Shown here: positions 1 to 64,000 of the stretch, piece after piece
Numbering within the stretch: position 1 is the stretch's first letter
How the letters are laid out: each line of letters starts with the position of its first letter
DNA from: Mycolicibacterium fortuitum subsp. fortuitum
Lineage (GTDB): Bacteria; Actinomycetota; Actinomycetes; Mycobacteriales; Mycobacteriaceae
DNA length: 64,000 nt
Assembly: GCF_022179545.1 (NCBI RefSeq)
Contig: NZ_AP025518.1
Location: 3,038,001 to 3,102,000 of the forward strand
Reading direction: 5' to 3'
The notes under the pieces: model-generated
What the model saw: only the letters and a program-made list of their open reading frames with translations
What the model was told of the DNA's origin: nothing
Database searches by the model: none
Translations under genes and position numbers: made by a program

Positions 1-24
1 CCCCACCCTTCTGAACGGGCCGGA

Positions 25-642
25 TTAATCCGGGCTGTGTTGTGGCACCTCGCGCCCGGAGCTGAGCGTGCTGGCGCCACGTACCGCCAGGCCGTCTACG
101 AGCAATTGCAGGCCGAAGGCGAATTGCCGGGAGGTGTCACGGGTGAGCACCGACTGCTCGTCGACCAATGCGCCGGCGGCGTCCCACTGCAGCCGGGACT
201 GCTCGTCAGCGGTGAACCCAAGTACGTAGTAGAGCACCGTGCGGGCGGCCAACTCGTCGTCCGGCGACACCACCCCAGCCCGCCGGGCGGCGTCGGCGAG
301 TTGGGCCACGATTTCCATGGCCAGCTGTGACTGTCCGGCCGCGAAGCTCGATGACACCAGTTCGGCTCCGTCGGTGTGCGACAGCAGTGCGTCGCGCAAC
401 GCCACACAGATCTCGTGGATCTGGCCCGGCCAGGACGTTGTCGTGGATTCGGTGCGAGCAGGCTGCAGGATGCGGTCGGCGACGGCGCCGAGTAGCTCTT
501 GTTTGTTGGCAAAGTGCCAGTACAACGCGCCGGGGCTCACGTTGAGCTCACGAGCCAGGCGTCGCATTGTCAGGTCGGCGATGCCGTAGTTGTCCAGGAT
601 GGCTGTCGCCGCATCCACCACGTCGGGTTTGTGGAGTTGCAC
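25..642 (-). CDS. bioQ: TetR-family repressor, BioQ-like
   Basis: This 205-residue protein has a TetR N-terminal helix-turn-helix at about residues 8-54 (TMRRLARELNVSPGALYWHF) and a variable ligand-binding C-terminal half. It is divergent from bioB, the arrangement of the biotin regulator BioQ in mycobacteria, and the shared gap holds a perfect TGAAC-N3-GTTCA palindrome resembling the BioQ motif. The start is GTG at 642: an in-frame stop lies just upstream, and TAGGGT (654-649, minus strand) followed by 6 nt implies a leaderless mRNA. The TetR family is clear; the BioQ identity rests on position and operator. The gene probably represses itself and bioB. Its stop lies 24 nt from the window edge. 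Confidence 0.85.
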   Translation of the reverse strand: MQLHKPDVVDAATAILDNYGIADLTMRRLARELNVSPGALYWHFANKQELLGAVADRILQPARTESTTTSWPGQIHEICVALRDALLSHTDGAELVSSSFAAGQSQLAMEIVAQLADAARRAGVVSPDDELAARTVLYYVLGFTADEQSRLQWDAAGALVDEQSVLTRDTSRQFAFGLQLLVDGLAVRGASTLSSGREVPQHSPD

Positions 643-670
643 ACCGTTACCCTAGCCTGAACGGTGTTCA
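641..670. promoter_or_regulatory. bioQ/bioB operator and leaderless bioQ promoter
   Basis: A perfect palindrome TGAACGGTGTTCA lies at 658-670. It overlaps a second inverted repeat, ACACCGTT (641-648) and AACGGTGT (660-667), that reaches into the bioQ start codon. The minus-strand -10 TAGGGT (654-649) sits between the arms. The layout fits one operator controlling both divergent genes; binding by BioQ is inferred from motif resemblance. Confidence 0.7.
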
Positions 671-694
671 AGTGTCGGCTCGCCGACTACATGA

Positions 695-1720
<1,026 letters not shown>

Positions 1721-1729
1721 AACAGGGGT

Positions 1730-1990
1730 GTGGTGATCTCCGAGATGGCAGAAACGCCGGCACTTCCCGCGCCCGTCGGCGCCGGCCTATACAACGTCTA
1801 CACCGGCGTGCAGGCTGACGCGGCGAACGGGGCAGCGCTGCCCACCGCTGCTCAGCTCGGCTTGGAGCCGCCCCGGTACTGCGCCGAGTGTGGCCGCCGG
1901 ATGATCGTCCAGGTGCGGCCTACCGGGTGGTGGGCCAAGTGTTCGAGGCATGGACAGGTGGATTCGACGGACCTGGACACGCGGCGATGA
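1730..1990 (+). CDS. bsaP: Biotin synthase auxiliary protein BsaP
   Basis: This 86-residue protein is encoded directly behind bioB. It has a short zinc-ribbon-like module: C51-x2-C54 (YCAECGRRM) and later C71-x2-H74 (KCSRHG). It corresponds in position and type to M. tuberculosis Rv1590, named BsaP, which mycobacterial BioB needs to convert dethiobiotin to biotin. The four Cys/His positions could bind metal or an Fe-S species; that is inference. The start is uncertain among GTG 1730, GTG 1733 and ATG 1745. The stop overlaps the next start as ATGA. Confidence 0.85.
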
Positions 1991-2694
1991 GCCTTTCGGG
2001 CGAAGAGCAGAAGACTCCGATGAGCCCCTCGGGTGAAGAACCGAAGGTGCCCGTTGGCCCTGCTCCTGCCGACATCCCTGGTGCGCCGCGGATTTCGCGT
2101 GAGCGGGCGGTCGTGATGGTGATCGCCGCCCTCGCCGTGGCGGGTGCACTGCTCGGCGCACTGTGGGCCTTCTTGGCTCCAGGGGTTCATGGTGTGGTGG
2201 CGCTGACTCGCAGCGGTGAGCGGGTGCACGCCTATCTGGGCGGCGAGTCCGACCACTTCTTCACTTCGGCCTTCATGTTCGCGGGTTTGCTCGTTGTCAT
2301 GGCGGTCGTGGCTGCGGTGGCGGTGTGGCAGTGGGCTGCGCATCGCGGGCCGGTTATGGTGGCCGCGCTGGCCACCGGTTGCGGGGCGGCCACCGCAGTG
2401 GCTGCCGGAGTTGGTGCGGCACTTGCCCATTGGCGGTTCGGCTCGCTTGACGTCGCCGGCGCGCCAGTCACTCCCGAACACCGCGTCCACTACGTGGTGG
2501 AGGCCGCCTCAGTCTTTTTCGGGCACACGCCAATGCAGATCGCCGGGACGATCCTGTTCCCTGCGGCCGCGGCGGCGATGGTCTACGCGTTGATCGCGGT
2601 CTCCACCGTGCGCGACGATCTGGGCGCGTGGCCGCCCGTAGAAACACCGACCTATCCGGTCATCCCGCCGGTGGTCAATCCGCCGACTGTTTGA
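1987..2694 (+). CDS. DUF2567-type membrane protein
   Basis: A 235-residue protein starting at ATG 1987, which overlaps the bsaP stop as ATGA; the open frame extends further upstream but that part lies inside bsaP. A hydrophilic N-terminal stretch (about 38 residues) with two similar SGEE-containing segments precedes about four hydrophobic helices rich in Ala and Val; the C-terminus is Pro-rich. It matches the position of M. tuberculosis Rv1591, an uncharacterised membrane protein. Function is unknown; a link to biotin rests only on the operon. It overlaps the convergent VOC gene by 20 nt. Confidence 0.8.
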
Positions 2695-3085
2695 CGGCTG
2701 CCGCTTCGAAAATTTCGATGGGGTTGCCGTCGGGGTCGGTGATCTGGATCTGTCGGCCGCCCGGACCCATCTGGACCGCATTGCGGAAGGCGACGTCGGC
2801 TCTGCGCAGCTCGGTGATCGCCGCGTCGAGGTCGTCGACCTCGAGGACGATCCGGTTGAACCCTCCGGGCGTCTGCGGGCTGCCGTCTGGCAGCTGACGT
2901 GCGCCTGAGCTGCCGGGCCCGCTCAAGAACACGGTGAGATTGCCGTTGACCACGGAGGCGAAGGCCGGTCCTCCGCGGTGGGCAGCATCGAACCCCAGGT
3001 GTTGGGTGTAGAAATCGACCGCACGGTCCACGTCGGTGACCTGGTAGCGGACCGCGCCGGTTCGGTAGGCGATGTGTCCAGACAT
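2675..3085 (-). CDS. VOC (glyoxalase/bleomycin-resistance) family protein
   Basis: A 136-residue single-module VOC protein. The pattern VTDVDRAVDFYTQHLGF near the start and QITDPDGNPIEIFE near the end is typical of the paired beta-alpha-beta-beta-beta units of this fold. Such proteins are metal-dependent isomerases, dioxygenases or drug-binding proteins; substrate cannot be read from sequence. It overlaps the convergent upstream gene by 20 nt and follows the broken AraC-type regulator on the same strand with about 48 nt between, so the two may have formed a regulator-enzyme pair. Confidence 0.85.
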   Translation of the reverse strand: MSGHIAYRTGAVRYQVTDVDRAVDFYTQHLGFDAAHRGGPAFASVVNGNLTVFLSGPGSSGARQLPDGSPQTPGGFNRIVLEVDDLDAAITELRRADVAFRNAVQMGPGGRQIQITDPDGNPIEIFEAAAVKQSAD

Positions 3086-3133
3086 GACCGCAGTGTGCCG
3101 ATCTTCGCGGCGGATGTATTGAACGAAATTGAC

Positions 3134-3950
3134 CTACGGTTCGAGCGCGATGTGGTCATCTTTCGCGACATAAGCACTGTGCTGCAGCTGATGGGCCGGC
3201 GTCATCCCCGAGAACTCCTGGAACTCCCGGATCATGTGCGACTGATCGGCGTATCCGTGCTCGACGGCGAAGGTGGACCAGTGCGGCGGAGTCAACGCCG
3301 ACGAGATGGCGTCGTGAGCGCGCCGGAACCGATGCAGGCGGGCGAAGCGCTTGGGCGGCATTCCGACCTGGGTCGTGAACAGCTGCACCAACCTGCGATG
3401 GCTCAGGCCGACGTCGCGGACCACCGATTCGATCGAAGGCTGGCGGCCGGCGCTGAGTGCGCGCACCGCAAACCGCCACCTCGCGGGTGAGCCCGCAGTC
3501 GCCATCTGACCGCCTGAGCAACTCGTGTTCGACGAGTGCCAAGCGTTGCGTGACGGAATTTGACTCGCAGACCTGCGAGCGGAGGTCGGCCGCGGCCCTG
3601 TTCCACAACGCTTCGAGATCGACGTGGGAACCGTGAAGATCGCGTGTCGGTACTCCGAGCACTGTACGTGCGCCGCCAGGCTTGAAATGCACGCCCACCA
3701 TGGCGGTGTACTCGCGGGCGTCGATATCGAAGGCGCGGGTATAGGGCCCGCAGACGGCGATGCCCGAAAACCGTTGTGCACCATGATGGTTCGTGATAGT
3801 GATGACGTCAGCGCTCAGGTTGATGACGAGCTCGGTGGTGCCGGTGGGCAGGATTCGTTCAGCGGAATAGGTCGGTCCGTCCGCAATGCACCACAGGTGG
3901 TCGACGCTGTCGCGCAGGGCCACCGGAGGGGGCTGACGGATGTATCGCAT
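3134..3950 (-). pseudogene. AraC-family regulator split by a frameshift
   Basis: Two frames together make one AraC-type regulator. The N-terminal sensor half reads from ATG 3950 (MRYIRQPPPVALRDSVDHLW) to about 3478; the C-terminal half with the helix-turn-helix (SIESVVRDVGLSHRRLVQLF, then a second HTH ending FSGMTPAHQL) is read one base out of register and ends at 3134. The break is near 3473, where removing one G from GTGGCGGTTTGCG restores REVA-FAVRALSAG. It is either a true pseudogene or a sequencing error. In the first frame translation runs on to 3156 as nonsense. Confidence 0.8.
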
Positions 3951-3979
3951 CTGCCCCCATTGTGCCAGCGGCCGTCAGG

Positions 3980-5311
3980 TCAGAGCGGGCGCCGCCGGAC
4001 CGTGCGGCCCAGGGCGACCTTGGTGGCGATTCCGGCCAGCCGTGCCATGCCCATGTAGGTGATGGGGTTGAGCAGCGTCGGCCACTTGGATCGGACCAGA
4101 TTGGCGGTCAGCGGGCGGTCGGCGAACCGGTCGGTGAGCCAGCGCAGCGCCATCGGCGCCGAGAAGGGGTGCAGCAGCAGGTGTTCGCTGAACATGTCGC
4201 GGTGGTAGGTGACGTCGGCACCACCGGCCAGGTACGTGTCGGCGAGCTCATCGATGTCGTCAACCGCGATGATCTCGTCGTGTACGGCCTGCACGATCAG
4301 GACGGGGGGAACCGGTACGGCCACACCGAGTTTGGTGTCGTGGAAGACTTCACTGACTTCAGGACCGTCGAGAATGTCCTCCAGCGGCATGTCGACCAGG
4401 TCGGCCATGTCGGTGCGGAACATCCGCAGGACGGCTTCCACGGTGGTCATCCGGTGCAGGCGATCGAGGATCTTGCGTCCCTCGACGGTGGCGTGCTCGG
4501 CGATGACCCGGTTGAGGTTGGGATAGATGTCGGCGAGGGCGGCCACCACCAGGGCCGGCAGTCCCGAGAAGACCGTGCCGTTGAGCCGGCGGAAGGTGTT
4601 TCCGAGATTGCCGACGGGGGAGCCGAGGACGGCGCCGACGATGTTGAGTTCGGGGGCGTAGCTTCCGGCCATCTCTGCCGCCCAGGCGCTGGCCAGGCCA
4701 CCGCCGGAGTATCCCCACAGGCCGATGCGCGCATCCGGCGACAGCGACAGGTGTTCGGCGTTGATCGCCGCGCGCAGGCCGTCGAGCACGCGGTACCCGG
4801 GCTCATACGGCGCGCCCCACGTGCCGTTGATGCCTTCGTGGTCGGGAACCGAGACCGCCCAGCCCTCGGCCAGGGCGGCCGAGATCAGCAGGAACTCCAG
4901 CTGGGCCAGGGAACCGGTGGCCTTGGCGTGGTGGCGCAGGGCGTAGGACGGGAAGCACCGTGCCGAGATGGCGTCGATCGCGCACTGGTACGACACGATC
5001 GGACAGTCTGCTGCCGCGTCAGCCGGGACGATCACCGTGGTGGCGGCGGCTTCGGGGATGCCGTTGCGGTCGGTGGAGCGGTACAGGAGCTGCGTGGCCT
5101 GCAGGCGCTGGGGGATCAGCCCCAAGAAGGCGAGCTCGACGTCACGGCTGCGTAGGACGGTCCCCGGTTCGGCGTGCTGAAAGCCCGCGGGTGGTACGTA
5201 GAAGTCATCTTTGTGAGGAAGTACCGGCCGAGCAGCCGGGTCGAGATCCTCGTGAGGTGCCCGACCGATCCATTCGGCTGCCGAGACGCTGGCCGCACTG
5301 CCCAAGTCCAT
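3980..5311 (-). CDS. Secretory-lipase-family (LIP) esterase/lipase, Rv1592c-like
   Basis: A 443-residue alpha/beta-hydrolase of the fungal-type secretory lipase (LIP) family, equivalent to M. tuberculosis Rv1592c. The nucleophile elbow is GYSGG with Ser202; a likely acid is Asp in VQAVHDEI and the His is in SEHLLLHP near residue 375. No clear signal peptide is present despite the family name, so it may be cytosolic or leave by another route. ATG 5311 is the best start; TAAGAA with about 7 nt before it may give a leaderless mRNA. A 7-bp-arm inverted repeat lies just upstream. The substrate is unknown, probably acyl esters. Confidence 0.88.
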
Positions 5312-5317
5312 CCGGGC

Positions 5318-5344
5318 ATTCTTACTTAAGAAGGGTCTAAGAAT
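5318..5344. promoter_or_regulatory. Inverted repeat between nrtR and the lipase gene
   Basis: ATTCTTA (5318-5324) and TAAGAAT (5338-5344) form a perfect 7-bp inverted repeat with a 13-nt spacer. A smaller one, TTCTT-N4-AAGAA, is nested at the left. The run is AT-rich in a GC-rich window and lies 7-33 nt upstream of the lipase start, so it could be an operator; it could also end the nrtR transcript. Confidence 0.45.
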
Positions 5345-5353
5345 CCAGTCGAC

Positions 5354-6046
5354 TCACCCGGGCGGACGCAATGCGGCGAATTCGTCGGTCACGCGGTACC
5401 GCGACTCGGTGAATCGGAACAGCGCGGCGGGGCGACCACCGCTGCGGCCGGATCGAGCCGTGGTGCCGGTGCGGGTGATCACTTTGCGACGTTCCAACAC
5501 CCGTTGCAGGTTGGTGGCGTCGACTTGATAGTCGAGCGCGGCGCTGTAGATGTCCCGCAGCGTCGAAAGTGCGAATTCCTTTGGGGCCAAGGCATATCCG
5601 ATGTTGGTGTACGAAAGTTTGGCCGCCAGCCGGATGCGTGCGTGCTCGACCATCGGGGCGTGGTCGAAGGCCATCGGGGGCAGGGCGCTGACGGGATGCC
5701 ACCGCGTGTCCGGCGGCAGGGTCGGGGTGGAGGGCGAGGGGACCAGGCCCAGGAATGTGGATGCGATGGTCCGCACGCCCGGAACTCGATGTGGGTCTGA
5801 GAACACGGCCAATTGCTCCAGGTGGGCGAGTTCGCGCAGGTCGACCTTCTCGGCCAACTGTCGCCGCACTGAGCTGGTCAGATCCTCGTCGTCATCGAGT
5901 CGGCCGCCGGGTAGTGACCATTTGCCCTGCTCCGGATCCAGTGCTCGCTGCCACAGCAGCACGTTGAGTGCGGGTTGCCGGGTGTCGAGGCCGCGAACCT
6001 GGAACACAACGGCGAGCACTTCGTGCGCGGTGTTACCATGTGGCAT
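5354..6046 (-). CDS. nrtR: NrtR, Nudix-related regulator of NAD synthesis
   Basis: A 230-residue protein with an N-terminal Nudix fold and a C-terminal winged-helix domain (about residues 150-230). The Nudix box (Gly48 to Leu70) is degenerate: the usual REUxEE core reads RQLAEK, so catalytic glutamates are replaced, as in regulators that bind ADP-ribose-type ligands without hydrolysis. It is divergent from nadABC; NrtR of M. smegmatis represses that operon. I chose ATG 6046 ([10 protein letters not shown]): a perfect minus-strand TATAAT (6058-6053) lies 7 nt upstream, giving a leaderless mRNA. The longer frame to 6112 would run through the operator. Confidence 0.92.
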
Positions 6047-6069
6047 GTTTTCGATTATAAGTCGAAAAC
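6047..6069. promoter_or_regulatory. NrtR operator between nrtR and nadA
   Basis: GTTTTCGA (6047-6054) and TCGAAAAC (6062-6069) form a perfect 8-bp inverted repeat around TTATAAG. It touches the nrtR start codon and contains the nrtR -10 (TATAAT, minus strand); on the plus strand TATAAG could be the nadA -10. Bound repressor would block both genes. Assigning it to NrtR is inference from position and known regulation of nadABC. Confidence 0.8.
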
Positions 6070-6092
6070 CTGACGCAGTGGAGGAGATCGGC

Positions 6093-7132
<1,040 letters not shown>

Positions 7133-7136
<4 letters not shown>

Positions 7137-8734
7137 ACCCGACGGGCAGTGCCCGGGGATCGAGCCGCTTCGCCTGCGGCAGTTCGACGCTGTGGCAACA
7201 GCGCGCTGATGTCGTCGTGGTCGGTACCGGGGTCGCCGGTCTGGTGGCGGCGCTGGCCGCGCACCGTCGTGGCCGGCGGGTGGTGGTGCTGAGCAAGGCC
7301 CGCGAGACTGCGACGTTCTATGCCCAGGGTGGCATCGCCGTGGTGCTACCCGATACGGACGACTCGGTCGAGGCGCACGTCAACGACACCATCGCCGCCG
7401 GCGGCGGTCTGTGCGATCCGGAGGCGGTGCGCTCGATCGTCGCGGCCGGTTATGACGCGGTCGGGGAGTTGGTGGTCGACGGGGCGCGGTTCGACGAGAC
7501 CGCCCCCGGACGTTGGGCACTGACCCGCGAGGGCGGACATACCAGACGCCGGATCATCCACGCCGGCGGCGACGCCACCGGTGCCGAGGTGCAGCGCGCT
7601 CTCGACTCGGCAGCGGCCCGACTCGACATCCGTCGCGATCACGTGGCGCTGCAGATTCTGCGCGACGACGACACCGTCACCGGGGTGCTGGTCCGCAACG
7701 AAGACGGCGCGGGCATCATCCACGCACCGTCGGTCATTCTCGCCACCGGGGGGCTCGGCCATGTCTACGCGGCGACCACCAACCCCAGCGGCTCGACCGG
7801 TGATGGCATAGCCCTGGCGCTATGGGCCGGCGTTCCGGTCCGCGACATCGAGTTCGTCCAGTTCCACCCGACCATGCTGTACTCCGAGAACAGTGGTGGA
7901 CGACGTCCGCTCATCACCGAAGCGCTGCGTGGCGAAGGCGCAATCCTTGTTGATTCGCAAGGCAACTCGGTTACCGAAGGGGTTCACCCGATGGGAGACC
8001 TCGCGCCGCGGGACGTGGTGGCCGCAGCCGTCAACGCCCGGCTCAGCGCTACCGGTGACCCGTGCGCCTACCTGGATGCCCGCGGCATCAGCCGATTCGC
8101 CGAGCGGTTTCCCACGGTGGCGGCGGCTTGTGCCGCTGCCGGTGTCGATCCGACGCGCCAACCCATTCCGGTGGTACCCGGGGCTCATTACAGCTGCGGG
8201 GGCGTCGCCACCGACGTATACGGGCGCACCGAGCTGCCCGGGCTGTTCGCCGCGGGTGAAGCGGCCCGCACGGGCATGCACGGCGCCAACCGGCTGGCCT
8301 CCAACAGTCTGCTGGAAGGCCTCGTCGTCGGCGGCCGGGCCGGCCGGCTGGCCGCCGAGCATGCGAGCGCCGCAGGGCCGGTGCGCGCACAGGTGTCGCA
8401 GGACCGCCGTCAAGAGACGGTGAACCGAGATATCTTGCAACGCAACATGTCCCAATACGCCTCGGTGGTTCGTGATGCCGATGGACTGCATCGGCTCGAA
8501 GCTGTTCTGGCCGATGCTAGAGCGGTGCAGCCCGCCAGCCGTGAGAGCTTCGAAGACGCAGCCCTCACCATCACCGCTCGCGCGATCGCCGCCGCGGCAC
8601 TGGCACGCACCGAAAGCCGTGGTTGCCACCATCGCAGCGACCATCCCGACACCGACCCCGCTCAGGAGCACTCTGTGACGATTCGAGCCATCGCCGGCCG
8701 TCCTGCACTCGACACCGCAACGGTGGTGTGCTGA
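7133..8734 (+). CDS. nadB: L-aspartate oxidase NadB
   Basis: FAD enzyme oxidising L-aspartate to iminoaspartate for NadA. The 533-residue protein has the dinucleotide-binding site [18 protein letters not shown] near residue 25, the succinate dehydrogenase/fumarate reductase flavoprotein segments [16 protein letters not shown] and HPTMLYSE, and the C-terminal [21 protein letters not shown] 7133 overlaps the nadA stop by 4 nt; its own TGA shares one base with the nadC ATG, so the three genes are translationally coupled. The last 40 residues are low in similarity to the family core and may be a disordered tail. Confidence 0.95.
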
Positions 8735-9591
8735 TGGCACTTTCGGATATCGAACGGACCGAGGCGCAGGCCACCATCGCGCGGGCCCTCGAAGAAGACC
8801 TCCGTTACGGCCCGGACGTGACGACCATCGCCACCGTCGGCGCCGATGCCATGACCACGGCGAAGGTGGTCAACCGGGAGCCGGGGGTGGTTGCCGGAGT
8901 CGACATCGCACTGCTGGTACTCGACGCAGTGCTCGGTTCTGCCGGTTATCGCGTGATCGACCGCGTCGAGGACGGCGCCCGACTGGACGCCGGCTCGTCG
9001 ATCCTGACCGTCGAGGCGCCCACCCGCGGGCTGCTCACCGCCGAACGCACGATGCTGAATCTGATGTGTCACCTGTCGGGGATCGCTACCACCACGGCAG
9101 CATGGGTGGACGCGGTGTCCGGCACCCAAGCCAAGATCCGCGACACCCGCAAGACGTTGCCAGGCCTGCGCGCGCTGCAGAAGTACGCGGTGCGCGTCGG
9201 CGGCGGAGTCAATCACCGGATGGGGCTCGGCGACGCGGCGCTGATCAAGGACAACCACGTCGCCGCAGCCGGCTCTGTGCTGGCCGCACTCAAGGCGGTC
9301 CGGGCCGAGGCGCCGGATCTGCCGTGTGAGGTCGAGGTGGATTCCCTCGACCAGCTCGACGACGTGCTCGCCGCCGACGTGGAGCTGGTGCTGCTGGACA
9401 ACTTCCCGGTCTGGCAGACCCAGATCGCGGTACAGCGCCGCGACACCCGGTCGCCCAAGACGCTGCTGGAATCCTCGGGCGGGCTGACGTTGGACAGCGC
9501 GGCCGACTATGCCGGCACCGGAGTCGACTATCTGGCGATCGGGGCGCTCACGCATTCGGTGCGGGTGCTCGACATCGGGCTGGACACCTAG
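8734..9591 (+). CDS. nadC: Nicotinate-nucleotide pyrophosphorylase (carboxylating) NadC
   Basis: Converts quinolinate and PRPP to nicotinate mononucleotide, CO2 and pyrophosphate, completing the nadABC route. The 285-residue length is normal. Diagnostic segments are NLMCHLSGIATTTAAWVDAV, IRDTRKTLPGLRALQKYAV (Arg and Lys contact quinolinate phosphoribosyl groups) and GGGVNHRMGLGDAALIKDNH. ATG 8734 overlaps the nadB stop by one base. The gene ends tail to tail with the LysE gene, sharing 4 nt. Confidence 0.96.
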   Translation: MALSDIERTEAQATIARALEEDLRYGPDVTTIATVGADAMTTAKVVNREPGVVAGVDIALLVLDAVLGSAGYRVIDRVEDGARLDAGSSILTVEAPTRGLLTAERTMLNLMCHLSGIATTTAAWVDAVSGTQAKIRDTRKTLPGLRALQKYAVRVGGGVNHRMGLGDAALIKDNHVAAAGSVLAALKAVRAEAPDLPCEVEVDSLDQLDDVLAADVELVLLDNFPVWQTQIAVQRRDTRSPKTLLESSGGLTLDSAADYAGTGVDYLAIGALTHSVRVLDIGLDT

Positions 9592-10223
9592 GCTGTCGCG
9601 CCGCGACGCACCAAGGACAGCACCACGGCGGCGGTCGCGAACAGGCCGGAGAACACGCGACCGAGCATGGTCTGCTGGCGCGGTGTCTGCAACCAGTTGA
9701 GCAGCCGGGCGGCCAGCCCGGTGTAGAGGCTCATCACGATCACGTCGACGACGACCATCGTCGCGCCGATCGCCAGGTACTGGGGCAGCAAAGGTGCGGT
9801 GGGCACGACGAACTGGGGCAGCACCGCGACCAGGAACACCAAGCCTTTCGGGTTTGTGGTGTTGACCAGGAATCCACGCGTCACCAAGGCCAGGCGACCA
9901 CGTTCACCGGTGCCGCCCATCCGGGCACGCAGATCTTGAGAGGCGCTCCGCCATTGTTGGATCGCCAGGTAGATCAGGTAGGCCACGCCGATCCACTTGA
10001 CGATGTGGAAGGCCAACATCGACTTGGCGACGACCGCGCCCAGCCCCACCGCGACCAAGACCAGTTGGGCCAGAAGCCCGATCTGCAGTCCCAGCACGCT
10101 CCACGACCCTCGCCGCACGCCATGGGTCAGGCCGGTCGCCATCGACTGGATCGCCCCGGCTCCGGGGGACAGACTGATGGCGATCGACGCGCCGAGAAAC
10201 GCGAGCCAGATCTGCCAGGTCAT
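9588..10223 (-). CDS. LysE/RhtB-family exporter
   Basis: A 211-residue inner-membrane protein with about six hydrophobic helices and the family N-terminus WLAFLGASIAISLSPGAGAI; the NTTNPKGLVFLVAVLPQF segment in the middle is also characteristic. Members export basic or neutral amino acids and related compounds; the substrate is not predictable here. It stands alone between nadC (convergent, 4-nt overlap) and the Ddn-like gene on the same strand. Confidence 0.9.
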   Translation of the reverse strand: MTWQIWLAFLGASIAISLSPGAGAIQSMATGLTHGVRRGSWSVLGLQIGLLAQLVLVAVGLGAVVAKSMLAFHIVKWIGVAYLIYLAIQQWRSASQDLRARMGGTGERGRLALVTRGFLVNTTNPKGLVFLVAVLPQFVVPTAPLLPQYLAIGATMVVVDVIVMSLYTGLAARLLNWLQTPRQQTMLGRVFSGLFATAAVVLSLVRRGATA

Positions 10224-10244
10224 ATGAGCAGTCTGGCGAGGGTG

Positions 10245-10655
10245 TCAAACGATATCTGCGACGAAGACACCCATCCGGCGGGCCGCGTTGCGGGGAATTC
10301 GGGGGAGCGTCGGATCGTCGGTGCCCGCCGGCAGCACGCGCGGATTGGTGATCTTGATGTCGCCGCGGAAGAGATGTACGTCGGCACCGCCGGCCGCGAT
10401 CACGTTCTTCACCCAATTGGTCTTGCCGTGCAGGAGCGTCACAGCGAAGAGGTCGCCCTTGCGGTAGCTGGTGACGATCGTCTCGTAGGGCGTACCCGAG
10501 GTGCGGCCCCGGTGTTTGATCACGGTGAAGCCCGGCAAGCGCTTCGAAAACGGTTTCACCAGCGGATTGATGTACTTGATCTGGAAGCGCTCGAGCGCAG
10601 GCGGCACGAGCATCGGCACGCCGGGGGCGTTGTTGGGGTGGTCTTTCGCGGACAT
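10245..10655 (-). CDS. Deazaflavin (F420)-dependent nitroreductase-family protein, Rv1598c-like
   Basis: A 136-residue split-barrel protein of the Ddn/FDOR family found in F420-producing actinobacteria. The core GFTVIKHRGRTSGTPYET and FAVTLLHGKTNWVKNVIAAG are family hallmarks; the Lys/Arg-rich parts bind the F420 tail in relatives. ATG 10655 has GGAG 7 nt ahead; ATG 10667 in the same frame would add four residues (MEPH). A -10 TAGGGT (10689-10684) lies upstream within a palindrome. Activity on a specific nitro compound or quinone is unproven. Confidence 0.85.
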   Translation of the reverse strand: MSAKDHPNNAPGVPMLVPPALERFQIKYINPLVKPFSKRLPGFTVIKHRGRTSGTPYETIVTSYRKGDLFAVTLLHGKTNWVKNVIAAGGADVHLFRGDIKITNPRVLPAGTDDPTLPRIPRNAARRMGVFVADIV

Positions 10656-10680
10656 GTGGGGCTCCATTCGGCAGTCTGCG

Positions 10681-10700
10681 ACCACCCTACGGCGGGTGGT
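10681..10700. promoter_or_regulatory. Palindrome over the promoter of the Ddn-like gene
   Basis: ACCACCC (10681-10687) and GGGTGGT (10694-10700) form a perfect 7-bp inverted repeat around TACGGC. The left arm includes the likely minus-strand -10 TAGGGT. It lies in the divergent gap between the Ddn-like gene and hisD and could be an operator for either. Confidence 0.45.
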
Positions 10701-10759
10701 GCCGGCGGCAACCGGCGACGGATTTTTATCAACTGGACTGATCAGGGACAATTGAACCG

Positions 10760-13857
<3,098 letters not shown>

Positions 13858-13861
<4 letters not shown>

Positions 13862-14475
13862 CCAAGAAACTCGTCGTCTTGGACTACGGATCGGGCAATC
13901 TGCGCTCGGCTCAGCGGGCGCTGGAGCGGGTCGGTGCCGATGTCGAGGTCACCGCTGATCCCGGGGCCGCCGCAGCGGCCGACGGCCTGGTGGTGCCCGG
14001 TGTCGGTGCGTTCGAGGCCTGCATGACCGGACTGCGGTCGATCGGTGGCGAGAAGATCATCGCCGACCGCTTGCAGCACGGTCGCCCGGTGTTGGGTGTC
14101 TGTGTCGGCATGCAGATCCTGTTCGCCCGCGGCGTCGAGTTCGGGACGGAGTCCACCGGTTGTGGGCAGTGGCCCGGTTCGGTGACCCGCCTGGACGCCC
14201 CGGTCATCCCGCACATGGGTTGGAACGTCGTGGACGCCCCTGCCGGCAGCACGCTGTTCAAGGGGCTCGACGCTGACACGCGCTTCTATTTCGTGCATTC
14301 GTACGCCGCGCAGGAGTGGTCCGGTAACCCGGATGCACTGGTCACCTGGGCGACACATCACGTGCCGTTCATCGCCGCCGTCGAAGACGGCGCATTGTCG
14401 GCTACGCAATTTCATCCGGAGAAGAGCGGCGACGCCGGTGCGACGCTGCTCGCGAATTGGGTTGAGGGACTGTGA
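13858..14475 (+). CDS. hisH: Imidazole glycerol phosphate synthase subunit HisH
   Basis: Class I glutamine amidotransferase subunit that passes ammonia to HisF. The 205-residue protein has the catalytic triad Cys82 (LGVCVGMQ), His186 and Glu188 (QFHPEKSG), and the PGVGAFE oxyanion segment. GTG 13858 overlaps the hisB stop; the 3' end overlaps priA by GTGA. Separated from hisF by priA and impA, as in M. tuberculosis. Confidence 0.96.
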
Positions 14476-15206
14476 GTTTGATTCTGTTGCCGGCTGTCGA
14501 CGTGGTGGACGGCAAAGCGGTGCGTCTGGTGCAGGGCAAGGCCGGCAGTGAGACCGACTACGGGTCGGCGTTGGAGGCCGCAGAGGCGTGGCAGCGTGAC
14601 GGCGCCGAGTGGATCCACCTGGTGGACCTGGACGCCGCATTCGGCCGAGGCAGCAACCGCGAGCTGCTGGCCGATCTGGTCGGCAAGCTCGACGTGAAAG
14701 TCGAACTGTCGGGCGGCATCCGCGACGACGATTCGTTGAAGGCGGCCATGGACACCGGCTGCGCGCGGGTGAACATCGGCACCGCGGCGCTGGAGAGCCC
14801 CGAATGGTGCCGCCGGGCCATCGCCGAGTACGGCGACCGGGTGGCAGTCGGGCTGGACGTGCAGTTCGAGAACGACAGCTGGCGGCTCCGCGGCCGCGGC
14901 TGGGAAACCGACGGCGGCGACCTCTGGGAGGTCCTCGATCGCCTCGACCGCGAAGGGTGTTCGCGTTACGTCGTCACCGACGTCACCAAGGACGGCACCC
15001 TGACGGGTCCCAACCTGGAACTGCTGTCCTCCGTCGCCGACCGTACCGAGGCCCCGGTGATCGCCTCGGGCGGCGTGTCCAGCCTGGACGATCTCCGGGC
15101 AATCGCCACCCTGACCGGCCATGGTGTCGAGGGGGCGATCGTCGGAAAGGCGCTCTACGCCGAACGGTTCACTCTTCCGCAGGCACTGGCCGCGGTCAGC
15201 GGATAA
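14472..15206 (+). CDS. priA: PriA, phosphoribosyl isomerase for both His and Trp pathways
   Basis: A 244-residue (beta-alpha)8 isomerase of the HisA/TrpF type. Asp10 (PAVDVVDG) and Asp174 (TDVTKDGTL) are the general base and acid; Arg18 and the loop Arg142-x-Trp144 ([12 protein letters not shown]) are the residues that let mycobacterial PriA isomerise both ProFAR and phosphoribosylanthranilate. No trpF occurs in the trp operon 9 kb away, which supports the dual role. GTG 14472 overlaps the hisH stop. Confidence 0.94.
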
Positions 15207-15211
15207 GCGAG

Positions 15212-16033
15212 GTGGGTGCCCTGGATCCTTCGAAGCTGGCTGCCCTGGTCGCTGCGGCCACCGAGATTCTTGACGCGGCGTCGGTGCCGTTCATCGCCGG
15301 GCACCGCGCAGATTCCGCGGTCACCAAGCAGGGCAACGATTTCGCCACCGAGGTCGATCTCGCGATCGAGCGGCAGGTGGTGCGCGCATTGACCGAAGCC
15401 ACCGGAATCGGGGTGCACGGTGAGGAATTCGGCGGTGAGCCCATCGATTCGCCCCTGGTGTGGGTGCTCGACCCGATCGACGGCACGTTCAACTACGCAG
15501 CAGGGTCGCCGATGGCCGCCATCCTGCTCGGACTGCTTGCCGATGGCGAACCCGTGGCCGGCCTGACCTGGCTGCCGTTCACCGGGCAGCGGTATTCGGC
15601 GCTGGTCGGGGGACCGGTGCGGGACAACGGAACCGAGCTGCCGCCGCTCGGTTCGCCGACGTTGACCGACTCGATCGTCGGGATCCAGACCTTCAACATC
15701 GACTCCCGTGGCCGGTTCCCCGGCCGCTATCGGGTCGAGGTGCTGTCCAACCTGAGCCGAGTCTGCTCGCGCGTGCGGATGCACGGCGCCACCGGTGTCG
15801 ACCTGGCCTACGTCGCGGCCGGGATCCTGGGCGGAGCCATCAGTTTCGGTCACCACATCTGGGACCACGCGGCCGGGGTTGCGCTGGTCCGCGCCGGTGG
15901 CGGGATCGTCACTGATCTGGCCGGCGACCCGTGGACGGCCGAGTCGAAGTCGGCGCTGGCTGCCGCGCCGGGCGTGCATGAACGCATGTTGGAAATCGTG
16001 AAATCCGCTGGAAATCCGGAGGACTACCTGTGA
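15212..16033 (+). CDS. impA: Inositol-monophosphatase family protein ImpA
   Basis: A 273-residue Mg-dependent sugar phosphatase. Metal-site motifs are HGEEFGG (Glu), the [17 protein letters not shown] signature and [20 protein letters not shown] WDHAAGV near the C-terminus. It occupies the Rv1604 position between hisA and hisF. It may dephosphorylate inositol phosphate or another sugar phosphate; a role as histidinol phosphatase is possible by context but in M. tuberculosis that activity is assigned elsewhere. GTG 15212 is the best start, 5 nt after priA, with a poor ribosome site. Confidence 0.9.
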
Positions 16034-16815
16034 GCACCATCAGTGACGTCGCAACGAGGATCATCCCGTGCCTCGACGTCGACGCCGGCCGGGTGGTCAA
16101 GGGCGTCAACTTCGAGAACCTGCGTGACGCAGGTGATCCCGTTGAGCTCGCGGCGGCCTACGACGCCGAGGGTGCGGACGAGCTGACCTTCCTCGACGTG
16201 ACCGCATCCTCGTCGGGCCGGGCCACCATGCTCGAGGTGGTCAAGCGCACCGCCGAGCAGGTGTTCATCCCGCTGACCGTCGGTGGCGGTGTGCGGTCGG
16301 TCGACGATGTCGACGTCCTCTTGCGTGCCGGCGCGGACAAGGTATCGGTCAATACCGCCGCGATCGCGCGGCCGGAACTGCTGGCCGAGATGGCGCGTCA
16401 GTTCGGGTCGCAGTGCATCGTGCTGAGTGTCGATGCCCGCACGGTGCCGTCCGGCGATCAGCCGACTCCCTCGGGCTGGGAGGTGACCACCCATGGTGGG
16501 CGCCGTGGCACCGGGATCGACGCCGTCGAGTGGGCCGCGCGCGGCGCAGAACTCGGGGTCGGCGAGATCCTGCTGAACTCGATGGACCGCGACGGCACCA
16601 AGGCCGGCTTCGACCTGCCGATGCTGCGAGCGGTCCGGGCCGCGGTCGGAGTTCCGGTGATCGCCAGCGGTGGCGCCGGTGCAGTTGCCGATTTCGCACC
16701 CGCCGTGCAGGCCGGTGCCGATGCGGTGCTGGCCGCCAGTGTGTTCCATTTCCGTGAGCTGACCATCGGTCAGGTGAAGGCGGCGATGGCGGCGGAAGGG
16801 ATCACGGTCAGATGA
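16030..16815 (+). CDS. hisF: Imidazole glycerol phosphate synthase subunit HisF
   Basis: Cyclase subunit of 261 residues that uses ammonia from HisH to make imidazole glycerol phosphate and AICAR. The (beta-alpha)8 barrel starts with [19 protein letters not shown] (catalytic Asp16) and holds the second Asp in [15 protein letters not shown]. Phosphate-binding repeats are [11 protein letters not shown] and [14 protein letters not shown] 16030 overlaps the impA stop and the 3' end overlaps hisI, so translation is coupled on both sides. Confidence 0.97.
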
Positions 16816-17159
16816 GCCTCGATCCAGACATCGCCAAACGACTCAAGCGCAACGCCGACGGGCTGTTCAGCGCGGTGGCGCAGGAGCGCTCCACCGGCCA
16901 GGTGCTGATGGTCGCCTGGATGGACGACGACGCACTGGCCCGCACTCTGGAAACCCGTGAGGCCACCTACTTTTCGCGCTCCCGCGGCGAGCAGTGGATC
17001 AAGGGCCTGACCTCGGGGCACACGCAATACGTGCACTCGGTCCGCCTGGACTGTGACGGCGACACGGTCTTGCTGGAGGTCGATCAGACCGGCGCCGCCT
17101 GCCACACCGGGGCGCACACCTGCTTCGACGCGGACGTGCTTTTGCCGTCCGTGGACTGA
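16812..17159 (+). CDS. hisI: Phosphoribosyl-AMP cyclohydrolase HisI
   Basis: A 115-residue zinc enzyme opening the purine ring of PR-AMP. It has [30 protein letters not shown] sequence in the first half and the metal ligands [11 protein letters not shown] and CHTGAHTCF in the second. It is the monofunctional form; the pyrophosphohydrolase HisE is not in this window. ATG 16812 overlaps the hisF stop (ATGA). Last gene of the his operon; a new promoter follows for the next gene. Confidence 0.96.
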
Positions 17160-17183
17160 CCGACGCGGCATTACCGTGAAGCA

Positions 17184-17741
17184 ATGGGAGATTGGTCGCA
17201 GTCACTGGTTGATGTCGAGGTGTCGGCCGAGGATGCGCCGGAGTTGGGTGCCCGCCTGACCCGGTGGCTCGTCGACACCGGGGTGATCATGGCCGAGCAA
17301 TCCGACTGCGTACTCGGGACGCCACTTGGTCACCCACCTGGACCGAACTATGGCCGCGCCGTCGGCGGCACCGAACCGGCGCCGGTGCTCTGGACGAATG
17401 GGGCCGCAATCAGCGTCGGCCGGGTGGTGTCGCACAGCTACGAGCCCGAAGCACTGGCTTGCCGGTACTGCGGGCACCAGGAGGTGCTGGCACTGAATGA
17501 TCAGAAGTTGCAGGTGGCATTCGCTGCCATAGGTGATTGGGCCGATGGTGGTGTCGGTGCGATCCCGTGCCCGTCCTGTAGTGCTGCCAACGACGTCAAC
17601 GGGTGGGACTGGAAACCGACCTGGGGCTTCGGCCTGCTGACCATGGAAGTCTGGAATTGGAATCCATTGGCGCCCGAGTTCATCGCCGACGTCAGCGGAT
17701 TCCTCGGCCACCGCGTCGTCTACACCAACTTCAAGCTCTGA
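17184..17741 (+). CDS. Hypothetical protein with a zinc ribbon
   Basis: A 185-residue soluble protein I do not recognise. It has two CxxC pairs, Cys93-x2-Cys96 (CRYCGHQE) and Cys129-x2-Cys132 (CPSCSA), spaced as in a split zinc ribbon, followed by a Trp-rich stretch (NGWDWKPTWGFG and VWNWNP). ATG 17184 is preceded by TACCGT and 6 nt, so it is probably leaderless and transcribed apart from the his operon. Neighbours are hisI and the methyltransferase. A nucleic-acid or protein-binding role would be a guess. Confidence 0.7.
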   Translation: MGDWSQSLVDVEVSAEDAPELGARLTRWLVDTGVIMAEQSDCVLGTPLGHPPGPNYGRAVGGTEPAPVLWTNGAAISVGRVVSHSYEPEALACRYCGHQEVLALNDQKLQVAFAAIGDWADGGVGAIPCPSCSAANDVNGWDWKPTWGFGLLTMEVWNWNPLAPEFIADVSGFLGHRVVYTNFKL

Positions 17742-17791
17742 GCGGGCGTTGCGGTCATCTCCTTGTCGGTGCGGTATCGCACAATAACGGG

Positions 17792-19414
17792 GTGACCGAC
17801 ACCGCTGCTGCACGCAAAGCGCGCGGTGCGTTCTTCACCCCGGCCCAAATCACCGATTACCTCGCCCAATGGGCAGTCCGGTCTGCAGAGGAGCGGATCT
17901 TGGAACCCTCGGCGGGGGATGCGGCTTTCATGGTCGCCGCCACCCGCCGGCTACAGCAGTTGGGTGTCAAGCACCCCGAGCTCGACGGCATCGAGATTCA
18001 CCGAAGCAGCGCCACCACCGCGCGCCGCCGCGTGACCGAGGCAGGAGGCCGGGCGCAGATCCGGACCGCGGATTTCTTCGCCGTCGAACCGCGGGCCGAA
18101 TACACCGCGGTGATCGGCAACCCGCCCTACATCCGCTACCAGGACTTCCGGGGCGCCACCCGGGCGCAGTCGCGCCGGGCCGCCCTCAAGGCCGGCGTCA
18201 CGCTGTCCGGGCTGGCCTCGAGCTGGGCCGCGTTCACGGTGCATGCCGCCCTGTTTCTCAAGCCGGGCGGTCGCTTGGCCCTCGTCCTGCCCGCTGAGCT
18301 GCTCAGCGTGAACTACGCGGCGGCGGTGCGGAAGTTCTTGTTCGACCGATTCGCCAGCGTCGAGCTGGTGATGTTCGACGAGCAGGTATTCCCCGAAGCC
18401 GAAGCCGATGTGGTGCTGCTGCTGGCCGATGGCTATGGCGGCGGGCCGTCTGACCACGCGGTCATCCACCGGGCCCGCAACGCGTCTGCACTGACATCTG
18501 AACTCGCACAACGACGTTGGTCCCCGCGCGATCCTGCCGACAAATGGGTCAGCGGTCTGATCGGCAACGCGCCGGTGGATGCGCTCCACGGGCTGCACAC
18601 CGACGGGCAGTTCACGATGCTGGAGAGTTGGGGTGACACCACTTTGGGCATGGTCACCGGCAACAACGGCTTTTTCGCGCTCTCCCCGGATCGGGTGCGG
18701 GAACTCGGCCTGCGCCCCACCGACCTGCTGCCGTTGTCTCCGCCCGGAAGTGCTCATCTGCGCGGCTTGACGTTGTCGGCAGAGCAGCTGGCCAAATTGG
18801 GGGAGGAAGGCCGCTCCATCCATCTGTTCCGGCCGGCCGGGCAGCCGTCTGCCGCCGCGCGGCGCTACATCGATGCCGGGCATGCTGCAGGCGTGCATCT
18901 GGCCTACAAATGCCGGGTGCGCCGGCCCTGGTATCAGGTGCCGCTGGTGAATCCTGCCGACCTGCTGCTGACCTGTATGAATGCCGATACTCCACGGTTG
19001 ATCACCAATCGGGCCAAGGCGCATCACCTCAACTCGGTGCACGGGGTGTACCTGCGCGAGGAGGTGCGGACGTTGGGCCACGACCTGCTCGGGCTGGCCG
19101 CGCTGAACTCGGTGACGGTCCTGCACGCCGAGATCGTCGGCCGTTCCTACGGCGGCGGGATCCTCAAGATCGAACCGCGTGAGGCCGACCGCTGGCTGGT
19201 TCCGTCGCCCGATCTGGTGGAGGCTCGGGCCGACGTGTTGCGGTCGGTACGCCGCCGCGTCGGCGCGCTGCTGGAGCGCGGCAAGTTGCTGGACGCGACG
19301 AGCGCTGTCGACGAGGCTTTGGGTCTGCCGGCCAAGATTGCGCTGGAACCCGTTCGGCTCGCACGCGATTCATTGGCGACACGCCGGACGGTAAGGTCTC
19401 GGCGTGCCCGCTGA
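17792..19414 (+). CDS. DNA adenine methyltransferase, Eco57I/N6-adenine type
   Basis: A 540-residue class I methyltransferase. Motif X/I region GAFFTPAQITDYLAQWA and EPSAGDAAF (residues 38-46) bind AdoMet, and motif IV is NPPY (110-113, VIGNPPYIRYQDF), the N6-adenine form. The C-terminal 300 residues should be the target-recognition part. Start GTG 17792 is taken because CACAAT and 6 nt precede it and the methyltransferase fold begins there; the open frame reaches back into the previous gene. It overlaps the next gene by 11 nt. The pair is a type II-like restriction-modification unit, or a maintenance methylase if the nuclease is inactive. Confidence 0.88.
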   Translation: MTDTAAARKARGAFFTPAQITDYLAQWAVRSAEERILEPSAGDAAFMVAATRRLQQLGVKHPELDGIEIHRSSATTARRRVTEAGGRAQIRTADFFAVEPRAEYTAVIGNPPYIRYQDFRGATRAQSRRAALKAGVTLSGLASSWAAFTVHAALFLKPGGRLALVLPAELLSVNYAAAVRKFLFDRFASVELVMFDEQVFPEAEADVVLLLADGYGGGPSDHAVIHRARNASALTSELAQRRWSPRDPADKWVSGLIGNAPVDALHGLHTDGQFTMLESWGDTTLGMVTGNNGFFALSPDRVRELGLRPTDLLPLSPPGSAHLRGLTLSAEQLAKLGEEGRSIHLFRPAGQPSAAARRYIDAGHAAGVHLAYKCRVRRPWYQVPLVNPADLLLTCMNADTPRLITNRAKAHHLNSVHGVYLREEVRTLGHDLLGLAALNSVTVLHAEIVGRSYGGGILKIEPREADRWLVPSPDLVEARADVLRSVRRRVGALLERGKLLDATSAVDEALGLPAKIALEPVRLARDSLATRRTVRSRRAR

Positions 19415-20399
19415 ACCGTCGACCAAGGCCACTGCGTGGGCCATCTTCGATCGCATCGTCGCCGACGCGGCACCGGGGGGCGTGCACACCAATCCGTGGG
19501 TGCGGGCAGGCGGCGAGGTGAGTTTCGTTCCTGATTTTCGGGTGCTACGCAAACTGCTCGGGGTGCCGTTGTACCTCGACGCACCGTCGACCACCGGGGT
19601 CCCGGCGCTCGCGCTGGACGTCTGGCTGGCCTACGAGCTGCGGCGCGCCGGATTCGATCCGGACGCGGTGTGGCCCAGGGCGACAGATCCGCGGATCATG
19701 CCCAGCGCCATCTCCAGTCTGCTGGAGGCGTTGCCGCAAAAGGAACGCCACCTCATCGAGCAACGCCTGAAGCGGTCGATGAAAGGCGTTGCCGCTTCGA
19801 GCGCGAGCGTGTTGGGCAAGCACTACATGAAACAGGTCGACGTGGTGATGTCGGACTGGGACACCGGCCCGGAGTTGCTGATCAGCACCAAACGCATGGA
19901 TTCCAGTTTCGGCAAGAACGCCGCCAACCGGGTCGAGGAAAGCTACGGCGACGCCAAGAACCTGCGCCTGCGCCACCCGTTGTCGGCTCTCGGATTTGTC
20001 TACGGCTTGCGCTCGACGATCCTGAGCACCGAACCGGACAAGGCCGAGTGGCTGATCGATCTGCTGGGCAAGCTCGGCACCGAGGACGACGCCTATCACG
20101 CGGTGGCGCTGGTGATGATCGACTACGACTCCGAGGTCACCGAGGCCGCCGACGAGGAAGTCGACAGCGTCGAAAAGGCCGAGCCGGACACCCTGTTCGA
20201 GATCGTGGATGTCGCCACCGCTGCTGTGGACGAGGCGCTGGCGGCACTGCCGGACATCGTCATCCGGCATGACACCGTGCCGCCACAGCTGCAGCCGTCG
20301 CGATTCCTGGCGACCATGGTCAACCGTGTCATCGACACCACACCGGTGACCCGACACAGGGAGGCACGGCGGCGGCGCAACTCACCCGCCGACGCCTGA
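19404..20399 (+). CDS. Probable restriction endonuclease partner (PD-(D/E)xK-like)
   Basis: A 331-residue protein overlapping the methyltransferase by 11 nt, so translation is coupled. The middle holds a nuclease-like block: Asp146 (KQVDVVMSD), then GPELLISTKRM with Lys163, then SFGKNAANRVEESYGD (169-183). Spacing resembles the XhoI-type active site, where D, then E-x-K, are followed by SFG-x-N-x2-N-R-x-E-E; here the usual acid two before Lys is Ser161. Glu157 or Glu178/179 might compensate. Nuclease identity is inference from context and this pattern; an immunity-only relic is the alternative. Last ~60 residues are acidic then Arg-rich. Confidence 0.6.
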   Translation: MPAEPSTKATAWAIFDRIVADAAPGGVHTNPWVRAGGEVSFVPDFRVLRKLLGVPLYLDAPSTTGVPALALDVWLAYELRRAGFDPDAVWPRATDPRIMPSAISSLLEALPQKERHLIEQRLKRSMKGVAASSASVLGKHYMKQVDVVMSDWDTGPELLISTKRMDSSFGKNAANRVEESYGDAKNLRLRHPLSALGFVYGLRSTILSTEPDKAEWLIDLLGKLGTEDDAYHAVALVMIDYDSEVTEAADEEVDSVEKAEPDTLFEIVDVATAAVDEALAALPDIVIRHDTVPPQLQPSRFLATMVNRVIDTTPVTRHREARRRRNSPADA

Positions 20400-20405
20400 G
20401 CAGCC

Positions 20406-21203
20406 CTACAGCACCCGCGAGCTCGCCTTCGCCCGCGCGCTCCAGCGGCCGTCCTGAAAACCCACCACCACCGGGTGGGCGAAGGCCTCACTCACGTGGT
20501 CGGTGTTGACCACGTCGTGGGCCGGTCCGCTGGCCACTGTGCGACCGTGGGCGATGAGCAGGGCGTGCGTAGTGCTGGTGGGCAGCTCCTCGAGATGGTG
20601 GGTAACCAGGATCGAGGCCATATTCGGATGCGAATCATCCAGGGTGTCAAGGGTTTCCAGTAGCTGCTCGCGAGCCGCGACGTCCAGTCCGGTGGTGGGC
20701 TCGTCCAGCAGCAACAGCTGCGGATCTGCGATCAACGCTCGGGCGATCAGAGTACGGCCGCGCTCGCCCTGCGACAGCGTGGGCCAGATCGCGTCGGCCC
20801 GGGCCGAGAGGCCCACGGTGTCGATGAGATCGTCGGCCCGGCGCACCTGCTCGGGGGTCGGCGCCCAGTGCGCTGCGATGTCGATGGTGGCGGTGATGCC
20901 GGTGAGCACCACCTCGCGCACGGTCAGCGGATACTGCAGGCGGTGCCGGGGATTTACGTGACCGATCGAGCGGCGCAGCACCGCCAGGTCGGTGCGACCC
21001 ATCTGACCGCCGAGCACATGCACCGTGCCCGTTGTCGGAAAGGTCACGGCGGCACAGAAACCCAGCAGCGTGCTCTTGCCCGCGCCATTGGGGCCGAGTA
21101 GTGCCCAGTGCTCACCGGACTGCACCGTCAGTGAAATGCCGTCGATGATCTGTTTGCCGTCGCGGCGGAAGGTCACATCGGCGATGTCGAGGACCGGGGT
21201 CAT
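20406..21203 (-). CDS. ABC transporter ATP-binding protein without a permease
   Basis: A 265-residue ABC ATPase: Walker A GPNGAGKST (37-45), signature LSQGERGR, Walker B LLLLDEPTTGLD and a switch His in LVTHHLEELP. It most resembles stand-alone ATPases annotated as Fe/Mn or molybdate-type importers with the SIGHVNPRH Q-loop region. No membrane subunit is adjacent; the gene overlaps the GntR regulator upstream by ATGA and so is co-transcribed with it. It may serve a permease elsewhere or have a non-transport role. Ends 7 nt from the convergent nuclease gene. Confidence 0.9.
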   Translation of the reverse strand: MTPVLDIADVTFRRDGKQIIDGISLTVQSGEHWALLGPNGAGKSTLLGFCAAVTFPTTGTVHVLGGQMGRTDLAVLRRSIGHVNPRHRLQYPLTVREVVLTGITATIDIAAHWAPTPEQVRRADDLIDTVGLSARADAIWPTLSQGERGRTLIARALIADPQLLLLDEPTTGLDVAAREQLLETLDTLDDSHPNMASILVTHHLEELPTSTTHALLIAHGRTVASGPAHDVVNTDHVSEAFAHPVVVGFQDGRWSARAKASSRVL

Positions 21204-21871
21204 GCGAAAGACTCCTTCAGTGAGCTCAGGTGGGTTCTGCTGGCGGCCGCGGCGGCTTCGGGATCACGGGCGACGATCGCGTCGGCCAGCTGCTGATGCA
21301 GCTCGTGATCGCACGGCTCGGACGCGACCGGCCGGATCTTGAGCATGTCGATCATCGCCAACCGCAGCCGCGGCAGGAACGCGTCGAACAACTGGATCAA
21401 CACCTCGTTGTGAGCCGCGGCGATCACTGTGCGGTGAAACGCCATATCGGCGTCGACGTGATCGGGTACCGACTGTCCGACCACGCCGCGGGCGGCCAGG
21501 GTGCGGCGGATCGCCCGGAGGTCGGCGGGGGTGCGCCGGGCTGCGGCCAGTGCGGCGGCCTCGGCCTCGATGGCGATGCGGGCTTCGATCACCGAGACGA
21601 TGGTGGCCTGGCGCAGCACCGTGTCCCAGTCTTCGGCGGCGTCCAGTGCCGTGACGAACACCCCGGCACCCTGGCGGCTCTCCAGTACGCCCTTGCCGGA
21701 CAGTTCGCGGATGGCTTCGCGCAAGGTGGAACGGCCCACCCCGAGCTGTGCGGCCAGGGTGGTCTCACCGGGCAGCCGATGGCCGAGCGGCCATTCACCT
21801 TGGCGGATGCGCGTCAGGAGTAGCTGGGCGGTCTGGGTGGCCAGCGGGTGACGCTGAACTTGGGAGCTCAT
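21200..21871 (-). CDS. GntR-family (FadR subfamily) transcription regulator
   Basis: A 223-residue regulator: winged HTH at about residues 10-75 (GHRLPGETTLAAQLGVGRST then LREAIRELSGKGVLESRQGAGVFV) and an all-helical FCD domain with Asp/His metal or ligand residues (DADMAFHRTVIAAAHNEVL and DHELHQQLADAI). ATG 21871 is the first sensible start; the frame runs on antisense to leuA above it. It is divergent from leuA and overlaps the ABC ATPase gene, so it may control that ATPase, leuA, or both. Ligand unknown, perhaps a small carboxylic acid. Confidence 0.9.
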   Translation of the reverse strand: MSSQVQRHPLATQTAQLLLTRIRQGEWPLGHRLPGETTLAAQLGVGRSTLREAIRELSGKGVLESRQGAGVFVTALDAAEDWDTVLRQATIVSVIEARIAIEAEAAALAAARRTPADLRAIRRTLAARGVVGQSVPDHVDADMAFHRTVIAAAHNEVLIQLFDAFLPRLRLAMIDMLKIRPVASEPCDHELHQQLADAIVARDPEAAAAASRTHLSSLKESFA

Positions 21872-21902
21872 CGAAACCTGTCTACTTGTCTGAGGAGTTG
21901 TG

Positions 21903-21908
21903 TATAGT
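21903..21908 (+). promoter_or_regulatory. -10 element for the leuA leader
   Basis: TATAGT lies 9 nt before the leader-peptide ATG, so the transcript should begin at or within a few bases of that start codon. No convincing -35 is visible. Confidence 0.65.
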
Positions 21909-21917
21909 CTAACCATC

Positions 21918-21959
21918 ATGACGCGCGTCCTCCTCCTTAGCCGCCGCGGCGGGGCCTGA
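21918..21959 (+). CDS. leuL: leuA leader peptide (13 residues, [13 protein letters not shown])
   Basis: A 13-codon open frame begins just downstream of a TATAGT -10 and ends with TGA at 21957-21959. Codons 4-7 are GTC CTC CTC CTT (Val-Leu-Leu-Leu), the pattern expected for a ribosome-stalling leader that senses leucyl-tRNA. It ends 68 nt before the leuA start. Downstream sequence can form competing hairpins. The design, rather than homology, supports it: leucine shortage would stall the ribosome on the Leu codons and change the fold ahead of leuA. Confidence 0.75.
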
Positions 21960-22020
21960 ATCGACCGGCCCCCTGCCGTGGGGCTGTGTCGCGCCGGTCG
22001 AACTCCGATCCGACCGAAGG
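21941..22020 (+). promoter_or_regulatory. leuA attenuator with mutually exclusive hairpins
   Basis: Four stems compete: CCGCCGCGGCGG self-complementary (21941-21952); GGGGCC (21951-21956) with GGCCCC (21967-21972); an 8-bp stem CGACCGGC (21962-21969) with GCCGGTCG (21993-22000) enclosing GCCCC/GGGGC; and CGGTCG (21995-22000) with CGACCG (22011-22016), which abuts the leuA ribosome site GAAGG (22016-22020). The last two share CGGTCG, so only one forms. No U-run follows, so control is more likely at translation than by Rho-independent termination. Confidence 0.65.
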
Positions 22021-22027
22021 CACCCTC

Positions 22028-23776
22028 ATGACCACTTCTGCATTTCCCACCATCAGTACCCCGGCAGGGGATATCCCGGCCACCGCGCCGACGTGGAATC
22101 GGCAGCGACATTCGCAAATGCCATCGCACCGCTACGCGTCCGTCTACGACCGTGTCGAAGTTCCATTGTTCCAACGTGATTGGCCGACGGCCCGGATCGA
22201 AGCCGCGCCGCTGTGGGTACCGGTGGATCTGCGTGACGGCAATCAAGCGCTGGCCGAGCCCATGGACCCAGCCCGCAAACGCCGCTTCTTCGAACTGCTG
22301 GTGGCCATGGGCTACAAGGAGATCGAGGTCGGGTACCCGTCCGCCTCGCAGACCGATTTCGACTTCGTCCGACTGCTGGCCGAATCCGACATCGCCCCAC
22401 CGGACGTCACCATCGTCGTGTTCGTCCCGGCGCGCCGCGACCTGATCGAACGAACCGTGGAATCGGTGCGCGGAATCAGCAACGAGGTCGTCATCCACAT
22501 GTACACCGCCACAGCTCCGACCTGGCGCGACGTGGTGCTGGGCAAGGACCGTGCCGAACTGCGGGCCCTGATCTTGGCCGGCGCGCGCGACGTCCTCGAA
22601 TTCACCGACGGCATGCCGAATGTGCGGTTCGAATTCTCCCCGGAGGTGTTCAACCTGACCGAACCCGACTATGTGCTCGAGCTGTGCGACGCGGTGACGG
22701 AGAGGTGGCAGGCCACGCCCGACCGTCCGGTCATCCTCAACCTGCCGGCCACCGTCGAGATCGCCACGCCGAACGTGTATGCCGACCAGATCGAATACAT
22801 GCACCGCAACGTGTCCCGACGCGACAGTGTCATCCTGTCGGTGCACCCGCACAACGACCGGGGCACCGGTATCGCCTGCGCGGAACTCGCGGTGCTGGCC
22901 GGAGCGCAGCGAGTCGAGGGGTGCGTGTTCGGCAACGGCGAGCGGACCGGCAATGTCGATATCGCCACCTTGGCGCTGAATCTGCATGCCCAGGGCGTGG
23001 ATCCGATGATCGACTTCTCCGACATCGACGAGATCGCGCGGACCGTCAGCCATTGCACCCGCATGCCGATCCACGAACGGCACCCATATGTCGGGGACAT
23101 GGTGCACACGGCGTTTTCCGGGACGCACCAGGATGCGATCAAAAAGGGCTTCGCCGAGCATCGACGACGTGCTGCGGCCATCGGCCAGCCGGAGAACGAG
23201 ATCGATTGGCGCGTACCGTATCTGCCGATCGACCCGACCGACATCGGTCGCACGTATGACGCGGTGATTCGGGTTAATTCGCAATCCGGTAAGGGCGGCA
23301 TCGCCTACCTGCTGGCAGGAGAGTACGGGCTGGACCTGCCGCGTCGGCTGCAGATCGATTTCGCCCGCCACGTCCAGGCCCACACCGATGAAAGCGGTGC
23401 CGAGGTGACCGCCGCCGAACTGTTCGACCTGTTCGAGGCGGCCTATCTGGAGCCGTCAGGCCCGGTGCAACTCAAGGACTGGCATACCGGCGGCGACGGC
23501 GCGGCGGCAGTGACCGATCTGACGCTGGTCTTCGACGGTCGCACCACGACGAGTAGCCATCGCGGCATCGGGCCGGTGGACGCACTGCGGGCCGCACTCG
23601 CTGAGATCGGGCATCCGGTGGAGGTGCTGAGCCTGACCCAGCAATCGGTCGGCAGCACCGCCGTCAGCTATCTGGAATACCGGTCGGGCGGTCGCACGGG
23701 ATGGGCGTGCGGTCGCAGCGATTCTGTACTCGCAGCTTCGATGGCGGCGGTGCTGCGGGCGGTCAACGCCCCTTGA
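22028..23776 (+). CDS. leuA: 2-isopropylmalate synthase LeuA
   Basis: First committed enzyme of leucine synthesis, joining acetyl-CoA and 2-ketoisovalerate. The 582-residue type-2 LeuA has the catalytic [17 protein letters not shown], the metal site [19 protein letters not shown] and a C-terminal regulatory domain (about residues 430-582) that binds leucine in relatives. ATG 22028 follows GAAGG by 7 nt; upstream in-frame codons fall inside the attenuator. Leader-peptide control is evident. The gene sits away from the usual ask-asd/leuA neighbourhood, so the genome may carry another copy. It overlaps bcpB by 14 nt at the 3' end. Confidence 0.95.
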
Positions 23777-24227
23777 GCACTTCCAGCGCCTTGTCGGCGT
23801 GGGTGTCCATGCTGATCTCGCTGGAGATCACGGCCAGGACAGTGCGGTCGGTGTCGATGACGAACGTGGTTCGCTTGACCGGCATGAGCTTGCCGAGCAG
23901 GCCACGCTTCACCCCGAACTGCGTCGCCACCTTGCCATCGGCGTCCGAGAGCAACGGATAGTCGAAATTCTGGATGTCGGCGAACTTGGCCTGCTTGGCG
24001 ACCGGGTCGGTGCTGATTCCGACCCGGTTCGCGCCCGCCGCGGCGAACTCGCCGGCCAGATCGCGGAAGTGACAGGCCTCCTTGGTGCATCCGGGTGTCA
24101 TGGCCGCCGGATAGAAGAACAGCACGACGGGCCCGTCGGCGAGCAGGGTGGTCAGGCTGCGAATCGTGCCGGTCTGGTCCGGGAGTTCGAACTCGGGGGC
24201 CGTGTCACCCGTCCTGATCTGTGTCAT
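23763..24227 (-). CDS. bcpB: Thiol peroxidase BCP/PrxQ type (BcpB)
   Basis: A 154-residue peroxiredoxin reducing hydrogen peroxide and organic peroxides, equivalent to M. tuberculosis Rv1608c. The active site is [19 protein letters not shown]: peroxidatic Cys47 after T-P-G and resolving Cys52 five residues on, the atypical 2-Cys arrangement. ATG 24227 is preceded by TAGCGT and 8 nt. It is convergent with leuA (14-nt overlap) and divergent from trpE. Confidence 0.94.
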
Positions 24228-24289
24228 GGTCGCTCACGCTACGCCGTCTGGATGCCAGTCCTGCTCGGTCCATCTGGGAGGATTGGTCT

Positions 24290-25819
24290 GTGCAAACCAC
24301 CCCCGACAGCCTCACCCGCACCACATCGCGCGAGGATTTCCGGGCGCTGGCCGCCGAGCATCGCGTGGTCCCGGTGACCCGCAAGGTGCTGGCCGACAGC
24401 GAGACGCCGTTGTCGGCGTACCGCAAGCTCGCCGCCAACCGCCCTGGCACCTTCCTGCTGGAATCGGCCGAGAACGGTCGTTCGTGGTCGCGGTGGTCGT
24501 TCATCGGAGCTGGTGCGCCTTCGGCCCTGACGATCCGCGGCGACGAGGCGGTATGGCTGGGGACCGCTCCCAAGGGCGCGCCCAGCGGCGGCGAGCCGCT
24601 GGCGGCATTGCGGGCCACGCTGGACCTCCTGCGGACCGAGGCGGTGCCGGACCTGCCGCCGCTGTCCTCGGGGTTGGTGGGCTATTTCGCCTACGACATG
24701 GTGCGGCGCCTGGAACGGCTGCCGGAACTGGCAACCGATGATCTGGGCTTGCCGGACATGGTGCTGCTGCTGGCCACCGACATCGCCGCCGTCGATCACC
24801 ACGAGGGCACCATCACCCTGATCGCCAACGCGGTGAACTGGAACGGCACCGACGAGCGCGTCGATGACGCCTACGACGATGCCGTGGCCCGGCTGGATGT
24901 GATGACCGCTGCGCTCGGGCAGCCGTTGTCGTCCACGGTGGCGACATTCAGCCGACCGGCACCCGACCACCGCGCGCAGCGCACTGTGGAGGAGTACACC
25001 GCTATCGTCGAAAAGCTCGTCGCCGATATCGAGGCCGGTGAAGCCTTCCAGGTGGTGCCCTCCCAGCGGTTCGAGATGGATACCGCTGCGGACCCGTTGG
25101 ACGTCTACCGGATGCTGCGGGTCAGCAACCCAAGCCCCTACATGTACCTACTCAATGTGCCCGATGCCGATGGCGGGCTGGACTTTTCGGTCGTCGGCTC
25201 GAGCCCCGAGGCGCTGGTCACGGTGAAGGACGGTCGGGCGACCACCCATCCGATCGCGGGAACGCGGTGGCGTGGCAGTACCGAGGAAGAAGACGTGCTG
25301 CTCGAAAAGGAGCTACTGGCCGACGAGAAGGAACGAGCCGAGCACCTCATGCTCGTCGACCTCGGCCGCAACGATCTGGGCCGGGTGTGCCGCCCCGGCA
25401 CCGTACGGGTCGAGGACTACAGCCACATCGAGCGCTACAGCCACGTGATGCACCTCGTGTCGACGGTGACGGGGGAGTTGGCGGAGGGCAAGACCGCCCT
25501 GGACGCGGTGACGGCCTGTTTCCCGGCGGGCACTTTGTCCGGGGCGCCCAAGGTGCGGGCCATGGAGCTGATCGAAGAGGTCGAAATGACCCGGCGCGGT
25601 CTCTACGGCGGCGTGCTGGGTTATCTGGACTTCGCGGGTAACGCCGACTTCGCCATCGCCATCAGGACCGCACTGATGCGCAACGGCACCGCCTACGTAC
25701 AGGCCGGCGGGGGAGTCGTGGCCGATTCCAATGGTCCCTACGAGTACAACGAGTCCGCCAACAAGGCCAAGGCCGTCCTGAACGCCATCGCCGCCGCCGA
25801 CACTTTGGCCGAGCCGTGA
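24290..25819 (+). CDS. trpE: Anthranilate synthase component I, TrpE
   Basis: Makes anthranilate from chorismate with ammonia from TrpG, which is not encoded here. The 509-residue protein has the Trp feedback site LLESAENG and SNPSPYMY, and the chorismate core [48 protein letters not shown] and [20 protein letters not shown] 24290 has GGGAGGA 7 nt ahead, so the 23 upstream codons of the open frame are excluded. Overlaps the next gene by GTGA. I saw no Trp-rich leader upstream. Confidence 0.97.
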
Positions 25820-26436
25820 CGCGCGCAGCGCAGGGCCTGTTCGTCATCGCAGCGGCGATGCTGTGGGTGGCGTCACGGATGACTTGGGTCTCGGTGACGT
25901 CCTTCGATGGGCTGGGCCAGCCCAAGACCACCGCATTGACCGGGGCCACCTGGTCGACGGCGTTGATCCCGTTGGCGTTGCTGCTGCTGGCTGCCGCGGT
26001 TGCGGTGCTGGCCGTTCGCGGCTGGGCGCTGAGGTTGCTGGCGCTGCTGATCGCCGTCTCCAGCGCCGGCATGGGCTACCTGGGAATCAGTCTCTGGGCG
26101 ATCAAGGATGTCGCGCAACGGGCCGCTGACCTGGCAGTCGTGCCGCTGTCCCAGCTGACCGCAACCGAAGGCGGAACCAGCCGCTCGTACGGTGGCGCGG
26201 TGCTGACGCTGGTAGCCGCGTTGTGCGCGCTGGTCGGTGCGGTGCTGCTGATGCGTTCGGCCAACAGCGCGAAACGCGGCATCGCCGGCCGCTATGCGGC
26301 TCCCGCGGCGCGGCGTGAGGCGGCCAGGACCGACAGCGGGGACGAGCCGATGTCGGAGCGAATGCTGTGGGACGCGCTGGACGAGGGCCACGATCCAACC
26401 GGTGACGGCAGCGATCCGGACAATAAGGGCCGGTGA
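25816..26436 (+). CDS. Trp-operon-associated membrane protein (Trp_oprn_chp family, Rv1610-like)
   Basis: A 206-residue protein with four hydrophobic helices (about residues 5-20, 48-68, 70-95, 128-148) and a hydrophilic, charged C-terminal tail. It belongs to the actinobacterial family always found between trpE and trpC, of unknown function. GTG 25816 overlaps the trpE stop. The loop after the first helix ([16 protein letters not shown]) faces outside in the predicted topology. A link to tryptophan or anthranilate handling is inferred from conserved position only. Confidence 0.85.
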
Positions 26437-26519
26437 ATGGTGAAGGTGTGGCGACGGCTACCCTTCCAGGGAGGGCAACCGGGATCGGCCCGGAGGCACC
26501 AGAAAGGAACCGACGGGCG

Positions 26520-27338
26520 ATGAGTTCGGCCACAGTGCTCGACTCCATTATCGAGGGAGTCCGCGCCGATGTTGCCGCCCGCGAGGCCGTTATCAGCCTG
26601 GCTGATATCAAGGCCCGGGCCCAGGACGCACCCGCGCCACTCGACGTGATGGCCGCCTTGCGGGAGCCGGGAATTGCCGTGATCGCCGAGGTGAAGCGGG
26701 CGAGCCCGTCCCGGGGTGAGTTGGCGAATATCGCCGACCCGGCGCAGCTGGCCCAGGCGTATGAGGCAGGTGGCGCGCGAGTGATCAGCGTGCTGACCGA
26801 GCAGCGCAGGTTCAACGGCTCCCTGGAAGATCTCGACGCAGTGCGGGCCGCAGTCTCAATTCCGGTGCTGCGCAAGGATTTTATCGTCAAGCCGTACCAG
26901 ATCCACGAAGCTCGCGCCCACGGCGCCGACTTGTTGCTGCTGATTGTCGCGGCACTGGAGCAGTCAGTGCTGGAATCGCTGCTGGAGCGCACGGAATCCC
27001 TCGGGATGACGGCTCTGGTGGAGGTGCACACCGAAGAAGAGGCCGACCGGGCGCTGCAGGCCGGGGCCAAGGTCATCGGCGTGAACGCTCGCGACCTCAA
27101 GACACTCGAAGTCGACCGGGACTGCTTCGGTCGGATCGCCCCCGGGTTGCCCAGCAATGTCATCCGCGTCGCGGAGTCCGGAATACGCGGAACTGCTGAC
27201 CTGCTGGCCTACGCCGGCGCGGGTGCCGATGCCGTGCTGGTCGGCGAGGGTCTCGTGACCAGCGGGGATCCCCGCACAGCGGTCGCAGATCTGGTTACCG
27301 CCGGTACGCACCCGTCCTGCCCGAAACCGGCTCGCTGA
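26520..27338 (+). CDS. trpC: Indole-3-glycerol phosphate synthase TrpC
   Basis: Closes the indole ring from CdRP. The 272-residue (beta-alpha)8 barrel has the catalytic Lys in [15 protein letters not shown], Lys in [30 protein letters not shown] and VAESGI. It is the separate form with no TrpF domain fused. ATG 26520 follows AAAGGA at a long spacing, 83 nt after the membrane gene; this gap holds no Trp codons. Confidence 0.96.
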
Positions 27339-27375
27339 ACCAGGCAATGAGCCGCTTGCACGAAAAGGCACTTTG

Positions 27376-28641
27376 ATGGCGGATCTCGCGGGGCCTGAGC
27401 TGCCCCGTTCCAGCGCAGGCGTTGCCGAACCCACCGTCCACGATCCCGACGCACTGGGACATTTCGGTTCCTATGGCGGGCGGTTGGTTCCCGAGGCACT
27501 GATGGCGGTGATCGAAGAAGTCACCTCGGCCTACGAGAAGGCCCGCGGCGATCAGAATTTCCTCGATGAGCTCGACCGGCTGCAGCGTCACTACAGCGGC
27601 CGGCCGTCACCGCTGTACGAGGCAACCCGGTTGTCCGAGTATGCCGGTGGTGCGCGCATCTTCCTCAAGCGAGAGGACCTGAACCACACCGGTTCTCACA
27701 AGATCAACAACGTCCTGGGGCAGGCGCTGCTGGCGCGGCAAATGGGCAAGACCCGCGTCATCGCCGAGACCGGCGCCGGACAGCACGGCGTCGCAACCGC
27801 CACCGCGTGTGCACTGCTGGGGCTGGAATGCATCATCTACATGGGCGCGGTGGACACGGCCCGACAGGCCCTCAACGTCGCGCGGATGCGATTGCTCGGT
27901 GCCACCGTGGTGTCCGTCGAAGCCGGGTCCAAGACCCTCAAGGACGCCATCAACGAGGCGTTCCGGGACTGGGTCACCAACGCTGACGACACTTACTACT
28001 GCTTCGGGACGGCGGCCGGTCCGCATCCGTTCCCGCTGATGGTCCGCGATTTCCAGCGGATCATCGGCATGGAGGCCAGGGCTCAGATCCTCGACCAGGC
28101 CGGTCGGCTGCCCGACGCGGTCACCGCGTGTGTCGGCGGCGGCTCCAACGCCATCGGCGTGTTCCACGCGTTCATCGACGACCCGGCGGTGCGATTGGTC
28201 GGTTTCGAGGCCGCTGGTGACGGCGTCGAGACCGGTCGGCACGCCGCGACCTTCACCGGCGGCTCGCCCGGCGCATTCCAAGGATCGTTCTCCTACCTGC
28301 TGCAGGACGAGGACGGGCAGACCATCGAATCGCATTCGATCTCGGCCGGGCTGGACTATCCCGGCGTCGGGCCCGAGCATGCCTTTCTTAAGGACATCGG
28401 CCGGGCCGAGTACCGCCCGGTCACCGATACCGAGGCGATGGACGCGTTCTCGCTGCTGTCCCGCCGCGAGGGCATCATTCCCGCCATCGAGTCGGCACAC
28501 GCGGTGGCCGGGGCGCTCAAACTCGGGCCGGAGTTGGGCAGCGGATCCATCATCGTGGTGAACTTGTCCGGGCGCGGTGACAAGGACGTCGAGACTGCGG
28601 CGCAGTGGTTCGGACTGCTCGACGAGGGGAGTGCGGAATGA
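27376..28641 (+). CDS. trpB: Tryptophan synthase beta subunit TrpB
   Basis: PLP enzyme joining indole to serine. The 421-residue TrpB1-type protein has [18 protein letters not shown] with the PLP lysine, [14 protein letters not shown], the phosphate loop [10 protein letters not shown] and the monovalent-cation region. N-terminal extension of about 25 residues precedes the [10 protein letters not shown] core. ATG 27376 has AAGG 7 nt ahead. The stop overlaps trpA (ATGA), fitting the alpha2-beta2 complex. Confidence 0.97.
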
Positions 28642-29426
28642 GCCGGCTGGCGGAGTTGTTCGACGGCTGCCGCGCCGAGGGCCGTGCCGCGTTGATCGGT
28701 TACCTGCCCACAGGTTTTCCCGATGTCCAGACGTCGATCGCGGCGATGACGGCGATGGTCGAATCCGGCTGTGATCTGGTGGAAGTCGGCGTCCCTTACT
28801 CGGATCCGGGCATGGACGGGCCGACGATCGCGGCCGCCACCGAAGCAGCGCTTGCCGGCGGTGTGCGGGTGCGCGACACCCTTGCCGCCGTCGAGGCCAT
28901 CAGTAATGCCGGCGGTCGCGCGGTAGTGATGACCTACTGGAATCCGGTGCTGCGCAAGGGCGTTGACACTTTTGCGCGTGACCTGGCATCCGCAGGCGGC
29001 TATGGTCTGATCACCCCGGACCTGATTCCGGAGGAAGCCGTCGACTGGATCGCAGCGGCCGAAGAAAACAACCTGGACCGGATTTTCCTGGTTGCCCCAT
29101 CCTCGACGCCGGAGCGGCTCGCGGCGACGGTGAACGCCTCTCGAGGCTTCGTCTACGCCGCGTCGACCATGGGCGTCACCGGGGCGCGCGACGTCGTGTC
29201 GAATGCTGCGCCTGAGCTGGTGCGCCGAGTCAAGGAAGTCTCCGACATCCCGGTCGGGGTGGGTTTGGGTGTGCGCTCGGGAGCGCAGGCTGCCGAGATC
29301 GGCGCCTACGCCGACGGCGTCATCGTCGGGTCGGCCCTGGTATCGGCCCTGGGCGAGGGGCTCGATGCAGTCCGTCGCCTCACCGAAGAACTGGCAAACG
29401 GCGTTAGGCAGAGGATTTCAGCTTGA
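28638..29426 (+). CDS. trpA: Tryptophan synthase alpha subunit TrpA
   Basis: Cleaves indole-3-glycerol phosphate to indole, passed to TrpB through the tunnel. The 262-residue barrel has the catalytic Glu in [17 protein letters not shown] and the Asp in [12 protein letters not shown], and the phosphate site [15 protein letters not shown] with [11 protein letters not shown] 28638 overlaps the trpB stop; its own stop overlaps the TTG of lgt. Confidence 0.96.
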
Positions 29427-31564
29427 CCACTACCGTGCTCGCGTATCTGCCCAGCCCGTCACAGGGCGTCTGGTATCTGGGCCCGGTGCCGATACGCGCG
29501 TATGCGCTGTGCATCATCATCGGCATCATCGCTGCGCTGGTGATCGGTGACCGCCGTTGGCAGGCGCGGGGTGGCCAAGCCGGCGTCATCTACGACATTG
29601 CCTTGTGGGCAGTGCCTTTCGGCCTCGTCGGTGGCCGGCTCTACCACGTCATGACCGATTGGCCGACGTATTTCGGTCCGAGCGGCAAAGGTCTCGGCGC
29701 GGCATTCCAGGTCTGGCAGGGCGGTCTGGGTATCTGGGGCGCCGTGGCACTGGGTGGTGTCGGAGCTTGGATCGGTTGCCGTTCCAGAGGGATACCGCTG
29801 CCGGCCTTCGGCGACGCGATCGCGCCCGGAATCATCTTGGCCCAGGCCATCGGTCGGCTGGGCAATTACTTCAACCAGGAGCTATTCGGCCGCGACACCA
29901 CGCTTCCGTGGGGCCTGGAGATCTACAAGCGTCTCAACGCGGCCGGCCAGGTCGATGATCTGAACGGTGTGTCGACCGGCGAGGTCCTACGGGTGGTGCA
30001 TCCGACCTTCCTGTACGAATTGCTTTGGAACCTACTCGTTTTCGCGCTGTTGATCTGGGCTGATCGTAAGTTCAAGCTCGGCCACGGCCGGTTGTTCGCG
30101 CTGTACGTCGCTGCGTACTGTGTCGGTCGGTTCTGTGTAGAACTCATGCGCAGCGACCATGCGTCGATGCCGTTCGCGGACATCCGGGTCAACACCTTCA
30201 CCTCGGCCTTCGTGTTCATCGGCGCCTTCGTCTACATCATATTGGCGACCAAGGGGCGAGAAGATCCAGCAACGCTGGCGGGTAAGCGCGACGACGAAGA
30301 GGATGAGTCCGCGCTCGACGAACTCGGCAAGGAACTCGTTGCCGTCGGAGCCACTACAGGTGTTGTCGCGGCCGCGACGGTGGCCGGCGAAGAGGATGAC
30401 GATGATGACGACGCCGACCACATGCATCCCGACGAGGTGGGCGCCAGCGAGGACGATGGTGCCGAAGCGGCTGCGGCTATCGAACTGAAGGCGATCCCCG
30501 CAGAGCCGGACACCGAGTCCGAAGAAGTCGAAGGCGAGGCGGAAGCCGAGCCCGACGAGACTGCCGAGGATGAAGCGGTCGAAGAGCCTGAATCGGACGA
30601 AGCCGAGGTTGAGTCTGTAGACGACTCGGGTGCCGGTGACGATGCCGAGTCTGTTGATGAGGCGGGCACCGTTGAGGACGAAGAAGGCCGGGAAGGTGGG
30701 GCTGGCGAGGCTGAGGTGGTCGAGGAGCCTGAGCCGGGCAAAGCCGAGGACGGGGTCACCGATGAGGGCGTTGACGAGGTTGCGTCCGAGGCTGAGTCTG
30801 TAGACGACTCGGGTGCCGGTGACGATGCTGAGTCTGTTGATGAGGCGGTCACCGACGTTGAGGACGAAGAAGGCCGGGAAGGTGAGGCCGGCGAGGCTGA
30901 GGTGGTCGAGGAGCCTGAGTCGGATGAAGCCGAGGTTGAGTCTGTAGACGACTCGGGTGCCGGTGAAGATGCCGAGTCTGTTGATGAGGCGGTCACCGAG
31001 GTTGAGGACGAAGAAGGCCGGGAAGGTGAGGCCGGCGAGGCTGAGGTGGTCGAGGAGCCTGAGTCGGGCGAAGTCGAGGACGGGGTCACCGATGAGGCTG
31101 ATGACGAGGTTGCAGCCGAGGCCGAGCCGGAGTCGGCCACCGAGTCCACGGATGCTGAAGACGAGGCCGAGGGCGAGCAAGCCGAGTCCGACGTGACGGA
31201 AGAGGTCGCCGCTGGTGACGATGCGGCGGGGCCCAGCGAATCGCCGGACAGCGACGAAGACGAGCCCGAAGCTGCCGAGACATCCGCTGCCGATGAGACC
31301 ACGCAGGCTGCGACTGCCGTAGACGAGAATCCCTCCGAAGCCGAAGCCGAAGCCGAAGCCGAAGCCGAAGCCGAAGCCGAAGCCGAAGCCGAAGCCGAAG
31401 CCGAAGGTGGCGATGTCGCGGCTGAGAACTCTGACGAGCCCGATGATGCGGATACCGACGACGTTGTAGACGCCCCCGGCGATGCCGCACCCGAACCTGC
31501 AGCTGTCCCTGAGCCGGCGAAGCGCGCCGGTCGGGTACGCCGCTTGTTCCGTCGTAACCGGTAG
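29423..31564 (+). CDS. lgt: Prolipoprotein diacylglyceryl transferase Lgt with a long acidic tail
   Basis: Membrane enzyme that transfers diacylglyceryl to the lipobox Cys of prolipoproteins. Residues 1-278 are a full Lgt: about seven helices, the signature GRLGNYFNQELFG (144-156) and HPTFLYE (193-199). Residues 279-713 form a hydrophilic cytoplasmic tail made mostly of Glu, Asp, Ala, Val and Ser, with imperfect repeats of about 48 residues and an (Glu-Ala)11 run, ending in a basic patch VRRLFRRNR. M. tuberculosis Lgt also has a C-terminal extension but this one is much longer. Start is TTG in a TTGA overlap with trpA. Tail function unknown. Confidence 0.94.
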   Translation: MTTTVLAYLPSPSQGVWYLGPVPIRAYALCIIIGIIAALVIGDRRWQARGGQAGVIYDIALWAVPFGLVGGRLYHVMTDWPTYFGPSGKGLGAAFQVWQGGLGIWGAVALGGVGAWIGCRSRGIPLPAFGDAIAPGIILAQAIGRLGNYFNQELFGRDTTLPWGLEIYKRLNAAGQVDDLNGVSTGEVLRVVHPTFLYELLWNLLVFALLIWADRKFKLGHGRLFALYVAAYCVGRFCVELMRSDHASMPFADIRVNTFTSAFVFIGAFVYIILATKGREDPATLAGKRDDEEDESALDELGKELVAVGATTGVVAAATVAGEEDDDDDDADHMHPDEVGASEDDGAEAAAAIELKAIPAEPDTESEEVEGEAEAEPDETAEDEAVEEPESDEAEVESVDDSGAGDDAESVDEAGTVEDEEGREGGAGEAEVVEEPEPGKAEDGVTDEGVDEVASEAESVDDSGAGDDAESVDEAVTDVEDEEGREGEAGEAEVVEEPESDEAEVESVDDSGAGEDAESVDEAVTEVEDEEGREGEAGEAEVVEEPESGEVEDGVTDEADDEVAAEAEPESATESTDAEDEAEGEQAESDVTEEVAAGDDAAGPSESPDSDEDEPEAAETSAADETTQAATAVDENPSEAEAEAEAEAEAEAEAEAEAEAEGGDVAAENSDEPDDADTDDVVDAPGDAAPEPAAVPEPAKRAGRVRRLFRRNR
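30611..31081 (+). repeat. Imperfect tandem repeats in the Lgt tail
   Basis: Three copies begin at 30611, 30794 and 30938 with GAGTCTGTAGACGACTCGGG. The unit encodes about 48 residues (from ESVDDSGAGDDAESVDEA to EAEVVEEPE); the first copy has a 13-codon spacer (from AEDGVTDEG), and this spacer recurs after the third. Period differences are multiples of three, so the frame is kept. Confidence 0.9.
31337..31402 (+). repeat. (GAAGCC)11 hexanucleotide run in lgt
   Basis: Eleven perfect GAAGCC copies encode Glu-Ala repeated eleven times (residues 639-660). The unit is two codons, so copy-number change would lengthen or shorten the tail without a frameshift. Confidence 0.95.
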
Positions 31565-31590
31565 AGGCCCGGTTCTGGCATCCTGGCTTT

Positions 31591-31986
31591 ATGACTGATC
31601 CGTCGCAGCCCGGAGGCCCCTCGGATACCCCGCCGCCGGCTGGCTTTCCGCCACCGGCGGGATATCCGCCGCCACCGGGCTATGCGCCCTATCCGCCGGC
31701 GTTTGTGGATCCGAACGCGCCGTTCGGCCGTCATCCGGTCACCGGCGAGCCGCTGTCCGACAAGTCGAAGGTGGTGGCGGGTCTGCTGCAGTTGGTCGGC
31801 CTGTTCGGTTTCGTGGGTATCGGACGGATTTACCTGGGCCAGACCGGTTTCGGAGTCGCGCAACTAGCCGTGGGCCTGATCACCTGCGGCATCGGTGCCG
31901 TCATCTGGGGCCTCATCGATGCGATCCTGATCCTCACTGACAGGGTTCGCGACCCTTACGGTCGTCCACTGCGCGATGGAGCCTAG
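31591..31986 (+). CDS. TM2-domain membrane protein
   Basis: A 131-residue protein. The first 45 residues are rich in Pro, Gly and Tyr (repeats like PPPAGYPP), then two close hydrophobic helices joined by a short turn make a TM2 domain: KVVAGLLQLVGLFGFVGIGR, IYLGQTGFGVAQL, and ITCGIGAVIWGLIDAILIL. TM2 proteins with Pro-rich tails are common in actinobacteria; function unknown. It begins 26 nt after lgt and overlaps the next gene by 11 nt. Confidence 0.85.
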   Translation: MTDPSQPGGPSDTPPPAGFPPPAGYPPPPGYAPYPPAFVDPNAPFGRHPVTGEPLSDKSKVVAGLLQLVGLFGFVGIGRIYLGQTGFGVAQLAVGLITCGIGAVIWGLIDAILILTDRVRDPYGRPLRDGA

Positions 31987-32392
31987 AACCAGGGGTATCG
32001 GGGCTGCGGGGCGCTATTCGCTGCTGGCCGCCGGCATCGTCGGTGCCGGCGCGCTGACGTATATCGGTGTGGCTGATCCCCATCGCCCCGGGTTTCTGTT
32101 TCCCGGCTGCCCGTTCAAGGCGCTGACCGGATGGAACTGTCCGGCCTGCGGGGGGCTGCGAATGACCCATGATCTGCTGCACGGTGACGTGGCCGCCGCC
32201 GTCGTCGACAACGTGTTCTTCCTGGTCGGTCTGCCGGCCCTGGTGGTGTGGATGTTGGTGCGGTGGCGACTGGGCAAGCCGCTGTTCCCGATGTCCGCCG
32301 CGGTGACGATCGTGGTTGCATTGGTGGTGTGGACGGTGGTGCGGAATCTGCCCGGTTTCCCCCTGGTCCCGACGTTGAGCGCTCAGGAGTAG
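31976..32392 (+). CDS. DUF2752 membrane protein
   Basis: A 138-residue protein with three hydrophobic helices. The DUF2752 motif is clear: CPFKALTGWNCPACGGLRMTHDLLHGD, with a Cys before and a C-x2-C in the middle, which could bind metal or form disulfides. ATG 31976 lies inside the end of the TM2 gene. The TM2-DUF2752 pairing is frequent in mycobacteria and suggests a joint membrane role, not defined. About 80 nt separate it from gltB. Confidence 0.85.
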   Translation: MEPRTRGIGAAGRYSLLAAGIVGAGALTYIGVADPHRPGFLFPGCPFKALTGWNCPACGGLRMTHDLLHGDVAAAVVDNVFFLVGLPALVVWMLVRWRLGKPLFPMSAAVTIVVALVVWTVVRNLPGFPLVPTLSAQE

Positions 32393-32406
32393 CCCACCTG
32401 CGCTGA

Positions 32407-32412
32407 TACACT
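32407..32412 (+). promoter_or_regulatory. Putative gltB -10
   Basis: TACACT matches TANNNT and lies 62 nt before the GTG start in the gap after the DUF2752 gene, predicting a short leader of about 55 nt. No clear -35. Confidence 0.4.
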
Positions 32413-32474
32413 GAAAATTCGGGCCGGTGCAGTCCCGGGACCAGGATGTTCCGGACTTGCGGAGGTGCGATCAA

Positions 32475-37034
<4,560 letters not shown>

Positions 37035-37042
<8 letters not shown>

Positions 37043-38537
37043 TCCGACCGGATTTCTTCGTGTTCCCAAGATCGAAGCAGCCAAGCGGCCCGTGGAGGAA
37101 CGGGTGGGGGACTGGCGCGAGGTGTACGAGCGCGAAGATCCCAACGCACGGGCCGGCGAGGTGTCGCAGCAGGCGCGGCGCTGCATGGACTGCGGGATAC
37201 CCTTCTGCCACTCCGGCAAGGCAGGCTGCCCGCTCGGTAACCTGATCCCGGAGTGGAACGACCTGGTGCGCCGCGGGCGTTGGGATGCGGCCAGTGACCG
37301 CTTGCACGCCACCAACAACTTCCCGGAGTTCACCGGGCGGCTGTGCCCGGCGCCATGTGAGGCGGCCTGCGTGCTGTCGATCGCCGAGGAGCAGACCGGT
37401 GGCAGCGTGACGATCAAGCGGATCGAGCAGACCATCGCGGACCATGCCTGGCTCAACGGCGACGTCGAGCCCCGGCGTGCGGCGATCTCCACCGGCAAGA
37501 GCGTCGCGGTGGTCGGCTCGGGTCCGGCGGGTTTGGCTGCCGCACAACAACTCACCCGCGCCGGCCACGAGGTGACGGTGTACGAGCGCGACGACCGGGT
37601 GGGCGGGCTGCTGCGCTACGGGATCCCCGAGTACAAGCTCGAGAAGTCGGTGCTGAACCAGCGGCTCGCCCAGATGCGGGCGGAGGGAACCCGATTCGTC
37701 ACAGAGTGCGAGGTCGGCGTGGACCTGACTGTCGAACAGTTACGTCAGCGCCATCAGGCGGTGGTGTTGGCGGTCGGTGCACTGCGGGGCCGCGACAATG
37801 AGGTCCCCGGCCGGGAACTCGACGGTGTCCACCTGGCCATGGAGCACTTGGTGCCGGCCAACCGGGAGTGTGAGGGCGACGCCGCCTCGCCGATCTCGGC
37901 GGCGGGCAAACACGTGGTGATCATCGGTGGCGGTGACACCGGCGCCGACTGCCTGGGGACCGCGCACCGTCAGGGTGCGGTCTCGGTGACGCAGCTCGAC
38001 TACAACGCCGAGCCGCCGGAGACCCGTGATGACGACCTCTCGCCGTGGCCGACGTGGCCGTTGGTGCTGCGGACCTCCCCGGCCCACGCCGAGGGCGGTG
38101 CGCGCCGGTATGAAGTAGCGGTACAACGTTTCCTGGGCGACGACAACGGTCATGTGCGGGCCGTCGAGATCGCCGAGGTTCGGGTGACCCGGGACGCGGA
38201 GGGACGACGCGAGATCACTCCGGTGGGCGAGTCGTTGCAGATTCCGTGTGACCTGGCGCTGCTGGCGATCGGGTTCGAGGGTGTCGAGCACATGGCATTG
38301 CTCGACGGGTTGAACCTGAAGTTGACCCGGCGCGGGACCGTTTCGTGCGGTTCGGACTGGCAGACCGACGCTCCCGGGGTGTTCGTCTGCGGCGATGCGC
38401 ACCGGGGCGCCTCACTGGTGGTGTGGGCCATCGCCGAGGGCCGCAGCGCGGCGCATGCGGTGGATGCCTACCTGATGGGCGAATCGGATCTGCCCGCGCC
38501 GGTTCGGCCGGGAGCGCTGCCTCTGACCGTCGTCTGA
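37035..38537 (+). CDS. gltD: Glutamate synthase small subunit GltD
   Basis: A 500-residue FAD/NADPH subunit that feeds electrons to GltB. The N-terminus has the 4Fe-4S cysteines [20 protein letters not shown] and [13 protein letters not shown] site [17 protein letters not shown] near residue 155; NADPH site [15 protein letters not shown]; and [22 protein letters not shown] 37035 overlaps gltB by 8 nt and has GGAGG about 5 nt ahead. Intact, although gltB just before it is frameshifted. Confidence 0.96.
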
Positions 38538-38550
38538 ATCGATCAACGAC

Positions 38551-38556
38551 TATGCT
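38551..38556 (+). promoter_or_regulatory. -10 element for pyk (leaderless)
   Basis: TATGCT followed by 8 nt and the pyk GTG. No ribosome site is present before the start, so a leaderless transcript is likely. Confidence 0.6.
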
Positions 38557-38564
38557 GACATGAC

Positions 38565-39983
38565 GTGAGCAGACGCGGAAAGATCGTTTGTACGCTTGGC
38601 CCGGCTACCAGTACAGATGAGACGGTGCGGGCGCTGGTGGAGGCCGGTATGGATGTCGCCCGGCTGAACTTCAGCCACGGTGACTACACCGACCACGAAG
38701 CTTCCTACAAGAGGGTTCGGGCGGCGTCGGATGCCACCGGCCACGCCGTGGGTGTGCTGGCTGACCTGCAGGGGCCCAAGATCCGGCTCGGCCGTTTCGT
38801 CGAGGGGCCGACCTACTGGGCGACCGGTGAAACGGTGCGCATCACCGTCGACGACTGTGAGGGCACTCACGACCGGGTGTCGACCACCTACAAGCGGTTG
38901 GCCGAGGACGCCCGGCCGGGCGATCGGGTTCTGGTCGACGACGGCAACGTCGGGCTGAAGGTTGACGCAGTCGACGGTAACGACGTGGTGTGCACGGTCA
39001 CCGAGGGCGGACCGGTCAGCAATAACAAGGGCATGTCGCTGCCGGGGATGAATGTGACGGCGCCGGCGCTGTCGGAGAAGGACATCGAGGACCTCGAGTT
39101 CGCGCTGCGCCTGGGCGTCGATCTCATCGCACTGTCGTTCGTCCGTTCACCCGCCGACATCGAGCTCGTTCACGAGGTGATGGATCGGGTCGGCCGGCGG
39201 GTTCCGGTGATCGCCAAGCTGGAGAAGCCCGAGGCCGTCGAAAACCTCGAGGCCATCGTGCTGGCGTTCGACGCGATCATGGTCGCCCGCGGTGATCTCG
39301 GCGTCGAACTTCCGCTGGAAGAAGTGCCGCTGGTGCAGAAGCGCGCGATCCAGATGGCCAGGGAGAACGCCAAGCCCGTCATCGTTGCAACCCAGATGCT
39401 GGAGTCGATGATCGACAGCTCCCGGCCCACCCGGGCCGAGGCCTCCGACGTCGCCAACGCGGTGCTCGACGGCGCCGACGCGGTGATGCTCTCGGGTGAG
39501 ACATCCGTCGGCAAGTACCCGCTTGAAGCCGTCAAGACGATGGCTCGCATCATCAAGGCGGTCGAGGACAATTCGGTCAGCGTTCCTCCGCTGACCCACA
39601 CCCCCCGCACCAAGCGCGGGGTCATCTCCTACGCCGCCCGCGATATCGGGGAGCGTCTGGACGCCAAGGCGTTGGTGGCGTTCACCCAGTCCGGCGATAC
39701 GGTGCGCCGCCTCGCCCGGCTGCACACCCCACTTCCGGTCCTGGCGTTCACCGCCCTGCCCGAGGTCCGCAGTCAGCTCGCGCTGACCTGGGGTACCGAG
39801 ACGTTCATCGTGCCGCAGATGTCGAATACCGATGACATGATCCGGCAGGTCGACAAGTCGCTGCTCGATCTGGGCCGCTACAAGCGCGGTGAGCTCGTGG
39901 TGATCGTCGCGGGCGCTCCGCCTGGCACAGTAGGCTCCACGAATCTGATCCACGTGCATCGCATCGGGGAGGACGACGTCTAG
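38565..39983 (+). CDS. pyk: Pyruvate kinase
   Basis: Converts phosphoenolpyruvate and ADP to pyruvate and ATP. The 472-residue protein shows KIVCTLGPATST, MDVARLNFSHGDY, LADLQGPKIRLGRF, the catalytic Lys in VIAKLEKPEAVENL, MVARGDLGVELPLEEVPLVQ and ATQMLESMI. The C-terminal domain carries the effector site; regulation by glucose 6-phosphate and AMP is known in mycobacteria. GTG 38565 sits 28 nt after gltD. Confidence 0.97.
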   Translation: MSRRGKIVCTLGPATSTDETVRALVEAGMDVARLNFSHGDYTDHEASYKRVRAASDATGHAVGVLADLQGPKIRLGRFVEGPTYWATGETVRITVDDCEGTHDRVSTTYKRLAEDARPGDRVLVDDGNVGLKVDAVDGNDVVCTVTEGGPVSNNKGMSLPGMNVTAPALSEKDIEDLEFALRLGVDLIALSFVRSPADIELVHEVMDRVGRRVPVIAKLEKPEAVENLEAIVLAFDAIMVARGDLGVELPLEEVPLVQKRAIQMARENAKPVIVATQMLESMIDSSRPTRAEASDVANAVLDGADAVMLSGETSVGKYPLEAVKTMARIIKAVEDNSVSVPPLTHTPRTKRGVISYAARDIGERLDAKALVAFTQSGDTVRRLARLHTPLPVLAFTALPEVRSQLALTWGTETFIVPQMSNTDDMIRQVDKSLLDLGRYKRGELVVIVAGAPPGTVGSTNLIHVHRIGEDDV

Positions 39984-40025
39984 CGGTCCTGCACCGGAGA
40001 GCGGCCTGATCTCGAAAGGCATTTC

Positions 40026-40895
40026 TTGACACACCCGGATTTCGAGGAGCTGCTGGCTGTTCTCGATCTGAATCGCGTCGACGACAACCTGTTCATCGGC
40101 TCGCATCCGAGCAAGAACCCGGTGCGCACTTTCGGCGGACAGATGATCGCGCAGGCGTTCGTCGCGGGCGGCCGCACACTGGAGCACAAACTTTCTCCGA
40201 GTGCGTTGAATGCGCACTTCATCGCCGGTGGAGACCCCGAGAAGGATCTGGAGTTCCATGTCGTGCGGTTGCGTGACGAGCGCCGGTTCGCCAACCGCCG
40301 CATCGATGTCATGCAGGACGGCAACCTGCTCACCACGGTGATGCTGTCCTACATGAACGCGGGCCGCGGCCTGGAGCACAGTGTGCCCGCGCCGGAAGTT
40401 CCGCACCCGGACACCCTGCCGAAGATCGATGAGCTGCTGCGCGGGTATGAGAAAACGGTGCCGCTGTTCGTCGAGGCGCTGCGCCCGATCGAATGGCGGT
40501 ACACCAACGATCCGTCCTGGGTGATGCGGGACAAGGGTGGAAAGCTCGATCACAACCGGGTGTGGCTCAAGACCGAGGGGATGATGCCCAGCGATCCGGT
40601 GCTGCACGGGGCGGCCCTGGTGTACTCCTCGGATACCACGGTGCTCGACTCGATCATCACGACCCACGGACTGTCGTGGGGTTTCGACAGGATCTTCGCA
40701 GTGACCATGAACCATTCGGTGTGGTTTCATCGGCCGATCAAGTTCGACGAGTGGGTCCTGTACTCCACGACGTCGCCGGTGGCCGCGGAATCCCGCGGTC
40801 TCGGCACCGGACATTTCTTCGACGAGTCCGGTCACTTGCTGGCGACGGTGGTGCAGGAGGGGATCGTCAAGTACTTCCCCGGTGCGACGTCGTGA
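40026..40895 (+). CDS. tesB: Acyl-CoA thioesterase II, TesB
   Basis: A 289-residue double hot-dog thioesterase hydrolysing acyl-CoA. Family segments are TFGGQMIAQAFVAGGRTL and LNAHFIAGGDPEKDLEFHVV in the first half and a catalytic Asp in the second half (YSSDTTVLDSI). Equivalent to M. tuberculosis Rv1618 (tesB1), same position after pyk. TTG 40026 has GAAAGG 7-8 nt ahead; 42 nt after pyk. Ends 6 nt from the convergent DUF4190 gene. Confidence 0.94.
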   Translation: MTHPDFEELLAVLDLNRVDDNLFIGSHPSKNPVRTFGGQMIAQAFVAGGRTLEHKLSPSALNAHFIAGGDPEKDLEFHVVRLRDERRFANRRIDVMQDGNLLTTVMLSYMNAGRGLEHSVPAPEVPHPDTLPKIDELLRGYEKTVPLFVEALRPIEWRYTNDPSWVMRDKGGKLDHNRVWLKTEGMMPSDPVLHGAALVYSSDTTVLDSIITTHGLSWGFDRIFAVTMNHSVWFHRPIKFDEWVLYSTTSPVAAESRGLGTGHFFDESGHLLATVVQEGIVKYFPGATS

Positions 40896-40901
40896 GCCGG
40901 C

Positions 40902-41459
40902 TCAGCGGCTAGTGGTGGGCGTCACCCCGAACGAGTCCTCGACCCGCCGCTCGAACTCCTTCTCGCACCGCTGTTGAGCCACCGTGTCGTCGCCGGCTTC
41001 CTGCAGGCAGTGCACATAGTCGCGCCCGCCGATGTCGTCGAACCATCGTTGGCCGAAGTACACCCAGATCCCGACGAACACGAGGGACAACACGCAGGCG
41101 ATGGCACCGAGCACGATCCCGGCGGTGGCGACGCCGCCGTTGGTGGCCTCGCCACGTTGGTGGCGGCCACGACCGAGGAATCCGAGAACCAGTGCGACTA
41201 TGCCGAAGATCAACCCGCCGATCACCGACCACGTCAGCAGTAGCGCGACGATCGCCAGGATGAGGGCAGCGATGCCGAGTCCGTTGGCAGGCCCACGCTG
41301 GCCGAGCTGCATCGGATAGCCGCCGTACGGCGGACCGGCCGGCGGGTATGCCCCGGGATACGCGCCCGGGGGCGGCCCGTAGGGCTGGGCCGAGGGCGGG
41401 GGCGGCCCGGTCGGCTGCGGCTCCTCGGCCCCGGGTGAGTCGGGTCGCTCGTCGGTCAT
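40902..41459 (-). CDS. DUF4190-type membrane protein with Pro-rich N-terminus
   Basis: A 185-residue protein: residues 1-55 are Pro/Gly/Tyr-rich, then two hydrophobic helices (GLGIAALILAIVALLLTW; GLIFGIVALVLGFLG) separated by a basic loop, a third helix, and a C-terminal Cys-containing domain (CLQEAGDDTVAQQRC). ATG 41459 (MTDERPDSPG) is 41 codons inside the longest frame and avoids the neighbouring gene. Function unknown. It lies 10 nt downstream of cydC, so may be at the end of the cyd operon. Confidence 0.8.
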   Translation of the reverse strand: MTDERPDSPGAEEPQPTGPPPPSAQPYGPPPGAYPGAYPPAGPPYGGYPMQLGQRGPANGLGIAALILAIVALLLTWSVIGGLIFGIVALVLGFLGRGRHQRGEATNGGVATAGIVLGAIACVLSLVFVGIWVYFGQRWFDDIGGRDYVHCLQEAGDDTVAQQRCEKEFERRVEDSFGVTPTTSR

Positions 41460-41469
41460 GCCTGCGAGG

Positions 41470-43002
41470 CTACCCGTCGGTGACGATGCCAGGTTGCGGA
41501 CAGCGCACGACGGGGCAGCTGAGCGTGTCAGGCAGGTGGTGGGTGGCAACGACGACGGTCCGGTCCGGGGCGAACCAGTCACCCGGAGTAAGGATTTCGG
41601 TCAGGACTCGCTGACTGTCGGTGGCGTCGAGATTCTCGGTGGGCTCGTCAAGCAACACGACGGAGAAATCGGACACCAGCGCTCTTGCCAGCAGTAACCG
41701 TCGCCGCTGTCCGGCCGACATCGCCGTGTGACCGCCTTCGAGCACGGTCGACAAGCCGTCGGGCAGACCGGACAGCCATTCGGAAAGCCCGACCCGCTCG
41801 ATCGCCGACAGCAGTTCAGTGTCGGTGGCGTCCCCCCGGACCACCAACAGATTGTCCCGCACGGTGGTTTCGAAAATGTGCGCATCCTCGGCGAAAAACG
41901 CTGCGCGTCCAGGTGTTTCATCGAGGCGCTCGGCCAGCGCCATCAACAGTGTGGTCTTGCCTGAGCCGCTCGGCCCGACGACGGCCAACCGCCCGCCGTC
42001 GGGTAGATCGACCGAGGGGGCAGGGGGCCGCCGTCGGGCCAGGGGATCGCCCTCGGTGAGCTCGAGCAGACGCCGTGCGGCGATGCGGGACTTCGTGAGC
42101 CCGACCGCCGCGTCGGGAAGGGCAGTGGTGGCCTCGAAGGCCGACAACGGCAACAACATCAGGATGGCGAGCGTGGTCGGCGCGGCGACGGGTGCCAGTG
42201 AGATACCTGCGACGACGGCGCCCAGCACACTGGCACCGATGGCGAGGCTGGGCATCGCGGCGGCCAGCGCTGCCGGGGCCGCCGCGCGGTCGGCGGCGTG
42301 TCCCCATTCGCGGTGGTGGCGCTCTGCCATCGCGATGACATCGTCGAGTCGTCCGCTCACTCGCAACTCGGGCGCATACTCCAATGCCAACATCGTCGCG
42401 GAGTCGCGGTCACCACGATGCCGGACCGCAACGGTTTCGGCTGCTGCCACCGCGCTGGCGGTGACTGCGGGAGCGACCACCCCGGCGATCAGCAGGCACA
42501 GCGCCAACACCACCGCGGCGCCGGGTGAGATTACGGCGATGACACCAACTGCTACCGCGCTGAGCACCGTGGCCACCGCGATCGGCAGCACAGAGCGCAC
42601 CACCACATCGGCCAGTTCGTCGACGGAACTACCGACCCGGGATACCAATTCCCCGCTGGGAAGCCGCATCGCGTCATCGTCGGGTCCGGTGGCGAGCCTG
42701 CGGTACAGCCCGGTACGGGCGTTGGCCGCGGCCCGCAGCGCTGTGTCGTGGGCGGCCAGTCGCTGGCAGTAGCCCAGCACGCCGCGTGAAATGCCCAGCG
42801 CCCGTACCGCAACGACGGCCACCGACAGATCCAGAATCGGAGGCATCTGCCAGGCCCTGGTGATCAACCATGCCGAGATGCCGGCCAGGGCCAACGCGCT
42901 GCCGAGCGAGAGCACCCCGAGCGTGCTGGCCAGGATCAACCGGCCCAGCCGGGGTCGTAGTAGGTCCAATGTCAGCCGCAGCAACGGATCACGACGAAAC
43001 AT
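41470..43002 (-). CDS. cydC: CydC, ABC exporter subunit for cytochrome bd assembly
   Basis: A 510-residue ABC exporter half: six-helix membrane domain (about residues 1-300), then an ATPase with Walker A GPSGSGKTT, a slightly unusual signature MSAGQRRR and Walker B VVLLDEPTENLD. With CydD it exports glutathione/cysteine in E. coli or haem-linked cargo, needed for cytochrome bd. ATG 43002 overlaps the cydD end by 14 nt. No ribosome site needed for the coupling. Confidence 0.93.
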   Translation of the reverse strand: MFRRDPLLRLTLDLLRPRLGRLILASTLGVLSLGSALALAGISAWLITRAWQMPPILDLSVAVVAVRALGISRGVLGYCQRLAAHDTALRAAANARTGLYRRLATGPDDDAMRLPSGELVSRVGSSVDELADVVVRSVLPIAVATVLSAVAVGVIAVISPGAAVVLALCLLIAGVVAPAVTASAVAAAETVAVRHRGDRDSATMLALEYAPELRVSGRLDDVIAMAERHHREWGHAADRAAAPAALAAAMPSLAIGASVLGAVVAGISLAPVAAPTTLAILMLLPLSAFEATTALPDAAVGLTKSRIAARRLLELTEGDPLARRRPPAPSVDLPDGGRLAVVGPSGSGKTTLLMALAERLDETPGRAAFFAEDAHIFETTVRDNLLVVRGDATDTELLSAIERVGLSEWLSGLPDGLSTVLEGGHTAMSAGQRRRLLLARALVSDFSVVLLDEPTENLDATDSQRVLTEILTPGDWFAPDRTVVVATHHLPDTLSCPVVRCPQPGIVTDG

Positions 43003-44596
43003 GGGCCCTACCGATCGTGATCACCTGGTCGCCGACCGCCAGCACCGGATCGCGGTGTCCCACCACCACGACCGTGGCGCCCGCGCGGGCCCGGGCGGCG
43101 ATAGCTCGTAGCACCCGGTGTTCCAGTGCGGAATCGAGATGGGCGGTGGGCTCGTCGAGCAGTAGTACCCGAGCTGTCGATCCGAGTGCCCGGGCCAGCC
43201 CCAGTCGTTGTCGCTGCCCGAGGGACAGGCCCACCCCGGTGCGGCCGAGTCTGGTATCCAGGCCGTCGGCAAGGTCGTCGAGGACGGCGTCGAAGCCGGA
43301 ATCCCGGCAGGCGCCGTCCAGGTCGGCCAGCGGCCCGAGTAGTTCGAGGTTTTCGCGTACGGTCCCCGGGATCAGTACCGGCCGGTGAGGCAGCCAGGCG
43401 ACATGGCGCCACCATGCTGTCAGATCCAGGTCCGCGACATCGACTCCGTCGACGCGCACGGGGCCGGACGGCAGTGTGGCCAGACCGAGAATGGCCTGCA
43501 GCGCGGTCGATTTCCCGGCTCCGTTGGGCCCGGTGAGCACGGTGACCCGGCCCGGTTCGATCGCCGGTCCCAGCCCCGTCAACTCGAGCACCGGAGCGGA
43601 ATTCTCCACGCGCACAACACCAGAGGCGGGTTGGTGGGTCTCGCACAGCTTGAACGCCTGTTCCGCGGCGGTCTTACCGTCCTGCGCGGCGTGGAATGCC
43701 GCTCCGACCCGCCGCAGCGGCCAGAACACCTCGGGAGCCAGGAGCAGAGCCGTCAGACCGGCAGCCAGGGTGACCTCCCCGTACACGAGTCGCACGCCGA
43801 CGCTCACCGCCACCAGGGCTACGCCCAAAGTAGCCAACAGCTCGAGCACCAGCGAGGACAGGAACGCGATGCGCAGTGTCGCCATGGCTGAACGCCTGTG
43901 GGCGGCAGCCAGTTCGGTGATCCGTTGGGCCGAACCGGCGGCGCGGCCGACGGCGCGCAGCGTGGGAATGCCGGCCACGAGGTCGAGAAGCCGCGCTTGC
44001 AGCGTGGTCATCGCGGTCAGCGCGGCGGCGGACCGGTCGGCCGTGACAAGCCCGATGAGAATCATGAACACCGGGATCAGGGGGAGTGCGATCATCACGA
44101 TCGCCGCGGCCTGCAGGTCATAAAAGGCCATCACGATCACGGCCACGGGTGTCAGGACCGCGGCCTGAATCACCGCCGGTAGGTAGCCCGTCAGGTAGGG
44201 GCGTAGGCCGTCGAGTCCGCGCGTCACCACTGCCGCAGCGCTGTCGCGATCGGCCGCCAATTGCCTTGGCGGCGCTGAAGTCACCGAACGCAGCACCTGG
44301 CTCGACAGTTCCCCGATCACCGCGGTGGCCCCGCGCTGTGACAGCCGGCCTTGCATCCACTGCGCGGCTGCGCGCAGGAGCCACAGTCCGCACAATGCCA
44401 CGAGAGCGCTGCTGTGGGAGGCTGCCGAGGCGGGTTCGACGATGATGCCCGCCACGATGTGGGCCAGCACCACGGCCGCGGCGATGGTGCTGGCACTTAT
44501 GGTCACGCCGCAGACCACCGCCGCCTGCAGGTAGCGCCGTAACCCCGTCGTAGCGCCGGTGGCCCCGCGGATACCGAGTGCGCGCCAGAGATTCAG
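42989..44596 (-). CDS. cydD: CydD, ABC exporter subunit for cytochrome bd assembly
   Basis: Partner of CydC, about 535 residues: membrane domain, then ATPase with Walker A LTGPNGAGKST, signature LSLGQRQRLGLARALG and Walker B LLLDEPTAHLD. The start is unclear. Between the cydB stop and the first helix the frame has no ATG, GTG or TTG; CTG 44596 overlaps the cydB stop as CTGA, matching the NTGA style of this region. An upstream TTG inside cydB would give about 558 residues. It overlaps cydC by 14 nt. Confidence 0.88.
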   Translation of the reverse strand: MNLWRALGIRGATGATTGLRRYLQAAVVCGVTISASTIAAAVVLAHIVAGIIVEPASAASHSSALVALCGLWLLRAAAQWMQGRLSQRGATAVIGELSSQVLRSVTSAPPRQLAADRDSAAAVVTRGLDGLRPYLTGYLPAVIQAAVLTPVAVIVMAFYDLQAAAIVMIALPLIPVFMILIGLVTADRSAAALTAMTTLQARLLDLVAGIPTLRAVGRAAGSAQRITELAAAHRRSAMATLRIAFLSSLVLELLATLGVALVAVSVGVRLVYGEVTLAAGLTALLLAPEVFWPLRRVGAAFHAAQDGKTAAEQAFKLCETHQPASGVVRVENSAPVLELTGLGPAIEPGRVTVLTGPNGAGKSTALQAILGLATLPSGPVRVDGVDVADLDLTAWWRHVAWLPHRPVLIPGTVRENLELLGPLADLDGACRDSGFDAVLDDLADGLDTRLGRTGVGLSLGQRQRLGLARALGSTARVLLLDEPTAHLDSALEHRVLRAIAARARAGATVVVVGHRDPVLAVGDQVITIGRAHVSS

Positions 44597-45633
44597 ACCG
44601 ACCGCCGAGACAACCCGATGGGGGCGGGGATGCGGTCCGCCGAGATCCGCTTGCGGAACACCCAATAGGTCCAGCCCTGGTACACCAGAACGAGCGGTAG
44701 CAGTGTCAACGAGGCCCAGGACATGATCTTCAAGGTGTAGGGGGTCGAGGAGCCGTTGTAGATGGTCACGCCCCACTCAGGGCTCAAGGTGGACGGCAGC
44801 AGGTACGGGTACATCGAACCGAACAGCAGGACCACCACGGCGGCTACCACCACCACGGTGGCGACGAACGCCCAGCCCTCCCTGGACCGTGACCACATCA
44901 ACGCCACCGAGATCAGCAGCGCGACCACCGCGACCGCCAGGGGTGCCCATGTCCATGGCTTGCCGTGGGCAAGCTGGGTCCACAGCCCGAAGCCGCCGGC
45001 CAGCAGGATCACCGGAAGGGTCAGCATGCGGGCGAACCGGAAGGCGTCATCGCGTATGGGGCCAGCGGTTTTCAAGGCGATGAACACCGAACCGTAGAAC
45101 GCGAACAGCGAGGCCGTCGCCAGACCGCCGAGCAGAGTGTAGGCGTTGAGCACGTCTCCGATCCCTGCGTGGACGCGATGCTCAGCGTCAATCGGCAAGC
45201 CGCGCACCAGGATTGCGAAGGCGACACCCCAGAGGATGGCTGGCAGCCACGAGCCAACCGCGATGCCGAGGTCGGCGTACTTACGCCACTTCGTGTCATC
45301 GATCTTGCCGCGCCACTCGATACCGACGATGCGCAGGATCATCCCGAACAGAATCGCCAGCAGCGGCAGGTACAACGCCGAGAACAACGTCGCATACCAG
45401 TTCGGGAATGCCGCGAACATGGCGGCACCCGCCGTGATGAGCCATACCTCGTTGGCGTCCCACACCGGGCCGATGGTGTTCAGGACGGCTCGCCTGCGGC
45501 TTTCCGGATCGCCTTCACCTGCGTTGCCCAACGGCGCCATCAGCATGCCGACGCCGAAATCGAAACCCTCCAGAACCACGAACCCGAGGAACAGGACGGC
45601 GATGAGGATGAACCAGAGTTCTTGGAGTCCCAT
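44593..45633 (-). CDS. cydB: Cytochrome bd oxidase subunit II, CydB
   Basis: A 346-residue membrane subunit with about eight helices; start MGLQELWFILIAVLFLGFVV and the GPVWDANEVWLITAGAAMFAAFP segment are typical of CydB. With CydA it forms the high-affinity quinol oxidase. ATG 45633, 15 nt after cydA. Same operon cydA-cydB-cydD-cydC on the minus strand. Confidence 0.96.
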   Translation of the reverse strand: MGLQELWFILIAVLFLGFVVLEGFDFGVGMLMAPLGNAGEGDPESRRRAVLNTIGPVWDANEVWLITAGAAMFAAFPNWYATLFSALYLPLLAILFGMILRIVGIEWRGKIDDTKWRKYADLGIAVGSWLPAILWGVAFAILVRGLPIDAEHRVHAGIGDVLNAYTLLGGLATASLFAFYGSVFIALKTAGPIRDDAFRFARMLTLPVILLAGGFGLWTQLAHGKPWTWAPLAVAVVALLISVALMWSRSREGWAFVATVVVVAAVVVLLFGSMYPYLLPSTLSPEWGVTIYNGSSTPYTLKIMSWASLTLLPLVLVYQGWTYWVFRKRISADRIPAPIGLSRRSV

Positions 45634-45648
45634 CGGAGATCAGTCCTC

Positions 45649-47139
45649 TCAGTACGCGAACGACAAAGGGGCGGATTCGTCCTCATCCGGTGGCGTGGGC
45701 GGCGCCGGCTCGGAATCGTGTTCCTGAGGCCCTTCGGTGACGTAGCGGCGCATGAGCCAGAACCAGACGACCGCGAGGGCGCCGTAGAGCAGCGTGAAGA
45801 CAGCCAGTGAGAAGAACACCATGCCGGCCGCATGATCAGACACGCCTTGTTGCACAGTCAGCCGCACCATCTGGTCGCCGGTCGGATTCGGCACCACGAC
45901 CCAGGGCTGACGGCCCATCTCGGTGAACACCCAGCCTGCGGAGTTGGCCAGGAACGGTGTCGGCAGGGTGATCAGCGCCAAGGTGCCGAACCACCGCTGG
46001 TCGGGAAGCCGCTTGCCACGGGTCAACCAGAGCGTGAGCAGGGCGAACGCCAGTGGCACCAGCATGAGGCCGATCATGGCCCGGAACGACCAGTAGGTGA
46101 CGAACAGGTTCGGCCGGTAGTCGCCGGGACCGAACTTCTCCTCGAACTGCCGCTGCAGGTCGTTGACGCCCTCCAGGGTGACGCCGCTGAACTTGCCTTC
46201 GGCCAGGAAGGGCAGCACGTAGGGAACCTCGATCACGTGCGTCACGCTGGCGCAGTTGTTGTGCGTGCCCACGGTCAGGACCGAGAAGTCCGGATCGGTC
46301 TGCGTGTCGCAAAGCGATTCGGCGGACGCCATTTTCATGGGCTGCTGTACGAACATCAGCTTGCCCTGGACGTCGCCCGTGAAGAACAGCACGACCACCG
46401 CGGCCAGGGCGACGACGCTGCCCAGAATCGTTGCCGGCCGGTACATTCCGGCGGAGTCCCCGCCGGCGTCCGCGGCCGGAGCGTCGAGCGGCTCGCGCGC
46501 GGCCTTGCGCCGGTCGCGAACCATGAGCCATGCGCTCACGGCGGCGACGAAGGTGCCTGCGGTGAGCAGCGACCCTGCGACGACATGCAGGAACGCCCAG
46601 ATCGCGGTGTTGTTGGTCAGCAGGGCACCGAAGTCGATGAGTTCCGCCCGCCCGCTCTCCGGGTTGAACTTCGCGCCGACCGGATGCTGCATGAACGAGT
46701 TGGCCGCGATGATGAAGAAGGCCGACGCGTTCACGGCGAAGGCCACCATCCAGATACAGAACAGGTGGACCGCCCGGGGCAGTCGGGTCCAGCCGAAGAT
46801 CCACAGACCGATGAACGTGGACTCGACGAAGAATGCGACCAGACCTTCGAATGCCAGCGGTGCGCCGAAGATGTCGCCGACGAAACGCGAGTATTCGCTC
46901 CAGTTCATGCCGAACTGGAATTCCTGCACGATGCCGGTGGCCACCCCGATCGCGAAGTTGATCAGGAACAGCTTGCCGAAGAACCGGGTGAGGCGATACC
47001 AGCTGTCGTTACCGGTGACCATCCACGCGGTTTGCATGACGGCGATCAACGGCGCCAACCCAATGGTCAGCGGCACGAATATGAAGTGGTAGACGGTGGT
47101 GATTCCGAACTGCCACCGCGATACGTCCAATGCGTCCAT
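45649..47139 (-). CDS. cydA: Cytochrome bd oxidase subunit I, CydA
   Basis: Haem-carrying quinol oxidase subunit, 496 residues. Likely haem ligands are His18 (VYHFI), His185 (FLHVVAG) and Met355 (SFRAMIG); the quinol loop starts QQPMKMASAE with Lys269 and Glu274. Short Q-loop form typical of actinobacteria. Conserved GRQPW follows. The C-terminal 25 residues are Pro/Glu-rich and cytosolic. ATG 47139; TAGATT at 47173-47168 (minus strand) may be the -10. First gene of cydABDC, induced under low oxygen or respiratory block in mycobacteria. Confidence 0.97.
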   Translation of the reverse strand: MDALDVSRWQFGITTVYHFIFVPLTIGLAPLIAVMQTAWMVTGNDSWYRLTRFFGKLFLINFAIGVATGIVQEFQFGMNWSEYSRFVGDIFGAPLAFEGLVAFFVESTFIGLWIFGWTRLPRAVHLFCIWMVAFAVNASAFFIIAANSFMQHPVGAKFNPESGRAELIDFGALLTNNTAIWAFLHVVAGSLLTAGTFVAAVSAWLMVRDRRKAAREPLDAPAADAGGDSAGMYRPATILGSVVALAAVVVLFFTGDVQGKLMFVQQPMKMASAESLCDTQTDPDFSVLTVGTHNNCASVTHVIEVPYVLPFLAEGKFSGVTLEGVNDLQRQFEEKFGPGDYRPNLFVTYWSFRAMIGLMLVPLAFALLTLWLTRGKRLPDQRWFGTLALITLPTPFLANSAGWVFTEMGRQPWVVVPNPTGDQMVRLTVQQGVSDHAAGMVFFSLAVFTLLYGALAVVWFWLMRRYVTEGPQEHDSEPAPPTPPDEDESAPLSFAY

Positions 47140-47224
47140 CTGGCCCTACTTCCGAGGTCTCAGACCAATCTACGACGGAGTGTAGTAGAAGATTGCGGGC
47201 CAGGCGCCGACCCAGACCGGTGTC

Positions 47225-47815
47225 TTACGTCACCGGAGGCGCCTGGTGTGAGATTGCCGCGTGGAGCTTCTTTGCCTCGCTGCGGATTGCGAAAGCGGAG
47301 ATCACCTCGAACACGCCGACGACGATCAGGATGATGCCGGTGACCTGGGCCAGCGCGACCAGCCCCTCCTTCGGCGCGACGAACATGATGATGCCTGCGA
47401 TCACGCTGATGACGCCGATGACGATCTCCCAGACCCGTCCGGGCAGCGAGGGATCTCCGATGGCCGACATCGCGGTTGCGACACCGCGGAAGATGAACCC
47501 GACACCGATCCAGATCGCCAGGAGTTCGAAGGAGTTCTGCAGGCTGACGAAACACAGCACGGCCAGCACGAGTGCCGCGGCACCGCCGATGAACAGCAAC
47601 ACCCGCCCACCGACCGAGGACCGGAGGCTGAACGCCAGGACCAGCTGGGAGATGCCGGTGATCAACAGGTAGGCGGCGAAGAAGATCGCGGCAACCAGAA
47701 TGGTGATGCCGGGCCAGACCAACGCCAGGACGCCGAGGATGATGGCGAGAATTCCCGAAACCAGCGTCGATTTCCACAGATGTGGCAACAAGCTTGGGGG
47801 AGCAGTGGTTTCCAT
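47225..47815 (-). CDS. HdeD-family (DUF308) membrane protein
   Basis: A 196-residue protein with six short helices in three repeated pairs, the DUF308/HdeD pattern (SGILAIILGVLALVWPGITI, then two similar units). Homologous position to Rv1624c beside cydA. Related E. coli HdeD helps acid resistance, but the function in mycobacteria is not known. ATG 47815 (METTAPPS) is chosen because CAAACT and 6 nt precede it; a longer frame begins at 47833. 86 nt from cydA, so probably separately transcribed. Confidence 0.85.
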   Translation of the reverse strand: METTAPPSLLPHLWKSTLVSGILAIILGVLALVWPGITILVAAIFFAAYLLITGISQLVLAFSLRSSVGGRVLLFIGGAAALVLAVLCFVSLQNSFELLAIWIGVGFIFRGVATAMSAIGDPSLPGRVWEIVIGVISVIAGIIMFVAPKEGLVALAQVTGIILIVVGVFEVISAFAIRSEAKKLHAAISHQAPPVT

Positions 47816-47990
47816 GCTGGCAGTTTGACACAAACACTGATGTAGATCGCGGTTTTTGCGTTACGGCTGTGGTGTCGCAGCCTGGTAGTTAAGGTTCCGT
47901 TACCGGCGCTGCATCCACGGTCGGCGGCCGTTAACGTCTTCGATCTGGAACAGCCCGACCGCAGCCGCAGACAGAGAAATGAGGCAACCC

Positions 47991-48911
47991 GTGACAGTTG
48001 GATGTCGTCCCCGACGAAGCAAGATGTGGCGTTTCGCGGTGGTGGTCGCCGCGAGCGGAGCGCTCGCAATGTCGGGCTGCGCGAACAATACCGAGTCCGG
48101 TGGACTGGAAACCGAGACGACGACAGCGGCAAAAGTCGAAAAGGTCGATGCGATAGCCAATTCGGTGCCCGAGCCGATCAAGTCGAGCGGCAAGCTGATC
48201 ATCGGGACGGACCCGTCCTACCCGCCCAACGAGTTCAAGGATCCCGCCGGCAAGATCATCGGCTTCGATGTCGATCTGATGAATGCGATCGCGGGCACGC
48301 TGGGCCTCACCCCGGAGTACCGGGCGTCCTTGTTCGACAAGATCATCCCGTCGGTGCAGGGCGGAAACTACAACGTGGGCATGTCGTCGTTCACCGACTC
48401 GAAGAAGCGCGAAGAGCAGGTTGACTTCGTGACGTACTTCAGTGCCGGTTCGTCATGGGCGCAGAAGGTCGGTGCCGGGATCAACCCCGATGATGCGTGC
48501 GGTTTGAAGATCGCAGTGCAGACGGCGACGGTGCAGGACACCGAGGAAATGCCGGCGCGCAGCAAGAAGTGTGTCGACGCGGGCAAACCCGCGATCAACG
48601 TCGTCAAGTTCGACGACCAGACCGCGGCCACCAGCGCGGTGATGCTCGGCCAGGCCGACGCCATGTCGGCGGATTCGCCGGTGACGGCGTACGCGATCAA
48701 GCAGAGCAACGGAAAACTCGAAGCCGCAGGAGAAATCTTCGACTCCGCCCCCTACGGCTGGGCGGTCCAGAAGGGTTCGCCGCTGGCTGCTTCACTGCAG
48801 CAGGCACTTCAGCACCTGATCGACAACGGTGTATACAAGCAGGTGGCCGCGAACTGGGGCGCGGAGAACGGGATGATCGAAAAGCCGGTCATCAACGGTG
48901 CGACCAGTTGA
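47991..48911 (+). CDS. Amino-acid ABC transporter substrate-binding lipoprotein
   Basis: A 306-residue family-3 solute-binding protein. The signal peptide ends in a lipobox LAMSGC with Cys30, so Lgt should process it. Mature sequence has the bilobed pattern LIIGTDPSYPPNEFKD, IIGFDVDLMNAIAGTLGL and DQTAATSAVMLGQADAMSAD typical of polar amino acid binders. GTG 47991 has GAGG 6 nt ahead; ATG 47979 would place the SD inside the CDS. With the next two genes it forms a GlnHPQ-like importer; glutamine or glutamate is a plausible but unproven substrate. Upstream 150 nt contain GTTAA-N6-GTTAC at 47888-47903, which weakly resembles a GlnR box. Confidence 0.92.
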   Translation: MTVGCRPRRSKMWRFAVVVAASGALAMSGCANNTESGGLETETTTAAKVEKVDAIANSVPEPIKSSGKLIIGTDPSYPPNEFKDPAGKIIGFDVDLMNAIAGTLGLTPEYRASLFDKIIPSVQGGNYNVGMSSFTDSKKREEQVDFVTYFSAGSSWAQKVGAGINPDDACGLKIAVQTATVQDTEEMPARSKKCVDAGKPAINVVKFDDQTAATSAVMLGQADAMSADSPVTAYAIKQSNGKLEAAGEIFDSAPYGWAVQKGSPLAASLQQALQHLIDNGVYKQVAANWGAENGMIEKPVINGATS

Positions 48912-48918
48912 GCCGCCG

Positions 48919-49824
48919 ATGAGTGATGAATCGTCGCCGGCCGCAATCGACGCCGTCCCGCTGAGGCATCCGTGGCGTTGGGTGGCGGCGATCATCATCC
49001 TCGTGCTGATCGGGCTGTTCCTGTGGGGCGCGGCGACCAATGAGGCGTACGGGTGGGAGACGTATGTCAAGTACCTGTTCGATCGGCGCATCTCGGAAGC
49101 AGCGTGGAACACCCTGCAACTGACCATCTACTCGATGATCCTGGCGCTCGTTCTGGGTGTGCTCCTCGCGGTGATGCGGTTGTCTCCGAACCCGGTGCTC
49201 AAAGCCGTGTCCTGGACGTACCTGTGGATCTTCCGCGGCACACCGATCTATGTGCAGTTGGTGCTGTGGGGCCTGGTCCCGGTGATCTACAAGAACATTC
49301 AGATCGGCGTACCGTTCGGCCCGCGGCTTTTCGAGTTCACCCTGGCTGATCCGAACGTCTTCTGGCTGGCCGTTCTCGGGCTGGGACTCAACGAGGCCGC
49401 CTACATGGCCGAGATCATCAGGGCCGGCATCAACTCCGTGCCCGAGGGGCAGACGGAAGCCTCGGTCGCGCTTGGCATGTCGTGGGCCATGACCATGCGG
49501 CGTACGGTGCTTCCCCAGGCCATGCGAGTCATCATCCCGCCAACCGGCAACGAGTTCATCAGCATGCTGAAGACGACATCGTTGGTCACCGCCATTCCGT
49601 ACAGCTTCGAGTTGTACGGTCGCTCAAAGGATATCGGTGTCGACCTGTTTCAGCCGGTTCCGCTGCTGCTGGTGGCGTCCACCTGGTACCTGGCGATCAC
49701 CAGCATCCTGATGGTCGGGCAGTACTACCTCGAGCGGCACTACGCACGTGGTGCGTCGCGCAAACTGACCTCCAAGCAGCTCGAGGCCCTGGCCAAAGCG
49801 CAGATGGGAGAGCCGCATCCATGA
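48919..49824 (+). CDS. Amino-acid ABC transporter permease
   Basis: A 301-residue His/Glu/Gln-type permease with about five helices, and the cytosolic EAA loop [20 protein letters not shown] that docks on the ATPase. The N-terminal 25 residues are cytosolic and a first helix [16 protein letters not shown] leads a long periplasmic segment. ATG 48919, 7 nt after the binding-protein gene; overlaps the ATPase gene by 4 nt. Confidence 0.93.
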
Positions 49825-50594
49825 CCGCCGCCACCGAACCGATGGTGCGGGCCGAGAGCGTCTGCAAGAACTTCGGAGCCCTGCACGTCCTGAAAGGCGT
49901 CACGTTGGACGTCGGTAGGGGCGAGGTGTTGTGCATGGTCGGGCCCTCGGGCTCGGGCAAGTCGACCTTTCTGCGGTGCATCAATCATCTCGATCAGGTC
50001 AACGCGGGGCGCCTGTACGTCGACGGCGAGTTGATCGGCTATCGAGAACGCGGCGGCAAACTGCACGAGATGGCACCGCGCGATGCCGCCCGGCAACGCC
50101 GCGACATCGGCATGGTGTTCCAGCACTTCAACCTGTTTCCGCACCGCACAGCGCTGGAGAACATCATCGAGGCGCCCATGCGCGTCAAGCGGGTGAAGAA
50201 GGATGCCGCGGTGGCCCGGGCCAAGGATCTGCTCGATCAGGTGGGTTTGGCCGCCAAGGCTGACGCGTACCCCGCGCAGTTGTCGGGTGGCCAGCAGCAG
50301 CGGGTGGCCATCGCCCGAGCCCTGGCGATGAACCCGAAGCTGATGCTGTTCGACGAGCCGACCTCGGCGTTGGACCCCGAGTTGGTCGGTGAGGTACTGG
50401 CAGTGATCAAGAAACTCGCGGGTGAGGGCATGACCATGGTGGTGGTGACCCACGAGATGGGTTTCGCCCGTGAGGTCGCCGACAAGCTGGTGTTCATGGA
50501 CGGCGGTGTCATCGTGGAGAGCGGCCCACCGCGCGAGGTGATGGCCAACCCCAAACATGAACGTACAAAAGAGTTTCTGTCCAAGGTGATGTAG
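49821..50594 (+). CDS. Amino-acid ABC transporter ATP-binding protein
   Basis: A 257-residue GlnQ-type ATPase: Walker [11 protein letters not shown]-loop [10 protein letters not shown], signature LSGGQQQR, Walker [13 protein letters not shown] and switch His in [13 protein letters not shown]. It carries a small insertion ([16 protein letters not shown]) between the beta sheet and Q-loop, found in this actinobacterial subgroup. ATG 49821 in an ATGA overlap with the permease gene. Third gene of the importer operon. Confidence 0.95.
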
Positions 50595-50604
50595 CGTCGA
50601 ATGC

Positions 50605-51456
50605 GTGGCATCCGCACGAGATGACGTATTCGTCACCGTTGCCGATCTTCGTGACCGCTTGACCTCACAGGCTCCGGTCACGTTGCTGGACGTACGTTGG
50701 TCGCTGGCCGAACCCGACGGTGAACAGGCTTATCTGAGTGGTCATCTGCCCGGCGCCGTCTATGTCTCACTCGACGACGATCTGTCCGATCACCGCATCG
50801 CCGGCCGGGGACGACATCCACTGCCGTCCGGTTCCGACCTGCAGGCAGCGGCGCGTCGGTGGGGAGTGCGCAAGGGGGTGCCGACGGTGGTGTACGACGA
50901 CTGGAACCGCGCCGGGTCGGCCCGGGCCTGGTGGGTGCTGACCGCGGCCGGTATCGACGACGTCCGCATCCTCGACGGCGGTCTGGCGGCGTGGTCGGCG
51001 GCAGGCGGAACACTGCAGAGCGGCCCGGTCACCCCGGTGACCGGTGACGTCGACGTCGTCTATGGCGATCTGTATCGCGGTGCCCGGCGCACCCTGACCG
51101 CAGAAGAGGCGGCGGCCGGGGTGGGTGTGCTGTTGGACGCTCGGGCACCCGAGCGGTTCCGCGGAGAGGTCGAACCCGTCGACCCGGTGGCCGGTCACAT
51201 CCCCGGGGCGGTCAATCTGCCGAGTACCCAGTTTCTTTCCTCAGACGGCACATTGGCTGCAGACGCCGAGCTGCAGGCATTGCTCGCAGATCGCTCGGTC
51301 GCGGGCGCGGACGTCGGTGCCTACTGCGGTTCCGGGGTCACCGCAGCGCTCGTGGTGGCCGGTCTGGCTGCAGCCGGTGTGGATGCGGCGCTCTATCCGG
51401 GGTCGTGGTCGGAGTGGGCGTCGGATCCTGATCGGCCCGTGGCCCGGGGCGACTAG
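50605..51456 (+). CDS. Sulfurtransferase (rhodanese/3-mercaptopyruvate type)
   Basis: A 283-residue two-domain rhodanese. The active-site loop is YCGSGVTA with Cys241; CG[ST]GVTA loops are typical of mercaptopyruvate sulfurtransferases. The N-terminal domain begins TLLDVRWSLAEPDGEQAYLS and lacks a Cys at its equivalent site. GTG 50605 lies 10 nt after the ATPase gene; TAGCGT overlapping that stop is followed by 7 nt, so a leaderless start is possible as well as read-through. Role in sulfur-relay or cysteine catabolism is inferred. Confidence 0.9.
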   Translation: MASARDDVFVTVADLRDRLTSQAPVTLLDVRWSLAEPDGEQAYLSGHLPGAVYVSLDDDLSDHRIAGRGRHPLPSGSDLQAAARRWGVRKGVPTVVYDDWNRAGSARAWWVLTAAGIDDVRILDGGLAAWSAAGGTLQSGPVTPVTGDVDVVYGDLYRGARRTLTAEEAAAGVGVLLDARAPERFRGEVEPVDPVAGHIPGAVNLPSTQFLSSDGTLAADAELQALLADRSVAGADVGAYCGSGVTAALVVAGLAAAGVDAALYPGSWSEWASDPDRPVARGD

Positions 51457-51457
51457 C

Positions 51458-51482
51458 AGCACCGCCGCGCGAGATCGGTGCT
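51458..51482 (+). terminator. Hairpin after the sulfurtransferase gene
   Basis: AGCACCG (51458-51464) pairs perfectly with CGGTGCT (51476-51482) over an 11-nt loop, starting 2 nt after the TAG. There is no U-run, as is common for mycobacterial terminators, so it may only slow polymerase or act with Rho. Confidence 0.45.
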
Positions 51483-51504
51483 CTGTGGCGCCGCCGAGCG
51501 ACTT

Positions 51505-51510
51505 TATGCT
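51505..51510 (+). promoter_or_regulatory. -10 element for the histidine kinase (leaderless)
   Basis: TATGCT followed by GGGCCA and the ATG at 51517: start codon at the expected transcription start. Confidence 0.7.
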
Positions 51511-51516
51511 GGGCCA

Positions 51517-52674
51517 ATGCGGCACAGCCCCGATCCCGTCACTCCGTTATGGCGTGCTGCGCAGATCTTCCGGTTGCTCAGCTGCCTGTATGCGCTGGGA
51601 TTTCAGATTGCGATCAACGACGACCTGACCAGCCCGGTGACCGCCGGTGTGCTGTGTGCGGTGCTGATCGCGTGGAGCATCGCGTGTGCGGTCGCCTACC
51701 TACACGGTTTCGGCCGCCGCCCATCCTGGGTGATAGCGGAGATCGTGGTGGTCCTGGCCCTCATGCTGTCAACCGAGTTGCTGGCCTCCGAACAGTGGAT
51801 CGCGGACAACCAGTCCTGGCCCACCACCTTGTGGGCGACGAACGCCACCATCTCGGCAGCACTGCAATTCGGTCCCGTAGGGGGGATGGCGGCGGGGCTG
51901 GCGGTGATGGCGGCCGCAGCGGCGTTGAAGGGCTACGTCAGCATCAATCTCGGTCGTAACGCCACCATCGTCATCGAACTGGCAGTGGGCCTGGCGGTGG
52001 GCATGGCCGCCCAGACCGCACGTCGCGCACATGCCGAGTTGGAGCGTGCGGTGCGGTTGGCAGCCTCATTGGAAGAGCGGGAACGATTGTCACGGCGGGT
52101 GCACGACGGCGCCATTCAGGTACTGGCGCTCGTCTCGCGGCGCGGACGGGAAATCGGCGGTGAGACAACGCAATTGGCCGAACTCGCCGGGGAACAGGAA
52201 CGCGCGTTGCGCAGGCTGGTCAGCGCACCCGACCCCGAGGAACACATCGGTGGCGTCACCGATATCGGTGCCCTGCTGCGGTCACGGGCCTCCGATCGCG
52301 TTTCGGTCAGTCTGCCGGCCGAACCTGTGCTCCTCGAACACGAGGCAGCCCATGAGCTGTTCGCCGCGGCAGGCAACGCCCTGGACAATGCTGCCGCGCA
52401 CGCCGGACCGGACGCCCGGGTTTACGTGCTCCTGGAGGATCTGGGCGATTCGGTGACGGTGAGTATTCGCGACGACGGCATCGGCATCCGTGACGGGCGG
52501 CTGGCCGAAGCGGTCCGTGAAGGTCACGTGGGAATATCGAAATCAATTGTGGGGCGTATGGATTGGCTGGGTGGACGGGCGCAGTTGCACACCGCGCCCG
52601 GATGCGGCACCGAATGGGAACTGACGCTGCCACGCACACCCGCGGGCCGTGACGTCGTGGAGAGAGGACAGTGA
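51517..52674 (+). CDS. Two-component sensor histidine kinase, MacS-like (HATPase, DUF5931 type)
   Basis: A 385-residue kinase: about five N-terminal hydrophobic helices (residues 15-165), a coiled segment, the phosphoacceptor His196 in LSRRVHDGAIQVLALV and a GHKL ATPase with N-box GNALDNAAAHAG and G-box IRDDGIGIRDGRL. It belongs to the NarL-partner (HisKA_3-like) group; the membrane part resembles actinobacterial MacS. No periplasmic sensor domain is obvious, so it likely senses the membrane. ATG 51517, leaderless. It is coupled to the next gene by a one-base overlap. Confidence 0.88.
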   Translation: MRHSPDPVTPLWRAAQIFRLLSCLYALGFQIAINDDLTSPVTAGVLCAVLIAWSIACAVAYLHGFGRRPSWVIAEIVVVLALMLSTELLASEQWIADNQSWPTTLWATNATISAALQFGPVGGMAAGLAVMAAAAALKGYVSINLGRNATIVIELAVGLAVGMAAQTARRAHAELERAVRLAASLEERERLSRRVHDGAIQVLALVSRRGREIGGETTQLAELAGEQERALRRLVSAPDPEEHIGGVTDIGALLRSRASDRVSVSLPAEPVLLEHEAAHELFAAAGNALDNAAAHAGPDARVYVLLEDLGDSVTVSIRDDGIGIRDGRLAEAVREGHVGISKSIVGRMDWLGGRAQLHTAPGCGTEWELTLPRTPAGRDVVERGQ

Positions 52675-53327
52675 TGACCGAGGCCGTACTCAAGGTGATG
52701 GTTGTCGACGATCACCCGATCTGGCGCGATGCGGTGGCCCGCGATCTCGCTGACGAGGGGTTCGACGTTGTGGCCACGGCCGACGGAGTGGCGTCTGCGC
52801 AGAGGCGGGCCGGAGTGGTGCGGCCGGATGTCGTCGTGATGGATATGAGCCTGTCTGACGGCAGCGGCGCCACGGCCACCGCGGAGGTGCTCGCCGTATC
52901 ACCGTCGTCACGGGTCCTGGTGCTCTCGGCCTCCGATGAACGCGACGACGTCCTGGAAGCGGTGAAAGCCGGAGCCACCGGATATCTGGTCAAGAGCGCG
53001 TCGAAAGCAGACCTGACCGCAGCGGTGCGCGCCACCTCGGAGGGGCGGGCGGTGTTCACCCCCGGTCTGGCCGGTCTGGTGCTCGGTGAGTACCGGCGCA
53101 TCGCTCAACGGCCCGAAGACGGTCCCGCCACTCCCAGCCTGACCGACCGCGAGACCGAGGTGTTGCGGTTCGTGGCAAAGGGCTTGACCGCCAAGCAGAT
53201 TGCCGCACGGTTGTCGTTGAGCCACCGCACCGTGGAGAATCACGTCCAGGCGACGTTCCGCAAATTGCAGGTGGCCAACCGGGTCGAACTGGCCCGCTAC
53301 GCCATCGAACACGGCCTCGACGAGTAG
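52674..53327 (+). CDS. Response regulator, NarL/LuxR family
   Basis: A 217-residue regulator: receiver with Asp12/Asp13, phosphoacceptor Asp57 (VVVMDMSLSDG) and Lys107, then a LuxR-type HTH (about 150-212) with LTDRETEVLRFVAKGLTAKQ and SHRTVENHVQATFRKLQV. Cognate partner of the kinase, as it begins at ATG 52674, which overlaps the kinase stop. Targets are not evident; the DUF2339 gene follows after 43 nt. A GTG 3 nt upstream is an alternative start. Confidence 0.93.
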   Translation: MTEAVLKVMVVDDHPIWRDAVARDLADEGFDVVATADGVASAQRRAGVVRPDVVVMDMSLSDGSGATATAEVLAVSPSSRVLVLSASDERDDVLEAVKAGATGYLVKSASKADLTAAVRATSEGRAVFTPGLAGLVLGEYRRIAQRPEDGPATPSLTDRETEVLRFVAKGLTAKQIAARLSLSHRTVENHVQATFRKLQVANRVELARYAIEHGLDE

Positions 53328-53370
53328 TCCTACTCATCCCGCCAACCACATTTGTTGCCACGATGACCGC

Positions 53371-55179
53371 ATGAGCGAATCTCATCGCGCTGTCATCGCC
53401 CGGATGTCGTATGACCTCGCCGCGATTTCGGCGTATCTGAACCGGGTTTCGGCGGACCTGGGGGAGTTGAACCGAACGCTCGGGCAAACTCCTGCGGCCG
53501 CACCACCCCCGGCGCCCGCTGCGGCACCTGCCGCCTGGCCCACTACACCCGCCACCCCGGCCGCTCCCGTCGATTCTCCTGTGGTGCCGGCGCGACCTGT
53601 GCCCGCGTACGGCTCGGAACGCTCGGAACACTCGGAAGGCTGGGTCGGCAGGGCGCTGGCGGTGGCCGGGGTGGCAGTGACGCTCACCGGCGTCGTACTG
53701 CTGCTGGTGCTGGCCGCCCAGGCCGGCATCCTGCGACCGGAATTCCGGGTCGCGGCGGGCGCGGTGCTGGCGGCGGGGTTGGTCGGTGCCGGATGGTGGC
53801 TGTCGCGCCGGCCCGCCGGCCGGGTGGGGGCGATCGCGTTGGCTGCCACCGGCGTTGCCGCGGCATACATCGACGTGATCGCCGTGACCGCGATCTATGA
53901 CTGGGTGTCTGCTCCGCTCGGTCTGATCTTGGCTGCCGCGATCGGAGGCGGCGGCCTGACATTGGCCCGACGGTGGAAATCCGAACAACTGGGTCTCTTG
54001 GTCCTGGTGCCGTTGATGGCCTTGGCGCCCGTCGTCACCGACGGGGTGACGTTGCTGCTGATCGGATTCATGTTGGCCCTGTCAGCCGCTGCACTTCCGG
54101 TCCAGTTCGGGCGGGACTGGACCGGATTGTTCGGCGCACGTATCGCAGCGCCCACGTTGCCGTTGTTGGTGGCGCTGGCGTCGGCCTCGATCGACGGCCG
54201 AGATGATCGTGTGCTCGCCCTGGCGTGCGCGGTCGCCGCCACACTGGCAGTGGCCGGCGGCCTGCTGGTGCTGCGCTGGAGCACAAGGCCTGCCGCCACG
54301 GCGGTCCTCACCGCGGCCGGTGTTCTCCCGCTGCTGTGTGTGGCCGCCGGAGTCGATCGACTGGTTGCCGCACTGATGGTCGCGGCGCTGTCGGCGGCAC
54401 TCGTGGCCGTCGTCGCACTCGGCGACCGAATTCCCGGTGTCACCGTCATGGTTCGCCAGGTGTGGTCGGTACTGGCCGCTACCGCCGCGCTCATCGCGGT
54501 GCTGGTGGCCTTCGACGGTCCGGTCGCGGGACCGGTGTTGTCGGCCATGGCCGCAGTCGTCGCTGTCGCGGGTCGCCGCCAGGCCGTGACGAGGTGGATC
54601 GCGATCGGTCTGGTCATGATCGGCGGCGGCATACTTCTCGATATCGCCGGACCCGAAGTCTTGATCAGCGCCACGAAAATGCCTGCCGGGCTGACAGTTT
54701 CATCCTTGATCGGCAGCGTGCTGGTGATCGCGGCGGCCGGCGCCATCTCGTGGGCATGGGCGGTCGACCGGACAGCCGATCAGGAGGTGGTCCGGTTGGT
54801 CTGGGTGGCGGCCGCCATGGCGGCGGGCTATGCGGTCACCGTGTTCGCCGTCACCGCAGGCGTCGCCATAGGTGGTACCGGCGCTGGTTTCTTCGGCGGT
54901 CACATGGTGGCAACCATCTGCTGGATTGCGGTGGCGGCCGGACTGCTCGGTTATGCGGCGCGCCGGCCGAGGGCACAGCGGTCGCTGCCGATCGGCGGTG
55001 GCATGGCACTTGTCGCGGCCGCCATGGCCAAACTGTTCCTCTTCGACCTGGGCACTCTCGACGGGATGTTCCGGGTCGCGGTGTTCATCGTCGTCGGTCT
55101 GGCGCTGCTGGGCATGGGTGCGGGATACGCCCGGTTGCTCAATCAGCAGGACGAGGCGGCCGACAAGCGGGCGATGTGA
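53371..55179 (+). CDS. DUF2339 multi-pass membrane protein
   Basis: A 602-residue protein of the DUF2339 family with about 18 short hydrophobic helices rich in Ala, Val and Gly. The N-terminal 80 residues are cytosolic: a short heptad-like start, then an Ala/Pro-rich linker. No catalytic residues can be recognised. It follows the two-component genes and may be their target or simply a neighbour. ATG 53371. Confidence 0.82.
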   Translation: MSESHRAVIARMSYDLAAISAYLNRVSADLGELNRTLGQTPAAAPPPAPAAAPAAWPTTPATPAAPVDSPVVPARPVPAYGSERSEHSEGWVGRALAVAGVAVTLTGVVLLLVLAAQAGILRPEFRVAAGAVLAAGLVGAGWWLSRRPAGRVGAIALAATGVAAAYIDVIAVTAIYDWVSAPLGLILAAAIGGGGLTLARRWKSEQLGLLVLVPLMALAPVVTDGVTLLLIGFMLALSAAALPVQFGRDWTGLFGARIAAPTLPLLVALASASIDGRDDRVLALACAVAATLAVAGGLLVLRWSTRPAATAVLTAAGVLPLLCVAAGVDRLVAALMVAALSAALVAVVALGDRIPGVTVMVRQVWSVLAATAALIAVLVAFDGPVAGPVLSAMAAVVAVAGRRQAVTRWIAIGLVMIGGGILLDIAGPEVLISATKMPAGLTVSSLIGSVLVIAAAGAISWAWAVDRTADQEVVRLVWVAAAMAAGYAVTVFAVTAGVAIGGTGAGFFGGHMVATICWIAVAAGLLGYAARRPRAQRSLPIGGGMALVAAAMAKLFLFDLGTLDGMFRVAVFIVVGLALLGMGAGYARLLNQQDEAADKRAM

Positions 55180-55234
55180 GAGCCGTCACAGCATAATCTG
55201 GAGTGATTCCAAATTAGAGATCGTTGTTCCTGAC

Positions 55235-55720
55235 ATGAGTACACGTCGAATCGAATCCGATATTCACGGTTACCAGGCTGCAGCGGCGCTCAGTGTCCCG
55301 CTTCAACAGGTCCTCGTCGACCTGATCGAACTCGGCCTGCAGGGCAAGCAGGCGCACTGGAACGTCGTCGGCACCAACTTCAGAGATCTGCACCTGCAAC
55401 TCGACGAGGTTGTCGATTTCGCCAGGGAGGCCGGTGACACGATCGCGGAACGGATGCGAGCGTTGGACGCCGTTCCCGACGGACGGTCGGACACCGTCGT
55501 CGCGACCACGACGCTTCCGGAGTTCCCCGCCTACGAGCGCAGCTCAGCCGAGGTGGTCGACCTGATCACCGCGCGGATCTATGCGACGGTGGGCACCCTG
55601 CGCGGAGTTCATGACGCGGTCGATGAGCAGGACCCGACCACCGCAGACATCCTCCACCAGTTGATCGACGGCCTGGAGAAACTCGCCTGGCTGATCAAGT
55701 CGGAGAACCGCAAGGTCTAA
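55235..55720 (+). CDS. dps: Dps-family DNA-binding ferritin
   Basis: A 161-residue Dps of the M. smegmatis Dps2 type. Ferroxidase ligands are His41 (KQAHWNV), His53 and Asp57 (DLHLQLDE), Asp68 and Glu72 (REAGDTIAERM), with the same spacing as E. coli Dps. It stores iron and protects DNA in stationary phase. ATG 55235 is preceded by a possible -10 TAATCT (55194-55199) and a GGAGTGATTCC near-palindrome. It overlaps the cyclase gene tail to tail by 4 nt. Confidence 0.93.
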   Translation: MSTRRIESDIHGYQAAAALSVPLQQVLVDLIELGLQGKQAHWNVVGTNFRDLHLQLDEVVDFAREAGDTIAERMRALDAVPDGRSDTVVATTTLPEFPAYERSSAEVVDLITARIYATVGTLRGVHDAVDEQDPTTADILHQLIDGLEKLAWLIKSENRKV

Positions 55721-57045
55721 ACACCGGCGGGCGGAACACCCGAGGCGGTGCGCGCCGGATCGGCATTTTCCAGCCGGGCGCGTGCCGTCTCGTCGTCGCG
55801 GCGCCCGACCAGATACCAGGTGTGCATCAGACCCTTGCCCTTGATCTCGACATCGCCGCGTTCCTCGAGCACGAATGCATGGCTGATGCGGTCATAGACG
55901 TCCTGCGGTACCTGAATCCGGCCGGCCACATCGGTCGTCTCCATCCGGGAAGCGACGTTGACCGCATCGCCCCAGACGTCGTAGAAGAATTTGCGGGACC
56001 CGACCACGCCGGCCACCACGGGGCCGGCGGCCAGGCCGATTCGCAACGGTACCGCGCGGCCGCGCGGATCCTTGAGGTCGGCCACGGCGTCGGCCAGGTC
56101 CAGCGCCAGACAGGCGAGTGCCTCGATGTGATCGGGGCGTGGCTTGGGAACTCCGGCCACCACCATGTAGGAATCACCGCTGGTCTTGACCTTCTCCAGG
56201 CCGTGGCGGTCCACCAGCGCATCGAGATCGGTGTAGAGCCGGTCCAGAAAGCGCACGAGGTCTGTCGGGGTGACATCGCTGGCTCGTTCCGTGTAGCCGG
56301 CGATGTCGGCGAACAATATCGAGGCGTCGTCGTACTTGTCGGCGATGATGGTGCGCGAGGGATCCTTGAGCCGCGCAGCGATGGTGGTGGGCAGGATGTT
56401 GCTCAGCAGTTGCTCGGACCGCTGATATTCGGCTTCCATGGCTTGCTCTGCGCGGGCGATCTCACGCAGCGACATCCAGACTGTGGCAAATACCATTACC
56501 CCGGCCGAGACCGCCGAAAGGATGAACCCGGCAGTCAGTGCCCACGGTGGCCCGAGGCCCCGATCATTGGGAACCAGGATTTCCAACGCGATCGCGGCGG
56601 CTACCGCCAGTGCCGTCAATGTCCCGGCCAGCACGATCCGCTCGATTCCCAGCACCAGCACAGCCAGCGACGCGGCCACCACGAAGTAGAACTGCAGTCC
56701 CGAGCCAGTCCCTACCGCGAAGCACATCGTCGATACCGACACGTAGGCGAACAGGAAGAACGCCAGCGGTGCGATCAGTTCGCCGAACCGATACAACAGC
56801 GGCACTAGCAGGAACAACGCGGCGGAACCGAGGTTGACGAATCCGAACCGCCACATCGGCCCGCCGAGGACCAGTTGGAAGACCCCGAAGCCTCCGGACA
56901 CCGCGGCCGCGATGCACGTCGCAATGGTCAACACCCGCAGCCGGCTCGACACGCTCTCGGCGTAATGCCGGGTGCGGGCCGGAACGCGATTGTTCAACGC
57001 CATCTCGGGAATGCACACCGACCGGCGGAACTCGCTGACCACCAC
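55717..57045 (-). CDS. cya: Membrane-anchored class III adenylate cyclase, Rv1625c-like
   Basis: A 442-residue protein: six helices (about residues 40-195) and a C-terminal class IIIa cyclase domain. Numbered from the chosen start, metal Asp247 (LFADIAGYT) and Asp291, substrate Lys287 (KVKTSGDSY) and Asp356, and transition-state Asn363 and Arg367 (YDVWGDAVNVASRM) are all present, as in Rv1625c, which works as a dimer. I put the start at GTG 57045 because TACCCT and 6 nt precede it; the TTG at 57051 is too close to the -10. Makes cAMP; membrane part may sense a signal. Confidence 0.93.
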   Translation of the reverse strand: MVVSEFRRSVCIPEMALNNRVPARTRHYAESVSSRLRVLTIATCIAAAVSGGFGVFQLVLGGPMWRFGFVNLGSAALFLLVPLLYRFGELIAPLAFFLFAYVSVSTMCFAVGTGSGLQFYFVVAASLAVLVLGIERIVLAGTLTALAVAAAIALEILVPNDRGLGPPWALTAGFILSAVSAGVMVFATVWMSLREIARAEQAMEAEYQRSEQLLSNILPTTIAARLKDPSRTIIADKYDDASILFADIAGYTERASDVTPTDLVRFLDRLYTDLDALVDRHGLEKVKTSGDSYMVVAGVPKPRPDHIEALACLALDLADAVADLKDPRGRAVPLRIGLAAGPVVAGVVGSRKFFYDVWGDAVNVASRMETTDVAGRIQVPQDVYDRISHAFVLEERGDVEIKGKGLMHTWYLVGRRDDETARARLENADPARTASGVPPAGV

Positions 57046-57210
57046 GGACAAAGGGTATCGCCGCAGGACCCCGAAATGGCCGACATTGACGCGGCCGCTA
57101 TTTCAAATCAGGGTCCAGCAAATCCGGCGGAATGTCGGTATGTCACAATGGGAACTCGTTTCTGGTGCGTGCGGCCGTGGGCCGCCGATCTCTTGTGGGG
57201 GGATCTCGAC

Positions 57211-58206
57211 GTGGACCGGTCATGGATGCGTAACACCGCAGCTGGCTGTGCGATCGCGTGTGGCGCCATGATTGCCGGCCCCGGCATGGCCGGTACCGCG
57301 GTGGCTTCGGCGCACTTGTTCGGTATCGACATCCACGACATCTTCGATCACAAGAAGAAGAACAAGAAGTCCCGTCCCGCGGCCAAGCTGGGCCCGCAGC
57401 GCGGCGCCGGGGTCAAGAATTCCGGTGGCAGCCTCGGTGGGCCCGGGGCTTCCAACAATTCCAAACCCGAGGCGAAGGTCGGGGCGGCCAAGATCGGGTC
57501 CACAGGCGTGGACTCCGGCCAGGCTCCGGCAGCCCGTTCAGGAACTTTCGCCGAATCACCGCAGTCGGCCCAGGCCGGCACGACGGAGCAGGCTTCGTCG
57601 GCGGTCTCGTCCGGCGCAACCGCCCAGGCGCCGATCGCAGCCGTCACCGACGTGACCGGTCAGGCACCTACGGTGACCGTTTCAGGCGGCGGTGGCGGGG
57701 CCGCGGGAGCCCCCACCAACCGCAGCCTCGGGCGGGCTCCCAATCTCGCGCCCGTGCCGACGGCCCCGAGCAGTCGCACCATCGTGATCCGGTCGGCCCC
57801 GCCCAAAGCCCCCGCCGCACCTGCACCGGCGATCGCCGCGCCCCCGGCAGTTCCGACCGTTCCGGCTCCGGTGGCGGTCCCTCCGGCTCCCGTCGTCTCG
57901 GTCCCGGCTCCTGCCGCCCCGCCGGCAGGACTGCCACCGGCGGTCCCGAGCGCACCCGCGGTTCCCGCACCGCGATCGGAACCACCAGTGGCACAGCCAC
58001 ATTCGGTTCCCGCGGTGCCGGAGTCCTTCCGGCTGGGATACGCCGATTACCTCCGCACGGCCAGCACCAGCGATCTGCTGTTCGCGGTACTGCCCGGTCT
58101 GGGCGGCATGCTGTTGATGACGGCCGCAGGGGGAGCGGTCGGCTTCCGGCAGGCGCGCGCCGCGCATACGCTGCCGTCTCCACAGATCGCCCGGTTCTTG
58201 CCGTAG
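57211..58206 (+). CDS. Secreted or surface Ala/Pro-rich protein
   Basis: A 331-residue protein I do not recognise. A signal peptide (MDRSWMRNTAAGCAIACGAM to about residue 35, TAVASAHLFG) is followed by a basic run DHKKKNKKSR, then over 200 residues of Ala, Pro, Val, Ser and Gly, and near the C-terminus a helix LLFAVLPGLGGMLLMTAAGG. The low-complexity part should cross or stand off the cell wall. GTG 57211 has GGGGGG 7 nt ahead; longer frames upstream have no such site. It starts 165 nt from the divergent cyclase. Confidence 0.72.
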   Translation: MDRSWMRNTAAGCAIACGAMIAGPGMAGTAVASAHLFGIDIHDIFDHKKKNKKSRPAAKLGPQRGAGVKNSGGSLGGPGASNNSKPEAKVGAAKIGSTGVDSGQAPAARSGTFAESPQSAQAGTTEQASSAVSSGATAQAPIAAVTDVTGQAPTVTVSGGGGGAAGAPTNRSLGRAPNLAPVPTAPSSRTIVIRSAPPKAPAAPAPAIAAPPAVPTVPAPVAVPPAPVVSVPAPAAPPAGLPPAVPSAPAVPAPRSEPPVAQPHSVPAVPESFRLGYADYLRTASTSDLLFAVLPGLGGMLLMTAAGGAVGFRQARAAHTLPSPQIARFLP

Positions 58207-58216
58207 CGGTCCGACG

Positions 58217-58999
58217 ATGACGCGCGGTGAACACGACCGCAGCCGTTCCGCTGCCGTGGGATTCCGCATGGGTCCACTGGTTTGGCTTTTCGTCACCGCA
58301 GCCGTCATCTCGGTCATCGGTGGATTGCTGGTAGTGGTGGGTTGGGCTCGCGGAGAACTGTCGGAATCACCGTGGGCCGCGCTGGCGGGCGTGCTGATCA
58401 TGGCCACCGGATTCGGGATGGTCGCCTTTCGTTGTGCGTCCGCCGCTGAACAGAAGGCGGCGCCGGAGCCGCCGGATGACGCCGTGCTGGAGGTTCTCAA
58501 TCCGCTCGGTCTGGTGTTCTGGATCTTCACCACGGTGGCTGCGCTCGTCCTTGCCGTGACGGCCTCCGGCCTCTGCCGGCTGGTTCTGAGAGCAGTCGAG
58601 GACGGCGGTCTCGACCGGCCCGGCACGACGGGGCTGGCGGCGGTCGGTGTCACAACAGTCGCCGTGATGGCCTTGGTGGGGATGGTTGCGGTGGCCGCCG
58701 CAGTGCCGGTGCGCATCATCCGGTCCTACGGGCGCACTCACTTCTGGCTGTCTCCCGAGGGAATTGGTTATCCACCATCCACGGAGGAAGACCCCGGGTT
58801 TCGGCGATGGGACGGCGTCACTGCGATCACCCATTCGTCGCGCGATGCCCGCGGCGTGGTGTACAGCCACGTGTGGACGATCCGCACCACCAACCCCCGC
58901 TCGAACGTCACTGTCGTGTACCCGGCGGGCGGGGTGCCCCGGCCCCGCGAGATTCGTCAGGCCGTCCGGGACCTTGCGCCGACCGTCGAGGTGACCTGA
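58217..58999 (+). CDS. Membrane protein of unknown function
   Basis: A 260-residue protein with four helices (about residues 20-42, 54-72, 97-118, 138-165) and a C-terminal soluble part with WLSPEGIGYPPSTEEDPGFRR-like WLSPEGIGYPP and WDGVTAITHSS, resembling PH-like domains in mycobacterial membrane proteins. Begins 10 nt after the secreted protein gene, so co-transcribed. Function not known. Confidence 0.72.
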   Translation: MTRGEHDRSRSAAVGFRMGPLVWLFVTAAVISVIGGLLVVVGWARGELSESPWAALAGVLIMATGFGMVAFRCASAAEQKAAPEPPDDAVLEVLNPLGLVFWIFTTVAALVLAVTASGLCRLVLRAVEDGGLDRPGTTGLAAVGVTTVAVMALVGMVAVAAAVPVRIIRSYGRTHFWLSPEGIGYPPSTEEDPGFRRWDGVTAITHSSRDARGVVYSHVWTIRTTNPRSNVTVVYPAGGVPRPREIRQAVRDLAPTVEVT

Positions 59000-59478
59000 G
59001 CGCCGTAGGTCCGTCGGCCGGGGCACTTGTCCAGAGGCCGTTTGTTGTATTCATCGCGGCGGGATAGCATCCGTCGACCGGTCTCCGGCTATGGCGCACA
59101 CCGTGGTCCTTTCATGGCGGATTCATAGCTAGTTCCTAGATCCGGCGTCGTGTGGCAGCTGCTCGGTGGTGCCCGGCTACTGGTAGCCGCCGGCGCTGCC
59201 GGTTGGTGTGCCAGCGGTGGTGCCTTCACGGCGATTATCAAGGCGTTGAACCGATTCCGGCCATCTGACCCGTTTGCGCCATATTGACGCGCAGGCATGG
59301 TTTACTCTTCGGGATCGGGTGCGCTCATCGAGGCGCGCTGCGCGTTTGCGGTAGCTTCGTGCAAGGTCAGGCCTGGGATGCCACGGCACCCCGGGCTCGA
59401 TCGTTCGCATCCGATCTGCAAATGCATATGTGAACACCCGGCAGGGTGTCGGCACGGAGACAGTCGGAGGAACTCGCG
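59000..59478 (+). other. Intergenic stretch upstream of mmpS
   Basis: About 480 nt with no supported gene. It contains a palindrome GGCTAC-TG-GTAGCC (59175-59188), CTAG-TTC-CTAG (59129-59139), a possible -10 TACTCT (59303-59308) and the hairpin at 59434-59449. Small open frames here have no ribosome site or coding character. It likely holds the mmpS-mmpL promoter and regulatory region. Confidence 0.5.
59434..59449 (+). repeat. Hairpin ACACCC-GGCA-GGGTGT before mmpS
   Basis: A perfect 6-bp stem with 4-nt loop that covers the in-frame GTG at 59446. It argues against that GTG as start and could affect translation from the downstream site. Confidence 0.55.
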
Positions 59479-59910
59479 ATTTTCAGGATCCTGAAGCGGC
59501 TGTGGATTCCGCTGGTGCTCGTCGTGGTGGGTGTCGCAGGCGGATTTACCGTGTCGCGGCTGCACGGTGCCTTCGGTAGCCAGACCCGCCCCGCCTACAC
59601 CAGCGCCGAGCGTGAGGAGAAGCGGCCCCACGATCCCAAGCACCTGGTTTACGAGGTGTTCGGCCCCCCTGGAACCGTTGCGACCATCAGCTATTTCGAT
59701 GCTGACGCAGAGCCGCAACTCATCAAGGACGCACCGCTGCCGTGGTCCGTGGAGTTCCCGATCTCCGATGCGACGGCGATGGGAAACGTCAGCGCGCAGG
59801 GCAACGCCGATTCGATCGGATGCCGCATCCTCGTCGGCGATGAGGTGAAGGACGAGAAGGTCCGGTCCGGAGTCAGCGCGTTCACCTTCTGCCAACTGAA
59901 GGCCGCATGA
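59479..59910 (+). CDS. mmpS: MmpS-family accessory protein
   Basis: A 143-residue protein: short basic N-terminus, one membrane helix ([20 protein letters not shown]) and a periplasmic beta-sandwich domain with [20 protein letters not shown] and two Cys near the end (SIGCRIL, FTFCQL) that could pair. MmpS proteins assist MmpL transporters. The best start is ATT 59479 (rare), with GGAGGA 7 nt ahead, giving [10 protein letters not shown] as in relatives. GTG 59446 would add 11 residues but lacks a ribosome site. It overlaps mmpL by 4 nt (ATGA). Confidence 0.88.
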
Positions 59911-62801
59911 GCACCGACAGTGAACCGGTGACCGAGCCGTTGCCGATTGCCAAGCGGCCACCGTTCATCGCCCGCATGGTCCGCCGCCTGTCAGTTCCGA
60001 TCATCCTCGGATGGTTGGCGATCACAGTCGTGCTGAGTGTTGCCGTTCCCTCCCTCGAGCAGGTGGAGAAAGAGCACTCGGTAGCGATGGATCCCACCGC
60101 TGCACCGTCGTTCGAGGCGATGCAGCGCATGGGCCAACTGTTCGGCGAGGCGGGTTCGGGCGCCGTCGCGATGATCGTTCTGGAGGGCGAGCAGCCCCTC
60201 GGCGACGATGCCCATGGCTACTACGACGAGATGGTTCGTCAGCTCAAGGCCGACACCACGTATGTGGAGCACGTCCAGGACTTCTGGGGCGACCCGATGA
60301 CCCAGGGTGCCGCTCAGAGTGTCGACGGCAAGGCCACATATGTGCAGGTGACTCTCACCAGCAACAAAGAGATCTCGGCAGTCAAGTCGGTCGAGGCCGT
60401 CCGGACGATCGTGGATCGGATTCCGGCCCCGGCCGGGGTCAAGGCCTACGTCACCGGACCGGCAGCGTTCGCCGCGGACCTCGGCCCTGCCGGTAACCGG
60501 ACCGTGGCTTTGGTGACCTCGTTGAGCCTCACGGTGATCTTCGTGATGTTGCTGCTCGTCTACCGATCGATCATCTCCGTCATTCTGATGCTGGTGGTGG
60601 TGGGCATCGAGCTGACGGTGGCGCGCGGTGTGGTTGCACTGTTGGGCAGTCTCGGAGTCATCGGAATCACGACGTTCGTGGTCAATCTGCTGGTGGCCCT
60701 GGCCATCGCGGCGGGAACCGACTACGGCATCTTCTTCACGGGGCGCTATCAGGAAGCGCGTCAGGCCGGCGAGGACAAGGAAGCGGCCTTCTACACAACT
60801 TTCCGCAGCGTCGCGAAAGTGGTTGTGGGCTCCGGTCTGACGATCGCCGGTGCGATCCTGTGTCTGCATTTCACCCGCCTGCCCGTCTACCAAACACTCG
60901 GGATCCCCACCGCGGTCGGCATGGTCGCCGCAGTACTGGTGGCCGTCACGCTGGTGCCTGCAGTCATCGCGGTCGGTAGCCGCTTCGGGTTGTTCGAGCC
61001 CAAGCGCAAGATCACGGTCCGTCGATGGCGGAAGGTCGGAACGGCGGTCGTTCGATGGCCCGGCCCCATTCTGGTTGCCACGTGCGCTGTCTCGCTCATC
61101 GGTCTGCTGGCCCTACCGGCCTACAAACCCAGCTACAACGATCAGCAGTACATCCCGCAGGACATCCCGGCGAACGTGGGTTACGCAGCAGCCACGCGAC
61201 ATTTCCCGCAGTCGCTGATGATGGCTCCCGACATCCTGCTCATCGAGGCCGACCACGACATGCGGAATCCGGTCGACTTCCTGGTGCTGAACAAGCTGGC
61301 CAAGGGCGTGCTGTCAGTGCCGGGGGTCTCGACCGTTCAGGCGCCGACGCGTCCCGGCGGTGAGCCGCTCAAGCACTCGACGATTCCGTTCATGCTCAGC
61401 ATGAGCAATGCGTCGCAGACACATCTGATGCCGTTCCAGAAGAACCGCATGGAAGACCTGCTCGTGCAGGCCGAGGACATGCAGAAGACGATCGCCATCG
61501 TGAAGCGCATGCAGGCGCTGACCCAAGAGATGGTCGACACGACTCACAAGATGGTTGCCGATACCCACGAGCTGCAAGAGACAACCAATCAATTGCGCGA
61601 TCACGTGGCGAATTTCGACGACTTCTTCAGGCCGATCCGCAACTACTTCTACTGGGAACCGCACTGCTACACGATCCCGCTCTGCTCGTCGATCAGAGGC
61701 GTCTTCGACACGCTGGACGGCATTGACCAGATCACCGTGAAGATGGTCGACCTGGTGGCCAATCTCGATCGTCTCGACGAGATCCTGCCGCAATTGGCCG
61801 CACAGTTCCCGGTGATGATCTCGACCATGGAATCCACCCGAACCATGATGCTGACGATGCACAGCACCATGTCCGGGATCATGGACCAGATGGACGCCAC
61901 GTCCAACAACGCCACCGCGATGGGCAAGGCTTTCGACGCCGCTCAAAACGACGACTCCTTCTACCTGCCGCCAGAAGTCTTCGAGAACAAGGACTTCAAG
62001 CGCGTCATGGACATCTTCCTGTCCCCGGACGGGAAAGCAGCCCGAATGCTGATCTCCCAGCGCGGTGATCCGGCCACTACAGAGGGCATGTCGCTCGTCG
62101 ACCCGATCGAGACCGCGGCCGAGGAAGCGCTGAAGGGCACTCCGCTGCAGAACGCCACGATCTATCTGACCGGCACTGCGGCATCGGTGAAGGATCTGGT
62201 GGAGGCGTCCACCTACGATCTGCTGATCGCTGCCGTCGCGGCGTTGTGTCTGATCTTCGGCATCATGCTGATCGTGACGCGCAGCTTCATCGCCGCACTG
62301 GTCATCGTGGGCACCGTGGCGCTGTCGCTGGGGGCGGCCTTCGGGCTTTCTGTGCTCATCTGGCAGCACATCCTCGGAATGCCTTTGAACTGGGTCGTAT
62401 TGGCGATGTCGGTTATCGTCCTGTTGGCGGTCGGTTCGGATTACAACCTGCTGCTGGTGTCCCGGATGAAAGAGGAGATCGGCGCGGGGATCAACACCGG
62501 CATCATCCGGGCGATGGGTGGTAGCGGCAAGGTGGTGACGGCCGCGGGTCTGGTGTTCGCGTTCACCATGCTGGCGATGGTCGTGAGCGACCTGGTCACC
62601 ATCGGGCAACTGGGTGCGACCATCGGTGTCGGTCTGCTGTTCGACACGTTGGTGGTGCGCGCATTCATGACACCGGCGATCGCCGCGCTGCTGGGGCGGT
62701 GGTTCTGGTGGCCGCAGACCGTACATCCGCGCCCTCTCAGTGCAACTGGGCGTCCGCGCGGACAGCTCGTGCGCTCCATTCTGCAAAGGGAAGAGCGCTG
62801 A
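59907..62801 (+). CDS. mmpL: MmpL-family RND transporter
   Basis: A 964-residue RND exporter with 12 predicted helices and two large periplasmic loops. Proton-relay Asp-Tyr pairs occur in both halves: Asp272-Tyr273 (AGTDYGIFF) and Asp845-Tyr846 (GSDYNLLLV). The second loop carries long amphipathic helices (about residues 515-680) with many Met and Thr, as in MmpL4/MmpL5-type coiled hairpins. No long cytosolic tail. Most like the MmpL4/5 group, which exports siderophores or drugs with MmpS; exact cargo unproven. ATG 59907 overlaps the mmpS stop. Confidence 0.94.
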
Positions 62802-62829
62802 CTGTAATGAACGCGTTTTTCTCGTGTGT

Positions 62830-62854
62830 GGTGAAGGCCTGTGCGGTGAAGGCC
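62830..62854 (+). repeat. Direct repeat containing the ribosome site of the second mmpL
   Basis: GGTGAAGGCC occurs twice (62830-62839 and 62845-62854), 15 nt apart. The second copy supplies GAAGG for ATG 62857. Confidence 0.75.
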
Positions 62855-62856
62855 GG

Positions 62857-64000
62857 ATGAGCGACGGACAGACAGGCACCCGGCCACCTTTGATCGCCCG
62901 GGTGATCTACCGGTTGTCGGTGCCGATCATCGTCGGGTGGTTGGCGCTCATCGCCGTCGTCACCTTCGCTGTTCCGTCACTGGAGCAGGTCGGTCGAGAA
63001 AGCTCAGTGTCGTTGGTCCCCAAGGACGCGCCGTCGTTTCGGGCGATGGAGCGCATGGGTCAGGTGTTCCAGGAATCGGACTCCGACAGCGTCGCGATGA
63101 TCGTCTTGGAGGGCGACAAGCCCCTCGGCGAGGAGGCGCACGGCTATTACGACGACCTTGTTCGCCAGCTGCGCGCCGACACCAAGCACGTCCAGCACGT
63201 CCAGGACTACTGGGCAGACTCGCTCACCGCGTCGGGTGTGCAGAGTGCCGACGATCTGAGTGCCTACGTCCAGCTGAACCTTGCGGGCAACCAGGGCCAG
63301 GCCCTGGCCAACGAATCGGTGGAGGCGGTCCGGGACATCGTGGCGCAGACGCCGCCGCCGCCCGGGGTGAAGGCATACGTCACGGGTCCGTCGCCGCTGA
63401 TCACCGACATGAACCATGCCGGCGATACGTCGATCATGAAAATCACCATGGTCACGCTGGTGGTCATCTTCACGGTGCTGCTCTTCGTGTATCGCTCGGT
63501 CATCACCGTCGTTCTACTGCTGGCGATGGTCGGCATCCAGGTGCAGGCAGCCAGGGGAGTCGTCGCATTCCTCGGCGATCACGAGATTCTCGGTCTGTCC
63601 ACCTTCGCGGTGAATCTGCTGGTATCGCTGGGGATAGCAGTAGGAACCGACTATGGGATCTTCTTCATCGGTCGATACCATGAGGCGCGTCAAGCCGGCG
63701 AAGATCGCGAGACTGCCTTCTACACCACCTATCGGAGCGTTGCCAAGGTGGTGGTGGCTTCTGGATTGACGATCGCCGGGGCGATCTACTGCCTGAGCTT
63801 CACCCGACTGCCTTATTTCGAGACCATGGGTGTTCCTTCCGCCGTGGGTATGGCGGTTGCGGTCGCGGTGGCGGTCACCCTGGTTCCGTCGGTCATCGCC
63901 GTCGGCGGGCGATTCGGCCTGTTCGAGCCCAAACGGAAGCTCATGGTCCGTCGGTGGCGGGGAGTGGGTACGGCCGTGGTGCGGTGGCCGGTGCCGATTC
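62857..64000 (+). CDS. mmpL: Second MmpL-family transporter (partial, runs off the window)
   Basis: 381 residues of an MmpL protein from ATG 62857 to the window end. It is similar throughout to the preceding Mmp[41 protein letters not shown] and the first Asp-Tyr pair in [20 protein letters not shown]. Only the first half is here. The tandem arrangement, with a 55-nt gap, points to duplication; divergence in the first loop suggests a different substrate or a heteromeric role. Same operon as mmpS-mmpL. Confidence 0.92.

Follow-up and report, generated by a model that had tools for sequence, protein, structure and literature searches.

The window, a stretch of 64,000 nucleotides from Mycolicibacterium fortuitum subsp. 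fortuitum, carries a second copy of the 2-isopropylmalate synthase gene, hereafter leuA2, which the initial annotation had taken for a plain leuA. The leuA1 gene of the same genome lies 2.9 Mb away and has its own leader, VQRVLLLGRRDGV (with stop). leuA2 is accompanied by a divergent gntR gene, an operator-like site and a leader gene followed by structured RNA (Table 1). The leader and this RNA are a LEU element, the regulatory RNA published in 2005 for actinobacterial leuA. Re-examination returned exactly the positions and pairings that the initial annotation had given for CGGTCG and both copies of CGACCG. The operator-like site holds an imperfect palindrome, ACTnnTCnGAnnAGT (read by eye), and its conserved 12-mer, TTGTCTGAGGAG, occurs once in the window. 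An ABC transporter ATPase gene (20406-21203) overlaps the end of gntR, the two perhaps forming one operon; such a gene seemingly lies near leuA2 in locus L009 as well, as judged by eye. Further away, an Eco57I-type DNA methyltransferase (PF07669, PF02384, PF22837) is encoded at 17603-19414.

Table 1. Features of the gntR-leuA2 region, in window coordinates.
Feature	Position	Strand	Basis
gntR, FCD subfamily regulator, divergent from leuA2	21200-21871	-	Pfam PF00392 and PF07729
Operator-like site ACTTGTCTGAGGAGT	21884-21898		between gntR and leuA2; conserved 12-mer TTGTCTGAGGAG
-10 hexamer TATAGT	21903-21908	+	sequence; TANNNT spacing kept in relatives
Leader peptide gene, 13 codons, ATG at 21918, stop TGA	21918-21959	+	sequence; leader counts in relatives
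Helix A, 5′ strand (last leader codons)	21944-21954	+	helix of 11 base pairs
Helix B, 5′ strand CGACCGGC	21962-21969	+	pseudoknot with helix A
Helix A, 3′ strand	21971-21981	+	pairs with 21944-21954
Switch strand GCCGGTCG, 3′ strand of helix B	21993-22000	+	bases 21995-22000 also 5′ strand of B′
CGACCG next to the SD, pairing partner in B′	22011-22016	+	pairs with 21995-22000
Shine-Dalgarno sequence (SD) GAAGG of leuA2	22016-22020	+	sequence
leuA2, paralogous 2-isopropylmalate synthase gene carrying an allosteric domain	22028-23776	+	PF00682, PF22615, PF08502; 51% identity to leuA1

Leader gene and pseudoknot core

The leader gene, upstream of leuA2, is rich in leucine codons, with the run CTC CTC CTT at codons 5-7. 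A gap of 9 nt separates the TATAGT hexamer from the leader ATG. This spacing is near-leaderless, with a transcription start predicted from the sequence at about 21914-21918. A strict sigma-70 consensus scan gave no promoter by that rule. In relatives, leader starts were assigned with a promoter-blind rule, which left 47 of 52 thinned leuA2 leaders to be scored (5 had no start). A TANNNT motif was found 4-10 nt ahead of the leader start in 41 of these 47 and in 24 of 29 leuA1 leaders; other 7-nt bins held 0-4 cases each, and the motif was rare further upstream. The leaderless spacing put forward in the initial annotation is therefore kept in relatives. An earlier rule, which required at least two Leu codons and was biased to starts with a -10 motif, gave TANNNT in 44/49 leuA2 and 29/29 leuA1 leaders. 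As the promoter-blind rule picks the frame by Leu content, neither leader count is an independent test of Leu conservation. Three leaders (L008, L104, L117) read A-L-V-L, with two Leu codons only, and one (L224) has no Leu run. The hexamer TCATGA stands both at the leader start (21916-21921) and at the leuA2 start (22026-22031), and the two copies pair in the minimum free energy (MFE) fold, probably by chance.

Helices A and B cross each other, and the conserved core in the window is thus a pseudoknot. The initial annotation had described four competing stems and overlooked helix A. Folding of the window alone gave a weak signal (MFE z of -1.94, 7 of 200 shuffles as good, the MFE structure containing the downstream hairpin). 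Since single-sequence folding was too weak, comparison of relatives was used instead. Helix statistics were obtained on 46 of 76 thinned leuA2 leaders, a set in which nearly all Nocardia types were left out. Paired cells reached 97.0% for helix A and 96.2% for helix B, as compared to 38-51% when the strands were slid. Helix A showed 5 double-change cells at two pairs, a number that none of 500 shuffles reached, while its count of pairs with a double change was unremarkable (112/500 shuffles). Helix B had no double change among the same leaders.

A covariance model was built from 18 leaders, the window included; it models helix A only. Of 198 genus genomes, 197 had a match at E ≤ 0.001, one of them (G076) only at 3.4e-4; under strict filters, matches came from 30 of 296 genomes sampled across the phylum. 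Rfam covariance models, including those of T-boxes, riboswitches and known leaders, had no match in the window at the gathering score; at E ≤ 10, positions 21850-22100 gave one sub-threshold match, on the other strand.

The strand shared by helices B and B′

The sequence CGGTCG at 21995-22000 can pair either with CGACCG at 21962-21967, within helix B, or with the second CGACCG, in helix B′. The initial annotation had proposed two mutually exclusive pairings of this kind, the second adjoining the SD, and this proposal holds in relatives: in the 46 leuA2 leaders that gave the value for helix B, 90.2% of the B′ cells are paired, versus 7-45% when slid. Four leaders that MAFFT misplaces at B′ (L009, L227, L008, L117) were scored as misses. 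B′ contains 7 double-change cells, as many as in none of 500 shuffles. The covariation score was likewise reached by 0/500 shuffles and the number of paired cells by 23/500; two of the five shuffle controls were unremarkable (pairs with a double change, 469/500; pair types, 460/500).

The coupling was also visible without an alignment, in 45 thinned leuA2 leaders of which 18 were uninformative (both motifs, none, or another base). With GGTC-G in the leader, the spacer holds CGAC (17 cases) and in no case TGAC alone; with GGTC-A it holds TGAC (9 cases), and CGAC alone once. This 17:0 versus 1:9 distribution corresponds to a Fisher value of 2e-6, or 0.0071 when thinned to 30 leaders. On the tree, the same coupling amounts to 4-5 independent changes and was not significant, significance being out of reach with so few changes. 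The partner followed in 1.8 of these changes on average, never went the opposite way, and showed no difference in 2.2. The initial annotation had staked its reading on conserved Leu codons and stem complementarity in relatives; both were found, with reading frames chosen by Leu content.

When spacers were swapped among leuA2 leaders, the native combination of spacer and switch strand gave the stronger pairing (0/5000 permutations, n=78; 5/5000, n=41), a preference that was not clear at the strictest thinning (340/5000, n=24). Compared with dinucleotide-shuffled spacers, downstream pairing had a mean z of -0.74 in leuA2, with 12/51 leaders below p 0.05; in leuA1 it was not clearly stronger than in the shuffles (mean z -0.31, 2/31). 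B′ is broken or shortened in L083, L093, L110, L121 and L122. The GACCG form of B′ was not supported as a trait of all LEU elements, 18 of 22 thinned leuA1 leaders having neither CGAC nor TGAC in the spacer. Some own-spacer preference exists in leuA1 as well, with a different kind of pairing (7, 2 and 8 out of 5000 permutations with n=33, 17 and 11). Overall, the comparison of sequences suggests that one RNA strand may alternate between two partners, one inside the element and one next to the SD.

A second way of closing the SD, which the initial annotation did not contain, is a base stem formed by the Leu codons themselves with the SD. This stem is strong in leuA1, where it averages about -12 kcal/mol with any spacer. 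In leuA2 it is stronger with the own spacer than with swapped ones (-11.07 versus -9.08 kcal/mol, 0/5000 permutations, n=41). In the window it is reduced to CCUU:AAGG, worth +1.4 kcal/mol alone, and the best duplex, at -5.5, lies elsewhere. Weak values, from -2.7 to -7.7, are shared by ten rows made up of the window and its closest relatives (L001, L067, L068, L069, L072, L076, L083, L084, L085, L090). In these, B′ would have to do the closing.

The leuA2 host and a candidate control by leucine supply

A gntR orthologue (E ≤ 3e-80) is present in 58 of 396 genus genomes. Across the order, at least 28 of 397 genomes encode a leuA2-type protein (identity of 60% or more). The 80 named gntR loci come from Mycolicibacterium/Mycobacterium, Nocardia, Pseudonocardia, Acrocarpospora and Leucobacter; 69 have leuA2, which is absent from all Pseudonocardia and Acrocarpospora loci. 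In a quick tree, 101 leuA2 rows separate from three leuA1 rows with full support. The LEU model matches all 69 named loci with leuA2 (E ≤ 1.6e-9) and, at E < 0.01, none of 19 gntR loci without intact leuA2, three of which score 0.056-0.094; these 19 loci represent 13 genomes, six occurring twice. Such presence counts rest on the covariance model, the hairpin finder being permissive and having misplaced rows (e.g. L103, L113). The 12-mer TTGTCTGAGGAG is found upstream of gntR in 67 of the 69 loci with leuA2, plus one as a variant, and in 10 of the 11 without. The operator-like site is thus kept without leuA2, and the LEU element is lost with it, so that the former goes with gntR and the latter with leuA2. 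A deletion scar is seen in L113, where gntR and the leader start are retained and most of leuA2 and the RNA element are gone.

The persistence of the operator-like site in loci without leuA2 (10/11) would fit a situation in which GntR alone governs leuA2 and the LEU element is a functionless relic copied together with leuA. This seems very improbable, as the element is kept in 69/69 leuA2 loci across several genera and lost with the gene, and as helix A shows double changes.

The enzyme itself varies. Fifteen of 90 complete leuA2 proteins are shorter than 540 aa, versus none of 28 leuA1 proteins, and PF08502 was found in 0 of the 9 short ones scanned; it is present in a full-length control (L009). 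On the tree, proteins below 520 aa (13 of 84) require at least 7 changes. The short leuA2 apparently reflect several separate domain losses, with the LEU element retained. Twelve leuA2 proteins of 458-475 aa (L008, L103, L107, L117, L120, L159, L180, L184, L185, L189, L222, L223) are apparently without the allosteric domain, PF08502 being absent from all six that were scanned.

On balance, we think it probable that the LEU element acts as a translational attenuator and controls leuA2 translation according to leucine supply. The (near-)leaderless transcript would allow ribosomes to initiate on the 13-codon leader straight away. A shortage of charged tRNA-Leu would make a ribosome wait on codons 5-7 and would weaken helix A; strand 21993-22000 would then remain in helix B and leave the SD free. 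If leucine is plentiful, ribosomes would translate the leader to its end and so occupy the 5′ strands of helices A and B. The released strand could pair with the partner at 22011-22016, and the resulting B′ hairpin, which abuts the SD, would make leuA2 poorly translated. In many relatives, a stem between the Leu codons and the SD could offer a further way of closing an idle leader; this stem is weak in the window. GntR would add control at the promoter. The analysis establishes the anatomy of the element, its conservation, its association with leuA2 and the lack of a terminator-like site, whereas the stalling of the ribosome, the direction of the switch, the effect on translation and the role of GntR are inferred.

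The level of control was approached through the search for terminators. No terminator-like or rho-independent terminator site was found in the scan, which makes translation the likelier level and agrees with the initial annotation, where the missing U-run had led to the same view. Leader translation might alternatively govern a Rho-dependent or pausing-linked termination before leuA2. Rho dependence lies outside what the sequence scan can score, and a leader with branched-chain amino acid (BCAA) codons before ilvB1 of M. tuberculosis is reported to be a terminator-type attenuator (PMC13236596). With a terminator-like site absent from the scan and B′ stopping at the SD, where no U-run follows, we regard transcription attenuation as quite improbable here.

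Rough energies were computed with a pseudoknot penalty of 9.6 kcal/mol. In the window, the A+B pseudoknot (-34.8) and A+B′ (-35.8) are within 1 kcal/mol of each other; with A blocked, B (-23.1) is far more stable than the downstream hairpin (-10.5), in favour of the model. By the same estimates the pseudoknot is favoured over A plus the downstream hairpin in only 12/49 leuA2 leaders, a point against it, and in 20/29 leuA1 leaders. If the ribosome footprint is assumed to end 15 nt beyond the P-site base, the edge of a ribosome at the stop codon would fall at 21969, the last base of the helix B 5′ strand, and that of a ribosome waiting on codons 5-7 at 21942-21948. These modelled edges suit a rule by which finished translation would free the switch strand for B′ and waiting would keep it in B. 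The stalled ribosome's assumed footprint covers at most 5 of the 11 pairs of helix A, which counts against the mechanism.

Nested folding with footprints, a model that cannot represent the pseudoknot, gave for the window an SD unpaired probability of 0.22 when stalled, 0.25 at the stop and 0.28 without ribosome. B′ formed in all of these states, with almost no change of the SD between the stalled and the finished ribosome, and equilibrium folding was therefore rejected as a proof of switching for the window. Over 49 leuA2 leaders, the mean effect was small, 0.42 stalled versus 0.33 at the stop, 38 being higher when stalled, as the model expects; over 29 leuA1 leaders, it was 0.35 versus 0.31 (18 of 29 higher when stalled).

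Codon sensing itself has to be weighed. The 2005 paper cites experimental evidence that Leu-codon mutations are without influence on regulation, which counts against it, and argues from these silent mutations for a protein site, with ML1624 orthologues proposed as the binder (PMC1262725). The pseudoknot would then be a putative site for a regulatory protein, and the Leu codons would mainly be a strand pairing with the SD rather than sensors of leucine. The very high conservation of helices A and B and the own-spacer preference of the leuA2 Leu-codon:SD stem are compatible with this explanation. We nevertheless hold it to be unlikely, given that a leader frame with leaderless spacing is retained in most leaders and that a sibling element has Val codons at the same place, which fits codon sensing.

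A valine-coded sibling, leuC elements and known systems

Weak second matches led to another class of element, which lies ahead of a gene for a protein of about 150-170 aa. In the genome of the window, this sibling (G000:C1:2294378-2294486; L003 1150-1785 with the following gene) has the leader VPRRLVVATRSGV (with stop). Two Val codons are present in all 31 genus leaders aligned, a set made of 27 of 29 thinned leaders and 4 earlier ones. Helices A and B have 100% of cells paired and the SD-side helix 94.5% (5-53% when slid). The helices hardly vary and shuffles reach the observed values, so that no covariation is added. Pairing of the spacer with the switch strand exceeds that of mononucleotide shuffles (mean z -2.41; 21/31 below p 0.05), and TANNNT stands at 4-10 nt in 30/31 leaders under the promoter-blind rule. 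R2, the model of this sibling class, has matches in 192 of 198 genus genomes, part of them solely through cross-matching to leuA1, and in 36 of 200 genomes across the order. Further genera of the family carry the sibling as well (L334, L335, L336, L342).

The protein encoded downstream of the sibling is a stand-alone LeuA-type regulatory domain by profile comparison (probability 98, E 2.8e-13), with an E of 4.8e-4 against 2-isopropylmalate synthase chains. Compared with the PDB, its predicted structure (mean pLDDT 86.5) gave 12 matches at E ≤ 0.001, every one being either M. tuberculosis LeuA or the LiCMS regulatory domain. The copy from the genome of the window had no Pfam match at E ≤ 1. LEU elements also stand ahead of leuC in two family f22 genomes (L269 1600-3054, L275 1601-3070), with the leader MRRVVLLLSSRDETSF, read by eye, in L269.

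These elements could well belong to a wider actinobacterial family of leaderless, pseudoknotted translational attenuators, although we put this forward tentatively. In such a family a strand would move from the pseudoknot helix to an SD helix and the codons would be re-coded, with Leu for leuA, leuA2 and leuC and Val for the LeuA-regulatory-domain protein. leuA2, having repeatedly lost its allosteric domain, would rely on the RNA and GntR instead of feedback inhibition. The 2005 paper leaves the regulation of actinobacterial leuA open, with an attenuator-like leader, no terminator and Leu-codon mutations cited as silent (PMC1262725). Natural variants separate codon sensing from structure, namely leuA2 with a seemingly changed SD-closing stem, joint losses of leader and gene, and the Val-coded sibling, and they make this question directly testable.

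The initial annotation had regarded the design at leuA2 as a specific, testable one. As such it has precedents: the LEU element is already described (PMC1262725), and so is a leaderless leuL1 without terminator in Streptomyces lividans (PMC8079986). Seliverstov et al. reported Leu-run leaders, a pseudoknot and a Leu-codon:SD stem upstream of actinobacterial leuA (PMC1262725). The window element shares with theirs the Leu-run leader peptide, the pseudoknot, a leuA target and the fact that no terminator is named. It differs in standing before a second leuA with gntR and in its weak Leu-codon:SD base stem; it also has the SD-side partner B′, to which the alternative hairpin of their Fig. 6 is possibly equal (PMC1262725). 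leuL1, before leuA of S. lividans, is likewise a leaderless Leu leader (MRFGLLLLSCRGEGL) with no typical Rho-independent terminator and, unlike the window, is described in the portions cited without gntR, a second leuA or a B′ switch (PMC8079986).

Other leaders before leuA are known. A ribosome-protected uORF is reported in M. abscessus (PMC4974804), and leu leaders in C. glutamicum (PMC4046766) and C. diphtheriae (PMC5784534). These translated or predicted leaders resemble that of the window; the same accounts, in their excerpts, contain no B′ switch model and no leuA2. In the ilvB1 attenuator of M. tuberculosis, a uORF with BCAA codons decides between two RNA folds, as proposed here, but it is reported to act via a terminator (PMC13236596), and none was found here. 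The terminator hairpin with U-run of a classical transcription attenuator was not found in the scan either. Searches of one open-access library brought up no description of a LEU element hosted by a leuA2 with gntR, none of the comparative case for B′ and none of a Val-coded sibling. Overall, the kind of element is already known, and the second leuA as its host is a variant.
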